Below are positions 1 to 50,634 of a stretch of 50,634 bases of DNA, one piece after another. The position numbers were made by a program, and so were the translations under genes. Location of the stretch: positions 1 through 50,634 of the forward strand of contig NZ_CACWVY010000012.1 in the NCBI RefSeq assembly GCF_902764455.1. The letters run 5' to 3'. Positions within the stretch are counted from its first letter, which is position 1; each line of letters opens with the position of its first letter. Source of the DNA: an uncultured Methanobrevibacter sp. GTDB taxonomy: Archaea; Methanobacteriota; Methanobacteria; Methanobacteriales; Methanobacteriaceae. Under the pieces are notes generated by a model. That model did not search any database. It saw only the letters and a list, made by a program, of their open reading frames with translations, and was not told the DNA's origin.

Positions 1-1
1 A

Positions 2-340
2 GGATTTTATGAAATCCAAACAGGATTTAATAAATCAAGAGGTAAAATTTTAGAAAATATTGTTTTTTTAGAACTTCTTAGAAGAAATTACAAAATTACT
101 ATTGGAAATATTGATGGACTTGAAGTAGATTTTGTATGTCAAAAACCTAACAAAACAATATACATACAAGTATCTGAAAGTATATTGGATGAAACTACCC
201 GAAATCGAGAGTTTAGAAGTTTAGAAAAAATTAATGATAACTACAATAAATATGTATTAACACTCGATAATTGGGATTATTCAAAAAACGGAATATTTCA
301 TATGAATATAATTGACTTTATAAAAGACACAAACATTTAA
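2..340 (+). CDS. C-terminal part of a DUF4143/AAA-type protein (5' end outside window)
   Basis: An open frame enters from the left edge and ends at a TAA at 338-340, giving 112 residues with no start in the window. The segment reads GKILENIVFLELLRR, then a short strand pair with VDFV, then IQVSESI and a tail with YVLTLDNWDY. This is the typical C-terminal DUF4143 domain of archaeal and bacterial AAA ATPases (COG1373). That domain is related to PD-(D/E)XK nucleases: the E of LENIVFLEL, the D of EVDFV and the Q of IYIQVS match the family pattern. The ATPase half must lie upstream of the window. Function in this family is poorly known. Family identification is fairly sure; whether the gene is intact cannot be judged. 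Confidence 0.72.
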   Translation, partial: GFYEIQTGFNKSRGKILENIVFLELLRRNYKITIGNIDGLEVDFVCQKPNKTIYIQVSESILDETTRNREFRSLEKINDNYNKYVLTLDNWDYSKNGIFHMNIIDFIKDTNI

Positions 341-341
341 A

Positions 342-482
342 AATGTAACTGATACAACAATTTTTCCCGATAAAAAAATATCAATAAATGAAAAAACAAT
401 TATTATTTTAGACAAAAAAAATCAAATTGATGATTTCAACAGATTATTTAATGATAAATTAATTAATCCAAAAAATATATAG
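342..482 (+). pseudogene. Short open stretch without a start, possible decayed gene fragment
   Basis: Directly after the DUF4143 stop, a frame is open from 324 to a TAG at 480-482. It encodes about 46 residues that look protein-like (TTIFPDKKISINEKTIIILD, then DDFNRLF). No ATG, GTG or TTG in a good position and no ribosome binding site precede it. I read it as a leftover of a gene that was truncated or frameshifted, but it could be chance in AT-rich DNA. I do not recognise the parent family. Confidence 0.25.
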
Positions 483-555
483 CAAGAAAAATTATACAAT
501 TTAAAAGAGAATATTTTGGTTTTTGAACCATATATTCTCATTATTGATTTGATTA

Positions 556-1248
556 TTATCTGCTAGTATACCAAATTATTGCTTTAATAGGCTTATACCC
601 CTTAATAAGCGGGGAATGAACATAAGTATATATCCTATCATTTTTTATTTTTGTCACTGTCCTAGTTTTATATTTTCCAGTTTTTGTGTTTTTATAGTAA
701 AATTTCACTTTTTTAAAAATAGTACGAAGCGGTTTACCGCTCTTTCCATCATGAACTACTTCCACAGTGAGTCCACGAGGGTACTGTCCGTTAGTATTTG
801 TATATATACTATATAGAGTATCTTTTGTTTTTAATGTCTTTTTAACTGGGTAATGTTTAGATAGTTTAAAAGGAATACTTACCGCTGCAGATATTTTTTT
901 AGATGATTTTAAAACAATATTATCCGGAGAATCTGTAGTAGGTGCTGATAAAATATTTGATTCAATAGTGCATACTGCAGATAAGCGTGTTGATTCATTA
1001 GTGCATATTGCAGATAAAGCAGATGAATCATTGTTTATTGATGCTTTTAATTTACAGTCCTCTTCACTAGCAATAGGTTGTTCAAGTATATCATCATTAC
1101 TTGGTTCTGCAGTTAAATTGTCAATGTTTTCTGTATTTTCTAATGCTATAACTTCATTAGTTGCATTATTTTGCGATGCACTGACAGAACTTATTGTTAA
1201 AACTGACAATAATAGCAGAGTTATCAAAATTATCTTTTTAAATTTCAT
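556..1248 (-). CDS. Small secreted protein of adhesin-like type, function unknown
   Basis: A 230-residue protein begins with a clear Sec signal peptide (MKFKKIILITLLLLSVLTI, cleavage expected after SVSA). The ATG at 1248 is preceded by GAGG with good spacing. After an Asn/Glu-rich stretch (about 25-70) comes a short repeat of the form LSA-x-CT-x-ES, seen at about 78-103, with two cysteines. The C-terminal half (about 118-230) is basic and beta-rich with many Lys-Thr-Tyr. It resembles the folded domains that end adhesin-like proteins of Methanobrevibacter. There is no C-terminal membrane segment, so it is probably released or held to the wall non-covalently. No enzyme motif is visible. Secretion is well supported; function is unknown. 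Confidence 0.7.
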   Translation of the reverse strand: MKFKKIILITLLLLSVLTISSVSASQNNATNEVIALENTENIDNLTAEPSNDDILEQPIASEEDCKLKASINNDSSALSAICTNESTRLSAVCTIESNILSAPTTDSPDNIVLKSSKKISAAVSIPFKLSKHYPVKKTLKTKDTLYSIYTNTNGQYPRGLTVEVVHDGKSGKPLRTIFKKVKFYYKNTKTGKYKTRTVTKIKNDRIYTYVHSPLIKGYKPIKAIIWYTSR

Positions 1249-1616
1249 GATTTTCCTCTTTTTGTTATTTTTAATTTTTTAAAAGCTATTGAAATAAAAT
1301 AATTTAAAATATTTTTTTAAATTTAATCGGAGTTTTAATTAGTATATGTTTTAACTGTTTTTTTATCACCCCAGTATTATATCCTAGTTTAATGTTGTGT
1401 GTAATATAGTTTTATGATATATTGTTTTTATATTTTTACCAACATTAATGTTTAAAACTTGTATAACAAGAAATGTTTTAATGTTAATGGAGTTAAATAA
1501 AATAAGTATTTTTAATCTTAATCTTGAATATCTCCACTGAAATGATGCATCAGAGAATTATCAAAGCCAAAATAAGTTAAAGAACTGAAATCGTTAATGT
1601 AAAAAATAAGTCAAGG
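1249..1616. other. Intergenic stretch, no gene seen
   Basis: About 370 bases of very AT-rich DNA lie between the start of the small secreted protein gene at 556-1248 and the 3' hairpin of the next gene. I see no open frame with a ribosome binding site and no tRNA-like fold. It must hold the promoter of the 556-1248 gene, but no single TATA box stands out in the A/T runs. Confidence 0.5.
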
Positions 1617-1637
1617 AGTGCCGGCAAAGCCAGCACT
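1617..1637 (-). terminator. GC-rich hairpin after the 1650-2108 gene
   Basis: The arms AGTGCCGGC and GCCAGCACT pair around an AAA loop with one mismatch/wobble. On the minus strand the hairpin follows the stop codon by 12 bases and is followed by a T-rich stretch. It stands out in the AT-rich surroundings. Confidence 0.6.
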
Positions 1638-1649
1638 AAAAATATTTAA

Positions 1650-2108
1650 TTATTTATTTCTTCTAAATATTGTAATACCACCAGCAACAACAATCAAAAT
1701 CAATACAATGAAGATTGGATTACCAGTTGCCAACAAATTATGAAGGGCATTTCCGAGAGTATTGTTTCCGGCAGTATGATTTGTTGCATTTCCTGTAGTG
1801 TTGCCTGTTTTGTTTGCAGGAGTAGAGTTTGTTATCTCAGGAGTAGCGTTTCCTGTAGTATTGTCATTGGATATAACAGGTTCTGGATCAGTTGGAACTG
1901 TTGAACCGGAATCGCCATTGCCATTACCGTTTGTATCTGCATCACCAATAGCACCGTTGGAATTATCAGAACTGCTAGTATCCTGTGCCTGAAGAGTATC
2001 AGAACTTCCGCCTTGATCAGCGGCAACTTCTTCAGCACTTATTGCACCCACAGAACATACTAAACAGCATATTACTGCCACTAATAAAAATATTTTTAAA
2101 AAATTCAT
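1650..2108 (-). CDS. Small secreted protein with LPxTG-like C-terminal anchor
   Basis: I place the start at the ATG at 2106-2108 (MNFLKIFLLVAVICCLVC), because a GGTGAT ribosome binding site lies just upstream; the frame is open 30 bases further. The 152-residue product has a signal peptide (about 1-24), then a low-complexity region rich in Asp, Asn, Gly, Ser and Thr (about 25-120). It ends with LLATGNP, a hydrophobic segment and the tail FRRNK. That end is a sorting-signal layout like LPxTG-TM-basic tail, so the protein is probably exposed on the cell surface. The many N-x-T/S sites suggest N-glycosylation by AglB. It shares its anchor and promoter layout with the two next cassettes, but its middle part differs. 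Function unknown. Confidence 0.7.
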   Translation of the reverse strand: MNFLKIFLLVAVICCLVCSVGAISAEEVAADQGGSSDTLQAQDTSSSDNSNGAIGDADTNGNGNGDSGSTVPTDPEPVISNDNTTGNATPEITNSTPANKTGNTTGNATNHTAGNNTLGNALHNLLATGNPIFIVLILIVVAGGITIFRRNK

Positions 2109-2192
2109 TATATCACCAATAATTTGTGAATACAACAATAATCAGTTAAGACGTATTAACTGGTTATGTGAATATACTATTAAACAATCAAC

Positions 2193-2232
2193 ATATATAA
2201 ATCTTTTTGAATGTCAATATAATAAGACATTC
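2193..2232 (-). promoter_or_regulatory. TATA box with adjacent palindrome upstream of 1650-2108
   Basis: On the minus strand a TATA box (TTTATATAT, 2193-2201) is preceded by a purine-rich BRE-like stretch. Before that is an inverted repeat with arms GAATGTC (2226-2232 and 2209-2215) around 10 bases. The palindrome ends 7 bases before the TATA box. The same layout is found before the genes at 2315 and 3431, which suggests a shared regulator. Confidence 0.6.
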
Positions 2233-2279
2233 CAAAAAAAAATTAAGAAAAAATTATACAAAAAACAGGAAAATAAGAG

Positions 2280-2297
2280 GTGCCGGTCCCCCGGCAC
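2280..2297 (-). terminator. GC-rich hairpin after the 2315-2752 gene
   Basis: Perfect 7-base arms (GTGCCGG and CCGGCAC) enclose the loop TCCC, 17 bases past the stop of the minus-strand gene and followed by T-rich sequence. The local G+C is far above the surroundings. Confidence 0.65.
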
Positions 2298-2314
2298 GAT
2301 ATGGAGAAATAAGT

Positions 2315-2752
2315 TTAATTTTTTCTGATTATGCAATAACCACTTAAAAGAGTACATACACCAAGTAATATTACAATCGGATTACCGGTTGCATGTAATT
2401 TATGTGTTAAACTTGCATTGATGTTTGAATTTGAAAGGTTAGAATTTGTTGTGTTTGTCACGTTTTCACCGGCAGCGTGACCGGTTTGATTGAGCATTTT
2501 TGACTCATCGTGAGCTGCATCAACTGGAGCAACAGTTCCGTTGTGGCCGTTCTGACTTTCATTTAAGTAAGAATCCCCTCCGGCAGCATGGTGAGTATTA
2601 GCAGAAGGAAGCAATCCATCATGCCCAATATAATTTCCGCAAATACTATCTGCGCTTAAATTACCATGATCAATTGCATTAACTGCACATGCTGAAATGA
2701 TTACGCAGAAAACTGCGAATATTACGATTACATTAATTTTTTTAAGATTCAT
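2315..2752 (-). CDS. His-rich small surface protein with LPxTG-like anchor (copy 1)
   Basis: A 145-residue protein with a signal peptide (MNLKKINVIVIFAVFC, cleavage near residue 27). A middle region is rich in His, Asn, Asp and Gly, with pieces such as NTHHAAGGDSYLNESQNGHN and NQTGHAAGENVTN. It ends with LHATGNP, a hydrophobic segment and RKN. It is a clear paralogue of the gene at 3431: the signal peptides, GGDSYLNESQN, NQTGHAAGEN and the anchor all match. About ten histidines in the short mature part could bind a metal ion, but no known metal-site motif is seen. The several N-x-S/T sites suggest glycosylation. Start: ATG 2752, with GGCGGT upstream. Function unknown. Confidence 0.7.
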   Translation of the reverse strand: MNLKKINVIVIFAVFCVIISACAVNAIDHGNLSADSICGNYIGHDGLLPSANTHHAAGGDSYLNESQNGHNGTVAPVDAAHDESKMLNQTGHAAGENVTNTTNSNLSNSNINASLTHKLHATGNPIVILLGVCTLLSGYCIIRKN

Positions 2753-3148
2753 TCATACCGCCTTTGAATATTAATTTTGAAATTTGTTTTGGGCAATTGA
2801 GGAGATGAGTTTTCCTTGCACAAATAATTATATGAATACGACCATATATAAAGTTTTTCGAATGTAAGTGGTTACTTACATCTTAAAAAATTGAAAAAAG
2901 AAATTTAAAAGCTAATTTTAAAAAAATAATTAATTTAAAGATTAATAATTTAAATTCCAGAAATTTTTGTTGGAAAAACGATTAAAGATTCAAAAATTGT
3001 TTCCAGTTGACAAAATTGTTTCAACTCCATTAAATTAACCCCAATTTATAATTAAAAGATTATAAATCAGTTAAATATATATCAAACATATTAAACATGG
3101 AAAAATACATTTTTTTCATATTACAAATAAAAAGGAGGTAAAAAAACA
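2753..3148. other. Non-coding stretch between two divergent units
   Basis: Apart from the promoter and palindrome of the 2315-2752 gene, this stretch holds a plus-strand TATA-like box (TTAAATATATATC, about 3071-3083). That box could drive the short frame starting at 3149. I see no other gene. Confidence 0.45.
2844..2881 (-). promoter_or_regulatory. TATA box and perfect palindrome upstream of 2315-2752
   Basis: The minus strand shows CTTTATATATGG (2842-2853). Directly upstream is a perfect inverted repeat with arms ATGTAAGT (2862-2869) and ACTTACAT (2874-2881) around GGTT. About 90 bases of leader follow to the ATG. The position next to the BRE/TATA fits an operator or activator site. Confidence 0.65.
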
Positions 3149-3220
3149 ATGCCTACAAAACTAGAACGATTTAAAAAAAAGAAATGGAGGGTCCAAAAAA
3201 ACTCTACACTCGTGAAATAA
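3149..3220 (+). pseudogene. Very short ORF with strong ribosome binding site, probably frameshifted remnant
   Basis: A perfect GGAGGT (3134-3139) lies 9 bases before an ATG, and a TATA-like box lies about 70 bases upstream. The frame gives only 23 residues, beginning MPTKLERFKKKKW, before TAA. An A8 run sits inside it. If one base is moved in that run, the reading continues as EMEGPKKLYTREINSLT, which looks more like protein. A further open piece (VNDVILHMKKIFNHLK) follows in another frame at about 3240-3300. I therefore read it as a recently decayed small gene whose expression signals remain. A real 23-residue peptide is the other option. Family not recognised. Confidence 0.35.
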
Positions 3221-3383
3221 ATTCTCTGACATAAGCACAAAAAAGTCAATGATGTCATTCTCCATATGAAAAAGATCTTCAACCATCTAAAATTAAAATA
3301 AAACTATTTTTTAAAACAAAAAAAAATCTAAAAATTGATTAAAACATACGCCTGATTGAAATTTAAAAAAAAAGGAAATAAGG

Positions 3384-3409
3384 GCGTGCTGACAGTTAAG
3401 CCAGCACGC
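3384..3409 (-). terminator. GC-rich hairpin after the 3431-3883 gene
   Basis: The arms GCGTGCTG and CAGCACGC enclose a loop of 10 bases. On the minus strand it follows the stop codon by about 20 bases and is followed by a long T-rich run. It matches the 3' hairpins of the two neighbouring cassettes in place and composition. Confidence 0.65.
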
Positions 3410-3430
3410 AATATGGCAAAAATAATTTAA

Positions 3431-3883
3431 TTATTTTCTTCTTATAATAGCATAACCGCCAAGAACTGCAGAAACAGCTAATAATGCTACAATTGGATTA
3501 CCGGCTACAGGCAATTTGTGTGAGGAGGTTGCATTGGCAGTTTGGTTAGAAACACCAGCACCAGTTGAGTTTGTAATATTTTCACCAGCAGCATGACCAG
3601 TTTGATTAATCATTTTTGTTTCATTGTGGCCAGCGGCATGCAGAAGATCAGTTGCATTGTGGCTGTTCTGACTTTCATTTAAGTAAGAATCACCACCGGC
3701 GGCATGCTGAATTTCATCATGAGCATAATCCGGAGGAATAATCAATCCGTCATGTCCATCATGAGCTGTATAAATATCATCAGCATTTGAATTACCACTA
3801 TCAGCCGCACATACTGCACCTGCAGAAATAATTACACATACTATTGCAAGAATTACTAATACATTAATTTTTTTGAGATTCAT
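3431..3883 (-). CDS. His-rich small surface protein with LPxTG-like anchor (copy 2)
   Basis: The start is taken at the ATG at 3881-3883 (MNLKKINVLVILAIVC). The GGTGAT ribosome binding site is placed correctly for it, while the longer frame would start at a GTG inside that site. The 150-residue product has a signal peptide, then a His/Asp/Asn-rich middle (AHDGHDG, YAHDE, LHAAGHNET, NQTGHAAGEN). It ends with LPVAGNP, a hydrophobic segment and IIRRK. It is a paralogue of 2315-2752, and about 110 bases upstream of both genes are also alike, so gene and promoter were duplicated together. Probable cell-surface protein, perhaps metal-binding because of nine or so histidines (inference only). Confidence 0.7.
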   Translation of the reverse strand: MNLKKINVLVILAIVCVIISAGAVCAADSGNSNADDIYTAHDGHDGLIIPPDYAHDEIQHAAGGDSYLNESQNSHNATDLLHAAGHNETKMINQTGHAAGENITNSTGAGVSNQTANATSSHKLPVAGNPIVALLAVSAVLGGYAIIRRK

Positions 3884-3974
3884 TATTATCACCTTTTAAT
3901 ATTAATTTTGAAATTTGATTTGAGCAATTGAGGAAATGAGTGTTCTTTGCACAAATAATTATATTAAAAAGACC

Positions 3975-4012
3975 ATATATAAAGATTTTCGAATGTAAGT
4001 GCTTGCTTGCAT
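3975..4012 (-). promoter_or_regulatory. TATA box and imperfect palindrome upstream of 3431-3883
   Basis: The minus strand shows CTTTATATATGG (3973-3984). Directly upstream lies ATGTAAGT (3993-4000), four bases, then GCTTGCAT (4005-4012), the imperfect version of the palindrome before 2315-2752. The surrounding 110 bases match the other copy closely, including the leader. Confidence 0.6.
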
Positions 4013-4157
4013 GATAAAATAATTAAAAAAGAAATTTAAAAGCTATTTTAATAAAAATAATTGATTAAAAATTAATAAATGAAATTTAAAGTGATATGAA
4101 CAAAAAAAGATGATAGAAATTAAACAAAAAATATAAAATTAAATAATAGTCAAAAGA

Positions 4158-4397
4158 CTATTTTGCATTTAAAATATCCTTTTCAGACAAACCAGTCAAT
4201 TTAACAGCCTCATCAATAGAATACCCATTATTAAGAAGATTCAAAGCAATTTCAAGTTTACCATCACGAATACCCTCTTTAAAACTTTCTTTAAAACCTT
4301 CTTTAAAACCTTCTTTAAAACCTTCTTTAAAACCTATTTCACGACCGCTCTTAATACCTTGATTTTTGAAATATCTTTCATTCGGATCAATTAACAT
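4158..4397 (-). CDS. Free-standing Rpn C-terminal domain (RpnS-like), 79 residues
   Basis: This short gene encodes only the C-terminal part of the Rpn protein found at 4829-5731. It starts MLIDPNERYFKNQGIK, has a run of four-residue repeats (GFKE, about four units at 24-42), and ends with the block from LEIALNLLNNGY to EKDILNAK. The ATG at 4397 has a good Shine-Dalgarno (GGAGG, 6 bases away). In bacteria this part of Rpn proteins is made separately and blocks the toxic full-length nuclease. No catalytic residues are present here. It may be a separate antitoxin gene that arose by duplication, or a truncated relic kept open by chance. The intact frame and strong ribosome binding site favour expression. 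Confidence 0.6.
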   Translation of the reverse strand: MLIDPNERYFKNQGIKSGREIGFKEGFKEGFKEGFKESFKEGIRDGKLEIALNLLNNGYSIDEAVKLTGLSEKDILNAK

Positions 4398-4516
4398 ATT
4401 ATTCCTCCACAGATAATGATAATTTTGATTGAGAAATTCAAACTAGTCATTATACTCATCCACAACATTTAAATTACAATAACAGATTGAAAAAATTAAA
4501 GATATAAAATTAAAAA

Positions 4517-4708
4517 CTATTTAGCATTTAAAATATCCTTTTCAGACAAACCAGTCAATTTAACAGCCTCATCAATAGAATACCCATTATTAAGAAGATT
4601 CAAAGCAATTTCAAGTTTACCCTCACGAATACCCTCTTCACGACCTTCCTCACGACCTTCCTTAATACCTTGATTTTTGAAGTATCTTTCTCTTGGATTT
4701 ATTAACAT
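4517..4708 (-). CDS. Free-standing Rpn C-terminal domain (RpnS-like), 63 residues
   Basis: Second isolated copy of the Rpn tail: MLINPRERYFKNQGIK, a short repeat part (GREE, about two units at 18-25, then GIREG), and the same closing block as the other copies. The ATG at 4708 follows GGGGGAAGAATAGT, which aligns with the sequence before the internal ATG of the full-length gene. The last 100 or so coding bases are nearly identical to those at 4158 and 4829, so the duplication is recent. It differs from the other copies mainly in the number of repeats, which is the part that varies in bacterial RpnS proteins. Role as antitoxin is inference. Confidence 0.6.
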   Translation of the reverse strand: MLINPRERYFKNQGIKEGREEGREEGIREGKLEIALNLLNNGYSIDEAVKLTGLSEKDILNAK

Positions 4709-4828
4709 ACTATTCTTCCCCCGATAATGATAATTTTAATCCAGAAATCCAAACACTAGCTATCATACCCATTCACTTAATTACAATTACAGATTGAAAA
4801 AATTAAAACAAAAATATAAAATTAAAAA

Positions 4829-5032
4829 CTATTTAGCATTTAAAATATCTTTTTCAGTCAAACCAGTCAATTTAACAGCCTCATCAATAGAATACCCATT
4901 ATTAAGAAGATTCAAAGCAAATTCAAGTTTAGCATCTTCACGACCTTCCTCACGACCTTCCTTAATACCTTCTTCACGACCTTCCTTAATACCTTGATTT
5001 TTGAAGTATCTTTCTCTTGGATTTATTAACAT
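4829..5032 (-). CDS. Possible internal gene for the RpnS-like C-terminal fragment (67 residues)
   Basis: Inside the full-length Rpn gene an ATG at 5030-5032 begins MLINPRERYFKNQGIK, the same start as the two separate short genes. It is preceded by GGAGAAGAATAAT, so a Shine-Dalgarno-like GGAG sits 9 bases upstream. Alignment of the three leaders shows this region is the ancestor of the leaders of the free-standing copies. Separate translation of this part is established for bacterial Rpn genes; here it is predicted from sequence only. Confidence 0.45.
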   Translation of the reverse strand: MLINPRERYFKNQGIKEGREEGIKEGREEGREDAKLEFALNLLNNGYSIDEAVKLTGLTEKDILNAK

Positions 5033-5731
5033 ATTATTCTTCTCCATATATTGATTATGTTCGTCTTCAGTTAACATATTAACGCTTAACATGTCAAACA
5101 AATATATTATTGCCATTTTTTCGTTAATATCGAATAATAACCTTTCAGAAATTTCTTCAAGTAACTTTCGTGCCCTGTTTAGAATATCAAGTTTAGATTC
5201 ATCGAAATCAGCATAAACAATTAATTGCAATGAAGCAATATCCTCATCAGTGATTTCACCATTATTATTTAATTTATCTTCAATGTTTTTAAATATATCC
5301 TTAGCTTTGAATTCCTTAAGGGAAATCATATGCATAGTATATACACAGCCTTCTTTAATTACAAAGTCTTTTTTAGTATATTCAGTTTTTTCCGCACACA
5401 ATATGTATAATTCAACATCATTATCCTTAAAAATACGTATTGAAGACACATATTGGAAAAATCTTTTGATGTCATCTTCTGTTGGAAGAAAGGTTTGACA
5501 TTCCAAAATAAGACTTATAATTTTTTCGTCGTTTTTTGCTTCTGCAACAAAGTCCAAACGGGAAATTTTCGGACCTAAACCTGTATATTCAGACATCATC
5601 ATTTTAGTGATTTTAAATGGAATTTTTACAAATTTCAAAACACCATTAGCACGTTTTTGAAGAACACTTTTGAAATAATAGTCATTATACTGAGCGTATT
5701 TCTTATCCGTAATCTGAATATTTGAAGTCAT
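4829..5731 (-). CDS. Rpn family recombination-promoting nuclease / putative transposase (PD-(D/E)XK)
   Basis: A 300-residue protein of the Rpn/YhgA-like family. The nuclease core is near the N-terminus: D60 in RLDFVAEAKND and E77-x-Q79 in ISLILECQT fit the PD-(D/E)XK pattern with ExQ. A helical middle follows (about 150-230). Then comes a C-terminal part with four-residue repeats (GREE/GIKE, about 251-266) and a helix-turn-like end (LNNGYSIDEAVKLTGL). Bacterial members are DNA endonucleases that act as toxins in phage defence and are inhibited by their separately translated C-terminal piece. An internal ATG (codon 234) lies exactly where the two short downstream genes start. The gene appears intact. 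Family is sure; a defence role here is inference. Confidence 0.82.
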   Translation of the reverse strand: MTSNIQITDKKYAQYNDYYFKSVLQKRANGVLKFVKIPFKITKMMMSEYTGLGPKISRLDFVAEAKNDEKIISLILECQTFLPTEDDIKRFFQYVSSIRIFKDNDVELYILCAEKTEYTKKDFVIKEGCVYTMHMISLKEFKAKDIFKNIEDKLNNNGEITDEDIASLQLIVYADFDESKLDILNRARKLLEEISERLLFDINEKMAIIYLFDMLSVNMLTEDEHNQYMEKNNMLINPRERYFKNQGIKEGREEGIKEGREEGREDAKLEFALNLLNNGYSIDEAVKLTGLTEKDILNAK

Positions 5732-5897
5732 AATAGTTAATTAGATTTAAATCCTATTTAAACTTATTCTTTTTTAAAATACAATATTTATATCACTTTA
5801 TTAAAAAAATAAACGAATATAAATCAATATTGAATTACAGTTAAAATTAAAAATCGGCACCATCACTAAAACAGTTAAAATAAAAAAAAAAGTAAAA

Positions 5898-5916
5898 GAT
5901 TAGAATAACCCTAATC
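5898..5916 (-). terminator. Hairpin after the 5934-6356 gene
   Basis: The arms GATTAG and CTAATC enclose 7 bases, followed on the minus strand by a run of ten T. It lies 18 bases past the stop codon. Confidence 0.5.
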
Positions 5917-5933
5917 AGGAGTTAAAGTAAAAA

Positions 5934-6356
5934 TCAGTCTCTTCCCATAACACCAATCATCAAAGACATGTCTTTTGATGTGAGAGTTACGGTATAATCC
6001 TGCTGATGAAAGCTGAATTCATAAGTGCCGTTCTTTTCAACCAAATCGCCTTCAACAGATCCGACCATTGTTTTTGAACCTGACACGCCCTTGAATGCTG
6101 TGGCATTCCCGCTTTGATTTGCATCCTTAACAACATTTACATTAAATGTTTCATTATTGCCTTCAAAATGCATATCTGTATTGTCGTGATAGGTTAAATT
6201 ATAACTTGTCGGCATTACAAAATCAAAGCCGTTCAATGAGTATTTTTGAACTTCCTTATATGCAAACGGGCCTTCGTGAGGCATATAGGTTTCAGCACAT
6301 ACAAAACCTATTGAAGCCAAAAGCAAAAGGCCTACAATAAATATTTTGAATTTCAT
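5934..6356 (-). CDS. Small secreted protein with a domain shared with the zinc-ribbon protein at 39596
   Basis: Start chosen at MKFKIFIVGLLLLASIGFVC (ATG 6354-6356), because this gives a normal signal peptide; the frame is open 21 bases further up. The mature part of about 120 residues reads like a single compact beta domain. It has a GFDFVMPTSYNLTYH start, several N-x-T/S sites and an end with FSFHQQDYTVTLTS. The same pattern (x-F-x-F-x-x-P-x-x-Y near the start, F-x-F-x-x-D near the end) occurs in the outer domain of the protein at 39596-40228. There is no anchor, so it is probably released outside. No catalytic motif seen; function unknown. Confidence 0.6.
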   Translation of the reverse strand: MKFKIFIVGLLLLASIGFVCAETYMPHEGPFAYKEVQKYSLNGFDFVMPTSYNLTYHDNTDMHFEGNNETFNVNVVKDANQSGNATAFKGVSGSKTMVGSVEGDLVEKNGTYEFSFHQQDYTVTLTSKDMSLMIGVMGRD

Positions 6357-6473
6357 GTTAATTAGTATATAATTCATGTTTAAAAAAACTTTTTAAATGA
6401 GTCTCGAAAATCTTTTAAAATATAATTTACATAACAATTATTAACATTTACAGCTTTAATGGGAGGCGTAAAA

Positions 6474-6704
6474 ATGGCAGAAAAAAACATGGCAGTTGCA
6501 ATAGTCCTATCTATAATCTTCACAGGCCTTGGAATTGCTTATGCAGGGGATGTGAAAAAAGGACTGACCTATTTTGCAATCGCAATTGTGCTGAATATTC
6601 TGGGCATGTGGGTATCCTTTTTATTCAGCTGGGCATCATATCTTGTTTGGGCCTATGCAATATATCTGACCTATCTGGAAGTCAATGCCGCTAACGGCAG
6701 ATAA
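6474..6704 (+). CDS. Small TM2-like membrane protein
   Basis: A 76-residue protein starting MAEKNMAVAIVLSIIF. The ATG at 6474 is chosen because GGGAGGC (6461-6467) is a correctly spaced ribosome binding site; an ATG at 6459 would overlap it. Two or three hydrophobic segments (about 7-26, 32-50 and 53-68) with the G-D-x-K-K-G turn between the first two resemble TM2-domain proteins. Such proteins are common in methanogens and have no known role. It stands alone on the plus strand. Membrane location is well supported, function unknown. Confidence 0.7.
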   Translation: MAEKNMAVAIVLSIIFTGLGIAYAGDVKKGLTYFAIAIVLNILGMWVSFLFSWASYLVWAYAIYLTYLEVNAANGR

Positions 6705-6795
6705 ATTCAAAAGTGACAGAATATCTCCGATTGAAGACATTGACAAATTCACAGAAGGCCAAAAGCAGTTCGATGACCCATTATATTTAAATTAA
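6685..6795 (+). other. Short frame overlapping the end of the TM2-like gene, possible remnant
   Basis: An ATG at 6685 opens a 36-residue frame whose later part (SDRISPIEDIDKFTEGQKQF) is acidic and protein-like, ending with TAA at 6793. There is no ribosome binding site and it overlaps the previous gene in another frame. It may be the tail of a lost gene or a frameshifted C-terminal end. I cannot name it. Confidence 0.2.
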
Positions 6796-6979
6796 TCTAT
6801 ATCTTGACGGGATTAACAATCAGAATCTGACACATCCATTAAAATAATAATATTTACCGCCAACCATACAGAAGTTAAAAAATAAAACTAGCAAAATTAT
6901 TTATCGAAAATTAAATTTAATACAAGAGAAAAGCATGCGAAATATCGCAGTTACAAAATCGCTTAAAAAGAAAAAAATT

Positions 6980-7000
6980 GAAGATAGGTTAACTATCTTC
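6980..7000 (-). terminator. Hairpin overlapping the stop of the symporter gene
   Basis: Perfect 8-base arms GAAGATAG and CTATCTTC around GTTAA. The hairpin contains the stop codon and is followed on the minus strand by CAATTTTTTTC. Confidence 0.6.
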
Positions 7001-8449
7001 TTCCGGTTGTTTAATCCTTGTCATGAAATATGCAACGGCCATAACTGAAGCAATAATAATCAAATCAATTATAATTTCAAATGATTTGGCAGTTGAAAAG
7101 AGTTTTATAATACCAGAAACCCACATTATGATTAAAACAATCGGCAATAAATATTTAATAATAAAAGTCCATGTTTTACCGACAGTAAATGTTGATGATT
7201 CGTTTAAAACATCCAAGAAGCGATCAACACCATATACCCATGCAAATATTATACATTGAACAGCAATTAAAATCAATATTCCAAACTCATTTACAAACGA
7301 ATCGACAATACCGACAAGATAACTGCTGATTCCGGTTGTCAGTAAAAGTGAAAATGCACAACCAATAATCGCCAGAACAGTTGCGGTCCTTTTACGTGAC
7401 CAGTCAAGTTTTTCGGCTGTTGAATTCAACATCGGCTCCAAAAATCCAAGTGCTGAAGTGACCCCTGCAAACAAAATAGCAAGGAACAGCAATGGTGCCA
7501 ATATACGACCAATAGGACCCATAATATTGAAAATCATTGGAAATACAACAAAAATCAAACCGGTACCTTCAGTTACCAGCTGAGTCATCGGAGTTCCGGC
7601 CGTCACTGACATGTAACCTAAAATTGAAAATACTCCGAATGCAGTACAGATTTCAAACAGAGAGTTGGATGCAACAACAATCAAAACATTATCAATCAGT
7701 TTTGAGTTTTCAGGCAGATAGCTTGCATAGGTAATTGCAATAGCCTGACCCATACTCAGTGAGAAAATAATCTGGGCAAAAGCGGCAAGCCATATATTTA
7801 CATCTGCAAGTCTGCCCCAATCGGGAGTAAGCAATGTATTGATACCTAAACCTGCACCAGGCAGTGTCAACGCATAAACGATGATAATTCCCATTATTAT
7901 AAATAAAGCAGGAATCATGATTTTTGAAACCTTACCTATGCCCTTATCTACATCTCTATTTGCTATGAACCATATTATAACCCACAAAATCAAAACGCCA
8001 ACTGTTGTTGGAATAAGCAAAAATCCTGCGTTGGACAGATTGGAACTTCCACCAACATTTTGAACAAAGTAAGCTGCTGTATCAGTTCCCCAATTGAAGG
8101 TAAAACTGGCCAGAAGGTAAATCAAATCCCAGCTTAAAATCACCATATAATAAATAGTTACTATAAACACAAAAAGAACTAAAGCCCAAGCAACAAACTC
8201 ATATTTCGGATTGATTTTCCGCATTATATTCGAGAAAGAATCCTTGAAGCTAAATCCCACACCATACTCCAAAATTAAAAAAGGAATTCCCATAATAGCT
8301 ATTGCTATAAGATATGGAATAAAAAAAGTTCCTCCACCATTAGAATAAAGCACATAGCTGAAACGCCAAATGTTACCTAATCCGACAGCGGCTCCAATCA
8401 TAGCAAAAATAAATGATAATGACGAATCCCATTGTGAATGTCTAGACAT
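6989..8449 (-). CDS. Sodium-dependent transporter of the NSS (SNF) family
   Basis: A 486-residue membrane protein with about 11-12 hydrophobic segments. The N-terminus carries the family signature GAAVGLGNIWRFSYV (about 18-32) and NGGGTFFIPY in the first helices, which form the sodium and substrate site in LeuT-like proteins. The length fits archaeal and bacterial NSS members (450-500). It probably moves an amino acid or similar small molecule into the cell with sodium; the substrate cannot be told from sequence. Start ATG 8449 begins MSRHSQWDSS, the normal short N-tail. It is divergent from the small gene at 8501 with only 51 bases between, so the two promoters must overlap. Confidence 0.9.
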   Translation of the reverse strand: MSRHSQWDSSLSFIFAMIGAAVGLGNIWRFSYVLYSNGGGTFFIPYLIAIAIMGIPFLILEYGVGFSFKDSFSNIMRKINPKYEFVAWALVLFVFIVTIYYMVILSWDLIYLLASFTFNWGTDTAAYFVQNVGGSSNLSNAGFLLIPTTVGVLILWVIIWFIANRDVDKGIGKVSKIMIPALFIIMGIIIVYALTLPGAGLGINTLLTPDWGRLADVNIWLAAFAQIIFSLSMGQAIAITYASYLPENSKLIDNVLIVVASNSLFEICTAFGVFSILGYMSVTAGTPMTQLVTEGTGLIFVVFPMIFNIMGPIGRILAPLLFLAILFAGVTSALGFLEPMLNSTAEKLDWSRKRTATVLAIIGCAFSLLLTTGISSYLVGIVDSFVNEFGILILIAVQCIIFAWVYGVDRFLDVLNESSTFTVGKTWTFIIKYLLPIVLIIMWVSGIIKLFSTAKSFEIIIDLIIIASVMAVAYFMTRIKQPEEDS

Positions 8450-8500
8450 AATAAATATTTTTATTAAAAGATATATAATAAAGTTTACATATTAATTGTA

Positions 8501-8878
8501 ATGAATGTTTTTGACAAATTTTTAATGGGAGACACATCAGACATAAACTGGTGTTTTGAAAACAGGCACTTTATTGAACGACTCGACGAAAATGGAATTT
8601 CAAGGAAATACATTGTCGATTGTCTTTTAAATGAAGAACCCGTCAGCTGGGAGCATGTTGAAAGGGAAAAGTATGCTGCAGTATTTAAGGCACCACCTTC
8701 AAAGGACTATAAGGAAATCAGAGTACTCATGGCCTGCAGCGGCAACTCAATTGATCTTATTACCGTTATGAGAAACAACGAAACAACAACTAATCGCCAG
8801 AATAAGCAGTACCAATCAGAAAAAAAGAAAAATATAGAAAAAAAGCGTTTAAAAGCCTTATCAAAAAGAAAATGGTAA
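8501..8878 (+). CDS. Conserved small protein, possibly DUF4258-like
   Basis: A 125-residue soluble protein. The first part has RHFIERLDENGISRKYIVDC and then EEPVSWEHVEREKYAAVFK and RVLMACSGNSIDLITVM, a helix followed by beta strands. This resembles DUF4258-type domains, which are related to small RNase-like toxin folds. The last 35 residues are Gln/Lys-rich and very basic, perhaps contacting nucleic acid. There is no partner antitoxin gene next to it. ATG 8501 begins MNVFDKF. Family assignment is tentative, function unknown. Confidence 0.6.
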   Translation: MNVFDKFLMGDTSDINWCFENRHFIERLDENGISRKYIVDCLLNEEPVSWEHVEREKYAAVFKAPPSKDYKEIRVLMACSGNSIDLITVMRNNETTTNRQNKQYQSEKKKNIEKKRLKALSKRKW

Positions 8879-8900
8879 CAATAAGGATTAAACCTTATTG
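8879..8900. terminator. Hairpin between convergent genes
   Basis: Perfect 8-base arms CAATAAGG and CCTTATTG around ATTAAA sit between the stop of the gene at 8501-8878 and within the stop region of the gene at 8888-10372. It could serve both directions. Confidence 0.5.
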
Positions 8901-10372
8901 AAATCTAATAATTTTGTAAGTCCCATCCTGAACAATAAAACACCTTTTGCTCCTCCGCTTTTAGCAGCCTGAGCATCTTTTAAAAGCTGAGAATATGACA
9001 GAGGTTTAGGATTGCTTTCAGACTTATATGTCTGAAGACCTGTCCATATCTGGGCACCATTGGAATCAAATACCAAGGCATTTGTAACGTATTGAATCCA
9101 TGAGGTTGTTTTACCGTAATTTCCTTTATAAGCCATCGGAATAATGACATCAAGGTATTTGCTCATTGTAGGAACATCCTGACCGTAATAGTATTCAAGT
9201 GCGCCCGGTTCAGGCATTACTGATGCTGAAATAATGCAGTTCGGCTGAACCTTTCTTACTTCCACACAGACCTTTTTGACAAAGTAGTTGATGGCCTTTA
9301 CGGAATAATCATAATTGTAAGCTGTTCCGGCATATCTTACATAATCCAGATGAACTCCGGCAACACCCTTAATTTTCGCATAACTTTTAGCCAGTTCAAT
9401 TTTCTTGTTCATGTAGCCGTATTTATAAATGCCGTCCTTACCTACAGGAACATGCCATTTTCCGTCATAGAACACCTGCATCCAAATATGAACTTTCATT
9501 CCATACTTATTTGCATTGCTGATCCATGATGTTACTGTTTTTTTACCGAAAACATCTATAGCATAGGAGTGAAGGAAAATATGTTTGGTTCCTTTTGATT
9601 TAAGTGTTTTTAAATTAACACTTTTCATGTCAGATCCCCACATCCAGTATCCGTTGCCTTTCGGTAGGGAAGCCTTTACCTTAATATAAGTGTAGCCCTT
9701 TGAAGAAAGATAAGGACTGTTTGCCTTGAATGAATATGAAACCTTACGTGTACCTTTTTTTAAACTTAAAAATGCCTGAGCATATCCTCTTGAGTCAGTA
9801 ACTGCTTTATGAGATTTTCCATTAGCCACAATAGTTACCTGCTGGTTTTTTACTGCAGCCCCGGAACTTGTAAGAAGACGGACAATAAAGACTGATTTTG
9901 AGCCCTGTCTGTAGTTGATGTCCTTATCAGCAACCTTAAAGACTGTTTTAACAGGATCCTTTACAGTAATTGTGGAAGTTCCGTTTGAAGGAGAATAAAT
10001 TTCATCTCCTAAAAAGGCGAAAGTTGCTTTGTAGGTTCCTTTGGCAAGCTTTACATTCACTTTGGCTTGTCCGTTAGAATCTGTGGTCCTTTTATAGTCA
10101 ATTTTATTGATATTTATTGAAACAGGTTTTGATGCAAGAGCAGTGCCGTTTGATGTTAATGTCACTGTAAACTCTGTTGAAAATGATTCATAACCTGTCG
10201 TAGGTTTTGCTGAAATTTCACTGTCATTTAAATCATCAACAACAGAATTATCTTCCGCTAAAATATCGCCGCCATCCGCTTCAGCCACATCTGTTATGTT
10301 TTCTGCGGCCGAAACGGCTGAAAGGGATACGAGCGTTAACGCCAATATTAAAAAAATTACTAATTTTCTCAT
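8888..10372 (-). CDS. Secreted Ig-like repeat protein with C-terminal glycosidase-like TIM-barrel domain
   Basis: 494 residues. The signal peptide is about 1-22 (MRKLVIFLILALTLVSLSAV). Two Ig-like (Big-type) repeats follow at about 57-138 and 143-233, each with the TDSNGQA or TDSRGYA turn. The C-terminal domain (about 240-494) resembles the putative glycoside hydrolase family DUF4015/GHL10. It has GYWMWGSDM, KVHIWMQVFYDG, GVAGVHLDYVRYAGT, SVMPEPGALEYYYGQD and VIIPMAYKGNYG. D343 in HLDYVRY and E388 in MPEPG are candidate catalytic acids. It probably cuts or binds an outer polysaccharide, possibly pseudomurein or a partner cell's glycan (inference). ATG 10372 has GGGTGAT upstream. It forms a tandem pair with the paralogue 10 bases upstream. 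Confidence 0.78.
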   Translation of the reverse strand: MRKLVIFLILALTLVSLSAVSAAENITDVAEADGGDILAEDNSVVDDLNDSEISAKPTTGYESFSTEFTVTLTSNGTALASKPVSININKIDYKRTTDSNGQAKVNVKLAKGTYKATFAFLGDEIYSPSNGTSTITVKDPVKTVFKVADKDINYRQGSKSVFIVRLLTSSGAAVKNQQVTIVANGKSHKAVTDSRGYAQAFLSLKKGTRKVSYSFKANSPYLSSKGYTYIKVKASLPKGNGYWMWGSDMKSVNLKTLKSKGTKHIFLHSYAIDVFGKKTVTSWISNANKYGMKVHIWMQVFYDGKWHVPVGKDGIYKYGYMNKKIELAKSYAKIKGVAGVHLDYVRYAGTAYNYDYSVKAINYFVKKVCVEVRKVQPNCIISASVMPEPGALEYYYGQDVPTMSKYLDVIIPMAYKGNYGKTTSWIQYVTNALVFDSNGAQIWTGLQTYKSESNPKPLSYSQLLKDAQAAKSGGAKGVLLFRMGLTKLLDFNKV

Positions 10373-10382
10373 TTAATCACCC

Positions 10383-12212
10383 TTAAAGAGTATCAAAGTC
10401 AAATAAATTGAATAATGAATATCTGAATACTATTATACCGTCAGCTCCGCCATATCCTGCATTGACAGCATCGTTTTTAAGCTCGGAAGCAGGCAATTTA
10501 TTGACATTGCTGTCAGATCTATAGCCCTGAAGACCTGTCCATACCTGTGCTCCATTTGACTGGGATACCAATGTTGAGGTCACTGATTTAATCCATGAAG
10601 TTGTCTGACCGTAATTTCCCTTATATATCATAGGAACAATAGCATCAAGGTATTTGGTTAATGTAGGAATGTCCTGACCATAATAATACACATTTGAAGA
10701 CACTTCCGGCATGACCGCTGCAGTAACCAGAAGCTTTGGATTGAGAGCGTGCAACTCATTGCAGACTTTCTTTGTAAAGTAATTGATAGCTTCAACACCG
10801 TTGGAATGCTTATATGCAGTTCCAGGGAATCTCAAGTAGTCAAAGTGAATTCCTGCAACGCCGTCTATTTGAGCATAGCTTTTTGCTTCCTTAATAACAG
10901 AGTTGAAATAACTGTATTTGTATGATCCGTCATCATTTACCGGAGAAATCCAGTTTCCTCCTGAATAGAAGGCCTGCATCCATATATGAACCTTGATTCC
11001 CAGTTTCTTAGCCTGTGTTGCAAAGCTGGCCACAGCACTTTTTCCATGAAGTTCAACAGCATAGAAGTTTAAGAATATCTGATTTACTCCATATTTTGCC
11101 ATAGTTTTCAAGTCAACATTATACATGTCTGCACCAAAGAGCCAGAAACCGTTGTTGACTGGTCCGCTGGATTTTACCTTTATGGTAAATGTCTTTACAG
11201 ATTTTTTATAGGTTTTAGCAGCATAGTATGCGGCTACCTTAAGAGAATATTTTCCCTGATTTAACTTAATATTGATTGAAGCCATACCATTTTTGTCTGT
11301 TTTAACTTTGTAGACTTTTCCGTTAAGCTTGAACACAATTATTTTGCCAGCTATAGGATTATTTCGAGCATCCACATGTTTAATTTTAAATACATCAGCA
11401 GTCTTATGAATATAGACTCTATCAGTCTGTTTTATGATGTTTGTAGGCATTCCCTGCCTGACAGATATCTTGGATGTGCCGCTTGCATAATGGGCATTCT
11501 TGATAGAATAAAACTTGTATTTTATTGCATATGTTCCCTTGCCACAGTTGATATTTAAAAATGCCTGACCTTTGGAATTGGTGGTCTTTTTATAGGTTTT
11601 GCCCTTGAAATTAAAAACTACCTGTTTATTTGGAACAGGTATTCCGTCAACAGTTAAGGTGACCATATAAGGATTTTTTACACCTTTATATGCAATATAG
11701 TTTGAACCCTTGATTTTTGAGACGGTATCCCCAACAATGGTTATTATTTTAGAACCGGATGTTTTTGTATATCCGTCAACCTTAAAAAGATAGCTCAATT
11801 TGTATGTTCCTTTGGTATCACCAAGTTCATAAAAGATATATCCGTTGCGGTTTGTTGTCAGATTGGTAACTTTCTTATTGAAAGTAATCTGAACAGGCTT
11901 TTTGGAAATTCCTTTTCCTTTATCATCCAAAATCTGAATACAATATGTAGAATTTAAAGTGAATACCTCAGTAACTGTAGTTCTTGAATTTGCAGTTATT
12001 TTTTTGGTAGTAGATTTGGCGGATGCCTGCAAATTGTCTGAATTTTCTGATTGAAGCTTATCAGCATCATTTTCTGCACTTACAATTTGAGAATTCTCAT
12101 CATCCGCAGCTTGAATATTATCCGTCTGGTTTAAATCATTTGCACTGACTGCACCCAAACATAAAAGTACAGCTATAATCATGCAAATGAAGAATACCGA
12201 TTTATATTTGAT
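10383..12212 (-). CDS. Secreted Ig-like repeat protein with glycosidase-like domain (paralogue), unusual start
   Basis: Paralogue of 8888-10372 with three or four Ig-like repeats before the same C-terminal domain (GFWLFGADM, KVHIWMQAFYSGG, GVAGIHFDYLRFPGT, AVMPEVSSNVYYYGQD, VPMIYKGNYG). The start is odd. The frame is open to a GTG at 12248, but a strong GGGGTGAT lies inside that extension. The codon where ATG is expected (12210-12212) reads ATC, followed by KYKSVFFICMIIAVLLCLG, a perfect signal peptide. So it either starts at ATC, has a mutated ATG, or uses the GTG. I give the end at the ATC; with the GTG it would reach 12248 (621 residues). Function as for its neighbour. Confidence 0.72.
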   Translation of the reverse strand: MKYKSVFFICMIIAVLLCLGAVSANDLNQTDNIQAADDENSQIVSAENDADKLQSENSDNLQASAKSTTKKITANSRTTVTEVFTLNSTYCIQILDDKGKGISKKPVQITFNKKVTNLTTNRNGYIFYELGDTKGTYKLSYLFKVDGYTKTSGSKIITIVGDTVSKIKGSNYIAYKGVKNPYMVTLTVDGIPVPNKQVVFNFKGKTYKKTTNSKGQAFLNINCGKGTYAIKYKFYSIKNAHYASGTSKISVRQGMPTNIIKQTDRVYIHKTADVFKIKHVDARNNPIAGKIIVFKLNGKVYKVKTDKNGMASINIKLNQGKYSLKVAAYYAAKTYKKSVKTFTIKVKSSGPVNNGFWLFGADMYNVDLKTMAKYGVNQIFLNFYAVELHGKSAVASFATQAKKLGIKVHIWMQAFYSGGNWISPVNDDGSYKYSYFNSVIKEAKSYAQIDGVAGIHFDYLRFPGTAYKHSNGVEAINYFTKKVCNELHALNPKLLVTAAVMPEVSSNVYYYGQDIPTLTKYLDAIVPMIYKGNYGQTTSWIKSVTSTLVSQSNGAQVWTGLQGYRSDSNVNKLPASELKNDAVNAGYGGADGIIVFRYSLFNLFDFDTL

Positions 12213-12304
12213 TTTATCACCCCTAATTGAATATAAAAAATATTCCACTCTAATATTTGTAATATAAATATAAATTTTTAATACCTTATAAAGTTTTTTA
12301 TTGC

Positions 12305-13924
12305 TTATTCTGCCTCCAATGCCTCATCTTCGGAGAATAATTGGTTTAACATCCAATCTGCATCATATTCTTTAATATCATCATATCCTTGGCCGACACC
12401 TAAAAACATGATAGGCTTTTTGATGACATAACCAATGGATAAAGATGCTCCTCCCTTACTGTCAGCGTCAGCTTTAGTTAAAATTACTCCGTCAATGTCA
12501 ATAGCATCATTGAACTTTTTAGCCTGTTCTGTTGCATCATTACCGGTTAAAGCATCACCAACGAATATCACCAAATCAGGATTTGAAACTCTCTTAATCT
12601 TTTTCATTTCATCCATAAGGTTGGTATTAGTCTGCATTCTACCTGCAGTATCTATTAACACAAGTTCTTTTCCTTGAGCTCTTGCATGCTCGACAGCATC
12701 ATATGCAACCGCAGCAGGGTCAGATCCTTTTTTGTGCTTGATGATTTTTACACCAACATTATCAGCGTGATAAGTTACCTGTTCAATAGCACCTGCCCTG
12801 AATGTATCGGAAGCTGCAATTACAGGAGTGTAACCTTTTTTAAGATAGTAATTAGCCAATTTTCCGATTGTGGTTGTTTTCCCGGTTCCGTTGATTCCGA
12901 CAAACATTACAACAAGAGGTTCGCCTTGGGCCTTTTTCTCTTCAATCATTTCTGTCATTGATTTGCCCGGAATGTCAATGATATCTGCAACGGTATCTTT
13001 TAAAGCATTGTATGTTAATTCTGTAATGTCATTGCTTCTTTTTACTTTCTTACCGACAAGGTTATTTTTAACACCGTCTACAACTTCTGTAGCTACTTCC
13101 ATAGCTACATCCCCTTGGAGAAGTTCCATTTCAAGTTCAAAGAGAATGTCTTCGACGTGTTTTTCCTGAATGGTTTTTTCACGAACAAAGGAGAATATTC
13201 CTCCAGAAGCTTCGCCGTCAGCAGAAATATCGTCCTTATTCTTATTTCTGCTCCAGAAGTGAGATTTTTTCTCTTCTTCATCCTCTTCAACTTCTTCAGA
13301 GTCATTTTCTTCTACATCATCATCTTTATCTTTGTTCCTGCTCCAGAAGTGAGATTTTTTCTCTTCTTTGACCTCTTCTGCTTCTTCATCTTCTTCTACA
13401 TCATCCTCAACGTCCTCTTCAGCATCATCATCTGAAGATTTTCTGCCGAAACTCCAGAAGCGGGATTTTTTCTCTTCTTTAACTTCTTCAACTTCTTCAT
13501 CAGAAGTTTCTTCACCGGCAACCTCAACTTCTTCTGTAACCTCATCAGAAGTCTCATCATCATCAATTTCAGCTTCCTCATCGAAAGCATCTTCAGCAGC
13601 AACTTCAACTTCCTCATCTAAAACTTCTTCAGCAGCAACTTCGGCTTCTTCCACATCATCATCCTCAGATTCTTTTTCATCATCTGAGGATTTTTTGCCT
13701 AAACTCCAGAATCCTGATTTTTTCTCTTCTTTAACTTCTTCATCAGGAGTTTCCTCTTTAACTTCCTCTTGAGTTTCTTCTTCTTTTTTCCTGCCGAATG
13801 AGAAAAATGAAAATCTGGTACCTTTTTCTTCCTGAAGGTTATCCTCTTGTTCTGCTTCTTCTTTGAGTTCTTCTTCCAGTTTTTCACTTGTACGTGAAAA
13901 TTTCTTTTTTAATGATTCAAACAA
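12305..13924 (-). CDS. ftsY: Signal recognition particle receptor FtsY with very long acidic repeat extension
   Basis: 539 residues. The C-terminal part (about 250-535) is the NG GTPase that docks the SRP-ribosome complex at the membrane: GINGTGKTT (343-351), DTFRAGA (373-379), DTAGR (425-429), TKAD (483-486). The N-terminal 240 residues are extremely acidic. They contain five spaced modules of the form KKS-x-FWS followed by basic residues (about 38-46, 69-77, 153-161, 189-197, 219-227). These aromatic-basic pieces could act as membrane contacts, as the FtsY A domain does in bacteria (inference). The start is TTG at 13922-13924 after GGTGGGG. It is the last gene of the translation cluster, downstream of pfdA. 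Confidence 0.95.
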   Translation of the reverse strand: MFESLKKKFSRTSEKLEEELKEEAEQEDNLQEEKGTRFSFFSFGRKKEEETQEEVKEETPDEEVKEEKKSGFWSLGKKSSDDEKESEDDDVEEAEVAAEEVLDEEVEVAAEDAFDEEAEIDDDETSDEVTEEVEVAGEETSDEEVEEVKEEKKSRFWSFGRKSSDDDAEEDVEDDVEEDEEAEEVKEEKKSHFWSRNKDKDDDVEENDSEEVEEDEEEKKSHFWSRNKNKDDISADGEASGGIFSFVREKTIQEKHVEDILFELEMELLQGDVAMEVATEVVDGVKNNLVGKKVKRSNDITELTYNALKDTVADIIDIPGKSMTEMIEEKKAQGEPLVVMFVGINGTGKTTTIGKLANYYLKKGYTPVIAASDTFRAGAIEQVTYHADNVGVKIIKHKKGSDPAAVAYDAVEHARAQGKELVLIDTAGRMQTNTNLMDEMKKIKRVSNPDLVIFVGDALTGNDATEQAKKFNDAIDIDGVILTKADADSKGGASLSIGYVIKKPIMFLGVGQGYDDIKEYDADWMLNQLFSEDEALEAE

Positions 13925-14084
13925 AATAACCCCACCTTTTCAGTTTAGTTAAAAATTTAATTATTTATATTTATATTTTTCATAGTATTTAAAAAAGAAG
14001 TTAAAAAAAGGATATTTTTCAAAAAAAATAATTTGTCAATAATAAATTTAAAAAAAATAGAAAAAAGAAAAAATTGTAAAATAT

Positions 14085-14519
14085 CTATCCCATCTGGGTC
14101 ATGTTGCCCTGAGCTGCAGCTGCAATTTGCTCAGCCTGAGCCTGAAGAGATCCGACAATGTCTGTGCATTGCTGTAAGTTAGCAAGCATTTTATCCAAAC
14201 TGTCTTTTAAATCTTCTTTCTGACCTGTGAGAATTTCACGAGCTCCTTCAGCATCCTTTTTAATAGCGATGCCGGAACCGATACTTACAATAATTTCGTC
14301 AGTACTTTTAATTTCTCCTTTAATGAAAGAACCAGCACCTACAGGAACAAAAGCTTCAACAGATTCTTTTCCTTCAATATCTTCTAAAGTTGAAAATAAT
14401 GCGTCAACTTCAGCAATGGAAGTCTGAATCATGTCAATCTGTTGTTGAATTAATTCAGCTTGTTGTCTGTATGCGTTAATTTCATTAAGAAGACTGTTTA
14501 ATCTTTGCTGATCTTCCAT
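14085..14519 (-). CDS. pfdA: Prefoldin subunit alpha
   Basis: 144 residues, the usual length. The fold is visible as an N-terminal coiled coil (about 1-45, QQRLNSLLNEINAYRQQAEL), a small beta part with the family motif VPVGAGSFIKGEI, and a C-terminal coiled coil (about 95-140). Two alpha and four beta subunits form the hexamer that hands unfolded proteins to the thermosome. The ATG at 14519 follows GGTGT. It lies between rpl18a and ftsY, the standard order in Methanobacteriales, and is likely cotranscribed with them. Confidence 0.95.
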   Translation of the reverse strand: MEDQQRLNSLLNEINAYRQQAELIQQQIDMIQTSIAEVDALFSTLEDIEGKESVEAFVPVGAGSFIKGEIKSTDEIIVSIGSGIAIKKDAEGAREILTGQKEDLKDSLDKMLANLQQCTDIVGSLQAQAEQIAAAAQGNMTQMG

Positions 14520-14535
14520 AGTTACACCAACGTGC

Positions 14536-14760
14536 CTATAAAATTTCTTTTACAATAGGGTCTTCGACATCTTCAGGAGCAATTTCTTCAATGGATTTGA
14601 TAGAAATCTGGTTCCTGTTAATACCATGTTTACTGCCGAAACGGTCATAGATTTTTTGTTCTATGTCAGCTTCACAAGTAGCTTTGTATTCTTTAGTGAA
14701 TTCATGGTATTCATCACCCATTACAAAAGTACCTTTAACTCTGTAAATTTTTGTTATCAT
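14536..14760 (-). CDS. rpl18a: Large subunit ribosomal protein L18a (LX)
   Basis: 74 residues. MITKIYRVKGTF at the start, YHEFTKEY in the middle and KHGINRNQISIKSIEEI near the end match archaeal LX/L20a. Part of the 50S subunit. It sits between aIF6 and prefoldin alpha, 16 bases before pfdA, as in other methanogens. The ATG at 14760 is preceded by GAGGG. Confidence 0.95.
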   Translation of the reverse strand: MITKIYRVKGTFVMGDEYHEFTKEYKATCEADIEQKIYDRFGSKHGINRNQISIKSIEEIAPEDVEDPIVKEIL

Positions 14761-14784
14761 ATAAAATCCCTCATGATATATTAA

Positions 14785-15459
14785 TTAAAAATTATCATCC
14801 AAAAAGCCTAATGCTTCTTCAACTCTAGCCATTTCAGGACCAGTACTGTCTTTAGCTACAATTGCTCCATTGACATTTGCAATGGAACAGGCTCCTACTA
14901 AAGAAATACCTTTACCAACAGTACCAATATCTCCTTCAACACCAAATACTTTATGAGCGAAGTTAACTTCTGAGGAAGTGGCATTTTTGGTTATTAAAAA
15001 TCCTTTGTTTGTAACTTTGATTAAAGAACCAATGATATCAGTTCCTGCAATGGAACGTGCCTCTACATCAACGTCCAATGTATCGGCGATAATATTCTGT
15101 GCCTCTTCTGTTAAAAACGGACTTACAATTGCACCTGAGTCATTTGCCGCAATGATATTTCCAACAGCAGTGTAATGACCCGGAATGGTAGCAACTTTCA
15201 ATCCCAAATCTTCAAACTGTTTAACTTCTCTGTCAAGAACGTGTGGGGAAACAACGATACCGTTTGAATTAGCTACAGCTAAAGATCCGATAAGATTACT
15301 GCCTGAAACAGAAGATTTTACAATATCAACTTCCAATGTTTCCTTAATAATTTCAGCTTTTTCATCTATGAGATTATAAGGAACAATAGCTACATCATCA
15401 GTTGCAAGAATAAAAACTCCTATATTCGGATTTCCTACAATATCAACTCTTTTCAACAT
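14785..15459 (-). CDS. eif6: Translation initiation factor aIF6
   Basis: 224 residues, typical for aIF6, which binds the 50S subunit and keeps the subunits apart. The five-fold pseudo-symmetric repeat is visible as recurring motifs: GNPNIGVFILATDD, SVSGSNLIGSLAVANSNGIV, IPGHYTAVGNIIAANDSGAI, SIAGTDIIGSLIKVTNKGF and LVGACSIANVNGAI. The ATG at 15459 has GTGAGG upstream. It is downstream of the L39e and L31e genes and upstream of rpl18a in the same direction. Confidence 0.97.
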   Translation of the reverse strand: MLKRVDIVGNPNIGVFILATDDVAIVPYNLIDEKAEIIKETLEVDIVKSSVSGSNLIGSLAVANSNGIVVSPHVLDREVKQFEDLGLKVATIPGHYTAVGNIIAANDSGAIVSPFLTEEAQNIIADTLDVDVEARSIAGTDIIGSLIKVTNKGFLITKNATSSEVNFAHKVFGVEGDIGTVGKGISLVGACSIANVNGAIVAKDSTGPEMARVEEALGFLDDNF

Positions 15460-15504
15460 ATTGTTACCTCACATTGATCAAATATATGGCGAAGGTACTT
15501 ATAG

Positions 15505-15750
15505 CTATTCTGCTAAAGTAGCTTTCACTACACCATCATCATCTTTAACTGCTTTAACAGTGATTTTAGAAGGTATTTTTTGAATACCTCTTTCCCAAAT
15601 AGCATGATTGATAGATTCATCAATTTTAACTTCTTCAGCTTTCATGTGTTTGGTCAAGAAGTTTTTAACTTCTCTAATAGCTCTAGGAGCTCTGATAGTC
15701 CTTTTGACATTTTTTACATTTCTAAGTGGAATTGTGTAAACTCTTTCCAT
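15505..15750 (-). CDS. rpl31e: Large subunit ribosomal protein L31e
   Basis: 81 residues. [20 protein letters not shown], the helix with [12 protein letters not shown], and [18 protein letters not shown] are diagnostic of L31e, which lines the exit tunnel rim of the large subunit. The ATG at 15750 has AGAGGGG upstream. It lies 11 bases after the L39e stop. Confidence 0.97.
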
Positions 15751-15761
15751 TTTAACCCCTC

Positions 15762-15917
15762 TTATAATTTAAGACTGTTTCTTCTCCAATGTCTAGGTTT
15801 TGGTCTGTATCTAAGTTTACGGTTAGTTTTAGCATAAGCCCAGATTGGAATTCTCCTGTTTTGTTTATTTGCTTTTGCCATTCTTAATTTTTTAGCTAAT
15901 GGTTTATTTCTACTCAT
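15762..15917 (-). CDS. rpl39e: Large subunit ribosomal protein L39e
   Basis: A 51-residue very basic protein: [20 protein letters not shown], then [17 protein letters not shown] and the ending [13 protein letters not shown]. This is the full L39e, the smallest tunnel-wall protein of the large subunit. The ATG at 15915-15917 follows GGTGAG. It sits between the PP-loop gene (20 bases) and rpl31e (11 bases), as in other archaea. Confidence 0.97.
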
Positions 15918-15937
15918 TTTCTCACCTGTAATAATAA

Positions 15938-16522
15938 TTATTTTTTGTATCCAATAACACGAGTTTGATAATGTTCAGGGAATATATCCAGTGAATTTCC
16001 TCCTTTCTCATCAATCAATGTCCTGATTTCAACCTCATAGTCTGAACTGTTGTCCTTGTTTGACTTTTCATGTGAAATCTCAAAGAGATTTGAGGTAATA
16101 AGTTTCACAGATTTGTGACCGAAACTGTCGAGATTAATGTATTGAACATCTTTTCTGTCTTCAAGACTTCTTATCTGATTGACTGTCAGTTTTGGAGTTC
16201 TGTCATCACGTCTTGTCCCGTCGGCAATAATATCATATTTTTCTGCAACCATCTCAACGACATTCTCATGAATATACTTGATTCCGTCATTTGGAAAACC
16301 GTCTTCAAGTATCATATCACAAGTCTTATCAAGAATGTCAGTGTCCATATCAAGAACCCTATGGTTGAATCCAAGTGATTTTGCTGATTTACTGGCAGGA
16401 ATATATGAATCATAAACGCCGAAATTGGCAGTGCACAATTCAACATCAAGACCCAGTCTTTTAAGCATGACAGCCATAAAAGACGAATCTTTACCTCCAC
16501 TATATAAAACAGCTGCTTTCAT
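15938..16522 (-). CDS. PP-loop ATPase family protein (DUF7411-like)
   Basis: 194 residues. The PP-loop SGGKDSS at residues 8-14 marks an ATP-pyrophosphatase that activates a substrate by adenylation; relatives modify tRNA or make amides. Other conserved pieces are [12 protein letters not shown] and the closing [10 protein letters not shown]. The gene is regularly found between PDCD5 and L39e in methanogens, which suggests a role in translation, perhaps RNA modification (inference). ATG 16522. The target is not known to me. Confidence 0.85.
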
Positions 16523-16527
16523 TGATA

Positions 16528-16884
16528 TTATTTCCTTGTAATTTTAATTTCTCTTTTCTGACCCGCAATGTTGCGTAATAAAACTTTCAACTGCTCGTCA
16601 GTAACTTTTCCTCTTAAACTTCCTGCCTGAGCGGATTGAATCAATTGAAGTTCAATCTGATTTACCATTTCAGGTTTGGTTAATCTAAGATTTCCTAGCC
16701 TATTACGAGCTTCAGGAGTCAAAATTTGTGCTAAGATTTGTTTTTTCTGAGCTTCAAATTGTGCCTGTGCTTCTTGCTGTTGAGCTTGAGCAGCAGCCTG
16801 TTGCTGTGCCTGATTTTGCATAGCAGCTTGTTGAGCTTGTAATTCAGCCATTCTTTTTTGACGAATTTCATCTAAATCGCTCAT
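16528..16884 (-). CDS. PDCD5/TFAR19-family DNA-binding protein
   Basis: 118 residues. The N-terminal helix is Gln/Ala-rich (about 10-48), followed by the compact PDCD5 helix bundle with LTPEARNRLGNLRLTKPEMV and a basic end (REIKITRK). Archaeal members bind DNA in vitro; the physiological role is unclear, but the gene always travels with S19e and L39e. The ATG at 16884 has GGAGAG upstream. The Q/A-rich tract is longer than in many relatives. Confidence 0.93.
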   Translation of the reverse strand: MSDLDEIRQKRMAELQAQQAAMQNQAQQQAAAQAQQQEAQAQFEAQKKQILAQILTPEARNRLGNLRLTKPEMVNQIELQLIQSAQAGSLRGKVTDEQLKVLLRNIAGQKREIKITRK

Positions 16885-16905
16885 ATCAAACTCTCCGAAT
16901 TATAA

Positions 16906-17343
16906 TTAATATTTTTCAAGTTCAGGAATATCTTTAATGATTTCAGCAGAAATTTTATCTAAGAATGATCTTCCTGCTGGGGAGACAACTCTTCCACCTT
17001 CAACTTTTTCTACATATCCTGCGTCTTCTAACTGGTGAAGTGCGGTTCTGATAATGGATCCGCTTCCTTTTCTGAACACTTCAGGACGTACACCACGGTC
17101 TTTTTTACCACCGTAAAAAGTTCTTAAACTCATAACTCCTACAGGACCATCCATGTAAACTCTTCTGATGATAGAAGCAGTTCTGGTATACCACCAATCT
17201 TTGTCTTCAGGTTTTCTTTCTTTGTGAACACCGGTTTTAACAAAATTGGACCATGCAGGGGAATTGATTTTTTCGTTATTTTTAAATTCTTCTGCGACTT
17301 TTTTAATTAATAAATCTGCAGGTACATCAAATACAGTAGTCAT
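16906..17343 (-). CDS. rps19e: Small subunit ribosomal protein S19e
   Basis: 145 residues. [19 protein letters not shown] at the start, [37 protein letters not shown] and [19 protein letters not shown] are all S19e signatures. It belongs to the head of the 30S subunit and is needed for 16S rRNA processing. The ATG at 17343 follows GGAGAATTAAT. About 100 non-coding bases separate it from the CRM gene upstream, so it may have its own promoter too. Confidence 0.97.
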
Positions 17344-17439
17344 ATTAATTCTCCAATATTTTTATTAAATAATTGTAGCTTAATCCACTGTAAATTTAAG
17401 ACCTAAAAAATAGGGCCTGTAACTCTAAATTTAAAATGT

Positions 17440-17697
17440 TTAAGGCTTTTTCTTATAGATTACCGCAACGTGGCCTCTAACATCAACGAGACGTGCTCTT
17501 GTTTTAGAGACTATTTCATCTATGTAATCATCTTTATTTCTAGCGATATTCTTTGCAAATTTAAGTTTAACAATTTCATTAGCTTTAAGCTGGCGTTTAA
17601 TCTCTTCAATAACATTATCATTAACACCGCTTTTACCAATGTTGATTGTCATCGCATTAAGAGCTCTATTCATCAGTTCTTTCTTTTCGTGACTCAT
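17440..17697 (-). CDS. CRM/YhbY-type RNA-binding protein
   Basis: 85 residues. NIGKSGVNDNVIEEIKRQL, then NEIVKLKFAKN and GHVAVIYKKKP form the single CRM domain of the YhbY family, which binds pre-ribosomal RNA in bacteria. The ATG at 17697 lies inside the end of the RNase P gene (32-base overlap) and has GGAG upstream, so translation is probably coupled. Residue 9 offers another ATG with less overlap. Confidence 0.9.
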   Translation of the reverse strand: MSHEKKELMNRALNAMTINIGKSGVNDNVIEEIKRQLKANEIVKLKFAKNIARNKDDYIDEIVSKTRARLVDVRGHVAVIYKKKP

Positions 17698-18031
17698 ATT
17701 TAGCTCTCCTCTTTAATTTTTTCTCCTTGTGATAAGGAATTTTCATTACATGACCACACTCACCACAAAAAATGTTGACCTGTGAGTCAACCAGCCGGAC
17801 GGTGCAGTTATGGCCAGGATAAAGGAAACACTTGCATTTCCTACAATACCTTCTGGACCATTTCTCAGGCACTTTGATATTGTATTTTGTGGATAATTTC
17901 AAAGCAAGTTCAACGTAGCGATCGGATCTCTCTGGATGGGTGATGAATTCCATCTCAGCACGCTCAAAAAGAATATTCATTCTTTCAATCGCTATATTAA
18001 TCATCCACTTTGGTCGTTTTCCTCTACTCAA
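17666..18031 (-). CDS. rnp4: Ribonuclease P protein component 4 (Rpp21-type)
   Basis: 121 residues. Two helices carry RGKRPKWMINIAIERMNILF, followed by a zinc ribbon with CRKCKCF (about 63-69), HNC and FCGECGH (about 93-99). The tail is very basic. It helps the RNA subunit of RNase P cut the 5' leader of tRNAs. The start is a TTG at 18029-18031 with GGAGGATATTT before it, a strong ribosome binding site. First gene of the translation cluster. Confidence 0.94.
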   Translation of the reverse strand: MSRGKRPKWMINIAIERMNILFERAEMEFITHPERSDRYVELALKLSTKYNIKVPEKWSRRYCRKCKCFLYPGHNCTVRLVDSQVNIFCGECGHVMKIPYHKEKKLKRRAKYESRKERTDE

Positions 18032-18163
18032 AAATATCCTCCTTTAAAATGTAGGATATAATATTCAAAATTGAATTAAAATGATTTGCGCAAATTAAAA
18101 CAAAAACCATAGTTAGAATAACCTTAGGTTAATATGAATATTAAGAATAAATATGTTTATTAC

Positions 18164-18174
18164 TATTTATAAAG
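18164..18174 (-). promoter_or_regulatory. TATA box of the rnp4-ftsY cluster
   Basis: CTTTATAAATA on the minus strand lies 133 bases before the rnp4 start, so a leader of about 110 bases is expected. It is the clearest archaeal TATA box in the 255-base gap to the divergent gene at 18323. Confidence 0.45.
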
Positions 18175-18322
18175 GTTATGGAAAATTTGAAAATTCCGTG
18201 AAAATATTCCTGACAAAATAAAAAAATATTTTGTAATTGGCTTCAATAACGATTGGAATCGCCCTATTATTATTAAATGAATAATATTGATTTATAATTA
18301 CATTTTTAAAGAAACATTAAAC

Positions 18323-20068
18323 ATGAGATTTAAAAAACTCCTCTTAGTCAGTTTAGTTTTACTGACTATTTTTACAATAAGTGCAGTTAGTGCATCAGAC
18401 AACATTACGGATGATACACTAAGCGCTGACGATTCAGCAATTGAATTGTCAGATAAAGAAATCAAGACAGACGAAATTTTAAAGACAGATGCCAACGAGG
18501 AGGTGCTGTCCCTAAATGATTCAAACATGAAGGCTGATTTTGTAGACCAGTATGATAACGGTACAATTTACACAGTCAATCCCGAAACAGACTTCTATGT
18601 GAATGACCATGACAGCGATTATTTAAGAGTGAAATTTCCAAACCTGGTCACCGGAACCCTGTCACTTTCCATTGACGGCAAAATAGTGAATGAAAAAGAA
18701 ATAACCGCTAAAACCCATTATCTTTTCATAAACACAAGAAGCTACGGATTAACTGAAGGAAGCCACACATGGAATCTTGCATATTCCGGAGATGACTACT
18801 ATGCATCAACATCCCTAAATGGTACATTTGTCCTAAACCCTGCAAGCGAAACCTTCGTTAAAAAAGATTCAAAAATGAACGTTTATGTGGTTACACAGGA
18901 TGAAAGTGGAGTAATCTATGCAATTGATGAAAACAAAAACCTTTCAATCAAAAATACAAAAACCGATTACTTCAATGTCAAGTTTCCAAAAGAAGTTGCC
19001 GGAACATTATATCTCTACATTGACGGCAGGCTGAAATCTACCAAAAATATTACCGCAAAAACCCATTATTTCTTTACAAATGCAGAGGAATACAACTTGA
19101 AAGCTGGAAAACACACATGGAAGATAGTTTATTCCGGAGACGATGAATACAATTCCACAAGCGAAGACGGCACATACACATTATATGAGAATACCAAAAA
19201 AGTGCCAATCAATAAAACAACCACTTCATTAAGTGTTCCTAAAACAAAAACATTTAAATTGTCACAAAAAACCAAAAAGTATACCGTTACATTAAAAGCA
19301 AACAAAAAAGCATTGAAAAAGGTTAATGTTTACCTCACACTTTCCTCCGGCAAGAAATACAAAAAGACATTTACCGCAAAAACAAATTCCAAAGGTCAGG
19401 CAACATTCAAGATAACCGGATTGACCAAAAAAGGAACATATACAGGTACAATAAAATATAAAGGAAGCAAAGACTACAAGACTATCGGATACAAAATAAC
19501 TGCCAAAAATGTCAAGTCAAAACTTAAAATTACAAGAGGAAAAGTGATTCCAGATACAGGAAAATATTATATAACCGTTCCTATTATAACAGCAGACATT
19601 GACGGCCAGCTTGATGTTAGTGAGGTTTATACCTTATTAAACGAATTCAGAACCCAAAAAGGCGTATGGCAATTGGATAAAAACAACCAGAACACAACCT
19701 TCTTCAACACCAACCCTTCAAATACCCTCAAACCTTTAACAACTGATGAGGAATTGGAAAAAGTTGCACAGAGAAGAGCAGAAGAAGCATATGAAGTATG
19801 GAACAAAACAGACAAACTAAGCCATGACCGTCCAGACGGCAGCGATTGCTTTACAATATACCCTAAATTAAAAGACTATGGAGAAAATCTTGCACTAGGT
19901 CAAACCACTGCAAAGCAAGTAATGGAATCATGGAAAGAAACCAATGAACCATACGAGCGCCAAGGCCACAGACGCAACATGCTTAAACCGGACTTCAACT
20001 GTGTAGGAATTGCTGCATACAAAATGAACGGTATAACCGTCTGGGCACAAGCTTTCGGAACAATATGA
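18323..20068 (+). CDS. Secreted repeat protein with C-terminal CAP (SCP/PR-1) domain
   Basis: The start is put at ATG 18323 (MRFKKLLLVSLVLLTIFTIS), a normal signal peptide; the frame is open 36 bases further. Numbering from there, the 581-residue product has two alike domains of about 100 residues (about 75-180 and 185-290). Both contain TAKTHY, HTW and YSGDD. An Ig-like Lys/Thr-rich domain follows (about 300-395), and then a CAP domain to the end. The CAP part is seen in LSHDRPDGSDCF, YGENLALG, VMESWKETNEPY and GHRRNMLKPDFNCVGIA. CAP proteins are extracellular and can bind lipids or act on other cells or walls. No anchor segment. Domain call is sure, role unknown. Confidence 0.85.
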   Translation: MRFKKLLLVSLVLLTIFTISAVSASDNITDDTLSADDSAIELSDKEIKTDEILKTDANEEVLSLNDSNMKADFVDQYDNGTIYTVNPETDFYVNDHDSDYLRVKFPNLVTGTLSLSIDGKIVNEKEITAKTHYLFINTRSYGLTEGSHTWNLAYSGDDYYASTSLNGTFVLNPASETFVKKDSKMNVYVVTQDESGVIYAIDENKNLSIKNTKTDYFNVKFPKEVAGTLYLYIDGRLKSTKNITAKTHYFFTNAEEYNLKAGKHTWKIVYSGDDEYNSTSEDGTYTLYENTKKVPINKTTTSLSVPKTKTFKLSQKTKKYTVTLKANKKALKKVNVYLTLSSGKKYKKTFTAKTNSKGQATFKITGLTKKGTYTGTIKYKGSKDYKTIGYKITAKNVKSKLKITRGKVIPDTGKYYITVPIITADIDGQLDVSEVYTLLNEFRTQKGVWQLDKNNQNTTFFNTNPSNTLKPLTTDEELEKVAQRRAEEAYEVWNKTDKLSHDRPDGSDCFTIYPKLKDYGENLALGQTTAKQVMESWKETNEPYERQGHRRNMLKPDFNCVGIAAYKMNGITVWAQAFGTI

Positions 20069-20086
20069 AAGATTAAACTCTTTCAT
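20065..20086 (+). terminator. Hairpin after the CAP-domain gene
   Basis: Perfect 8-base arms ATGAAAGA and TCTTTCAT around TTAAAC. The hairpin contains the TGA stop and is followed by CTCCAC and a run of seven T. Confidence 0.6.
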
Positions 20087-20221
20087 CTCCACTTTTTTTA
20101 TTATATTACTAATTTGATAATATTTCTTTATTTATTATTTTAAAGAAAAACAATAATACAAATATATTTTTATGAGATTTGAATGATTTTTTAAAATAAA
20201 AAACGTAATAATTTTATTAAT

Positions 20222-20761
20222 CTAATTAATCAACCAGTCAGTAAAATCAACATCACCGACAGGATAGCTGCCGCCATTTTCAATGACGTCTTTTACAAGG
20301 TCTGCTGCATCTTCAATACTTAAATCACTTATATCAAGTTCATAAATATCATCGCAGTATAACTCATATGCTTCAGCTGAACAGACTCCAAGAGCTTCGG
20401 CTTCAAGGTTTTCATGTATCTTTGACTGTGAATAATCACGGGCTTCAAGGCGTTTTTCTAAAATTTCAGGCCTTACCCTTAAAACAATCACCTTATCAGC
20501 GCCCTGACATAAATGAGACAAATGCCCTTCAAAAATAGTCAGCCCGTCACTATCAGAGATAATTTCAGATACTTTTTCGTTTAATGCGGGAATATCAATG
20601 ACTTTGTATCCTTTTTCATCATCGATTCCTAAAACAAAATCATTTTCAATAGCTAAATCATTAATTTTAATCAGTTTACAGTTTAAATCATTTGAAAGCA
20701 CTTCACTGATAGTTGTTTTACCTGTACATGGAGTGCCTGTTATAAAAATACTTTTACACAT
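20222..20761 (-). CDS. AK6/Fap7-type adenylate kinase
   Basis: 179 residues. P-loop GTPCTGKTT (about 8-16), LVEG-like [10 protein letters not shown], and the lid REARDYS-like [20 protein letters not shown] match archaeal Fap7/AK6. The family has NMP kinase and ATPase activity and acts late in 30S subunit maturation with ribosomal protein S11. ATG 20761. Only 21 bases follow the DRG gene, so they likely form one transcript of two ribosome-related nucleotide-binding proteins. Confidence 0.9.
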
Positions 20762-20782
20762 AATATCAAAAAAAAAGAAGAA

Positions 20783-21877
20783 TTATTTTTTTAGAATAAT
20801 TCTAAGTACATCCTCATCATCCAATACGTGGTCGGGACCTACCTTTTGTCCTGGGAATTTAACTGAAGTTCCCCAGATTTTAGCATGACGGAAATTCTTT
20901 ACGAATTCTCTGTGCAGTTTTCTGCATGCGTCAATAACGGTAGAACCTTTTTTAATAACCAACGGATCTTCCATGTCCGCTTTTCTACCTTGGGGTTTTA
21001 GATATACACGAACCAAATCCAAGTTGTCAAATATCAAATCTTTCAGCTCATCAATATTTGTTTTTTTATCGGCAGAAATTGGAATGAATTCTGGAATGTA
21101 TTTTTTTAACTCCTCTATGTATGCGTCATCTACAAGATCCACCTTATTTAATAGAACTAACATCGGAACATATGATTTATTTCTATCGAGTACGTCAATA
21201 AATTGGTCCATTGTCACATCATCTCTAAAAAGAACATCTGCATTTATATATCCATACTCATTTAGGATAGATCTGATAGTTTTCTCATCAAGATGAGTTA
21301 ACTTACAGGTTGATGAAACTTTTACTCCACCTAATTTTTTCCTTTTGACAGTCACATCAGGTGGCTGTTCATTCGGCCTTATTCCAATAGCTCTTAATTC
21401 TTTTTCAATAACCTTAATATGTTGTGGATTTAAAGTATCCAGGACGACTAAAATCAGATCAGCTGTTCTTGCAACAGACAAAATTTCTTTACCCCTACCT
21501 TTACCGCTGCTTGCTCCTGTAATGATTCCAGGAATATCAAAAACCTGAATTTTTGCATTCTTATGCTCCATTACACCAGGAACAATATCCAGAGTAGTGA
21601 ACTGATATGCTCCGACTTTACTTTCAGCATTGGTAATTTCATTTAAAAGAGTTGATTTACCTACAGACGGAAATCCTACAAGCACAACAGTAGCATCACC
21701 TGATTTTTTAACGTGAAATCCCTGTCCTTTGGACCCGCCGCTGCTTCTCTGCAAGGACTCCTCTTTCAGCTTGGATAATTTAGCTTTAAGCTTACCAATA
21801 TGATGTGAAGTCGCTTTATTGTAGGGTGTTTTTTGAATTTCTTCTTCAATATCTTTTATTTTCTCCTCGATACCCAA
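20783..21877 (-). CDS. DRG-family (OBG-like) GTPase
   Basis: 364 residues. An N-terminal helical pair (about 1-50, [16 protein letters not shown]) is followed by the GTPase core: [16 protein letters not shown] (about 68-83), DIPG with [15 protein letters not shown], and a C-terminal TGS domain ending [13 protein letters not shown]. Archaeal and eukaryotic DRG proteins bind ribosomes during elongation. The start is TTG at 21875-21877 with GGTGATTT upstream. Confidence 0.95.
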
Positions 21878-21913
21878 TTTAAATCACCAAAATATTAAAA
21901 TAAAAAAAAAGTT

Positions 21914-21938
21914 TTAGATTAGGAAAATCCTAATCTAA
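21914..21938 (-). terminator. Strong hairpin at the end of aglB
   Basis: Perfect 11-base arms TTAGATTAGGA and TCCTAATCTAA around AAA. It includes the TAG stop of aglB and is followed on the minus strand by a run of nine T. Confidence 0.75.
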
Positions 21939-24661
21939 TTGCTAGTTGAGTTACTAGTTGTATTGGTGCTGGAACTGCCAGAACCGCCTCCAGCAACTGT
22001 ATTGTTAAAGTTTACATTGAACAGCATTACACCGTTTTCCACGTGAACATTTTCAAATATGTTTTGTCCCGCTCCACCTAAAAGGTATAATCTAGTAAAC
22101 ATCGAATCGGCCAGTTCATTACTGAACAGAATTGGCGTATACTGATTCTTGTTACCCATCAGGAACAGGGTGAAGTTGGCGTCCTTGACATCACCAACAG
22201 ACTCGTTTTTCATGATATAACCGTCTTCAATAACGATTATATTGGAAATGTTCAATGGGTTGTATGTAGTGTTGTTGACTTTAACCTGCTCACCTGTTTG
22301 TGAGTAAAGCGCTTCAGTGTAACCTGAAGTGGTATTGTTACCTGTACCTCTGGTAATGACCGCATTGAATTCAACTGGTCCGTCGGTAATCAAGTTTACT
22401 TTACCGGTTTGACCAGGCTGCACATCAACACCGCCTGTTCTAGGTACGTAGTAGTAGTAGTTTTCGGAAGTTTGGTTTTCAAAGTTCCAGTTTCCGAAGT
22501 AAGTCCACCAGGCCGCTTTTCCAAGCATATCTGAAGATGCAACAAATATTACAGGACGTGGGTTGTCAGGGTGAGTAAAGTTGACTACAGTACGTGCCTG
22601 TTCATCATTCAAGTTATACTTGCTTGTTAAAGTTTTTTGAGCGTCATCTGCTGTTCTAGGTAAGATATCAATTAATATGCTGGTAGCTTTAGATGCGTCT
22701 CCAGTATATTCAATCAATGCTTCCTGAGCGCTTGTACCTGTTGTATCCAACATTCTGAAGATACCTGCCGATAGATCCAGATTGCTGGTAGTCATCGCCT
22801 GTCCGAGCCAGAATGCCCGGTCACCTGATTGAGAACCTCCATCGAAGGTTACTTGCCTGTCTGCGGCAACCTCAAACAGGTACCCGAAGTCCCACCAGGA
22901 TGTGATTACAGTATCGTTATCGGTATTTTCATTTACCCATGCCATTGCATTCCACATTGAATCGCTGGTACCAGGAACAACGTTTGCTGAAGTCTGATAA
23001 GCAGCACAGATAGATGGTGAAATCAATGCCAGTACAAGAGCAACAATTAACACGTACTTTTTAAGAGGCACTTTTTTACTTGCGCTTGATTTAAGGGCAT
23101 AAACAGTTATTAAACCTGCGACTACAATAATCAGGAACAGGACAATTCCGTACATGCTGTTTATTTGGGCCAATGGTATAGCTGCCAAAAATCCTGTAAA
23201 GAAGAATAATACAACAAGAATTCTGTCGTCAGTTAATTTATTTTTAATGTAATCTGTGGCAAATCCAACAAATATACCAGTAAGAAGAGCAAACGGCAAT
23301 ACGATTGTGGTAATGAACCTTGAACCTCTACTTACCGCAAGAGCTGTAATTACTACCCAAACAACAAATAATGTTGCATATAAAATAGTTGTACGTTTTG
23401 AAGTTAAAAGTTCTTCAACTGAACCGAAGTTGAAACTGCCTACATTTAAATTAAATCTACGTTCATCATCAATTTTTTTAGCTGAAGCAACCCTTTTATC
23501 TTTTGAAGGTTTTTTAGCTTTTGTATTGTCGGTTTTTACTTTAGCATTTCTGAAACCGAAAACTCTTTTAATCAATACATATAATACTGCTAAACCTGCA
23601 AACAATACAGAGATACCACCCATACCGTTAACTACACCATCGGTACTAGCTAAAAATGCTGAAGTCATTCCGCTACCAAGCAGACTTGGTAATTGCATCT
23701 CTGCAACAGAAACAAGAACGTTCGGGAATCCGTTAATAGCCCTTGAAGCGGATTGCAGGGAAAGTAATCCCAGTAAGTTACCGAATAAACCGGTTACTCC
23801 ATCTATACCTCTGAAAACTGCAAGACCGATAACACCAACAACACCTAAAATTATTATAGACAATAATGCATTTTGATGTATAAACCAGCTGATCTTGCTT
23901 GAATACTCGCTTGGATCATCTTCACCAACATTGAAGATGTAACATGCAATCAGATAAACAACTGCAAATACACCCATAAGACCTACGTAAAAGATATAAC
24001 CAGTCCAGGATATGGAAAACAGTCCAATTGATAAAATTGACAGTACCGCAAATAATACCTTGAAAATAATATTTTTCGCCCGTATACACTCTACAAAGAA
24101 GAATATAAAGAACAGCGAAAATATGTAATAGAACATATCTGTATCGAAAAATCCTGGGAATGTGTGCGCAAAGTAGTTTGGAGCAAGCGCAATAATCACT
24201 GTGGCTACAATCGCTCCGTAATCATTTGTCAGTCTTCTTGCAAATATAAATGCGGGAATAACAGCAAAAATTGAAACGAATGCACCAGTCCAGAATGCAA
24301 CTTCTTTTACAGTGTGATCTGGGAACAGGCTATGGAAAAATGACGTAATATATACAATACCCAGTTCGTAATTAATCTTGTTACCCGTAGGAGCGTACCT
24401 ATGCATATCCCACTCACTACCATTTACCATTTCATCTCCTACAAAACCGTGTTCTACATAGTCGTTGGTCAACCTATAGTTATAATATGAATCCATTTCA
24501 CTAAAATAAGGAAGACCTGAAGAATCTATATATTCACCCTTCATATCATCGGATAGAATATTTAAATCGGCTGCAGGAAGTTTTAATGCAAAGACAAAAG
24601 CTAATAAGATTACTATAATAAGCACTGATTTAGCTACTGTCATCATAGTTTCTTTATTCAT
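21935..24661 (-). CDS. aglB: Oligosaccharyltransferase AglB (STT3)
   Basis: About 908 residues from the ATG at 24661 (MNKETMMTVAKS), which has GAGG well placed; an ATG at 24685 is also in frame. The N-terminal half has about 12 membrane segments with the acidic loop DTDMFYY. The C-terminal half is extracellular and has the catalytic WWDFGY (about 587-592), the archaeal version of WWDYG. AglB moves the lipid-linked glycan onto Asn in N-x-S/T of surface proteins, of which this window holds several. A Lys-rich inner loop and an Asn/Ser/Thr-rich C-tail are seen. Not clustered with other glycosylation genes here. Confidence 0.96.
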   Translation of the reverse strand: MNKETMMTVAKSVLIIVILLAFVFALKLPAADLNILSDDMKGEYIDSSGLPYFSEMDSYYNYRLTNDYVEHGFVGDEMVNGSEWDMHRYAPTGNKINYELGIVYITSFFHSLFPDHTVKEVAFWTGAFVSIFAVIPAFIFARRLTNDYGAIVATVIIALAPNYFAHTFPGFFDTDMFYYIFSLFFIFFFVECIRAKNIIFKVLFAVLSILSIGLFSISWTGYIFYVGLMGVFAVVYLIACYIFNVGEDDPSEYSSKISWFIHQNALLSIIILGVVGVIGLAVFRGIDGVTGLFGNLLGLLSLQSASRAINGFPNVLVSVAEMQLPSLLGSGMTSAFLASTDGVVNGMGGISVLFAGLAVLYVLIKRVFGFRNAKVKTDNTKAKKPSKDKRVASAKKIDDERRFNLNVGSFNFGSVEELLTSKRTTILYATLFVVWVVITALAVSRGSRFITTIVLPFALLTGIFVGFATDYIKNKLTDDRILVVLFFFTGFLAAIPLAQINSMYGIVLFLIIVVAGLITVYALKSSASKKVPLKKYVLIVALVLALISPSICAAYQTSANVVPGTSDSMWNAMAWVNENTDNDTVITSWWDFGYLFEVAADRQVTFDGGSQSGDRAFWLGQAMTTSNLDLSAGIFRMLDTTGTSAQEALIEYTGDASKATSILIDILPRTADDAQKTLTSKYNLNDEQARTVVNFTHPDNPRPVIFVASSDMLGKAAWWTYFGNWNFENQTSENYYYYVPRTGGVDVQPGQTGKVNLITDGPVEFNAVITRGTGNNTTSGYTEALYSQTGEQVKVNNTTYNPLNISNIIVIEDGYIMKNESVGDVKDANFTLFLMGNKNQYTPILFSNELADSMFTRLYLLGGAGQNIFENVHVENGVMLFNVNFNNTVAGGGSGSSSTNTTSNSTSN

Positions 24662-24689
24662 TAAAAATCCTCGTTTTAAGTTCATTGAT

Positions 24690-24753
24690 GATTGTTGAAA
24701 AACAATCTATAATTATTAAAGTTAATTTTCTTAATTTAATATCGATATTAAAT
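24690..24753 (-). promoter_or_regulatory. Leader of aglB with a 5' hairpin and a perfect 20-base palindrome
   Basis: A hairpin with arms GATTGTT and AACAATC around GAAA (24690-24707) lies just before the aglB start region. Further up is a perfect palindrome, ATTTAATATC and its complement (24734-24753). A TATA-like stretch is at about 24789-24800. The palindrome would lie in the leader, and could be an operator or an RNA stem. Confidence 0.4.
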
Positions 24754-24917
24754 AAAAATATTAATTAAACAGATAATATTTTTATTAAGATATATTTATA
24801 TTTCTTAACATTATTAAGTATTTTGTATGTATTACTTTTTTGACAAAAAACAGAAAAAACAAAAAAATAAAATTTAACTTAAAATCCATCAAAATCCGTT
24901 TAAAAATAAAATGAAAA

Positions 24918-24935
24918 GGGATTGTAATAAATCCC
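24918..24935 (-). terminator. Hairpin after the LPATG surface protein gene
   Basis: The arms GGGATT and AATCCC enclose 6 bases, 7 bases past the stop of the gene starting at 25652, with T-rich sequence after. Confidence 0.4.
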
Positions 24936-24941
24936 CTGAAT

Positions 24942-25652
24942 TTATCTTCTGCGATAGCAAGGAATTATCGCAAGTAATGCAAGCGCAAGAAGAACCAATG
25001 GATTACCGGTTGCCGGTAATGTTTCTGTAGCCGCATTAGCTTTTATGGCAGCATTGGAATTTTCAGCCACATCGATGAAAGCAAAATATGTGCTGTCTTT
25101 AGTAGGAGCAGCATTATCTGCCGCAGCCATTGCAACAATCACCTTAGGACCGCTTTGGGTAGCTAAAAATGTTAAGGTAACATCATCACTTTCACCTGCA
25201 CCAAGATAACCGAAATCAATACGATAGACACCATTATTTTCACTAACATCAGCATCGTCATCATCAACAAGGATAAAACTCTTGTCTATTGTTGCTTTTA
25301 AATCAGTAAATGAAACTGCTGCACGGGCATTTTCAGCATCTGCATCGCCAGTGTTAGTTATTGTGACTTTGATTCTGAAATTTTCACCTGCAACAGGTTT
25401 ATCAAGTACGTCAACCTTTACGCTGAGAGTAGTAGGCTCCAAATCCTCCTCGTCATCTAACGGTGCTATGTCTTCTTCTTCAACATCTTCTTCAACTACA
25501 TCGCTTTCTTCATCCACACTTACTTCTTCATCAACATCGTCAATTTTAAGTTCATTAGAAGCATCTGAAACGTCTTCTGCAACAGCAGTGCCTACAGATG
25601 CAATGAATACAAATATTAATAATATGGCTAATAATTTACTCTTTAATTTCAA
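24942..25652 (-). CDS. Surface protein with DUF11/CARDB-like domain and LPATG sorting signal
   Basis: The start is taken at the TTG at 25650-25652 (reads MKLKSKLLAILLIFVF), since GGGGG stands right before it; the frame is open 27 bases further. 236 residues: signal peptide (about 1-25), a very acidic linker (about 28-75), and one Ig-like domain of the DUF11/CARDB kind (about 78-195; FRIKVTITNTGDADAENA). The C-terminus has LPATGNP, a hydrophobic segment and CYRRR. This is the most canonical LPxTG-type end in the window, so covalent wall anchoring by a sortase is likely. No sortase gene is in view. Binding partner unknown. Confidence 0.75.
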   Translation of the reverse strand: MKLKSKLLAILLIFVFIASVGTAVAEDVSDASNELKIDDVDEEVSVDEESDVVEEDVEEEDIAPLDDEEDLEPTTLSVKVDVLDKPVAGENFRIKVTITNTGDADAENARAAVSFTDLKATIDKSFILVDDDDADVSENNGVYRIDFGYLGAGESDDVTLTFLATQSGPKVIVAMAAADNAAPTKDSTYFAFIDVAENSNAAIKANAATETLPATGNPLVLLALALLAIIPCYRRR

Positions 25653-25679
25653 TAAAATTCCCCCGAATTTTATAAACAA

Positions 25680-26081
25680 AATTCTTACAGAACATTATAA
25701 CAAATTAACTCAAACATATTAGACCGGAACCTGATAGAGCCAAACATATCTGGCAAAAAACCACAATATGCCTGACAGTACTAGATTAAAATAATCATAA
25801 TATACCTTATTAATCAACTTATTGAATATTTGTAAATAAATTTTGACATCAAATGAGATATTTAATCCTATTTTAAAAAAAATATGAATAAATATGTATA
25901 ATAATATTTGTAATGCATCACATATATAGTAGATGGATTTAATTTAATAACAAAATACAAATAACCATCCAAATTAGCTGAAAAATTAAAACAGGAACTG
26001 TAAAAATCCAAAAAAAGCATAATTGAAATATAATAGGATATTTAACTAAAAAAAAAGAAAAAGAATAAAATTCAAATAATA
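25680..26081. other. Intergenic stretch, no gene seen
   Basis: About 400 AT-rich bases between the LPATG gene and the end of topA. No open frame with a ribosome binding site and no clear structured RNA. A TATA-like GGTATATTATG on the minus strand near 25797-25808 could serve the LPATG gene with a long leader. Confidence 0.4.
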
Positions 26082-28250
26082 TTAATCTGAATTATTCAAT
26101 TTAGACTCAAGTTCTTCTAAAGAACAGGTAAAGTTGCATTTTGGAAATCCGCTGCAACCGACGAATTCTCCAAACCTTCCTGAACGTTTAAGGAGAGTTT
26201 TTCCACATTTAGGACATTCCCCTATTTCTTCAGGATTATGGTTTTTTGTAGCGGCAGCATCCTTTCCACAATTCGGATCAAGACACATTTCCCTTCTGTT
26301 CTTACCCTTACCCGCAGCAATCATTGGAAGACCGCATTTTTCGCATGTCTTTTTAATGACACTGGCATTTCTAGGAATTGAATATGTAACATTACAGTCA
26401 GGATAATTGGTACATCCAACAAATTTACCATAGCGGCCGGATCTTTTAACAAGTTTTCCGCCACAGCTGCACTCACCAATGATGTTACTGAGCTGATAGG
26501 CCTCATATAGTTTGGATCCTATGCCCTTAACGTTTTTGTTGATGTCATCCAAAATCTCCTTGACATCCTGTTCGCCTTCATTTACAACACTGTCTCTTGT
26601 GGTTTTATCCTGGTTGATTCCTTCGAGCTTATTTTCCAAATCCCTAGTTAGTTCTTCGCTTGTTAGGTTATTACAGTAGGTATTTAATGTATCGATTAGA
26701 TGCTCACCCAATGCATTTACTTCGATTTTAGTTCCTTCTATATATTTCCTGTCATAGAGCTTATCGACAATATCTGCACGGGTTGCCTTGGTTCCGAGGT
26801 TTTTCTTTTCAAGTTCCTTTATAAGAGAAGCCTGATTATAACGGGCAGGAGGTTTAGTTTCTTTTTCATCCTTAATAAGCTCCTTGACACTCATCAAATC
26901 TCCCTCTTCAACATCAGGGAAAGGTTCATTGTCAATCTTTCTGAAAGGATAATGTTCCATCCATCCTTTATATGTAACCCTTCTTCTTGAAAACTTGAAT
27001 TTTTCACCTTCAATGTCCAAAATGGTTTTCATGGTTTCAAATTTGGCTGAATCGAAAAATACTGCTATAAATCTGTAAACGATTAAATCATAAATCTTCT
27101 GTTCATCCTTGTTTAATTTGGATGTAGGTAAAATTCCTGTAGGGTGGATTGGAGGGTGAGCTGCATCCTCTTTTTTACCATTGTGAGGTTTTAATTTTGA
27201 AGGCAGCTTGTCAATATGCTTTTTAAACTCTGAATTGGCAGACAGTTGCTTGAATATATTTGCAAAGCCCAAACTTTCAGGTAATTTTTGAGATGATGTA
27301 CGTGGATAGGAAGTATAACCTGCACTGTAGAGGTTTTGAGCTGCAACCTGAGTTCTTTTAGGTGAAAAACCAAACACATTATAGGCTTCTGCCTGAAGTC
27401 CGCTTAAATCAAAAGGAACAGGAGGTTTGGTTTTGGAGTTTGAAAGAGTGATTTTATCAACTGTAGCATCCTTGCCGTTGCATTTGTTAAAAATTTCTTC
27501 AGCACGCTGTTTATCAAAGATATTTCCGTCAACATGCTTTATTTCAATATCTTCAAAGTCAAGAATAGCCCTTAAATTCCAATAAGGTTCAGGAACAAAA
27601 TCCCTGATTTCCTTTTCACGGTTTACAAGAATGGAAAGTGTAGGAGTTTGAACCCTACCTACAGACAATTTCAAAAACCTGTGCTTGGTTTTTTTAACGG
27701 CATCTGAAAGAGCAATTGAAAGATTCATTCCGAAATAATAATCCAGGATATGTCGTGCAATACCATTGTCGACCTGGTGCATGTCAATGTCAATTCTGTT
27801 TTCATAAGCATCGACAATGTCCTTTTTTGTTAATGTGGAGAATTTCATTCTTGATGACTTATTAAGGGAATCTTCACCGCAGGCATATTTTAAGGCATTA
27901 TAACCAATTAATGTTCCTTCAACATCATAATCGCAAGCATGGATATAAGAATCAGCACCTTTTCCAAATTTTTTAATTGCATTGAGATAATTTTTAGTAA
28001 AAGAACTGCTTTTGCTTGCTTCGTAGGACGGAACCCAATGAAGATTGAATGATACTCGGTATTTTGAATCCTTAGGCAGCAATGAATACAAATGTCCAAC
28101 ACCAGAAACGACAGTAATATCCTTTGAATCCCTTGTTAATTCCCAATATTTAACTTTCTTATTATATACTTTCTTTTTGGCACTTGATGAAAGTGCTTTT
28201 GCTATTTTTTCAGCAGAACTAGGTTTTTCGCAAATTATTACTTCACGCAT
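26082..28250 (-). CDS. topA: DNA topoisomerase I (type IA)
   Basis: 722 residues. The N-terminal TOPRIM domain is seen as EVIICEKPSSAEKIAKAL and HACDYDVEGTLIGY. The active-site Tyr lies in SAGYTSYPRTSSQ (about residue 318). Three C-terminal zinc fingers of four Cys each are present (CSCGG...CTNYPDC, CEKCG...CLDPNC, CPKCG...CSGFPKC). It relaxes negative supercoils. ATG 28250 starts MREVIICEKPSS. The enzyme looks complete. No operon partner. Confidence 0.97.
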   Translation of the reverse strand: MREVIICEKPSSAEKIAKALSSSAKKKVYNKKVKYWELTRDSKDITVVSGVGHLYSLLPKDSKYRVSFNLHWVPSYEASKSSSFTKNYLNAIKKFGKGADSYIHACDYDVEGTLIGYNALKYACGEDSLNKSSRMKFSTLTKKDIVDAYENRIDIDMHQVDNGIARHILDYYFGMNLSIALSDAVKKTKHRFLKLSVGRVQTPTLSILVNREKEIRDFVPEPYWNLRAILDFEDIEIKHVDGNIFDKQRAEEIFNKCNGKDATVDKITLSNSKTKPPVPFDLSGLQAEAYNVFGFSPKRTQVAAQNLYSAGYTSYPRTSSQKLPESLGFANIFKQLSANSEFKKHIDKLPSKLKPHNGKKEDAAHPPIHPTGILPTSKLNKDEQKIYDLIVYRFIAVFFDSAKFETMKTILDIEGEKFKFSRRRVTYKGWMEHYPFRKIDNEPFPDVEEGDLMSVKELIKDEKETKPPARYNQASLIKELEKKNLGTKATRADIVDKLYDRKYIEGTKIEVNALGEHLIDTLNTYCNNLTSEELTRDLENKLEGINQDKTTRDSVVNEGEQDVKEILDDINKNVKGIGSKLYEAYQLSNIIGECSCGGKLVKRSGRYGKFVGCTNYPDCNVTYSIPRNASVIKKTCEKCGLPMIAAGKGKNRREMCLDPNCGKDAAATKNHNPEEIGECPKCGKTLLKRSGRFGEFVGCSGFPKCNFTCSLEELESKLNNSD

Positions 28251-28456
28251 TCTATCTCTCTAAATCACAATTTTTTATAAATATATTTTAATAAAATTTA
28301 TCATATAAAAATATTACGATTGAGATTATGAAAAGAAAATCCTCAACAAAATATTCAAAAATATGATGAAAATATAAACAATAGTTGAAAATAAGTTAAA
28401 ATTGATTTTAAAATTAATTATAAGATAAAAATAAATTAGTATATTTATAGAGAAAA

Positions 28457-28621
28457 TTATTCTTTTTTAGGAACTACTTTTTCTTCTCTAAAAAAGCTGT
28501 AAAATTCAGCACAAAAATCGCAAATAGGATACTTTCCATTACGATAATAAGCAAGTTCAGAATTGTTCATGTCAAATTCCTTACCGCATAAAAAACAGGT
28601 TTCGATTTTTTCTTCAGACAT
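28457..28621 (-). CDS. Small zinc-ribbon protein, 54 residues
   Basis: Found by reading the gap between topA and serB. MSEEKIETCFLCGKEFDMNN begins it, and the second Cys pair is in YPICDFCAEFY, so CxxC-x(n)-CxxC forms a zinc ribbon. The ATG at 28619-28621 has AGGTTAT upstream. It lies 29 bases past the serB stop, after the hairpin, and reads the same way. Function unknown; it may bind nucleic acid or a protein. Confidence 0.75.
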   Translation of the reverse strand: MSEEKIETCFLCGKEFDMNNSELAYYRNGKYPICDFCAEFYSFFREEKVVPKKE

Positions 28622-28649
28622 TATATAACCTAAAAAAATAAAAAAATAG

Positions 28650-28667
28650 AGGTTAATTGCTTAACCT
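28650..28667 (-). terminator. Hairpin at the end of the serB fusion gene
   Basis: Perfect 7-base arms AGGTTAA and TTAACCT around TTGC, containing the stop codon, followed on the minus strand by two runs of seven T. Confidence 0.6.
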
Positions 28668-30370
28668 ATATTATATTTTTGCAAGAGTAAGATCTCTTCT
28701 GTGGAAACTTTTCCACCTTGTTTAAATTTAGCAAAGATTTCTTCAGCTCTTTCTTTTTCTTCACGGTTTTTGTTACCGCCGGAACTGCCTTTGTTTTCAT
28801 TTCTTCTTTTCTTAGGTTTGTTGGAACCTAATTTTTTGTTGATAACATGAATGTCGCTTAAGATAGCTTTAAATTCTTCATGTTTAGCAGAAGCGTTTTT
28901 ACGTGCTTCGATGAATTTTTTATGAGCTTCGTCAGCAGCAGTTCTAATATCATCAGTTTTTCTGAAGTAGGTGAGCATTTCTTCGTGAGCTTCTTGAGCT
29001 TTTTCAGAAAGTTCAATAACTTTTTCATGTTCTTCTTCAGATACTTTTTTGAGTTCTTGAGCTTCAGCTTTAACGGATTCATCTTCATGAATTTCCATTA
29101 ACTGTTTTCTTAAATCATTTGCATTTTTAACAAGCTGATTTTCTTTTTTAATGTCTAAAACGCGAGTTTCAATGATTTTATCAATCTTTTTGATTTCATT
29201 TTCTATTTTGATTTTATCGCGTTTACCTGAAGACCATTCGAGATTTTTGATTTTATTATTAGCTTCGTTACGAGCCTTTTTAGCAGCTTCAACTTCTTTG
29301 TTGATTTCATTACGCTCGTTTCTGTATTCAATAGCTTTATTTAAGTTTTCTTTCAATGATGCATTTAATTCATCACGGATTTTGCGTTGTTCTTTAGCTA
29401 TTCTATTGAATTCTTCCCTTTCTTCTGCAACTTTGGAGATTTCAGCTTCTTTTTCATCTTTTTGTTTTCTTACACCTTCCATGGTGTCAGCAAGAACAAA
29501 TTCAGATTTAGGGAGTGCTTTTTTATCTTCTTTCTCTTTAGCTTCTTCAGATTCAGCAGGTTCTTCAGCAGCTTCGGTTTCTTCGACTTCTTCTTCAACA
29601 GCTTCAGCTTCTTCAGTTTCAGCAGGTTCTTCAGCAGCTTCTTCTTCAGCAACTTCTTCGTTGTCTGCAGCTTCAGCTTCTTCTGCATCTTCTTCAACAG
29701 CTTCTTCGTCGTCAACAGCTTCAGTTTCTTCTTCAGTGGATAATTGATTAAGAATTTCATCTAAGACTTTGCACAAGTCTTTTTCATCTACTACTACATC
29801 AGCAATTTCTTTTACGGAATCTTTTGCATTGAATGCAATTCCGCAGCCAGCTGATTCAATCATGGAAATGTCGTTTGCGCCATCTCCAACAGCAACTACT
29901 TCATCTAAAGTAATTCCTGCTTCTTCAACATGGTCTTTTAATACATCTAATTTATTACCAGATACTAAAGGACCAGTCACTTCACCAGTTAATTTACCAT
30001 CTTCGACTGTGAAACTATTAGTATAAACTGTGTCAACACCGAGTTTATCTTTTACTTTTTCAGCCACTACATCAAAACTACCACTAATGATAGCTACATC
30101 TACATCTTTATCTTTTAGACATGCGATGGTTTTTTCAGCGCCAGGCATTAATGGAAGATCATCAGCAACTTTCTCGATGTCTTCAATAGAAGTTCCTTCA
30201 AGAAGTTGAACTCTGTCTTTAATAGAAGTTTCAAAGTCTATTTCACCTTGCATAGCTTTTTCTGTAATTTCAGCTATGTCTTCTTCAACATTTGCTAATT
30301 TACCTATCTCATCTATCGCTTCACCATCAATAATAACGTTATCTAAGTCAAATACTACAAGTTTAATCAA
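28661..30370 (-). CDS. serB: Phosphoserine phosphatase SerB fused to a COG1340-like coiled-coil protein
   Basis: The start is a TTG at 30368-30370 with GGTGGT before it, giving MIKLVVFDLDNV (569 residues). The first 210 residues are a HAD phosphatase: D8-x-D10 in FDLDN, ISGSF, K in SGNKLDVL, and GDGANDISM. That fits the last step of serine synthesis. Then comes an acidic Glu/Ala linker (about 211-290). The rest is a long coiled coil (about 295-530) ending RAEEIFAKFKQGGKVSTEEI, the typical end of archaeal coiled-coil proteins of COG1340. The linker is repetitive. The role of the coiled coil is unknown. It lies 13 bases after tbp on the same strand. Confidence 0.85.
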   Translation of the reverse strand: MIKLVVFDLDNVIIDGEAIDEIGKLANVEEDIAEITEKAMQGEIDFETSIKDRVQLLEGTSIEDIEKVADDLPLMPGAEKTIACLKDKDVDVAIISGSFDVVAEKVKDKLGVDTVYTNSFTVEDGKLTGEVTGPLVSGNKLDVLKDHVEEAGITLDEVVAVGDGANDISMIESAGCGIAFNAKDSVKEIADVVVDEKDLCKVLDEILNQLSTEEETEAVDDEEAVEEDAEEAEAADNEEVAEEEAAEEPAETEEAEAVEEEVEETEAAEEPAESEEAKEKEDKKALPKSEFVLADTMEGVRKQKDEKEAEISKVAEEREEFNRIAKEQRKIRDELNASLKENLNKAIEYRNERNEINKEVEAAKKARNEANNKIKNLEWSSGKRDKIKIENEIKKIDKIIETRVLDIKKENQLVKNANDLRKQLMEIHEDESVKAEAQELKKVSEEEHEKVIELSEKAQEAHEEMLTYFRKTDDIRTAADEAHKKFIEARKNASAKHEEFKAILSDIHVINKKLGSNKPKKRRNENKGSSGGNKNREEKERAEEIFAKFKQGGKVSTEEILLLQKYNIG

Positions 30371-30383
30371 TAATACCACCAAA

Positions 30384-30935
30384 TTATATTAAATCTAGCT
30401 CACTTAATCTATCGTAAGCTCTTTCGACGCCTAATTTAGCATCGCTACGTGTTTTAGCTCCAGTACATACAACTTTTCCGGAACCAAATAATAATAAGAC
30501 CACTTTAGGATCAGATAATCTGTATACTAAACCAGGGAATTGTTCTGGTTCATATTCAGTATCTTCAAGTTCTAAAGCTACAGCCTCTAAGTTTAATGTG
30601 GATTCTAAGTTAGCAGAAGCCACAATGTTTTGAATTTTAATTTCAAATTCTTCAGGAATGTCAGTATCGACAGTCCTCATTAAATCTACAGTCTTCTTAA
30701 TAGCAATTTTAGAATCATCTATAGATTTTGCTCCAGTACAAACAAGTTTACCAGACCCAAAAATTAAAGCTGCTGTTTTCGGTTCTGGAAGTTTGAAAAC
30801 TAGACCTGGAAATTGTTCACGATTATATGAAACGCCCTCTAACGCATTAGAGCTTTCAATTTCTTTTAAATCGATGTCTTTACCAATGCTTGCAGAAGCC
30901 ACAATGTTTTCTATTTTTATATCAACATCGGTCAA
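30384..30935 (-). CDS. tbp: TATA-box binding protein
   Basis: 183 residues made of two alike halves of about 90 residues, the saddle fold of TBP. Each half has IENIVASA or IQNIVASA, then EQFPGLV(F/Y)(K/R)L, and SGK(L/V)VCTGAK. It binds the TATA box with TFB to recruit RNA polymerase. ATG 30935 is preceded by GGAGG. It has a long upstream region of its own and is followed by the serB fusion. Confidence 0.98.
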   Translation of the reverse strand: MTDVDIKIENIVASASIGKDIDLKEIESSNALEGVSYNREQFPGLVFKLPEPKTAALIFGSGKLVCTGAKSIDDSKIAIKKTVDLMRTVDTDIPEEFEIKIQNIVASANLESTLNLEAVALELEDTEYEPEQFPGLVYRLSDPKVVLLLFGSGKVVCTGAKTRSDAKLGVERAYDRLSELDLI

Positions 30936-31502
30936 CTTAAAACCTCCAATTCATTTTTAAAAGTAGAATAGTAAAATTTAAGAAAACAAAAAAAATATGT
31001 TAAATTTTTACTATTAAAATATATAGTTTATATAGTATATAAAGGTATGTTTATTTGAAATAATTAAGAAAAATTTTTAAAAAATTAAAAATTTTAAAAT
31101 TATTAAATAAAGTGCTGTATATATAAGAAATGTAAAAAAGTATATTAATAAAACTTATTTATAAATGTTACTAATTTTTAGTATTTTTTTAAATAAAATA
31201 GCCCTACACAATAATTTTTGAAATCGTTTTTATTTCATATCAGTTTAAATATAGAAATCATCACTGTAATTAAGCAAAATTCAACACAGTCTATAAAAAA
31301 CAAAATACAGCAAAAATGTTTAATAGTCAATGAATATTTAAGCAGACGTAATAATAAAATGTAAAGAAAACAGATTTAATTAAAATGCTACTTTTTAATC
31401 CATGTCTAATCAAAAATACAGTGCACATATGGAAAACATGCCAAATTATTAAAATTAACAAATTCAAATATTAAACATGATTAAGTTAACCTGCATGATA
31501 CT
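30936..31502. other. Long intergenic region between tbp and the CYTH gene
   Basis: About 570 bases without an open frame that I can support. It holds the facing TATA boxes of tbp and, further right, only AT-rich sequence with A runs. No tRNA or hairpin of note was seen. The plus-strand gene at 31503 must have its promoter near the right end. Confidence 0.5.
31027..31044 (-). promoter_or_regulatory. tbp promoter with two facing TATA boxes
   Basis: TTTATATA (31027-31034) and TATATAAA (31036-31043) form a perfect inverted repeat around one G. On the minus strand CTTTATATA is a good TATA box about 100 bases before the tbp start. The symmetry would let TBP bind its own promoter in either direction. 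Confidence 0.5.
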
Positions 31503-32048
31503 ATGATTGAAGTTGAAGTAAAAGCAAAAATAGACAGTTTTGAAGAAATAGAAAATAAACTCGAGAAGATAGGCGCACAAAAAAGCAAAAAGGAATTTCA
31601 GGAAGACATCTACTTTAACAGCCCCGTTGTGGATTTTGCAAAAACAGATGAAGCCCTGAGAATAAGAACAACAAAGGAAAATGACAAAACAAACATATTC
31701 ATAACCTACAAAGGACCGAAAATAGACTCTGCATCAAAAACCAGAAAAGAAATAGAAATGGGAATTGATGATGCTGAAAAATGCTCACAAATCTTTGAAG
31801 AAATAGGATTTAAGAAAGTGAGAACCGTCAGAAAAAACAGACAGTATTATACATACAAAAATTTTGAAATATCTTTAGACGACATTGAAGGTCTTGAGCC
31901 ATATATGGAAATAGAAATTGGACTGGATGACAATGAAGACTATTCTGATGCTCAAAATAAAATATTCGAGTTATTTGAAAAATTAGGCATCACAGACGGA
32001 TTTGAAAGAACATCCTATCTGGAGCTATTAGAAAAGTTATATAAATAA
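31503..32048 (+). CDS. CYTH-domain protein (CyaB/ThTPase-like)
   Basis: 181 residues. The N-terminal IEVEVKAKI carries the ExExK signature (E3, E5, K7) of the CYTH fold. The tunnel residues follow as R in ALRIRTTKEN, ITYKGPK, and EMEIGLDD-like YMEIEIGLDD near the end. Family members hydrolyse triphosphates (thiamine triphosphate, inorganic triphosphate) or, in some bacteria, make cAMP. The archaeal role is uncertain. ATG 31503. Next gene follows by 48 bases on the same strand but has its own ribosome binding site. Confidence 0.85.
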   Translation: MIEVEVKAKIDSFEEIENKLEKIGAQKSKKEFQEDIYFNSPVVDFAKTDEALRIRTTKENDKTNIFITYKGPKIDSASKTRKEIEMGIDDAEKCSQIFEEIGFKKVRTVRKNRQYYTYKNFEISLDDIEGLEPYMEIEIGLDDNEDYSDAQNKIFELFEKLGITDGFERTSYLELLEKLYK

Positions 32049-32096
32049 TATCCGAATTATATTAATATAGTATAAATTAATTTAAGAAGTGATATA

Positions 32097-33260
32097 TTGC
32101 AATATTTTATAAGTCATTATAATAAAGAAACAGAATTGACATTTCCTGATGACATTACAATTTATGACACAACTTTAAGAGACGGTGAACAAACACCAGG
32201 AGTCTGTTTTAGCTTTGATGAAAAAATGGAAATCGCAAGAAAACTGGATCAGTTTAAGATACACCAGATTGAGGCCGGTTTTCCAATAGTTTCCGAAAAA
32301 GAAAAGGAAAGCGTAAAGGCAATAGCAAATGAAGGATTTGACGCTACAATTCTTGGATTGACCCGGACAAAAGCTGAAGACATAGATGTTGCGCTTGACT
32401 GTGATGTGGACGGAATTATTACATTTGTCGGAACATCAGACATTCATCTGGACCATAAAATGCACATTACAAGACAGGACGCAATAAATTTATGTGAAAC
32501 TGCTGTAGACTATGCAAAAGATCACGGTTTATTTGTAGCATTTTCAGCAGAGGATGCAACAAGGACAGATATTGACTTTTTAAAACGCATATATGGTAAA
32601 GCTCAGGAATGTAAAGCTGACAGAGTACATATTGCAGACACTACCGGAGCCATTACCCCACAAGGAATCAAATACCTGGTTGAAGAGCTTGTAAAAGATA
32701 TCGATATAGATATCGCAGTTCATCTGCACAATGACTTCGGACTGGCAGTAATAAATTCAATTACAGGAGTTTTAGCAGGTGCAAAAGCTGTATCAACAAC
32801 AGTCAATGGTATTGGAGAAAGAGCAGGTAATGCATCTCTTGAAGAACTTATCATGGCAATGAAAATCCTTTACGGAAAAGATTACGGATTCAAAACCAAA
32901 TACATCAAGGAATTATCCGATTTGGTATCCGAAGCCAGCGGACTTCCTATTCCATACAACAAGCCGGTTGTTGGAAACAATGTGTTCAGACATGAATCAG
33001 GAATTCACGTTGATGCAGTTATCGAAGAACCTTTATGCTACGAACCGTACCTTCCGGAACTGGTTGGTCAAAAAAGACAGCTTGTTTTGGGAAAACATTC
33101 AGGATGCAGAGCAGTCAGAGCAAAATTGAATGAATGCGAACTGGACGTTAGTGATGAAGAACTCATCGAAATCGTAAGACAGGTTAAAAAATCCAGAGAG
33201 GAAGGAAAATACATTAACGATCAGGTATTTAGGGAAATCGTTAAAAAATCAAAAAAATAG
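32097..33260 (+). CDS. aksA: Homocitrate synthase family protein (AksA-like)
   Basis: 387 residues, starting at a TTG with AGTGAT in front. ITIYDTTLRDGEQTPGVCF is the signature of the DRE-TIM condensing enzymes, and HLHNDFGLA and NGIGERAGNASLEE carry the metal and base residues. The protein lacks the C-terminal regulatory domain of LeuA and CimA. Together with the dehydratase gene right after it, this points to AksA. AksA condenses acetyl-CoA with 2-oxoglutarate and longer homologues on the way to 2-oxosuberate for coenzyme B. LeuA-like use cannot be excluded. Four bases separate the two genes. Confidence 0.87.
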   Translation: MQYFISHYNKETELTFPDDITIYDTTLRDGEQTPGVCFSFDEKMEIARKLDQFKIHQIEAGFPIVSEKEKESVKAIANEGFDATILGLTRTKAEDIDVALDCDVDGIITFVGTSDIHLDHKMHITRQDAINLCETAVDYAKDHGLFVAFSAEDATRTDIDFLKRIYGKAQECKADRVHIADTTGAITPQGIKYLVEELVKDIDIDIAVHLHNDFGLAVINSITGVLAGAKAVSTTVNGIGERAGNASLEELIMAMKILYGKDYGFKTKYIKELSDLVSEASGLPIPYNKPVVGNNVFRHESGIHVDAVIEEPLCYEPYLPELVGQKRQLVLGKHSGCRAVRAKLNECELDVSDEELIEIVRQVKKSREEGKYINDQVFREIVKKSKK

Positions 33261-33263
33261 GTC

Positions 33264-34523
33264 ATGATTATGAACATTACTGAAAAAATATTATCCAAAA
33301 AAGCGGGTCATGAAGTCACTCCAGGAGAGATAATCGAAATTCCGGTCGATCTTGCAATGTCACATGACGGAACAAGTCCCCCTGCAATCAAAACCTTTGA
33401 AAAAGTAGAGGACAAAGTATGGGATCCTGAAAAAATAGCTATAATTTTTGATCATAATGTTCCGGCCAATACAATCGGTTCTGCCGAGTTTCAAAAAGTC
33501 TGCAGAGACTTCATCAAAACCCAGAAAATCACTAAAAACTTTATTCACGGCGAAGGAATTTGCCACCAGGTAGTTCCTGAAATGGGACTTGTTGAACCGG
33601 GAATGGTAGTGGTTGGAGCAGATTCACATACCTGTACCTATGGTGCATTTGGAGCATTTTCAACAGGAATGGGTGCAACAGACCTTGCAATGGTTTGGGC
33701 AACCGGAAAAACCTGGTTCATGGTTCCGGAAGCAATCAGAATGGAAATTGAAGGTGAATTAAATCCATATATTGCTCCTAAAGACATAATCCTAAATATC
33801 ATCGGAGAAATAGGAATCGCCGGTGCAACATATAAAACTGCAGAATTCTGCGGACCTACAATTGAAAACATGGGCGTTGAAGGAAGAGCAACCATGTGTA
33901 ATATGGCAATTGAAATGGGAGCTAAAAACGGAATAATGGAACCGAACCGTGACGTTATTGATTATGTCTGTAAAAGAACCGGTAAAAGCGAATCCGAATT
34001 AAACATTGTAAAATCAGATGAAGATGCAATATACTCACAGGAGATGCACTTTGACATTTCCGATATGGAACCTCAAATTGCATGTCCGAATGATGTCGAC
34101 AATGTTTGTGACATCTCAAAAATCGAAGGAACCATCATTGACCAATGTCTGATTGGTTCCTGTACAAATGGAAGACTATCAGACTTAAAAGATGCATGTG
34201 ATATCTTGGAAAATCAAAAGATATCCGATGACATCAGATTATTAATACTTCCTGCTTCAAGAGAAATTTACAAAAAGGCAATGCATTTAGGATACATTGA
34301 TACATTCATAGATGCTGGAGCCATCATCTGTAATCCGGGCTGCGGACCATGCCTTGGAGGACATATGGGAGTATTATCTGAAGGAGAATCATGCATTTCA
34401 ACAACAAATAGAAACTTTAAAGGAAGAATGGGAGATCCAAAGTCTTCTGTTTACCTTTCAAATTCAAAAGTAGTAGCTGCTTCAGCAATTACAGGCGTTA
34501 TTACAAATCCAAAAGACCTTTAA
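33264..34523 (+). CDS. hacA: Homoaconitase / 3-isopropylmalate dehydratase large subunit (HacA-like)
   Basis: 419 residues. The [4Fe-4S] ligands are in GSCTNGRLSDL and in CNPGCGPCLGGHMG. Other conserved parts are VVGADSHTCTYGAFGAF and LPASREIYKKA. Its size fits the archaeal LeuC/HacA type. The position directly behind the aksA-like gene suggests the homoaconitase of coenzyme B synthesis. The small subunit (HacB) is not next to it and must be elsewhere. Either ATG (33264 or 33270) could be used; GGTCAT fits the second better. Confidence 0.87.
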   Translation: MIMNITEKILSKKAGHEVTPGEIIEIPVDLAMSHDGTSPPAIKTFEKVEDKVWDPEKIAIIFDHNVPANTIGSAEFQKVCRDFIKTQKITKNFIHGEGICHQVVPEMGLVEPGMVVVGADSHTCTYGAFGAFSTGMGATDLAMVWATGKTWFMVPEAIRMEIEGELNPYIAPKDIILNIIGEIGIAGATYKTAEFCGPTIENMGVEGRATMCNMAIEMGAKNGIMEPNRDVIDYVCKRTGKSESELNIVKSDEDAIYSQEMHFDISDMEPQIACPNDVDNVCDISKIEGTIIDQCLIGSCTNGRLSDLKDACDILENQKISDDIRLLILPASREIYKKAMHLGYIDTFIDAGAIICNPGCGPCLGGHMGVLSEGESCISTTNRNFKGRMGDPKSSVYLSNSKVVAASAITGVITNPKDL

Positions 34524-34532
34524 GTGATTTAA

Positions 34533-35096
34533 ATGACAATAAGAAAAAACGAAGCAAATAAGAGACTCATTGAAAAAATAAATGATTTAGAACAAGAATA
34601 CGGCAAAACATTTTCAAACACGCAAAAAATCCTATTGACAACAGACGGGTCCATTACTGCCATTTTAGATGTACTATACGGTAAAATCGGCTTATTTACC
34701 ATAGACCAGCATTTTGGAATCGCAGATGAGAGTCATGCAAAACTGGTGAATGTTAATGCAGGGGATGAAATCAATTTCAGAGAAGTTATAATGCATAAGG
34801 GAAAACAGCCTCTAATATATGCAATATCCCACGTTCCATTAGGCCGATGCAGTGAGGAAATCTGTTCCGATTTACTTAGAGCAGACATACCTATTGGAAG
34901 AATATTAAAAAATTATAAAATAGAATCCAGAAGGGAAATCAACAATATTTACATTGAAAAGCCAAATGAAATGTTAAAAGACTTATACAAAACAGATGAA
35001 GATTTTTTAGCTCGTGATTACGTTATAATCAACAATAACGAAATATTAATGTGGATTAAAGAAATGTTTCCAGTGAGCTATTTTACAGAAATATAG
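34533..35096 (+). CDS. DUF98 protein, chorismate lyase-like (first copy)
   Basis: 187 residues. LLTTDGSITAILDVLYG, INFREVIMHK, PLGRCSEEI and ADIPIGRILKNYKIESRREI form the DUF98 domain (Rv2949c-like). Characterised members turn chorismate into 4-hydroxybenzoate and pyruvate. In methanogens 4-hydroxybenzoate feeds tetrahydromethanopterin. It follows hacA by 9 bases with AAGTGAT as ribosome binding site, so it seems part of the same transcript. Substrate is inferred from the family. Confidence 0.78.
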   Translation: MTIRKNEANKRLIEKINDLEQEYGKTFSNTQKILLTTDGSITAILDVLYGKIGLFTIDQHFGIADESHAKLVNVNAGDEINFREVIMHKGKQPLIYAISHVPLGRCSEEICSDLLRADIPIGRILKNYKIESRREINNIYIEKPNEMLKDLYKTDEDFLARDYVIINNNEILMWIKEMFPVSYFTEI

Positions 35097-35106
35097 AGGA
35101 GTTAAA

Positions 35107-35667
35107 ATGAATTCTAAATATGAAAGACTACCCAATCAGGTCAGGGAAAAAATAAACCAACTAGAAAAAGAAAACGATATGAAACTGTCAACCCTACAAA
35201 AAATACTTGTCTCCATAGAAGGGCCAGTTGTCACAACTTTAGATATTTTATATGGTGACCTTAACGTTTTCATATTAGATCAGCACATGGAAAAGGCAGA
35301 CAAATCAGTAGCAGAAAAACTCGATATAAATGAAGGCGATGAAATAGATTTAAGAGAAGTAATTCTCCACAAGCACGGTCGCCCTCTTGTTTACGGATTT
35401 TCATACATACCAAAAGACAGATGCAGCAATACCGTTATTGAAAAATTACTTAGTGAAGACCACACCACGGGCAGAATACTTCTGGAGCATGAAATAGAAA
35501 CAATAACAAAAATAGAGAAAATTTACCTAGAAGAACCTGATGAAAAGCTTCAAAATCTTTTCCATACTCCAGGAAAAATGTTAGCACGTGACTATATAGT
35601 AATACACAAGAAAAATATAGTTCTTTGGTCAAAAGAAGCATGTCCTCTAAGTTACTATAATGAATAG
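35107..35667 (+). CDS. DUF98 protein, chorismate lyase-like (second copy)
   Basis: 186 residues, a clear paralogue of the gene 10 bases before it: LVSIEGPVVTTLDILYG, IDLREVILHK, DRCSNTVIEKLL, TTGRILLEHEIETITKIEK and the ending ARDYIVIHKKNIVLWSKEA. ATG 35107 has GAGGAG upstream. The two differ enough that different substrates or a heteromer are possible. No other pterin gene is close. The pair is followed at once by fen. Confidence 0.78.
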   Translation: MNSKYERLPNQVREKINQLEKENDMKLSTLQKILVSIEGPVVTTLDILYGDLNVFILDQHMEKADKSVAEKLDINEGDEIDLREVILHKHGRPLVYGFSYIPKDRCSNTVIEKLLSEDHTTGRILLEHEIETITKIEKIYLEEPDEKLQNLFHTPGKMLARDYIVIHKKNIVLWSKEACPLSYYNE

Positions 35668-35675
35668 GTGATAAT

Positions 35676-36659
35676 TTGGGTGTTAAACTAAAAGATATTG
35701 TAGAACCAGAAAAAATTGATTTTAAACATTTAGAAGGTAGAGCCGTCTCAATTGATGCGTTTAATACCCTCTACCAATTCCTATCCACAATAAGACAAAG
35801 AGACGGAAGACCATTAACCGATGAAAACGGAAACGTCACATCACATTTAAGCGGTATACTATATAGAAACTCCTCAATGATTGAAAAAGACATCAAACCA
35901 ATTTATGTCTTTGACGGAAAGTCTTCAGAACTTAAAAGTGAGACTCAAGCCAAAAGAAGAGAAGTCAGAGAGGAAGCAGAGCAAATTTATAAAGAAGCAT
36001 TAGCCGAAGGAGATACAGAAAAGGCACGCAAATTTGCAATGAGATCATCCAAACTGTCTCCTGAAATTATCGAATCTTCTAAAAAATTACTGACATTAAT
36101 GGGAATACCTTATGTTGAAGCCAAAGGTGAGGGTGAAGCTCAGGCAGCTTATCTTGTAGCGAACGGTGATGCATATGCAGTTGCTTCACAGGATTACGAT
36201 TGCCTGCTTTTTGGAGCGAAAAGAGTTGTAAGAAACCTTGCTGTCAACTCAAATTTAGGTAATCTGGAATACTATGAGCTGAACAAAGTATTAAAAGAGC
36301 TCAATATTACCCGTGAAGAATTGATTGACATGGGAATTCTAATCGGAACTGATTTTTGTGAAGGCCTTAAGGGAGTCGGTGCAAAAACTGCACTTAAACT
36401 GGCCCATAACGGACAGCTAAAGGAAAAAATTGCAGAACTTCAAAAGGAATCCACCCACGATTTGGATGAAGTAAGAGAGCTGTTTTTAAACCATAATGTT
36501 AATACAGATTATAAAATCAAGTGGGAAAAACCAAAAAAAGATGAACTGATTGAATTTTTATGCTTTGAACATGGATTCTCACAGGAGAGAGTTTCAAAAG
36601 CATCTGACAAACTTAAAAATTTAAGTTCATCACAGGGCAGTCTTGATGCATGGTTTTAA
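35676..36659 (+). CDS. fen: Flap endonuclease 1
   Basis: 327 residues, starting at TTG 35676 after GGTGATAA. XPG N-domain MGVKLKDIVEPEKIDF and VSIDAFNTLYQFLSTIR, the metal residues in YVFDGK, EAKGEGEAQAAYL and ASQDYDCLLFGA, and GTDFCEGLKGVGAKTALKL match archaeal FEN-1. The C-terminus QGSLDAWF is a PIP box that binds the sliding clamp. It trims 5' flaps in replication and repair. Only 8 bases follow the second DUF98 gene. Confidence 0.97.
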   Translation: MGVKLKDIVEPEKIDFKHLEGRAVSIDAFNTLYQFLSTIRQRDGRPLTDENGNVTSHLSGILYRNSSMIEKDIKPIYVFDGKSSELKSETQAKRREVREEAEQIYKEALAEGDTEKARKFAMRSSKLSPEIIESSKKLLTLMGIPYVEAKGEGEAQAAYLVANGDAYAVASQDYDCLLFGAKRVVRNLAVNSNLGNLEYYELNKVLKELNITREELIDMGILIGTDFCEGLKGVGAKTALKLAHNGQLKEKIAELQKESTHDLDEVRELFLNHNVNTDYKIKWEKPKKDELIEFLCFEHGFSQERVSKASDKLKNLSSSQGSLDAWF

Positions 36660-36716
36660 TTATATTTATATATTAAATTGAACTTATTTTTAATTGGATT
36701 CACATATTGGATATAA

Positions 36717-36884
36717 ATGCAATCTACCACCACACACCCCAGATTGCGCAAACACAAAATAGCAGCTGTAATGGATGCGGTGAAAGCTATTTTACCCAAA
36801 TATCCAATGAATCCTAGTATTGATGGCTTCTCACCACCCTTAACCCAGGAGTCATCAATATCTATATATTATAATTATTTTTAA
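36717..36884 (+). other. Short ORF between fen and the DUF2119-like gene, possible gene remnant
   Basis: A 55-residue frame from ATG 36717 to TAA 36882 reads HPRLRKHKIAAVMDAVKAIL and then KYPMNPSIDGFSPPLTQE, which is richer in G+C than the gap around it and looks like protein. No ribosome binding site stands before the ATG. I cannot name a family; it may be the end of a lost gene. Confidence 0.3.
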
Positions 36885-36893
36885 AAATAGAAT

Positions 36894-37544
36894 TTAATAT
36901 GGCGGAAAATCCTTTCCAAAAACTTTTTCAGCATATTCCATTGCCAATTTAACCTGAGGAGCATATTCAGCTGAAATCTGTCTTTCAAAATGACTTCTTG
37001 AAGGAGATTTTAAAATAAGTTTCAAAAGATTTTCATAAGTTTCAACAGCCTTATTTTTATCAAAATCATACTCTTCAATAATATCGGGAGTTAACTTTTC
37101 AAAACAGGGAATTTCCAATGTTTTACAGACAGTTTCGGTTGAAAAATAAGTCATTCTGATTAAAGGGGAAACCGAAGATACAAGTATATGATTTTTTACC
37201 TTAATCAATGGAGGAATACCTGTCTTTTTATATCTCTCCATAGAAGTTAACTTATTATAGTTTTTAAGATTATAACAGTGAAGTTCAGTGTAAAAATCAG
37301 GTTCAAAATAGTTTATCAGATTTAAAATCTTCTGGCCGATTTCAGATTCATAATATTCCTTTTTGATTGTGGAAATATATGGAGTTTTATCAAAATTGTA
37401 AAAATAGAATTGTCCGCAAGATAAATCCTCTTCTTTTATTCTTTCAATGAATTTTAAAGAGGTTACACCTTCATTTCCGTGAACCCCACCAATAAAGAGT
37501 TTGGTTGGACCTTCACCATTGTCAATGTATCTGAAATAAGACAT
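36894..37544 (-). CDS. DUF2119-like protein with peptidase M14-type zinc motif
   Basis: 216 residues. FIGGVHGNEG (about 17-26) has the H-x-x-E pair of zinc carboxypeptidase-like proteins, and TELHCYN (about 91-97) gives the third His. This resembles the methanogen family DUF2119. It may cut an amide or peptide bond in a cofactor or cell-wall piece (inference). ATG 37544 begins MSYFRYIDNG. It follows ahcY by 22 bases on the same strand and may be cotranscribed with it. Confidence 0.68.
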   Translation of the reverse strand: MSYFRYIDNGEGPTKLFIGGVHGNEGVTSLKFIERIKEEDLSCGQFYFYNFDKTPYISTIKKEYYESEIGQKILNLINYFEPDFYTELHCYNLKNYNKLTSMERYKKTGIPPLIKVKNHILVSSVSPLIRMTYFSTETVCKTLEIPCFEKLTPDIIEEYDFDKNKAVETYENLLKLILKSPSRSHFERQISAEYAPQVKLAMEYAEKVFGKDFPPY

Positions 37545-37566
37545 AAAAAAAGAAAATTTGAAGGAA

Positions 37567-38817
37567 TTATGTTCCTTCCTGCCAGTTTGCCAGGTATGCT
37601 TTTTGGCTGTCTGTTAAAGAATCTATTTCGATACCCATAGCGTTTAATTTCATACTGGCTACTGTGTAGTCGATTTCATCAGGAGCTTTGGTTACTCCAA
37701 TAGGCATGTCGTTTTCGAGAATGTGTTTAGCTGATAATGCTTGTACAGCGAAACTCATGTCCATGATTTCTGCAGGGTGTCCTTGACCTCTTGCTGCTGA
37801 TAGGTTTACTAAACGGCCGTCTGCTAAAAGGTAAATTTTACGTCCGTCTTTGGTTGTGAATTCTTCGATACTTTCTCTTACTTCTTTTACTTCAGTTGAG
37901 ATTGCTTCGAGGTCTGGTCTGTTGATTTCTACATTGAAGTGTCCGGAGTTTGCAAGCATACATCCGTCTTTCATGTATTTGAAATCATCACCGCATATAA
38001 TGTCTGCGTTACCGGTTACGGTAATGATTAGGTCTGCTTGTTTTACTGCTTCTCTGATGGTCATTACTCTGTATCCGTCCATTCTTGCTTCTAAAGCACG
38101 GATTGGGTCAACTTCGGTTACAATAACGTCTGCTCCGAGACCTGCTGCTCTGAGTGCTAATCCACGACCGCACCAGCCGTATCCGCATACAACAACAGTT
38201 TTTCCTGCAATTACCATGTTGGTTGTTCCCATGATTGCATCGAAACTTGATTGTCCGGTTCCGTATCTGTTGTCGAATAAATATTTAGTGTATGCGTCAT
38301 TAACTGCGATTACTGGGAATTTTAATGCTCCGTCTGCGTGCATTGCTTGTAATCTGTGTACACCAGTTGTGGTTTCTTCACATGCTCCTTTGATGTGGCT
38401 TAACAATTCAGTTCTTTCGTTATGAAGAACCATAATCATATCTGCACCGTCATCAATAATGATGTCAGGTTTGTGATCTAAAACCATGTTAATGGTCTGG
38501 TAGTATTCTTCGTCGTCCTGTTCTCTCCATCCGTAGACGTTTAATCCTAAATCAGCTGCTCCTGCAACTGCATCGTCATGAGTGGATAAAGGATTACAAC
38601 CGGTCATAGCCACTTCAGCTCCACCAGCCATCAAAGTTAAACCCAAGTTAATGGTTTTAGGTTCCAAGTGTAAACAGGACCCGATAGTAATTCCTTTGAA
38701 AGGCTGAGTTTCCAAATAATCTTGTTTGATTTGTTCTAAAACAGGCATGTGTTTTTGAACCCATTCAATTTTACGTACACCTTCAGGTGCAAGGGACATA
38801 TCTTTAACTTTACTCAT
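37567..38817 (-). CDS. ahcY: S-adenosylhomocysteine (S-inosylhomocysteine) hydrolase
   Basis: 416 residues, full length. The NAD-binding core GYGWCGRGLALRAAGLGADV, the substrate-side KFPVIAVNDAYTKYLFDNRYG, and SGHFNVEI are diagnostic. It splits the product inhibitor of SAM methyltransferases. In methanogens the substrate is thought to be the deaminated form, S-inosylhomocysteine. Next upstream is a SAM methyltransferase (33 bases). ATG 38817 has AAGGAATGAT before it. Confidence 0.95.
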   Translation of the reverse strand: MSKVKDMSLAPEGVRKIEWVQKHMPVLEQIKQDYLETQPFKGITIGSCLHLEPKTINLGLTLMAGGAEVAMTGCNPLSTHDDAVAGAADLGLNVYGWREQDDEEYYQTINMVLDHKPDIIIDDGADMIMVLHNERTELLSHIKGACEETTTGVHRLQAMHADGALKFPVIAVNDAYTKYLFDNRYGTGQSSFDAIMGTTNMVIAGKTVVVCGYGWCGRGLALRAAGLGADVIVTEVDPIRALEARMDGYRVMTIREAVKQADLIITVTGNADIICGDDFKYMKDGCMLANSGHFNVEINRPDLEAISTEVKEVRESIEEFTTKDGRKIYLLADGRLVNLSAARGQGHPAEIMDMSFAVQALSAKHILENDMPIGVTKAPDEIDYTVASMKLNAMGIEIDSLTDSQKAYLANWQEGT

Positions 38818-38850
38818 AATATCATTCCTTAAAATAATGAATATAACTTT

Positions 38851-39495
38851 TTATAATTTTTTGGCTACAATACGGATGACGTAAGGGTTGTCATCTTTGT
38901 ATACTGCCAAATTATTATCTTCAATTTTATATACGATTTCGAAGTTTCTGGATTCGAGCTTGCTTATGATTTTTGCTAAATCCATATATCTTCTGTAGTG
39001 ATTTGTGAAGTTTTCTGTTTCACTTAAAGCTCTTCCCTGTTTGAACATAGGGTCATTCATACTTCTTGCTTCAAGTAAAAAGCAACCTCCTTTGCATAAA
39101 TTTGATTCTATCCAATCAAGAGTTCTGTCTTCTTTTCTTTCATTGATTGAATGGAAGGTAAATCTGGAATAAACGTAATCAAAATTAGTATTTTTAATAT
39201 CTTCAGATTCTGTGTTAGCCAAATTTGTAAAGTCATCACAAACAAATAAGATGTTTTCTTCTTTGTGATGTTCATTTAAATAATCCACTTCTGTTTGAAC
39301 TTGGTCGATAGCTATTACATTTATACTATTTTGTGCGAAATAAATACTGTCTCTTCCATTTCCGCATCCAAGTTCTATTAAGTTTTTGTTTTCAGTTAAT
39401 TTTGGTAAAATAAATTCAGCAAATGATGAAGCATCAGTTGGCTTTGAATTTTTAGCATAATATTCAGTCCAATATTCTTTATCGTCCATAAACAT
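38851..39495 (-). CDS. Class I SAM-dependent methyltransferase
   Basis: 214 residues. The SAM site is in LIELGCGNGRDSIYFAQNSI (about 35-54), followed by VIAIDQ and DFTNLAN, the usual order of motifs I-III. The start YWTEYYAKNSKPTDASSFAEF resembles small methyltransferases of the TehB type. It precedes ahcY, which would clear its product. The substrate is unknown. Start ATG 39495 (or ATG 39489) after GGAGTGAT. Confidence 0.82.
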   Translation of the reverse strand: MFMDDKEYWTEYYAKNSKPTDASSFAEFILPKLTENKNLIELGCGNGRDSIYFAQNSINVIAIDQVQTEVDYLNEHHKEENILFVCDDFTNLANTESEDIKNTNFDYVYSRFTFHSINERKEDRTLDWIESNLCKGGCFLLEARSMNDPMFKQGRALSETENFTNHYRRYMDLAKIISKLESRNFEIVYKIEDNNLAVYKDDNPYVIRIVAKKL

Positions 39496-39595
39496 ATCAC
39501 TCCTATTGATACGATATTATTTATATTTCTATTATTATATATAGATAAGCATAAAAAGAGGGTTTTTTGAAAATTTTTAAAAATAAAAAATTAAA

Positions 39596-40228
39596 TTAAA
39601 ATATTTCAATTTCATCAAAAAGATCTGAATTTGAACAAAAAATCGTGATGAGTTTGCCATCCCTGACAAATGAAAATGAACAGGCATCTGAAAGCTCAGT
39701 ATAATATCCGTCATATCCCATCATATTAGTTTTATTGCCCCCCAGCTCCTTTAGAGCCTTATTTACATCAACACTGCCGTCTGTGGAATATGTAACGTCA
39801 ATCTGAATGTAATCGCCAGAGTTTTCCCAGAAGCCTGAAACATACTTTACATTTCCCTCACTTTCGTCCCCGCTTAAATTATCATTAAGCTCATAGTCAC
39901 CGGGAATGCTAAAAGAAAATTCATCCACCTGAATATCCTGGCTTTCACCAGAATCCAACATAGTAACTGCACCAACACCAATGACGGCTATTACCAGAAA
40001 AACAACTACAATTATAATTGGATTTTTATATTTTTCCAAAAAGCTTTCATTTTTTGGATTTTTAATCTTTGCACCGCAGTTTCTGCAGAAATATTCATTT
40101 TCCAGAATTCCATTTCCGCAATTGGGACAATGTCTGGTGCCAATCTGGTGATTTGGTCTGCCGCAGTCAGAACAGAAAAGTGCTGTCTCTTCAATGTATG
40201 CTCCGCAGTTTTTACAGAATTTTGTCAT
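39596..40228 (-). CDS. Zinc-ribbon membrane protein with outer beta domain
   Basis: 210 residues. Two zinc ribbons at the N-terminus (CKNCGAYIEETALFCSDCG and CPNCGNGILENEYFCRNCG) lie in the cytoplasm. One membrane helix follows (about 72-92). The outer domain of about 110 residues has EFSFSIPGDYELND at its start and CSFSFVRDGKLITIF near its end. This resembles the secreted protein at 5934-6356. ATG 40228 has AAGTGATTTC in front. Such proteins are common in Methanobrevibacter and unexplained. It could carry a signal or scaffold between outside and inside (inference). Confidence 0.75.
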   Translation of the reverse strand: MTKFCKNCGAYIEETALFCSDCGRPNHQIGTRHCPNCGNGILENEYFCRNCGAKIKNPKNESFLEKYKNPIIIVVVFLVIAVIGVGAVTMLDSGESQDIQVDEFSFSIPGDYELNDNLSGDESEGNVKYVSGFWENSGDYIQIDVTYSTDGSVDVNKALKELGGNKTNMMGYDGYYTELSDACSFSFVRDGKLITIFCSNSDLFDEIEIF

Positions 40229-40382
40229 GAAATCACTTAAATGAATATTTCCTTTTAATACAATAATTAATTTTTGGGTATTTTTAAATTTATTTTTTTA
40301 AAGCACTTATCGAAACCTCTAAAAAAATCCTAAAAAACAAAAACTTTAAATGTAATGATGAAAATAAATATATTTGTTAGAT

Positions 40383-40491
40383 GCCGGGGTGGCTCAGCTG
40401 GTTAGAGCGCACGGCTCATAGGGTAATATAGCGTGCTCTAGCTTATTCCTGGGATACCGTGAGATCGCGGGTTCGAATCCCGCCCCCGGCA
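40383..40491 (+). tRNA. tRNA-Met(CAT), elongator, with a 35-base intron
   Basis: The cloverleaf is complete: acceptor GCCGGGG with CCCCGGC, D stem GCTC/GAGC, anticodon stem CACGG/CCGTG, T arm GCGGG-TTCGAAT-CCCGC, discriminator A. The anticodon CAT is at 40417-40419. An intron (40421-40455) follows A37, the standard archaeal position. The exon total is 74 bases. CCA is not encoded. The acceptor does not look like an initiator (no AGCGGG) and the body fits the elongator Met tRNA rather than Ile2. Confidence 0.95.
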
Positions 40492-40598
40492 TCCTTATAT
40501 CCCAGGAACCCCCATCTTAATACTATTTTTAAAATATTTTTTCAAATCATAACAATTTAATACTTTTTTTATATAATATATAATATGAGGATTTGAAA

Positions 40599-41765
40599 AT
40601 GCTATACAATAAACTTGGAAAAACAGGATTGGAAGTTTCAAGACTTGGTTTTGGAACAATGAGGCTTCCAACAATTAATTCTAACGATGAGATTAACACC
40701 GAAGAAGCATCAAAAATGCTCAAATATGGAATCGAAAACGGAATTAATCTCATAGATACTGCCTACCCGTATCACAGCAAAACTTTGGAAGGCAGCGGAA
40801 ACAGTGAAAGATTTGTAGGAGAATTTTTAGCTGAAAACAGCTTAAGGGACGAAGTTTACATCTCAACAAAATCTCCGTCATGGGCAATTGAGACCAAAGA
40901 TGACTTCTCAATGTTTCTTGACGAGCAGCTCGACAAACTCCGCACCGACTACATTGACATTTACCTGCTTCACTCCCTGACCGTGCCTGACTGGAACAAA
41001 GTTAAAAATCTGGGCGTTCTGGACTTTTTGGATGATTGCCTTTCATCCGGGAAAATAAAGCATGTCGGATTTTCATCACATATTGAAATAGACTACCTGA
41101 TTGAAATTATTGACGAATATCCGAAATGGGAAGTTGCACTGACACAAATGAATTACTTTGATGAATATTATCAATCAGGAGTAATGGGTCTTGATTACCT
41201 CAAACAGGTCAATATCGGAAGCATGATTATGGAACCTCTCAGAGGAGGAAGACTGGTTCAAAATATCCCAAAAGAAGTTAATAACTTATGGGACATGGCA
41301 GAAGTTAAAAGAACACCTGTTGAATGGGCTCTGCAATATTTATGGAATAGAAATGATGTTGACTGTGTTTTAAGCGGAATGACAACTTTAGAACAGGTTA
41401 AACAAAACATTGAAATAGCATCAAAGCCCGATAAAATCAGCGACTATGATCAGGAATTAATAAGAGAGGTTGCAAGAACCTACAGAGGATTTTTAGGAAA
41501 CCAATGTACCAGATGCGGTTATTGCATGCCTTGTCCCCATGGTGTCGATATAATAAACTGTTTAACAGAATACAACATTGCACATATGTTAAATGACCCT
41601 AAAGCCAGTGCAATGCAGTATTTTACATTGATTGATGATGATTCAAGAGCAGACAGTTGCGTTCAGTGTGAAGAATGCATACCGTTTTGTACACAGATGC
41701 TGAATATTCCGGAAGAGCTTCAAAAAGTATATGAATACTTCGGAAGCGAATTTGACCATTTCTAG
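40599..41765 (+). CDS. Aldo/keto reductase with C-terminal [4Fe-4S] ferredoxin domain
   Basis: 388 residues from ATG 40599, chosen because GAGG is 8 bases upstream. The TIM barrel of aldo/keto reductases is seen in LGKTGLEVSRLGFGTMRLPT, LIDTAYPYHSKTLEGSGNSE and YIDIYLLHSL, with D and Y of the catalytic set. The C-terminus has two cysteine clusters, CTRCGYCMPCPHGV and CVQCEECIPFC, for [4Fe-4S] clusters. This architecture is common in anaerobes and suggests ferredoxin-linked reduction of an unknown carbonyl compound. The ThiF-like gene follows after 8 bases. Confidence 0.88.
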   Translation: MLYNKLGKTGLEVSRLGFGTMRLPTINSNDEINTEEASKMLKYGIENGINLIDTAYPYHSKTLEGSGNSERFVGEFLAENSLRDEVYISTKSPSWAIETKDDFSMFLDEQLDKLRTDYIDIYLLHSLTVPDWNKVKNLGVLDFLDDCLSSGKIKHVGFSSHIEIDYLIEIIDEYPKWEVALTQMNYFDEYYQSGVMGLDYLKQVNIGSMIMEPLRGGRLVQNIPKEVNNLWDMAEVKRTPVEWALQYLWNRNDVDCVLSGMTTLEQVKQNIEIASKPDKISDYDQELIREVARTYRGFLGNQCTRCGYCMPCPHGVDIINCLTEYNIAHMLNDPKASAMQYFTLIDDDSRADSCVQCEECIPFCTQMLNIPEELQKVYEYFGSEFDHF

Positions 41766-41773
41766 GTGGAAAA

Positions 41774-42517
41774 ATGGAAGATGATAACAGATATTGGCAA
41801 ATCATGACCCGCCAGATGCCAATTGTAAATAAAGAAGAGCAAGAAAAATTCAAGAATGCAAAAATCACTGTCATCGGATGCGGAGGAATTGGAGGTCAGA
41901 CCATCGAAATGCTGGCAAGATTAGGTGTTGGCGAGCTGATTTTAGTTGATGAAGATGTATTTGACTGGACAAACTTAAACAGACAAACACTTGCAAGTAC
42001 TGCCGAAATCGGATGCAAAAAAAGTGATGTTGCAAAACAAAAAGTCGAACTGATAAATCCCTATGTTAAAGTTAAAAGTTACAACCAGCATGTCGACAGC
42101 TCAAACATCGATGAAATCATCAAAGACGCAGACATTGTCATTGATGCGCTTGATAATGTCCTCACACGAGTAATTGTTTCAAGAAAGACAAGAGAATATA
42201 AAATTCCATACATTCACGGAGCAATTCATGGAACATTAGGCCAGATTACAGTATTTTTAGCAAATACAAAAAGTTATGAAGAAATGTTCAACCTGCCATC
42301 CCTGGGAAAGGAATTGAATAATGATGTGACTGAATGTTTAAAAAATATTACATCAGGAACCCCTCCGGCTCTCGGACCTACACCCAATCTGATAGGCTGT
42401 CTTGAAGCTATGGAAGCCTTTAAAATAGTAACCGGCCTTGGAAAAGTTACAGTTGCACCAAAAATATTGACATTTGATTTAATGGATTTCAATTCTTTTA
42501 AAATAGAAGAAATCTAA
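41774..42517 (+). CDS. ThiF/MoeB/HesA-family adenylyltransferase
   Basis: 247 residues. The ATP site ITVIGCGGIGGQTIEMLARL (about 34-53), DEDVFDWTNLNRQTL, and the K in KKSDVAKQKVE match E1-like enzymes. These adenylate the C-terminal Gly of a ubiquitin-like or sulfur-carrier protein (ThiS, MoaD, SAMP). The crossover Cys and zinc CxxC pairs typical of MoeB are not evident. ATG 41774 has AGGTGG upstream. Coupled to the aldo/keto reductase gene before it; the reason for this pairing is not known to me. Confidence 0.85.
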   Translation: MEDDNRYWQIMTRQMPIVNKEEQEKFKNAKITVIGCGGIGGQTIEMLARLGVGELILVDEDVFDWTNLNRQTLASTAEIGCKKSDVAKQKVELINPYVKVKSYNQHVDSSNIDEIIKDADIVIDALDNVLTRVIVSRKTREYKIPYIHGAIHGTLGQITVFLANTKSYEEMFNLPSLGKELNNDVTECLKNITSGTPPALGPTPNLIGCLEAMEAFKIVTGLGKVTVAPKILTFDLMDFNSFKIEEI

Positions 42518-42673
42518 AAACAAATCACTTTTTAAAACTTTTTTATATTAGATTGAATATTTTATAATATTATTAAAAAATTATTAAATTATATTTAATA
42601 AATTAAATTAAACATATACAGTGATATAGTAAAAATTAGAGAATAGCTATATCTAATTATTTTTTTTCAAAAT

Positions 42674-42683
42674 CTTTATATAG
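42674..42683 (+). promoter_or_regulatory. TATA box of glnA
   Basis: CTTTATATAG lies about 90 bases before the glnA ATG and 27 bases before the NrpR operator, so transcription should begin near 42705. Confidence 0.65.
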
Positions 42684-42709
42684 TAATAAATAAAGATATT
42701 TATTTAATA

Positions 42710-42723
42710 GGAAATATATTTCC
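42710..42723 (+). promoter_or_regulatory. NrpR operator upstream of glnA
   Basis: GGAA-ATATAT-TTCC is a perfect match to the GGAA-N6-TTCC operator known for the nitrogen repressor NrpR in methanogens. It sits just past the expected transcription start, where a repressor would block polymerase. The repressor gene is next downstream of glnA. Confidence 0.88.
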
Positions 42724-42767
42724 GACATTTAAAACTCAATTTTATAAGCATTCGGAGCTTGATTTAG

Positions 42768-44123
42768 ATGAGCGATATTCCAGAAGAAAAAATACAACTC
42801 ATAAAAGAAAAAATGAAAGAGGATAATATCAAATTTATCCGTTTACAATTTGTTGATATCAACGGAACTGTAAAAAACATTGTCATTCCTTTCAATGGCG
42901 AAGACATGTCTGAATTATTTAATGAAGGAATGTTATTTGACGGATCATCCATTGCAGGATTTGTTGGTGTAAATGATAGTGACCTTGTCTTAAAACCAGA
43001 TATTAATACCTATTCCAGACTGTCATGGAGACCTGAAGAATCCGCAACATGCAGATTTATCTGTGACATATGGACTGCTGATAAAAAACCTTTTGCAGGA
43101 GACCCAAGAGGAGTACTCAAAAAATCCCTTGCACACATTGCTAAAAGAGGCTTGCAATACAACATCGGCCCAGAACCTGAATTCTTTATTGTAGACATTG
43201 ATGAAAACGGATATCCTATGCCCTACGATGATGCAGGATACTTTGATGTTGAACCTTTAGACAAAGGCCCTGACTTTAGAAGAGAGCTAACCTTAAACCT
43301 GGAAGACCTTGACTTTGAAGTTGAAGCTTCCCACCACGAAGTGGCACCTGGACAAAACGAAATAGCATTCAAATTTAAAGACGCTCTTAAAACCGCTGAT
43401 GCAGTAATCACATTTAAACAGGCTATCAAAGCTATCGTAGACAATATGGCTACTTTTGATCAGATGGATTACAGAGTAACATTCATGCCTAAACCGTTCT
43501 TTGGAGTGAGCGGAAGTGGAATGCACTGTCACCAGTCAGTCTTTAAAGGAGATAAAAACCTCTTTTCAGATCCTGATTCAGAAACAGGCCTTTCCAAAGA
43601 CGCACTTTACTTTATGGGAGGATTGCTTAAACATGCTCCTGCAATTACCGCAATTACAAACCCTATTGTTAACTCATACAAACGTTTAGTGCCTGGTTTT
43701 GAAGCTCCAGTATACAGAGCATACGGTCTTAGAAACAGATCCGCATTAATCAGAGTACCGGCAGCACGTGGAAAAGCTACACGTATCGAATACAGATCAC
43801 CTGACCCTGCATGTAACCCTTACCTTGCATTTGCAGTAATGCTTGAAGCAGGAGTAGACGGAATTGTAAATAAAATTGACCCAGGTGAACCTGTAGAAGA
43901 TGACATCTACAAAATGACACAGGAAGAAAGAGAAGCAAGAGGCATTAAAGTATTACCAACCAGTTTATGGGAAGCATACCACTCATTAGAGGAAGACCCA
44001 ATGATACTTAATGCCCTGGGACCTCATGTCAGCGAAAAATTCCTGGAACTCAAATACCAAGAATGGGACGAATACCGTGTTCAGGTATTCGGATACGAAC
44101 AAAGAAAATATTTAGATATCTAA
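42768..44123 (+). CDS. glnA: Glutamine synthetase type I
   Basis: 451 residues, full length for [17 protein letters not shown] and [10 protein letters not shown] start the beta-grasp domain. [22 protein letters not shown]-like [28 protein letters not shown] and [19 protein letters not shown] hold the metal and glutamate sites. It makes glutamine from glutamate and ammonia with ATP. Expression should rise under nitrogen shortage through the NrpR site upstream. ATG 42768 has GGAG 10 bases upstream. Confidence 0.97.
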
Positions 44124-44125
44124 AT
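44110..44125 (+). terminator. Possible terminator at the end of glnA
   Basis: ATTTAGATATCTAAAT is a perfect 16-base palindrome across the stop codon, followed by TATTATTTTTTC. It may end part of the transcripts before nrpR, 47 bases on. Confidence 0.4.
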
Positions 44126-44169
44126 CTAAATATTATTTTTTCTTTTTAAAAATTAAAGTAGGCCTTTTC

Positions 44170-45852
44170 ATGTCAGAAACAGAACATAAAATGATTGAGA
44201 TATTACGCATTTTGACTCAGCACGATAAACCTATCGGGTCTAAATTAATTGCTGACGAACTAAAAAACAAAGGATTTAATTTAGGCGAGCGTGCCGTAAG
44301 ATATCATATGCAGATATTAGATGAAAAAGGCTATACTGAAAGAATCGGGTATGCCGGAAGGCAGATTACCGAATTGGGTCGTGAGAAATTAGAAAAGGGT
44401 CTGATATATGACCAGGTCGATTTCATTCATTCAAAATTTGAAGAAATGATTTATTTAACTGACTTCAACTATATGACACAAACCGGAAATGTTGTAGTCA
44501 ACACTTCAACCATTTATAATGAAGAATCCATCAATATAATGAAAGAAATTTTTGAAAGTGGTCTTTCTGTTAGCCCTTACATCAATTTAAATAAAGTTAA
44601 AAATTCAGATGAAATTGAAGTAACAACAATATGCGGAACAACTATAGACGGAATACTGCTCAACGAAGGAATTCCTTCACAGCTTAAATACGGAGGACTT
44701 CTTAAAATTGAAAATTCACAACCCATCAAATTTACAGAATTAATATCATACAAAAAGACATCCATAACACCTTTGGACGCATTTTCAATGGCTTCACAGA
44801 CATCAGTTCTTGATGTAGTTACAAAAGGAAACGGAACCATTCCTGCAAACTTCAGATTGATTCCAAGTATAGGGCGAAAAAAGGCAGTTTCAATAATTGA
44901 TAAACTGAAAAATATTGGAATAAATGGAATTATAAGCATTTCACATGACGGAGAAGACATTCTGGGTCTGCCCGTACCAAACGGAATGGTTGGAATAGCA
45001 ATCGTAGGCGGAATAACACCTTTCTGTGCAATCAAAGAGTTGGGAGAACCGATTGACATAAAAATAGCCGAAGAGATAATGGACTTCAAAACATTACATC
45101 CAATTACAAGCAAAATAGAACCTATATTGAAACATCCTCAAAGCAACAACCAGCCAAAAATTCCATTTTTGCTTCCGAAATCATGGAATTTAATCCAGCA
45201 GGTTAATTTTGATGTTGAAAAAAGAAAAGGAGACATTATTGCAAATGTTTCTTATATTAGCAAAGACAATTTGGATAAATCAATGAGAATAATGGAGGAA
45301 ACATACAATTCCGATCCTAAATACATTAATCCTTATTATAAACTTATTGACCATCCTACAGATGATGAAAAAATAGGAATAGCTACCATCTGCAGTTTAA
45401 GTATAGACGGACTTTTAATAAACAATGGAATAATGTGCAATCCGATTTATGGAGGATTGCTTGAGCTTACAGAACCGCCTCTCTTCATTGACCTAATATC
45501 ATATAGCGGAACAACCCTTGACCCTCATAAGATATTCATATCAAAAAACAAGACTACAGTATATAAAAATCAGGGTGCTAAAAAGATATTAGCCAGTTTC
45601 AAAGAAATTCCTTATGTTTCCCGCGAATATGCAGTTTATCTATTGGACATATTGAAAAACACAGGATTTTCAATTTATAAAATAGGAAAACCACGAGAAG
45701 TAACCTACAATGCAAAAGCAGATAATTATAATTTCGGTGTTGTAGCCGGAAGTGGACTCAATACAATAGCTGCAATAAAGGAAAATGGAATAGCCATTCA
45801 AGTAAAGGCTATTGAAAAATTAATACCTTTTGAAAAAATGGATAGACTGTAA
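44170..45852 (+). CDS. nrpR: Nitrogen repressor NrpR (two NRD domains)
   Basis: 560 residues. An N-terminal winged helix (about 1-75; IEILRILTQHDKPIGSKLIA, ERAVRYHMQILDEKGYTERI) is followed by two copies of the NRD/DUF128 domain (about 80-310 and 335-560). Repeated motifs are TICGTTIDGILLNEGI against TICSLSIDGLLINNGI, and YGGLL in each. NrpR binds GGAA-N6-TTCC and releases it when 2-oxoglutarate is high. The single-chain form with one HTH and two NRDs is the type seen in Methanobacteriales and Methanococcales. ATG 44170. The operator is before glnA, upstream in the same unit. Confidence 0.95.
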   Translation: MSETEHKMIEILRILTQHDKPIGSKLIADELKNKGFNLGERAVRYHMQILDEKGYTERIGYAGRQITELGREKLEKGLIYDQVDFIHSKFEEMIYLTDFNYMTQTGNVVVNTSTIYNEESINIMKEIFESGLSVSPYINLNKVKNSDEIEVTTICGTTIDGILLNEGIPSQLKYGGLLKIENSQPIKFTELISYKKTSITPLDAFSMASQTSVLDVVTKGNGTIPANFRLIPSIGRKKAVSIIDKLKNIGINGIISISHDGEDILGLPVPNGMVGIAIVGGITPFCAIKELGEPIDIKIAEEIMDFKTLHPITSKIEPILKHPQSNNQPKIPFLLPKSWNLIQQVNFDVEKRKGDIIANVSYISKDNLDKSMRIMEETYNSDPKYINPYYKLIDHPTDDEKIGIATICSLSIDGLLINNGIMCNPIYGGLLELTEPPLFIDLISYSGTTLDPHKIFISKNKTTVYKNQGAKKILASFKEIPYVSREYAVYLLDILKNTGFSIYKIGKPREVTYNAKADNYNFGVVAGSGLNTIAAIKENGIAIQVKAIEKLIPFEKMDRL

Positions 45853-46143
45853 CTAAATTACAGTAACATCCACAGCTTCATCATTTTTAGGATAGTGAAC
45901 AAATTCTATAATATCCTCTTCTACTTCATATACATCTATTTCAACTGTAGCTCCAAGGTCGCTTTCATCAAGAGAAACAAGTAACCTGAAGCCCGGTTCA
46001 CCGAAATATTCAGAAAAATCAACGTTTAAAACTTCTCCTTCTGCGAATATTCGGTTGTATGAAATCTCAATGTTATCATGAATTTTCACATTTTCTTTTA
46101 AGTATTTTACTGCTTCTTCTGTTGTTAATTCCAAATCTTTCAT
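45853..46143 (-). CDS. Small acidic protein, paralogue of 46264-46554
   Basis: The start at ATG 46143 (MKDLELTTEEAVKYLKENVK) is preferred, as GGAG lies 9 bases upstream. 96 residues, acidic, no cysteines. The first 45 residues match the neighbour well: T-x-EEA-x-x-Y, NVK-x-x-D, EISYNRIFA-x-GEVL. The rest is beta-like and weaker. It is convergent with nrpR: its stop is directly next to the nrpR stop. I do not recognise the family. The closeness to fwd genes may or may not matter. Confidence 0.6.
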   Translation of the reverse strand: MKDLELTTEEAVKYLKENVKIHDNIEISYNRIFAEGEVLNVDFSEYFGEPGFRLLVSLDESDLGATVEIDVYEVEEDIIEFVHYPKNDEAVDVTVI

Positions 46144-46263
46144 GATAATCAACTCCGATATATAACAATATATTTTATCACATATAAAAGTTTGTATTCA
46201 TACGAACAAAATAATTTTTCAATGAAAAATGAAAAGTAAAAAATAATAGAAAAAAAAGAGTAA

Positions 46264-46554
46264 TTAAAGTACTTCAATGATAAGTTCCTTATCATCATGA
46301 ATGTGGCGCATTTCAATTAAATCTTCACCAATTTCGTTGAAATCAACTTCAATGGATTGATTTAATATTTCACCAGTCAGTTGTAAACCGACTCTAAGAC
46401 CTTCTCCTGTTACTTCGTCTTCTTCTGTAATACCTAAAACTTCACCAGGAGCAAAAATACGATTGTAAGAAATTTCTAAAATATCTCTAACTTTAACATT
46501 GTTTCTAACATATTCAATAGCTTCTTCCAAGGTCATTTGAACTTCTTCTACCAT
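46264..46554 (-). CDS. Small acidic protein, paralogue of 45853-46143
   Basis: The start is placed at ATG 46554 (MVEEVQMTLEEAIEYVRNN), with GGGCGAT upstream as ribosome binding site. 96 residues. It shares EISYNRIFAPGEVLGI and the helix before it with the next gene. The end (EVDFNEIGEDLIEMRHIHDD) also aligns loosely. The gene comes 33 bases after fwdC on the same strand, so it may be read with the fwd operon. Function unknown; no ligand or catalytic motif seen. Confidence 0.65.
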   Translation of the reverse strand: MVEEVQMTLEEAIEYVRNNVKVRDILEISYNRIFAPGEVLGITEEDEVTGEGLRVGLQLTGEILNQSIEVDFNEIGEDLIEMRHIHDDKELIIEVL

Positions 46555-46598
46555 AGTATCGCCCATACAATTTTAAAAAAAGAAAAAAGAGAAAGGAA

Positions 46599-47465
46599 TT
46601 ATAAATTCCTGTATTCTCTGATTGAAGTATATTCGTCGTCTAATTCACCGTAAGTAGCTAATTTATCTTTATTAGCTTCAGCACCTAAGTAAAGGTTACC
46701 TTTACCGTTGAGACCAATATCTCCAGTGTAGTGAATATATTTACCTTCGAAAGTAACACCATCTACTTCAGGGTCTACAACAATTCCGTTGAGGACGAAT
46801 CCTTCGAGTAATCTTCCAAGGAATCCGTGGATAACAATGTTACCGTTTTTCATTTGTCCACCAGGCCAACGGTTTACGTCACCGTCAATTTCGATGGTAC
46901 CTTTGGTCATGTGAATACCGGCTAAGATATCACAGTTACCTTTAACATGAATTTTACCACCAGTTAAACATTCACCACATTGTTTTCCAGCATTACCGCC
47001 AACAACGATTTGTCCACCGGTCATACCTCTCCATTCACCAATGTAAGAAGCACCAGTAAATTCTTTGGTGTTTCCTTCAATTTCAAGGTATCCTCCGGAC
47101 ATTTCTCTTCCTGCGTGAGCTGCTGCGTTACCTTTAACGAGAATGGATCCACCAGACATTTCAGCTCCAACGTGTAAATCTACACTGCTGTTACATACGA
47201 TGTTTCCACCGCTCATTTTACAACCGATGTATTTTACTCTGTTTAAATCTCCGTTTAAAATCATTTCAACTTCATCAGGTCCGTTAGCTTCTCCTTCAAC
47301 AGTTACTGTGAAGAAGTCAGTAAGTGGGAATCTTGAGTTTCCAATTGGGACTTGATATTTAGCGAAATCTGCTTCGGTCCATGAATAAATTTCATCTGGA
47401 ATTAATTCATCGAATTCTAAAGCGATTGAAGAAGTTTTGATTTGATCAAATGTAATTGTTTTCAC
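46599..47465 (-). CDS. fwdC: Formylmethanofuran dehydrogenase subunit C
   Basis: The start is GTG 47463-47465 ([18 protein letters not shown]), since GGGGTGAT stands directly before it. 288 residues. A long run of G-G/G-x-x repeats ([58 protein letters not shown]) is the right-handed beta-helix related to the C-terminal domain of glutamate synthase. It is a structural subunit of the enzyme that fixes CO2 onto methanofuran, the first step of methanogenesis. Confidence 0.95.
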
Positions 47466-47476
47466 AATAATCACCC

Positions 47477-49192
47477 CTATTTACCATCAACATCAACAAC
47501 GATTGGGTTGGATACGTAGTGGTCATGTACTGGGTAGTTTTCCCATTTGACTGAGTAGTATTGAGTAAAGAACGGCATAATGTTGTCGATAACTTTTTGT
47601 TCGTTTTGTTCCCATCCTTTTACGTTAACCCAAATGTTTTGACTTTCTTTAACTTTAACAATTTCTTTATCTTTTACTAAGATTTGACCATCTTTAATAG
47701 TGTAATCAGCAACATTGAAACCTTTTTCGATTTCTGCAGCTTGTCTGGATGGATCAATTTCATTAGGATTTATGTCGTATACTGCAATGTCTGCTCTGTA
47801 ACCAGGGGTGAGTGCACCTCTGTCAGTAAATCCGTAGATTTTAGCTGGAGCAGCTCTGGAAATAGTTGCAATATCGTAGAAATCGTATTCTCTGTCGAGA
47901 GTTGCAAGGGTAGTTCTTTTTTCTGCCCATTTGTGAACTTCTCTGTTTTCAATCATTTCCATTCTTCTTTGGTTACTCATCAACCAGGAGATAATTCTAG
48001 GATATCTAGTGAATGGACCTGCGTTAGGGTGGTCAGTAGTTAAACATACTTTCCATGGGTCGTCAATGTGTAAGAACAATTCAAGACCGATAGCCCATTG
48101 TAATGTGTTAACAGGGTTTTTACCAGAGTAGATACATGGAATAATACCAGCTGCGGTTTCACATTCAATATCTTTGTTGGTCCATTTAAGACCGGATAAT
48201 TTGAATAAGTCGTATTCCATAGGAGCGTCTGCAGTCATGGTAGTGGTTTCATCTAAAGTTACTTGACCTACATCACAAGTTATGTGGTCGTTTTTGTTAA
48301 TGTATTTAGCAACTTCTTCTGCACCTGATCCTGCATCTTTCCAACTGTTACCAGTGTAAGAGTGGAATTGTAAGTGGCAAACGTGCATAACTTGATCTCT
48401 GATTTCGGCTGCTTTGGAACCTTTTTTAACGTCTTTAACAGCGTCCATGGTTTCGATAGTAGTTGGTACGTTACCAGGGTGTCCTAAGTCGTTAGGGTGA
48501 ATGTGGATAGAGTGAGGTAAGTTTAACATTTCGTTAGCTTTTGCTAATGCGATGATAACTTCTTTGGAAGTTACGTCAAAGTAAGGTGCTTTGTCGTTTA
48601 CACCGTGTACGTTCATACCCCAACCCCATGCTTCACTTCCACATGGGTTTACGATTTTAATTCCGTAACCTTTGGATATTTTTAACCATGCAGCTACGAA
48701 TGCTGCGATGTCTTCAATATTGTTATCTTTTGCATATTCCATTACAAACCAGTTGTTACCGAATAATGGCATAGCTGGAATATCAATTTGTGGAATAGTT
48801 GCAATTTCTTCGTGAGTGTGTTTTGCTTCAAGAGGAGGCATAGCTGCTTCTACAACAGTACCGTAACCTAATCTTGAGTATCTGTAACCGGTTGCAGGAC
48901 AACTTGGAATGGAGAATCCAGATTCTGATCTGATTACTTTAGTTTTTTGAGTAACACCTCTTCTGGAATCTTCAGGTCTGTATAATCTTCCTACTACTAA
49001 TTTAGGACCTGCAACGTGTGCGTGAGGGTCAATACCTGCTGGCATGACTATTTTATCAGTAACGTCTAAGACTTTAGCATCTGCGGAAACATCATCAACG
49101 ATAATGCCATCTTTAAACATGACATCTTTCTTTTCCCCATTGATTTCATTAGCTGGGTCGTAGACAATACCATTTTTAAGAATATATTCCAT
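47477..49192 (-). CDS. fwdA: Formylmethanofuran dehydrogenase subunit A
   Basis: 571 residues from ATG 49192 ([15 protein letters not shown]), where AGGTGAT is well spaced; the frame is open 36 bases up into fwdB. It is an amidohydrolase-type metal enzyme: [12 protein letters not shown], then [16 protein letters not shown] and [10 protein letters not shown] carry metal ligands. It joins formate to methanofuran at a binuclear zinc site fed by the tunnel from subunit B. It is 10 bases after fwdB and 12 before fwdC, so the three are one operon. Confidence 0.96.
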
Positions 49193-49202
49193 TATATCAC
49201 CT

Positions 49203-50579
49203 TTAGAGTGCGTTTGGATTTGGCACATATTTTGGAGCTACGTTTGGCTCTTCTCTGAGTTTCATTACTCTTTCTTTCAATTCACGGACAATCCATTCGT
49301 CATCACGACAGGTTTCTGGTTTGTCGATAGCTTTTTTCATGTAAATAGGAACTCCATCCATACGATAACTGGTACCAGCACATTCTACAGCAATGAATGA
49401 ACCTGGTAATACTACATCAGCGAGTTCAGTTGATGGACCCCAGTGAATATCGATTTGAATAACAGGAATGTTAGCTAAGTGTTGGTTTGCTCCGTTAGGG
49501 AAGTGAGCACCTGGGTCAGCTGCAATAACCATGAAACAGTCTGGTTCTTTTCTTACTAATAAATCGATAGTGTTGGTTTCACCCATCATATATCTTGGGT
49601 ATCCTCTACAGTAGTCAACACCGAAAGCGAATCCACATTCGAATGCCATGAAAATGTTGAATCCGTTTACGTTAAAGTGACCTCTCATTGGAGTAAGACC
49701 CCATTTACTGTATTTGTTTAAGTCTTGTACCATTTTAATAGCGATATCAATGTTTCTTTGTTTTGATAAAGTATGGGTTAAACCTAAACCGAAGAAGAGA
49801 ACACCGAATTCTGCATTTTTCATTTGTTCAGCTAATTCGTAAATATCTTCTTTAGGAATTCCGGAAATTACGTCTTGGTATAATTCTTTTCCTCTGAGTA
49901 CAGCTCTAATAGCATTGTAGAAACCGTAGTCCCCATTTTGTTCGAATCCTACCCACATATCTGAACATTTTGCGGTATCTGAGAATTTAGGATCCATAGT
50001 GACAACAGTTCTGTCGAATCTTCCTCTTTGTCTGAAGTATCCACGACAGAATACAGCATATCTTGCCATGTGTCTTGGGTGAGAGTTCATAGCGTTACTT
50101 CCAGAGTATACAATCATATCAGCTCTGTTTTGAACTTCTCCTAAAGTTTGGATAGGGTAACCTGCGTTTTGTACAGCTTGGAGAGAAGGACCGTGACAGA
50201 TAGTAGCTTGGTTATCTAATACTGCACCGATGTATTCACCTAAAGCTACACCTTCTTTCATACATTCAGTAGAGGTTTCAGACCAACCGTAGAATACTGG
50301 TCTAATGGAATTAGCAATATATTCAGCAGCTTTGTCTAAAGCAGTATCCCAGTCTACTTCTTTGAGTTCTCCGTTTTCATCCCTAACCATTGGAACAAGT
50401 AATCTTTGATCCATATCTTCCATAATTTTACTTGCTCCTAATCTGCATGCGTGTCTTACAGCAACAACATGATTATTTTTAACTAAGTAATCTAAATCGT
50501 CACAGTTACAACCACAGAATGCACAGGTACAATTTTCAACAATGTAATCATAATCAGTTACAGGTGGTTCATAAGTCAT
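49203..50579 (-). CDS. fwdB: Formylmethanofuran dehydrogenase subunit B (W/Mo-pterin)
   Basis: 458 residues from ATG 50579; GGAGGAG lies upstream. The N-terminal [13 protein letters not shown] and HACRLGASK bind a [4Fe-4S] cluster. [10 protein letters not shown] holds Cys128, the likely ligand of tungsten or molybdenum; a Sec codon, as seen in some species, is not present here. [20 protein letters not shown] and [18 protein letters not shown] belong to the pterin-binding fold. It reduces CO2 to formate. The metal (W or Mo) cannot be decided. Overlaps the previous gene by 11 bases. Confidence 0.95.
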
Positions 50580-50634
50580 GGTCAATCAACTCCTCCCATT
50601 TACGTCCGTGATAAACAGGTAATTCACCTAAAGA
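50569..50634 (-). CDS. 3' end of the gene before fwdB, probably fwdD
   Basis: A minus-strand frame enters from the right edge and ends with TGA at 50569-50571, 11 bases inside fwdB. The 21 visible residues end with [17 protein letters not shown]. The stop-start overlap shows translational coupling with fwdB. FwdD, the pterin-binding partner of FwdB, is the expected gene here, but too little is visible to prove it. Confidence 0.5.

Follow-up and report, generated by a model that had tools for sequence, protein, structure and literature searches.

The 20-bp palindrome that precedes two neighbouring secreted-protein genes in an uncultured Methanobrevibacter sp. appears to be the operator of a dispersed regulon, which extends over three genera of one archaeal family and consists mostly of secreted or surface proteins. 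A TetR-type regulator probably controls this 20-letter switch, and the reading of the palindrome as an operator regulated by TetR, with the sign of regulation left open, is given a probability of about 0.77. That the palindrome is an operator is, taken by itself, almost certain. Sequence comparison shows the operator itself, recurrent and at a fixed position, as well as the nature of its targets and its association with TetR genes, including the self-operators of outgroup TetRs. The literature searched, which covered few subscription papers and no bioRxiv preprints, contains no description of the motif or of the regulon.

The window, i.e. the whole stretch of DNA that was analysed (50,634 nucleotides), contains three gene units, all located on the minus strand, with the following features.

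1617..1637, minus strand: unit 1 3' hairpin, terminator-like
1650..2108, minus strand: unit 1 gene, 152-aa secreted protein, C-terminal ATGNPI, hydrophobic segment and RRNK
2194..2201, minus strand: unit 1 TATA box TTTATATA
2209..2232, minus strand: unit 1 inverted repeat GAATGTC-N10-GACATTC
2280..2297, minus strand: unit 2 3' hairpin, terminator-like, GTGCCGG-GGGA-CCGGCAC and then T-rich
2315..2752, minus strand: unit 2 gene, 145-aa secreted protein with signal peptide, C-terminal ATGNPI, hydrophobic segment and RKN
2845..2852, minus strand: unit 2 TATA box TTTATATA, at a fixed distance to the operator
2855..2861, minus strand: unit 2 BRE TCGAAAA, adjoining the operator without a gap
2862..2881, minus strand: unit 2 putative operator, 20-bp palindrome ATGTAAGTAACCACTTACAT
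3384..3409, minus strand: unit 3 3' hairpin, terminator-like
3431..3883, minus strand: unit 3 gene, 150-aa secreted protein, C-terminal VAGNPI, hydrophobic segment and RRK, paralogue of unit 2
3976..3983, minus strand: unit 3 TATA box TTTATATA, fixed spacing known across relatives
3986..3992, minus strand: unit 3 BRE TCGAAAA
3993..4012, minus strand: unit 3 putative operator, 20-bp palindrome ATGCAAGCAAGCACTTACAT

As the initial annotation had proposed, all three units possess a TATA box, a secreted protein and a GC-rich 3' hairpin, and an inverted repeat is present in each (2209-2232, 2862-2881 and 3993-4012). The three hairpins (-14.6, -14.7 and -19.2 kcal/mol) are each followed by a T-rich stretch. 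Alignment likewise bore out that units 2 and 3 are duplicates, promoter and leader included; both are arranged as palindrome, TCGAAAA (BRE), two bases, TTTATATA, leader, secreted protein and terminator-like hairpin. The unit 2 protein matched no Pfam or NCBIfam family above the cut-off, nor did comparison of the target proteins with NCBIfam give anything above it, while a protein search found a relative of the unit 3 protein in a Methanobrevibacter MAG. LPXTG is absent from the target proteins, which carry xATGNPI or VAGNPI instead, though the hydrophobic segment and basic tail are there. Elsewhere in the window, positions 4158-5731 hold an Rpn-family nuclease/transposase-like gene (TIGR01784, below the cut-off) and, after it, its C-terminal part twice more, as separate copies in which KEG(F/R)-type units are repeated. 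An Rfam search returned one sub-threshold match, outside the three units.

The operator consensus, ATGYAAGT-NNRY-ACTTRCAT, is joined directly to TCGAAAA-NN-TTTATATA, comprising the BRE and the TATA box, and the profile from 117 sites is ATGYAAGTRAGCACTTACATTCGAAAAACTTTATATATGG. Spacing was analysed by searching for AAGT-N4-ACTTACAT followed by TTTATA with a free gap of 1-30 nt. Nearly all of the approximately 100 sites found were in one register to the TATA box, with TATTTATA taken as an equivalent box; one match in G007 and one in G049 clearly depart from it. The operator is located directly upstream of the BRE. Between units with unrelated target genes, conservation is limited to the operator, BRE and TATA box and, weakly, the leader, and half-site variants retain the symmetry by changes on both sides (GTGCAAGT..ACTTGCAC vs ATGTAAGT..ACTTACAT). 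Regulon promoters have a BRE and a TATA box close to the consensus; the other promoters with which the BRE was compared may include regulon promoters that were missed. A conserved structured leader is not claimed, because leader folding was uneven and only slightly better than in the upstream control (mean z -1.10 vs -0.67, p = 0.006).

About 12 copies of the operator are present in the genome from which the window comes, with 11 operator-promoter matches at up to 3 mismatches and none for the reversed-pattern controls. A scan of the genus detected the operator in 46 of 67 genomes, and in the family a degenerate pattern, which also recovered the sites in G003, G010 and G044 missed by the strict first pattern, gave matches in 69 of 139 genomes belonging to 3 of 17 genera; the reversed-pattern controls had no match anywhere in the 139 genomes. 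Matches in the three genera sum to about 435, a figure that may include some sites twice, once per strand, and the highest count is 73 (G097). For units 2 and 3 a chance origin is ruled out by the 11 matches in their own genome and the 69 of 139 genomes in the family, with zero in the controls. The palindrome thus also precedes other genes, both in this genome and in many relatives; the lack of such recurrence, which the initial annotation had named as evidence against its proposal, was not observed.

The same annotation had assigned one palindrome to all three units, which holds for units 2 and 3 and does not for unit 1. The two operators scored 56.4 each against the profile, higher than any other of about 101,000 positions in the window, while the unit 1 repeat scored -5.6 (-24.3 for the palindrome part) and, judged by the profile score, is not the regulon operator. 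It has in common with the operator the centre and the ACATTC/GAATGT ends, with ACATTC beside the promoter, and differs in the core. A second regulon with a repeat of this type was considered and rejected, since the repeat has a single occurrence in the 67 genomes of the genus and the remaining matches are the main operator; an exact search for GAATGT-N6-ACATTC yielded one place only, unrelated and within a coding region. It is somewhat more likely than not that unit 1 either answers to a related but different regulator or has a decayed site. The unit 1 protein and regulon members elsewhere form one family (about 30-37% identity), which together with a genus-unique repeat sharing the centre of the operator is consistent with this explanation, but it is a single case and a 7+7 repeat could arise by chance.

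The targets of 140 sites were read by a mechanical rule. Signal-peptide-like proteins follow 77 sites (22 with a GNPI tail, 9 of VNDF type and 46 other) and short signal-peptide-like peptides follow 4 more, so that secreted or surface targets account for about 80 of the 140. A zinc-ribbon/DUF2207C pair is preceded by 11 sites, or 13 in all with two more DUF2207C genes. Other proteins follow 5 sites, two of them being the DUF2207C gene again and one of VNDF type. About 42 sites have no ORF of 60 codons; what follows them are tiny ORFs in tandem, broken genes or apparent non-coding RNAs. One site lies at an end. These figures are approximate, because a few of the 46 are probably miscalled and the 42 include broken genes. 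The conserved 60-aa zinc-ribbon protein and the gene for a DUF2207 C-terminal domain form a recurrent regulon member that looks cytoplasmic (G000:C3 (L003), L034, L044, L047, L050, L089, L098, L104, L116 and L117). The proposal of a shared regulator and a common surface function is well supported by the recurrence and by the secreted targets, except that the function is not purely a surface one: the regulon also takes in zinc-ribbon/DUF2207C operons, tandem tiny ORFs and transcripts without an ORF.

Several ORF-less units contain tandem tiny ORFs of 11-23 codons, each preceded by a strong Shine-Dalgarno sequence (L175 and L176 in G064; L017 and L014 on contigs C23 and C17 of the genome of the window; L080, L082, L084, L109 and L119). 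G064 has six near-identical copies of a cationic peptide of 16-19 aa starting with MAPTGCFSKLF, MSCLEETIKVLKEFESF is repeated in a tiny-ORF unit of the genome of the window, and the peptides MIDYWTRDLTH and MIDHWTRDLIH occur in G000 and G012. Comparison of the G064 copies gave 102 synonymous vs 118 non-synonymous codon differences; since these comparisons are not independent of each other, they suggest coding without proving it. Genus g9 has, after the TetR gene, a site that precedes about 230 nt without an ORF (L159, L161, L180 and L181), a stretch whose conserved 3' region GTGTTTCTGCATCTNTGATGTGGAT can form a hairpin and which is a candidate operator-driven small RNA.

Inspection of the genes around the sites revealed one regulator found repeatedly, a TetR-family protein, and no other regulator gene recurring there. 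The genome of the window has a copy of it at G000:C23:15125-15712. Its N-terminal helix-turn-helix matches Pfam PF00440 (TetR_N) with 38.1 bits against a cut-off of 24, and the best solved relatives among PDB profile matches are FadR-type TetR proteins. A tree of 48 TetRs separates seven outgroup members from a sister clade of 40 (support 99/99). In the outgroup (G002, G007, G030, G006, G020, G044b and G056b), where the gene next to TetR encodes an ABC2_membrane_3 protein (Pfam), the palindrome ends 1 bp before the ATG of TetR itself and overlaps its TATA box. In the sister clade, which comprises the regulon TetRs, the palindrome is found downstream of TetR instead, within about 320 bp after the stop codon in 19 of 40 cases. 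A palindrome is held by 13 of 30 TetR loci and by none of the shuffled loci. By genome, TetR and sites are associated ([[50,4],[20,32]], Fisher p = 2e-9, 106 genomes, phylogeny not controlled), and all four genomes that are TetR-positive and site-negative carry the self-operator.

A TetR of this family is not present wherever the operator is: sites occur without one in 11 genomes of at least 90% completeness, including G049 (10 sites), G116 (10) and G117 (6), so the assignment of TetR to the operator is strong and not complete. The other TetRs of the TetR-less genomes are of different kinds and not consistently beside sites; one of them, beside a radical-SAM-like gene, was rejected as their regulator, as only in G117 is it close to sites. 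In G004, G012, G054 and G061 the TetR of this family carries stop codons, and operators remain in three of these genomes. The near-complete genomes without TetR have either lost it recently or use another protein at the site.

The operator is very probably bound by the TetR-family protein, presumably as a dimer. In the outgroup form, TetR would belong to an operon with the ABC-2-type membrane protein, the operator lying on its own TATA box and reaching the start codon, as expected for a self-repressor. Across the regulon clade, this operator would be used immediately upstream of the BRE at many promoters, and the bound dimer would most likely hinder TFB/TBP until a ligand releases it. Repression is the habit of the TetR family. 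Repression rather than activation is slightly favoured here, considering the position of the self-operator and the near-consensus BRE of the regulon promoters, and the archaeal TetR that has been studied, FadRSa, represses (PMC6449355). Against simple repression, the sites are wholly upstream of the BRE and their rigid spacing suits contact with TFB/TBP.

These same features allow a reading, somewhat short of an even chance, in which the same TetR on the same operator is an activator, recruiting TFB/TBP from an exact register upstream of the BRE like GvpE or Tar (TK0271). The spacing is fixed to the base, archaeal regulators that bind upstream of the BRE act as activators, this being the stated position of TK0271 sites relative to BRE/TATA and of other archaeal activators (PMC6737238), and GvpE needs a 20-nt sequence upstream of the BRE (PMC8241225). 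However, an activator fits poorly with the near-consensus BRE and TATA box of the regulon, with the repressor position of the outgroup self-operator on the TATA box and adjoining the ATG, and with repression by FadRSa (PMC6449355).

It is unlikely that some other conserved regulator binds the operator and that TetR is only a frequent neighbour or a member of the regulon. The persistence of sites in TetR-less genomes and the broken TetR copies would agree with this, but outgroup genomes in which no regulon promoter was found still have the palindrome exactly at the TetR start, and no second regulator gene recurs at the sites. A mobile or repeat element carrying a promoter and spread by cassette copying with no regulator is very improbable: units 2 and 3 are copies including the leader, and whole cassettes occur in tandem copies in relatives, but conservation across unrelated targets is confined to the operator, BRE and TATA box (weakly the leader), the outgroup self-operators sit in a different setting, and many variants keep the symmetry with both halves changed.

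With TetR retained as the regulator, a possible, more tentative scenario is that a TetR which repressed itself within an ABC-2-type operon took on a new role in gut Methanobrevibacter. Its operator would have moved to a fixed place just upstream of the BRE at many promoters, producing a regulon that switches surface proteins together with small non-coding RNAs and tandem arrays of peptides of 11-23 aa, some of them cationic and amphipathic. A gut archaeon would in this way coordinate its surface and its peptides in one programme.

To our knowledge, the control of surface proteins in gut and rumen methanogens has not been worked out. With an operator defined, targets listed in dozens of genomes and a candidate regulator named, this question can be tested directly in vitro. 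The occurrence of the same palindrome at two promoter positions, as the outgroup self-operator and upstream of the BRE in the regulon, also offers a good case for archaeal regulatory rewiring.

The adhesin-like proteins of Methanobrevibacter ruminantium, in the passages that deal with them, are secreted as are those of the window and some have a C-terminal membrane segment, but they are large, while the window proteins are 145-152 aa with GNPI, a hydrophobic segment and a basic tail; these passages mention no operator (PMC2812497). Among bacterial TetR operators of the AcrR/TtgR/PmeR type, that of PmeR holds ACTTACATTCG, as does the right half-site here, but the half-sites face the other way and the likeness is one of letters only, a lead (PMC4538802, PMC1453763). 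GvpE of haloarchaea also depends on a 20-nt element immediately upstream of the BRE, but it resembles a leucine-zipper protein rather than TetR and acts on gas-vesicle genes (PMC8241225). Tar (TK0271) of Thermococcus kodakarensis similarly has a palindromic operator just upstream of BRE/TATA at several operons; its targets, however, are aromatic amino-acid genes, its palindrome is TGGACA-N8-TGTCCA and it was shown to activate (PMC6737238). FadRSa of Sulfolobus acidocaldarius is, like the regulator proposed here, an archaeal TetR-family protein with a (semi-)palindromic operator, but it has four genomic sites only and one local fatty-acid/lipase cluster, and most of its sites are at least 130 bp from promoters (PMC6449355), whereas the sites described here are many and dispersed, occupy one exact promoter position and mostly precede secreted proteins.
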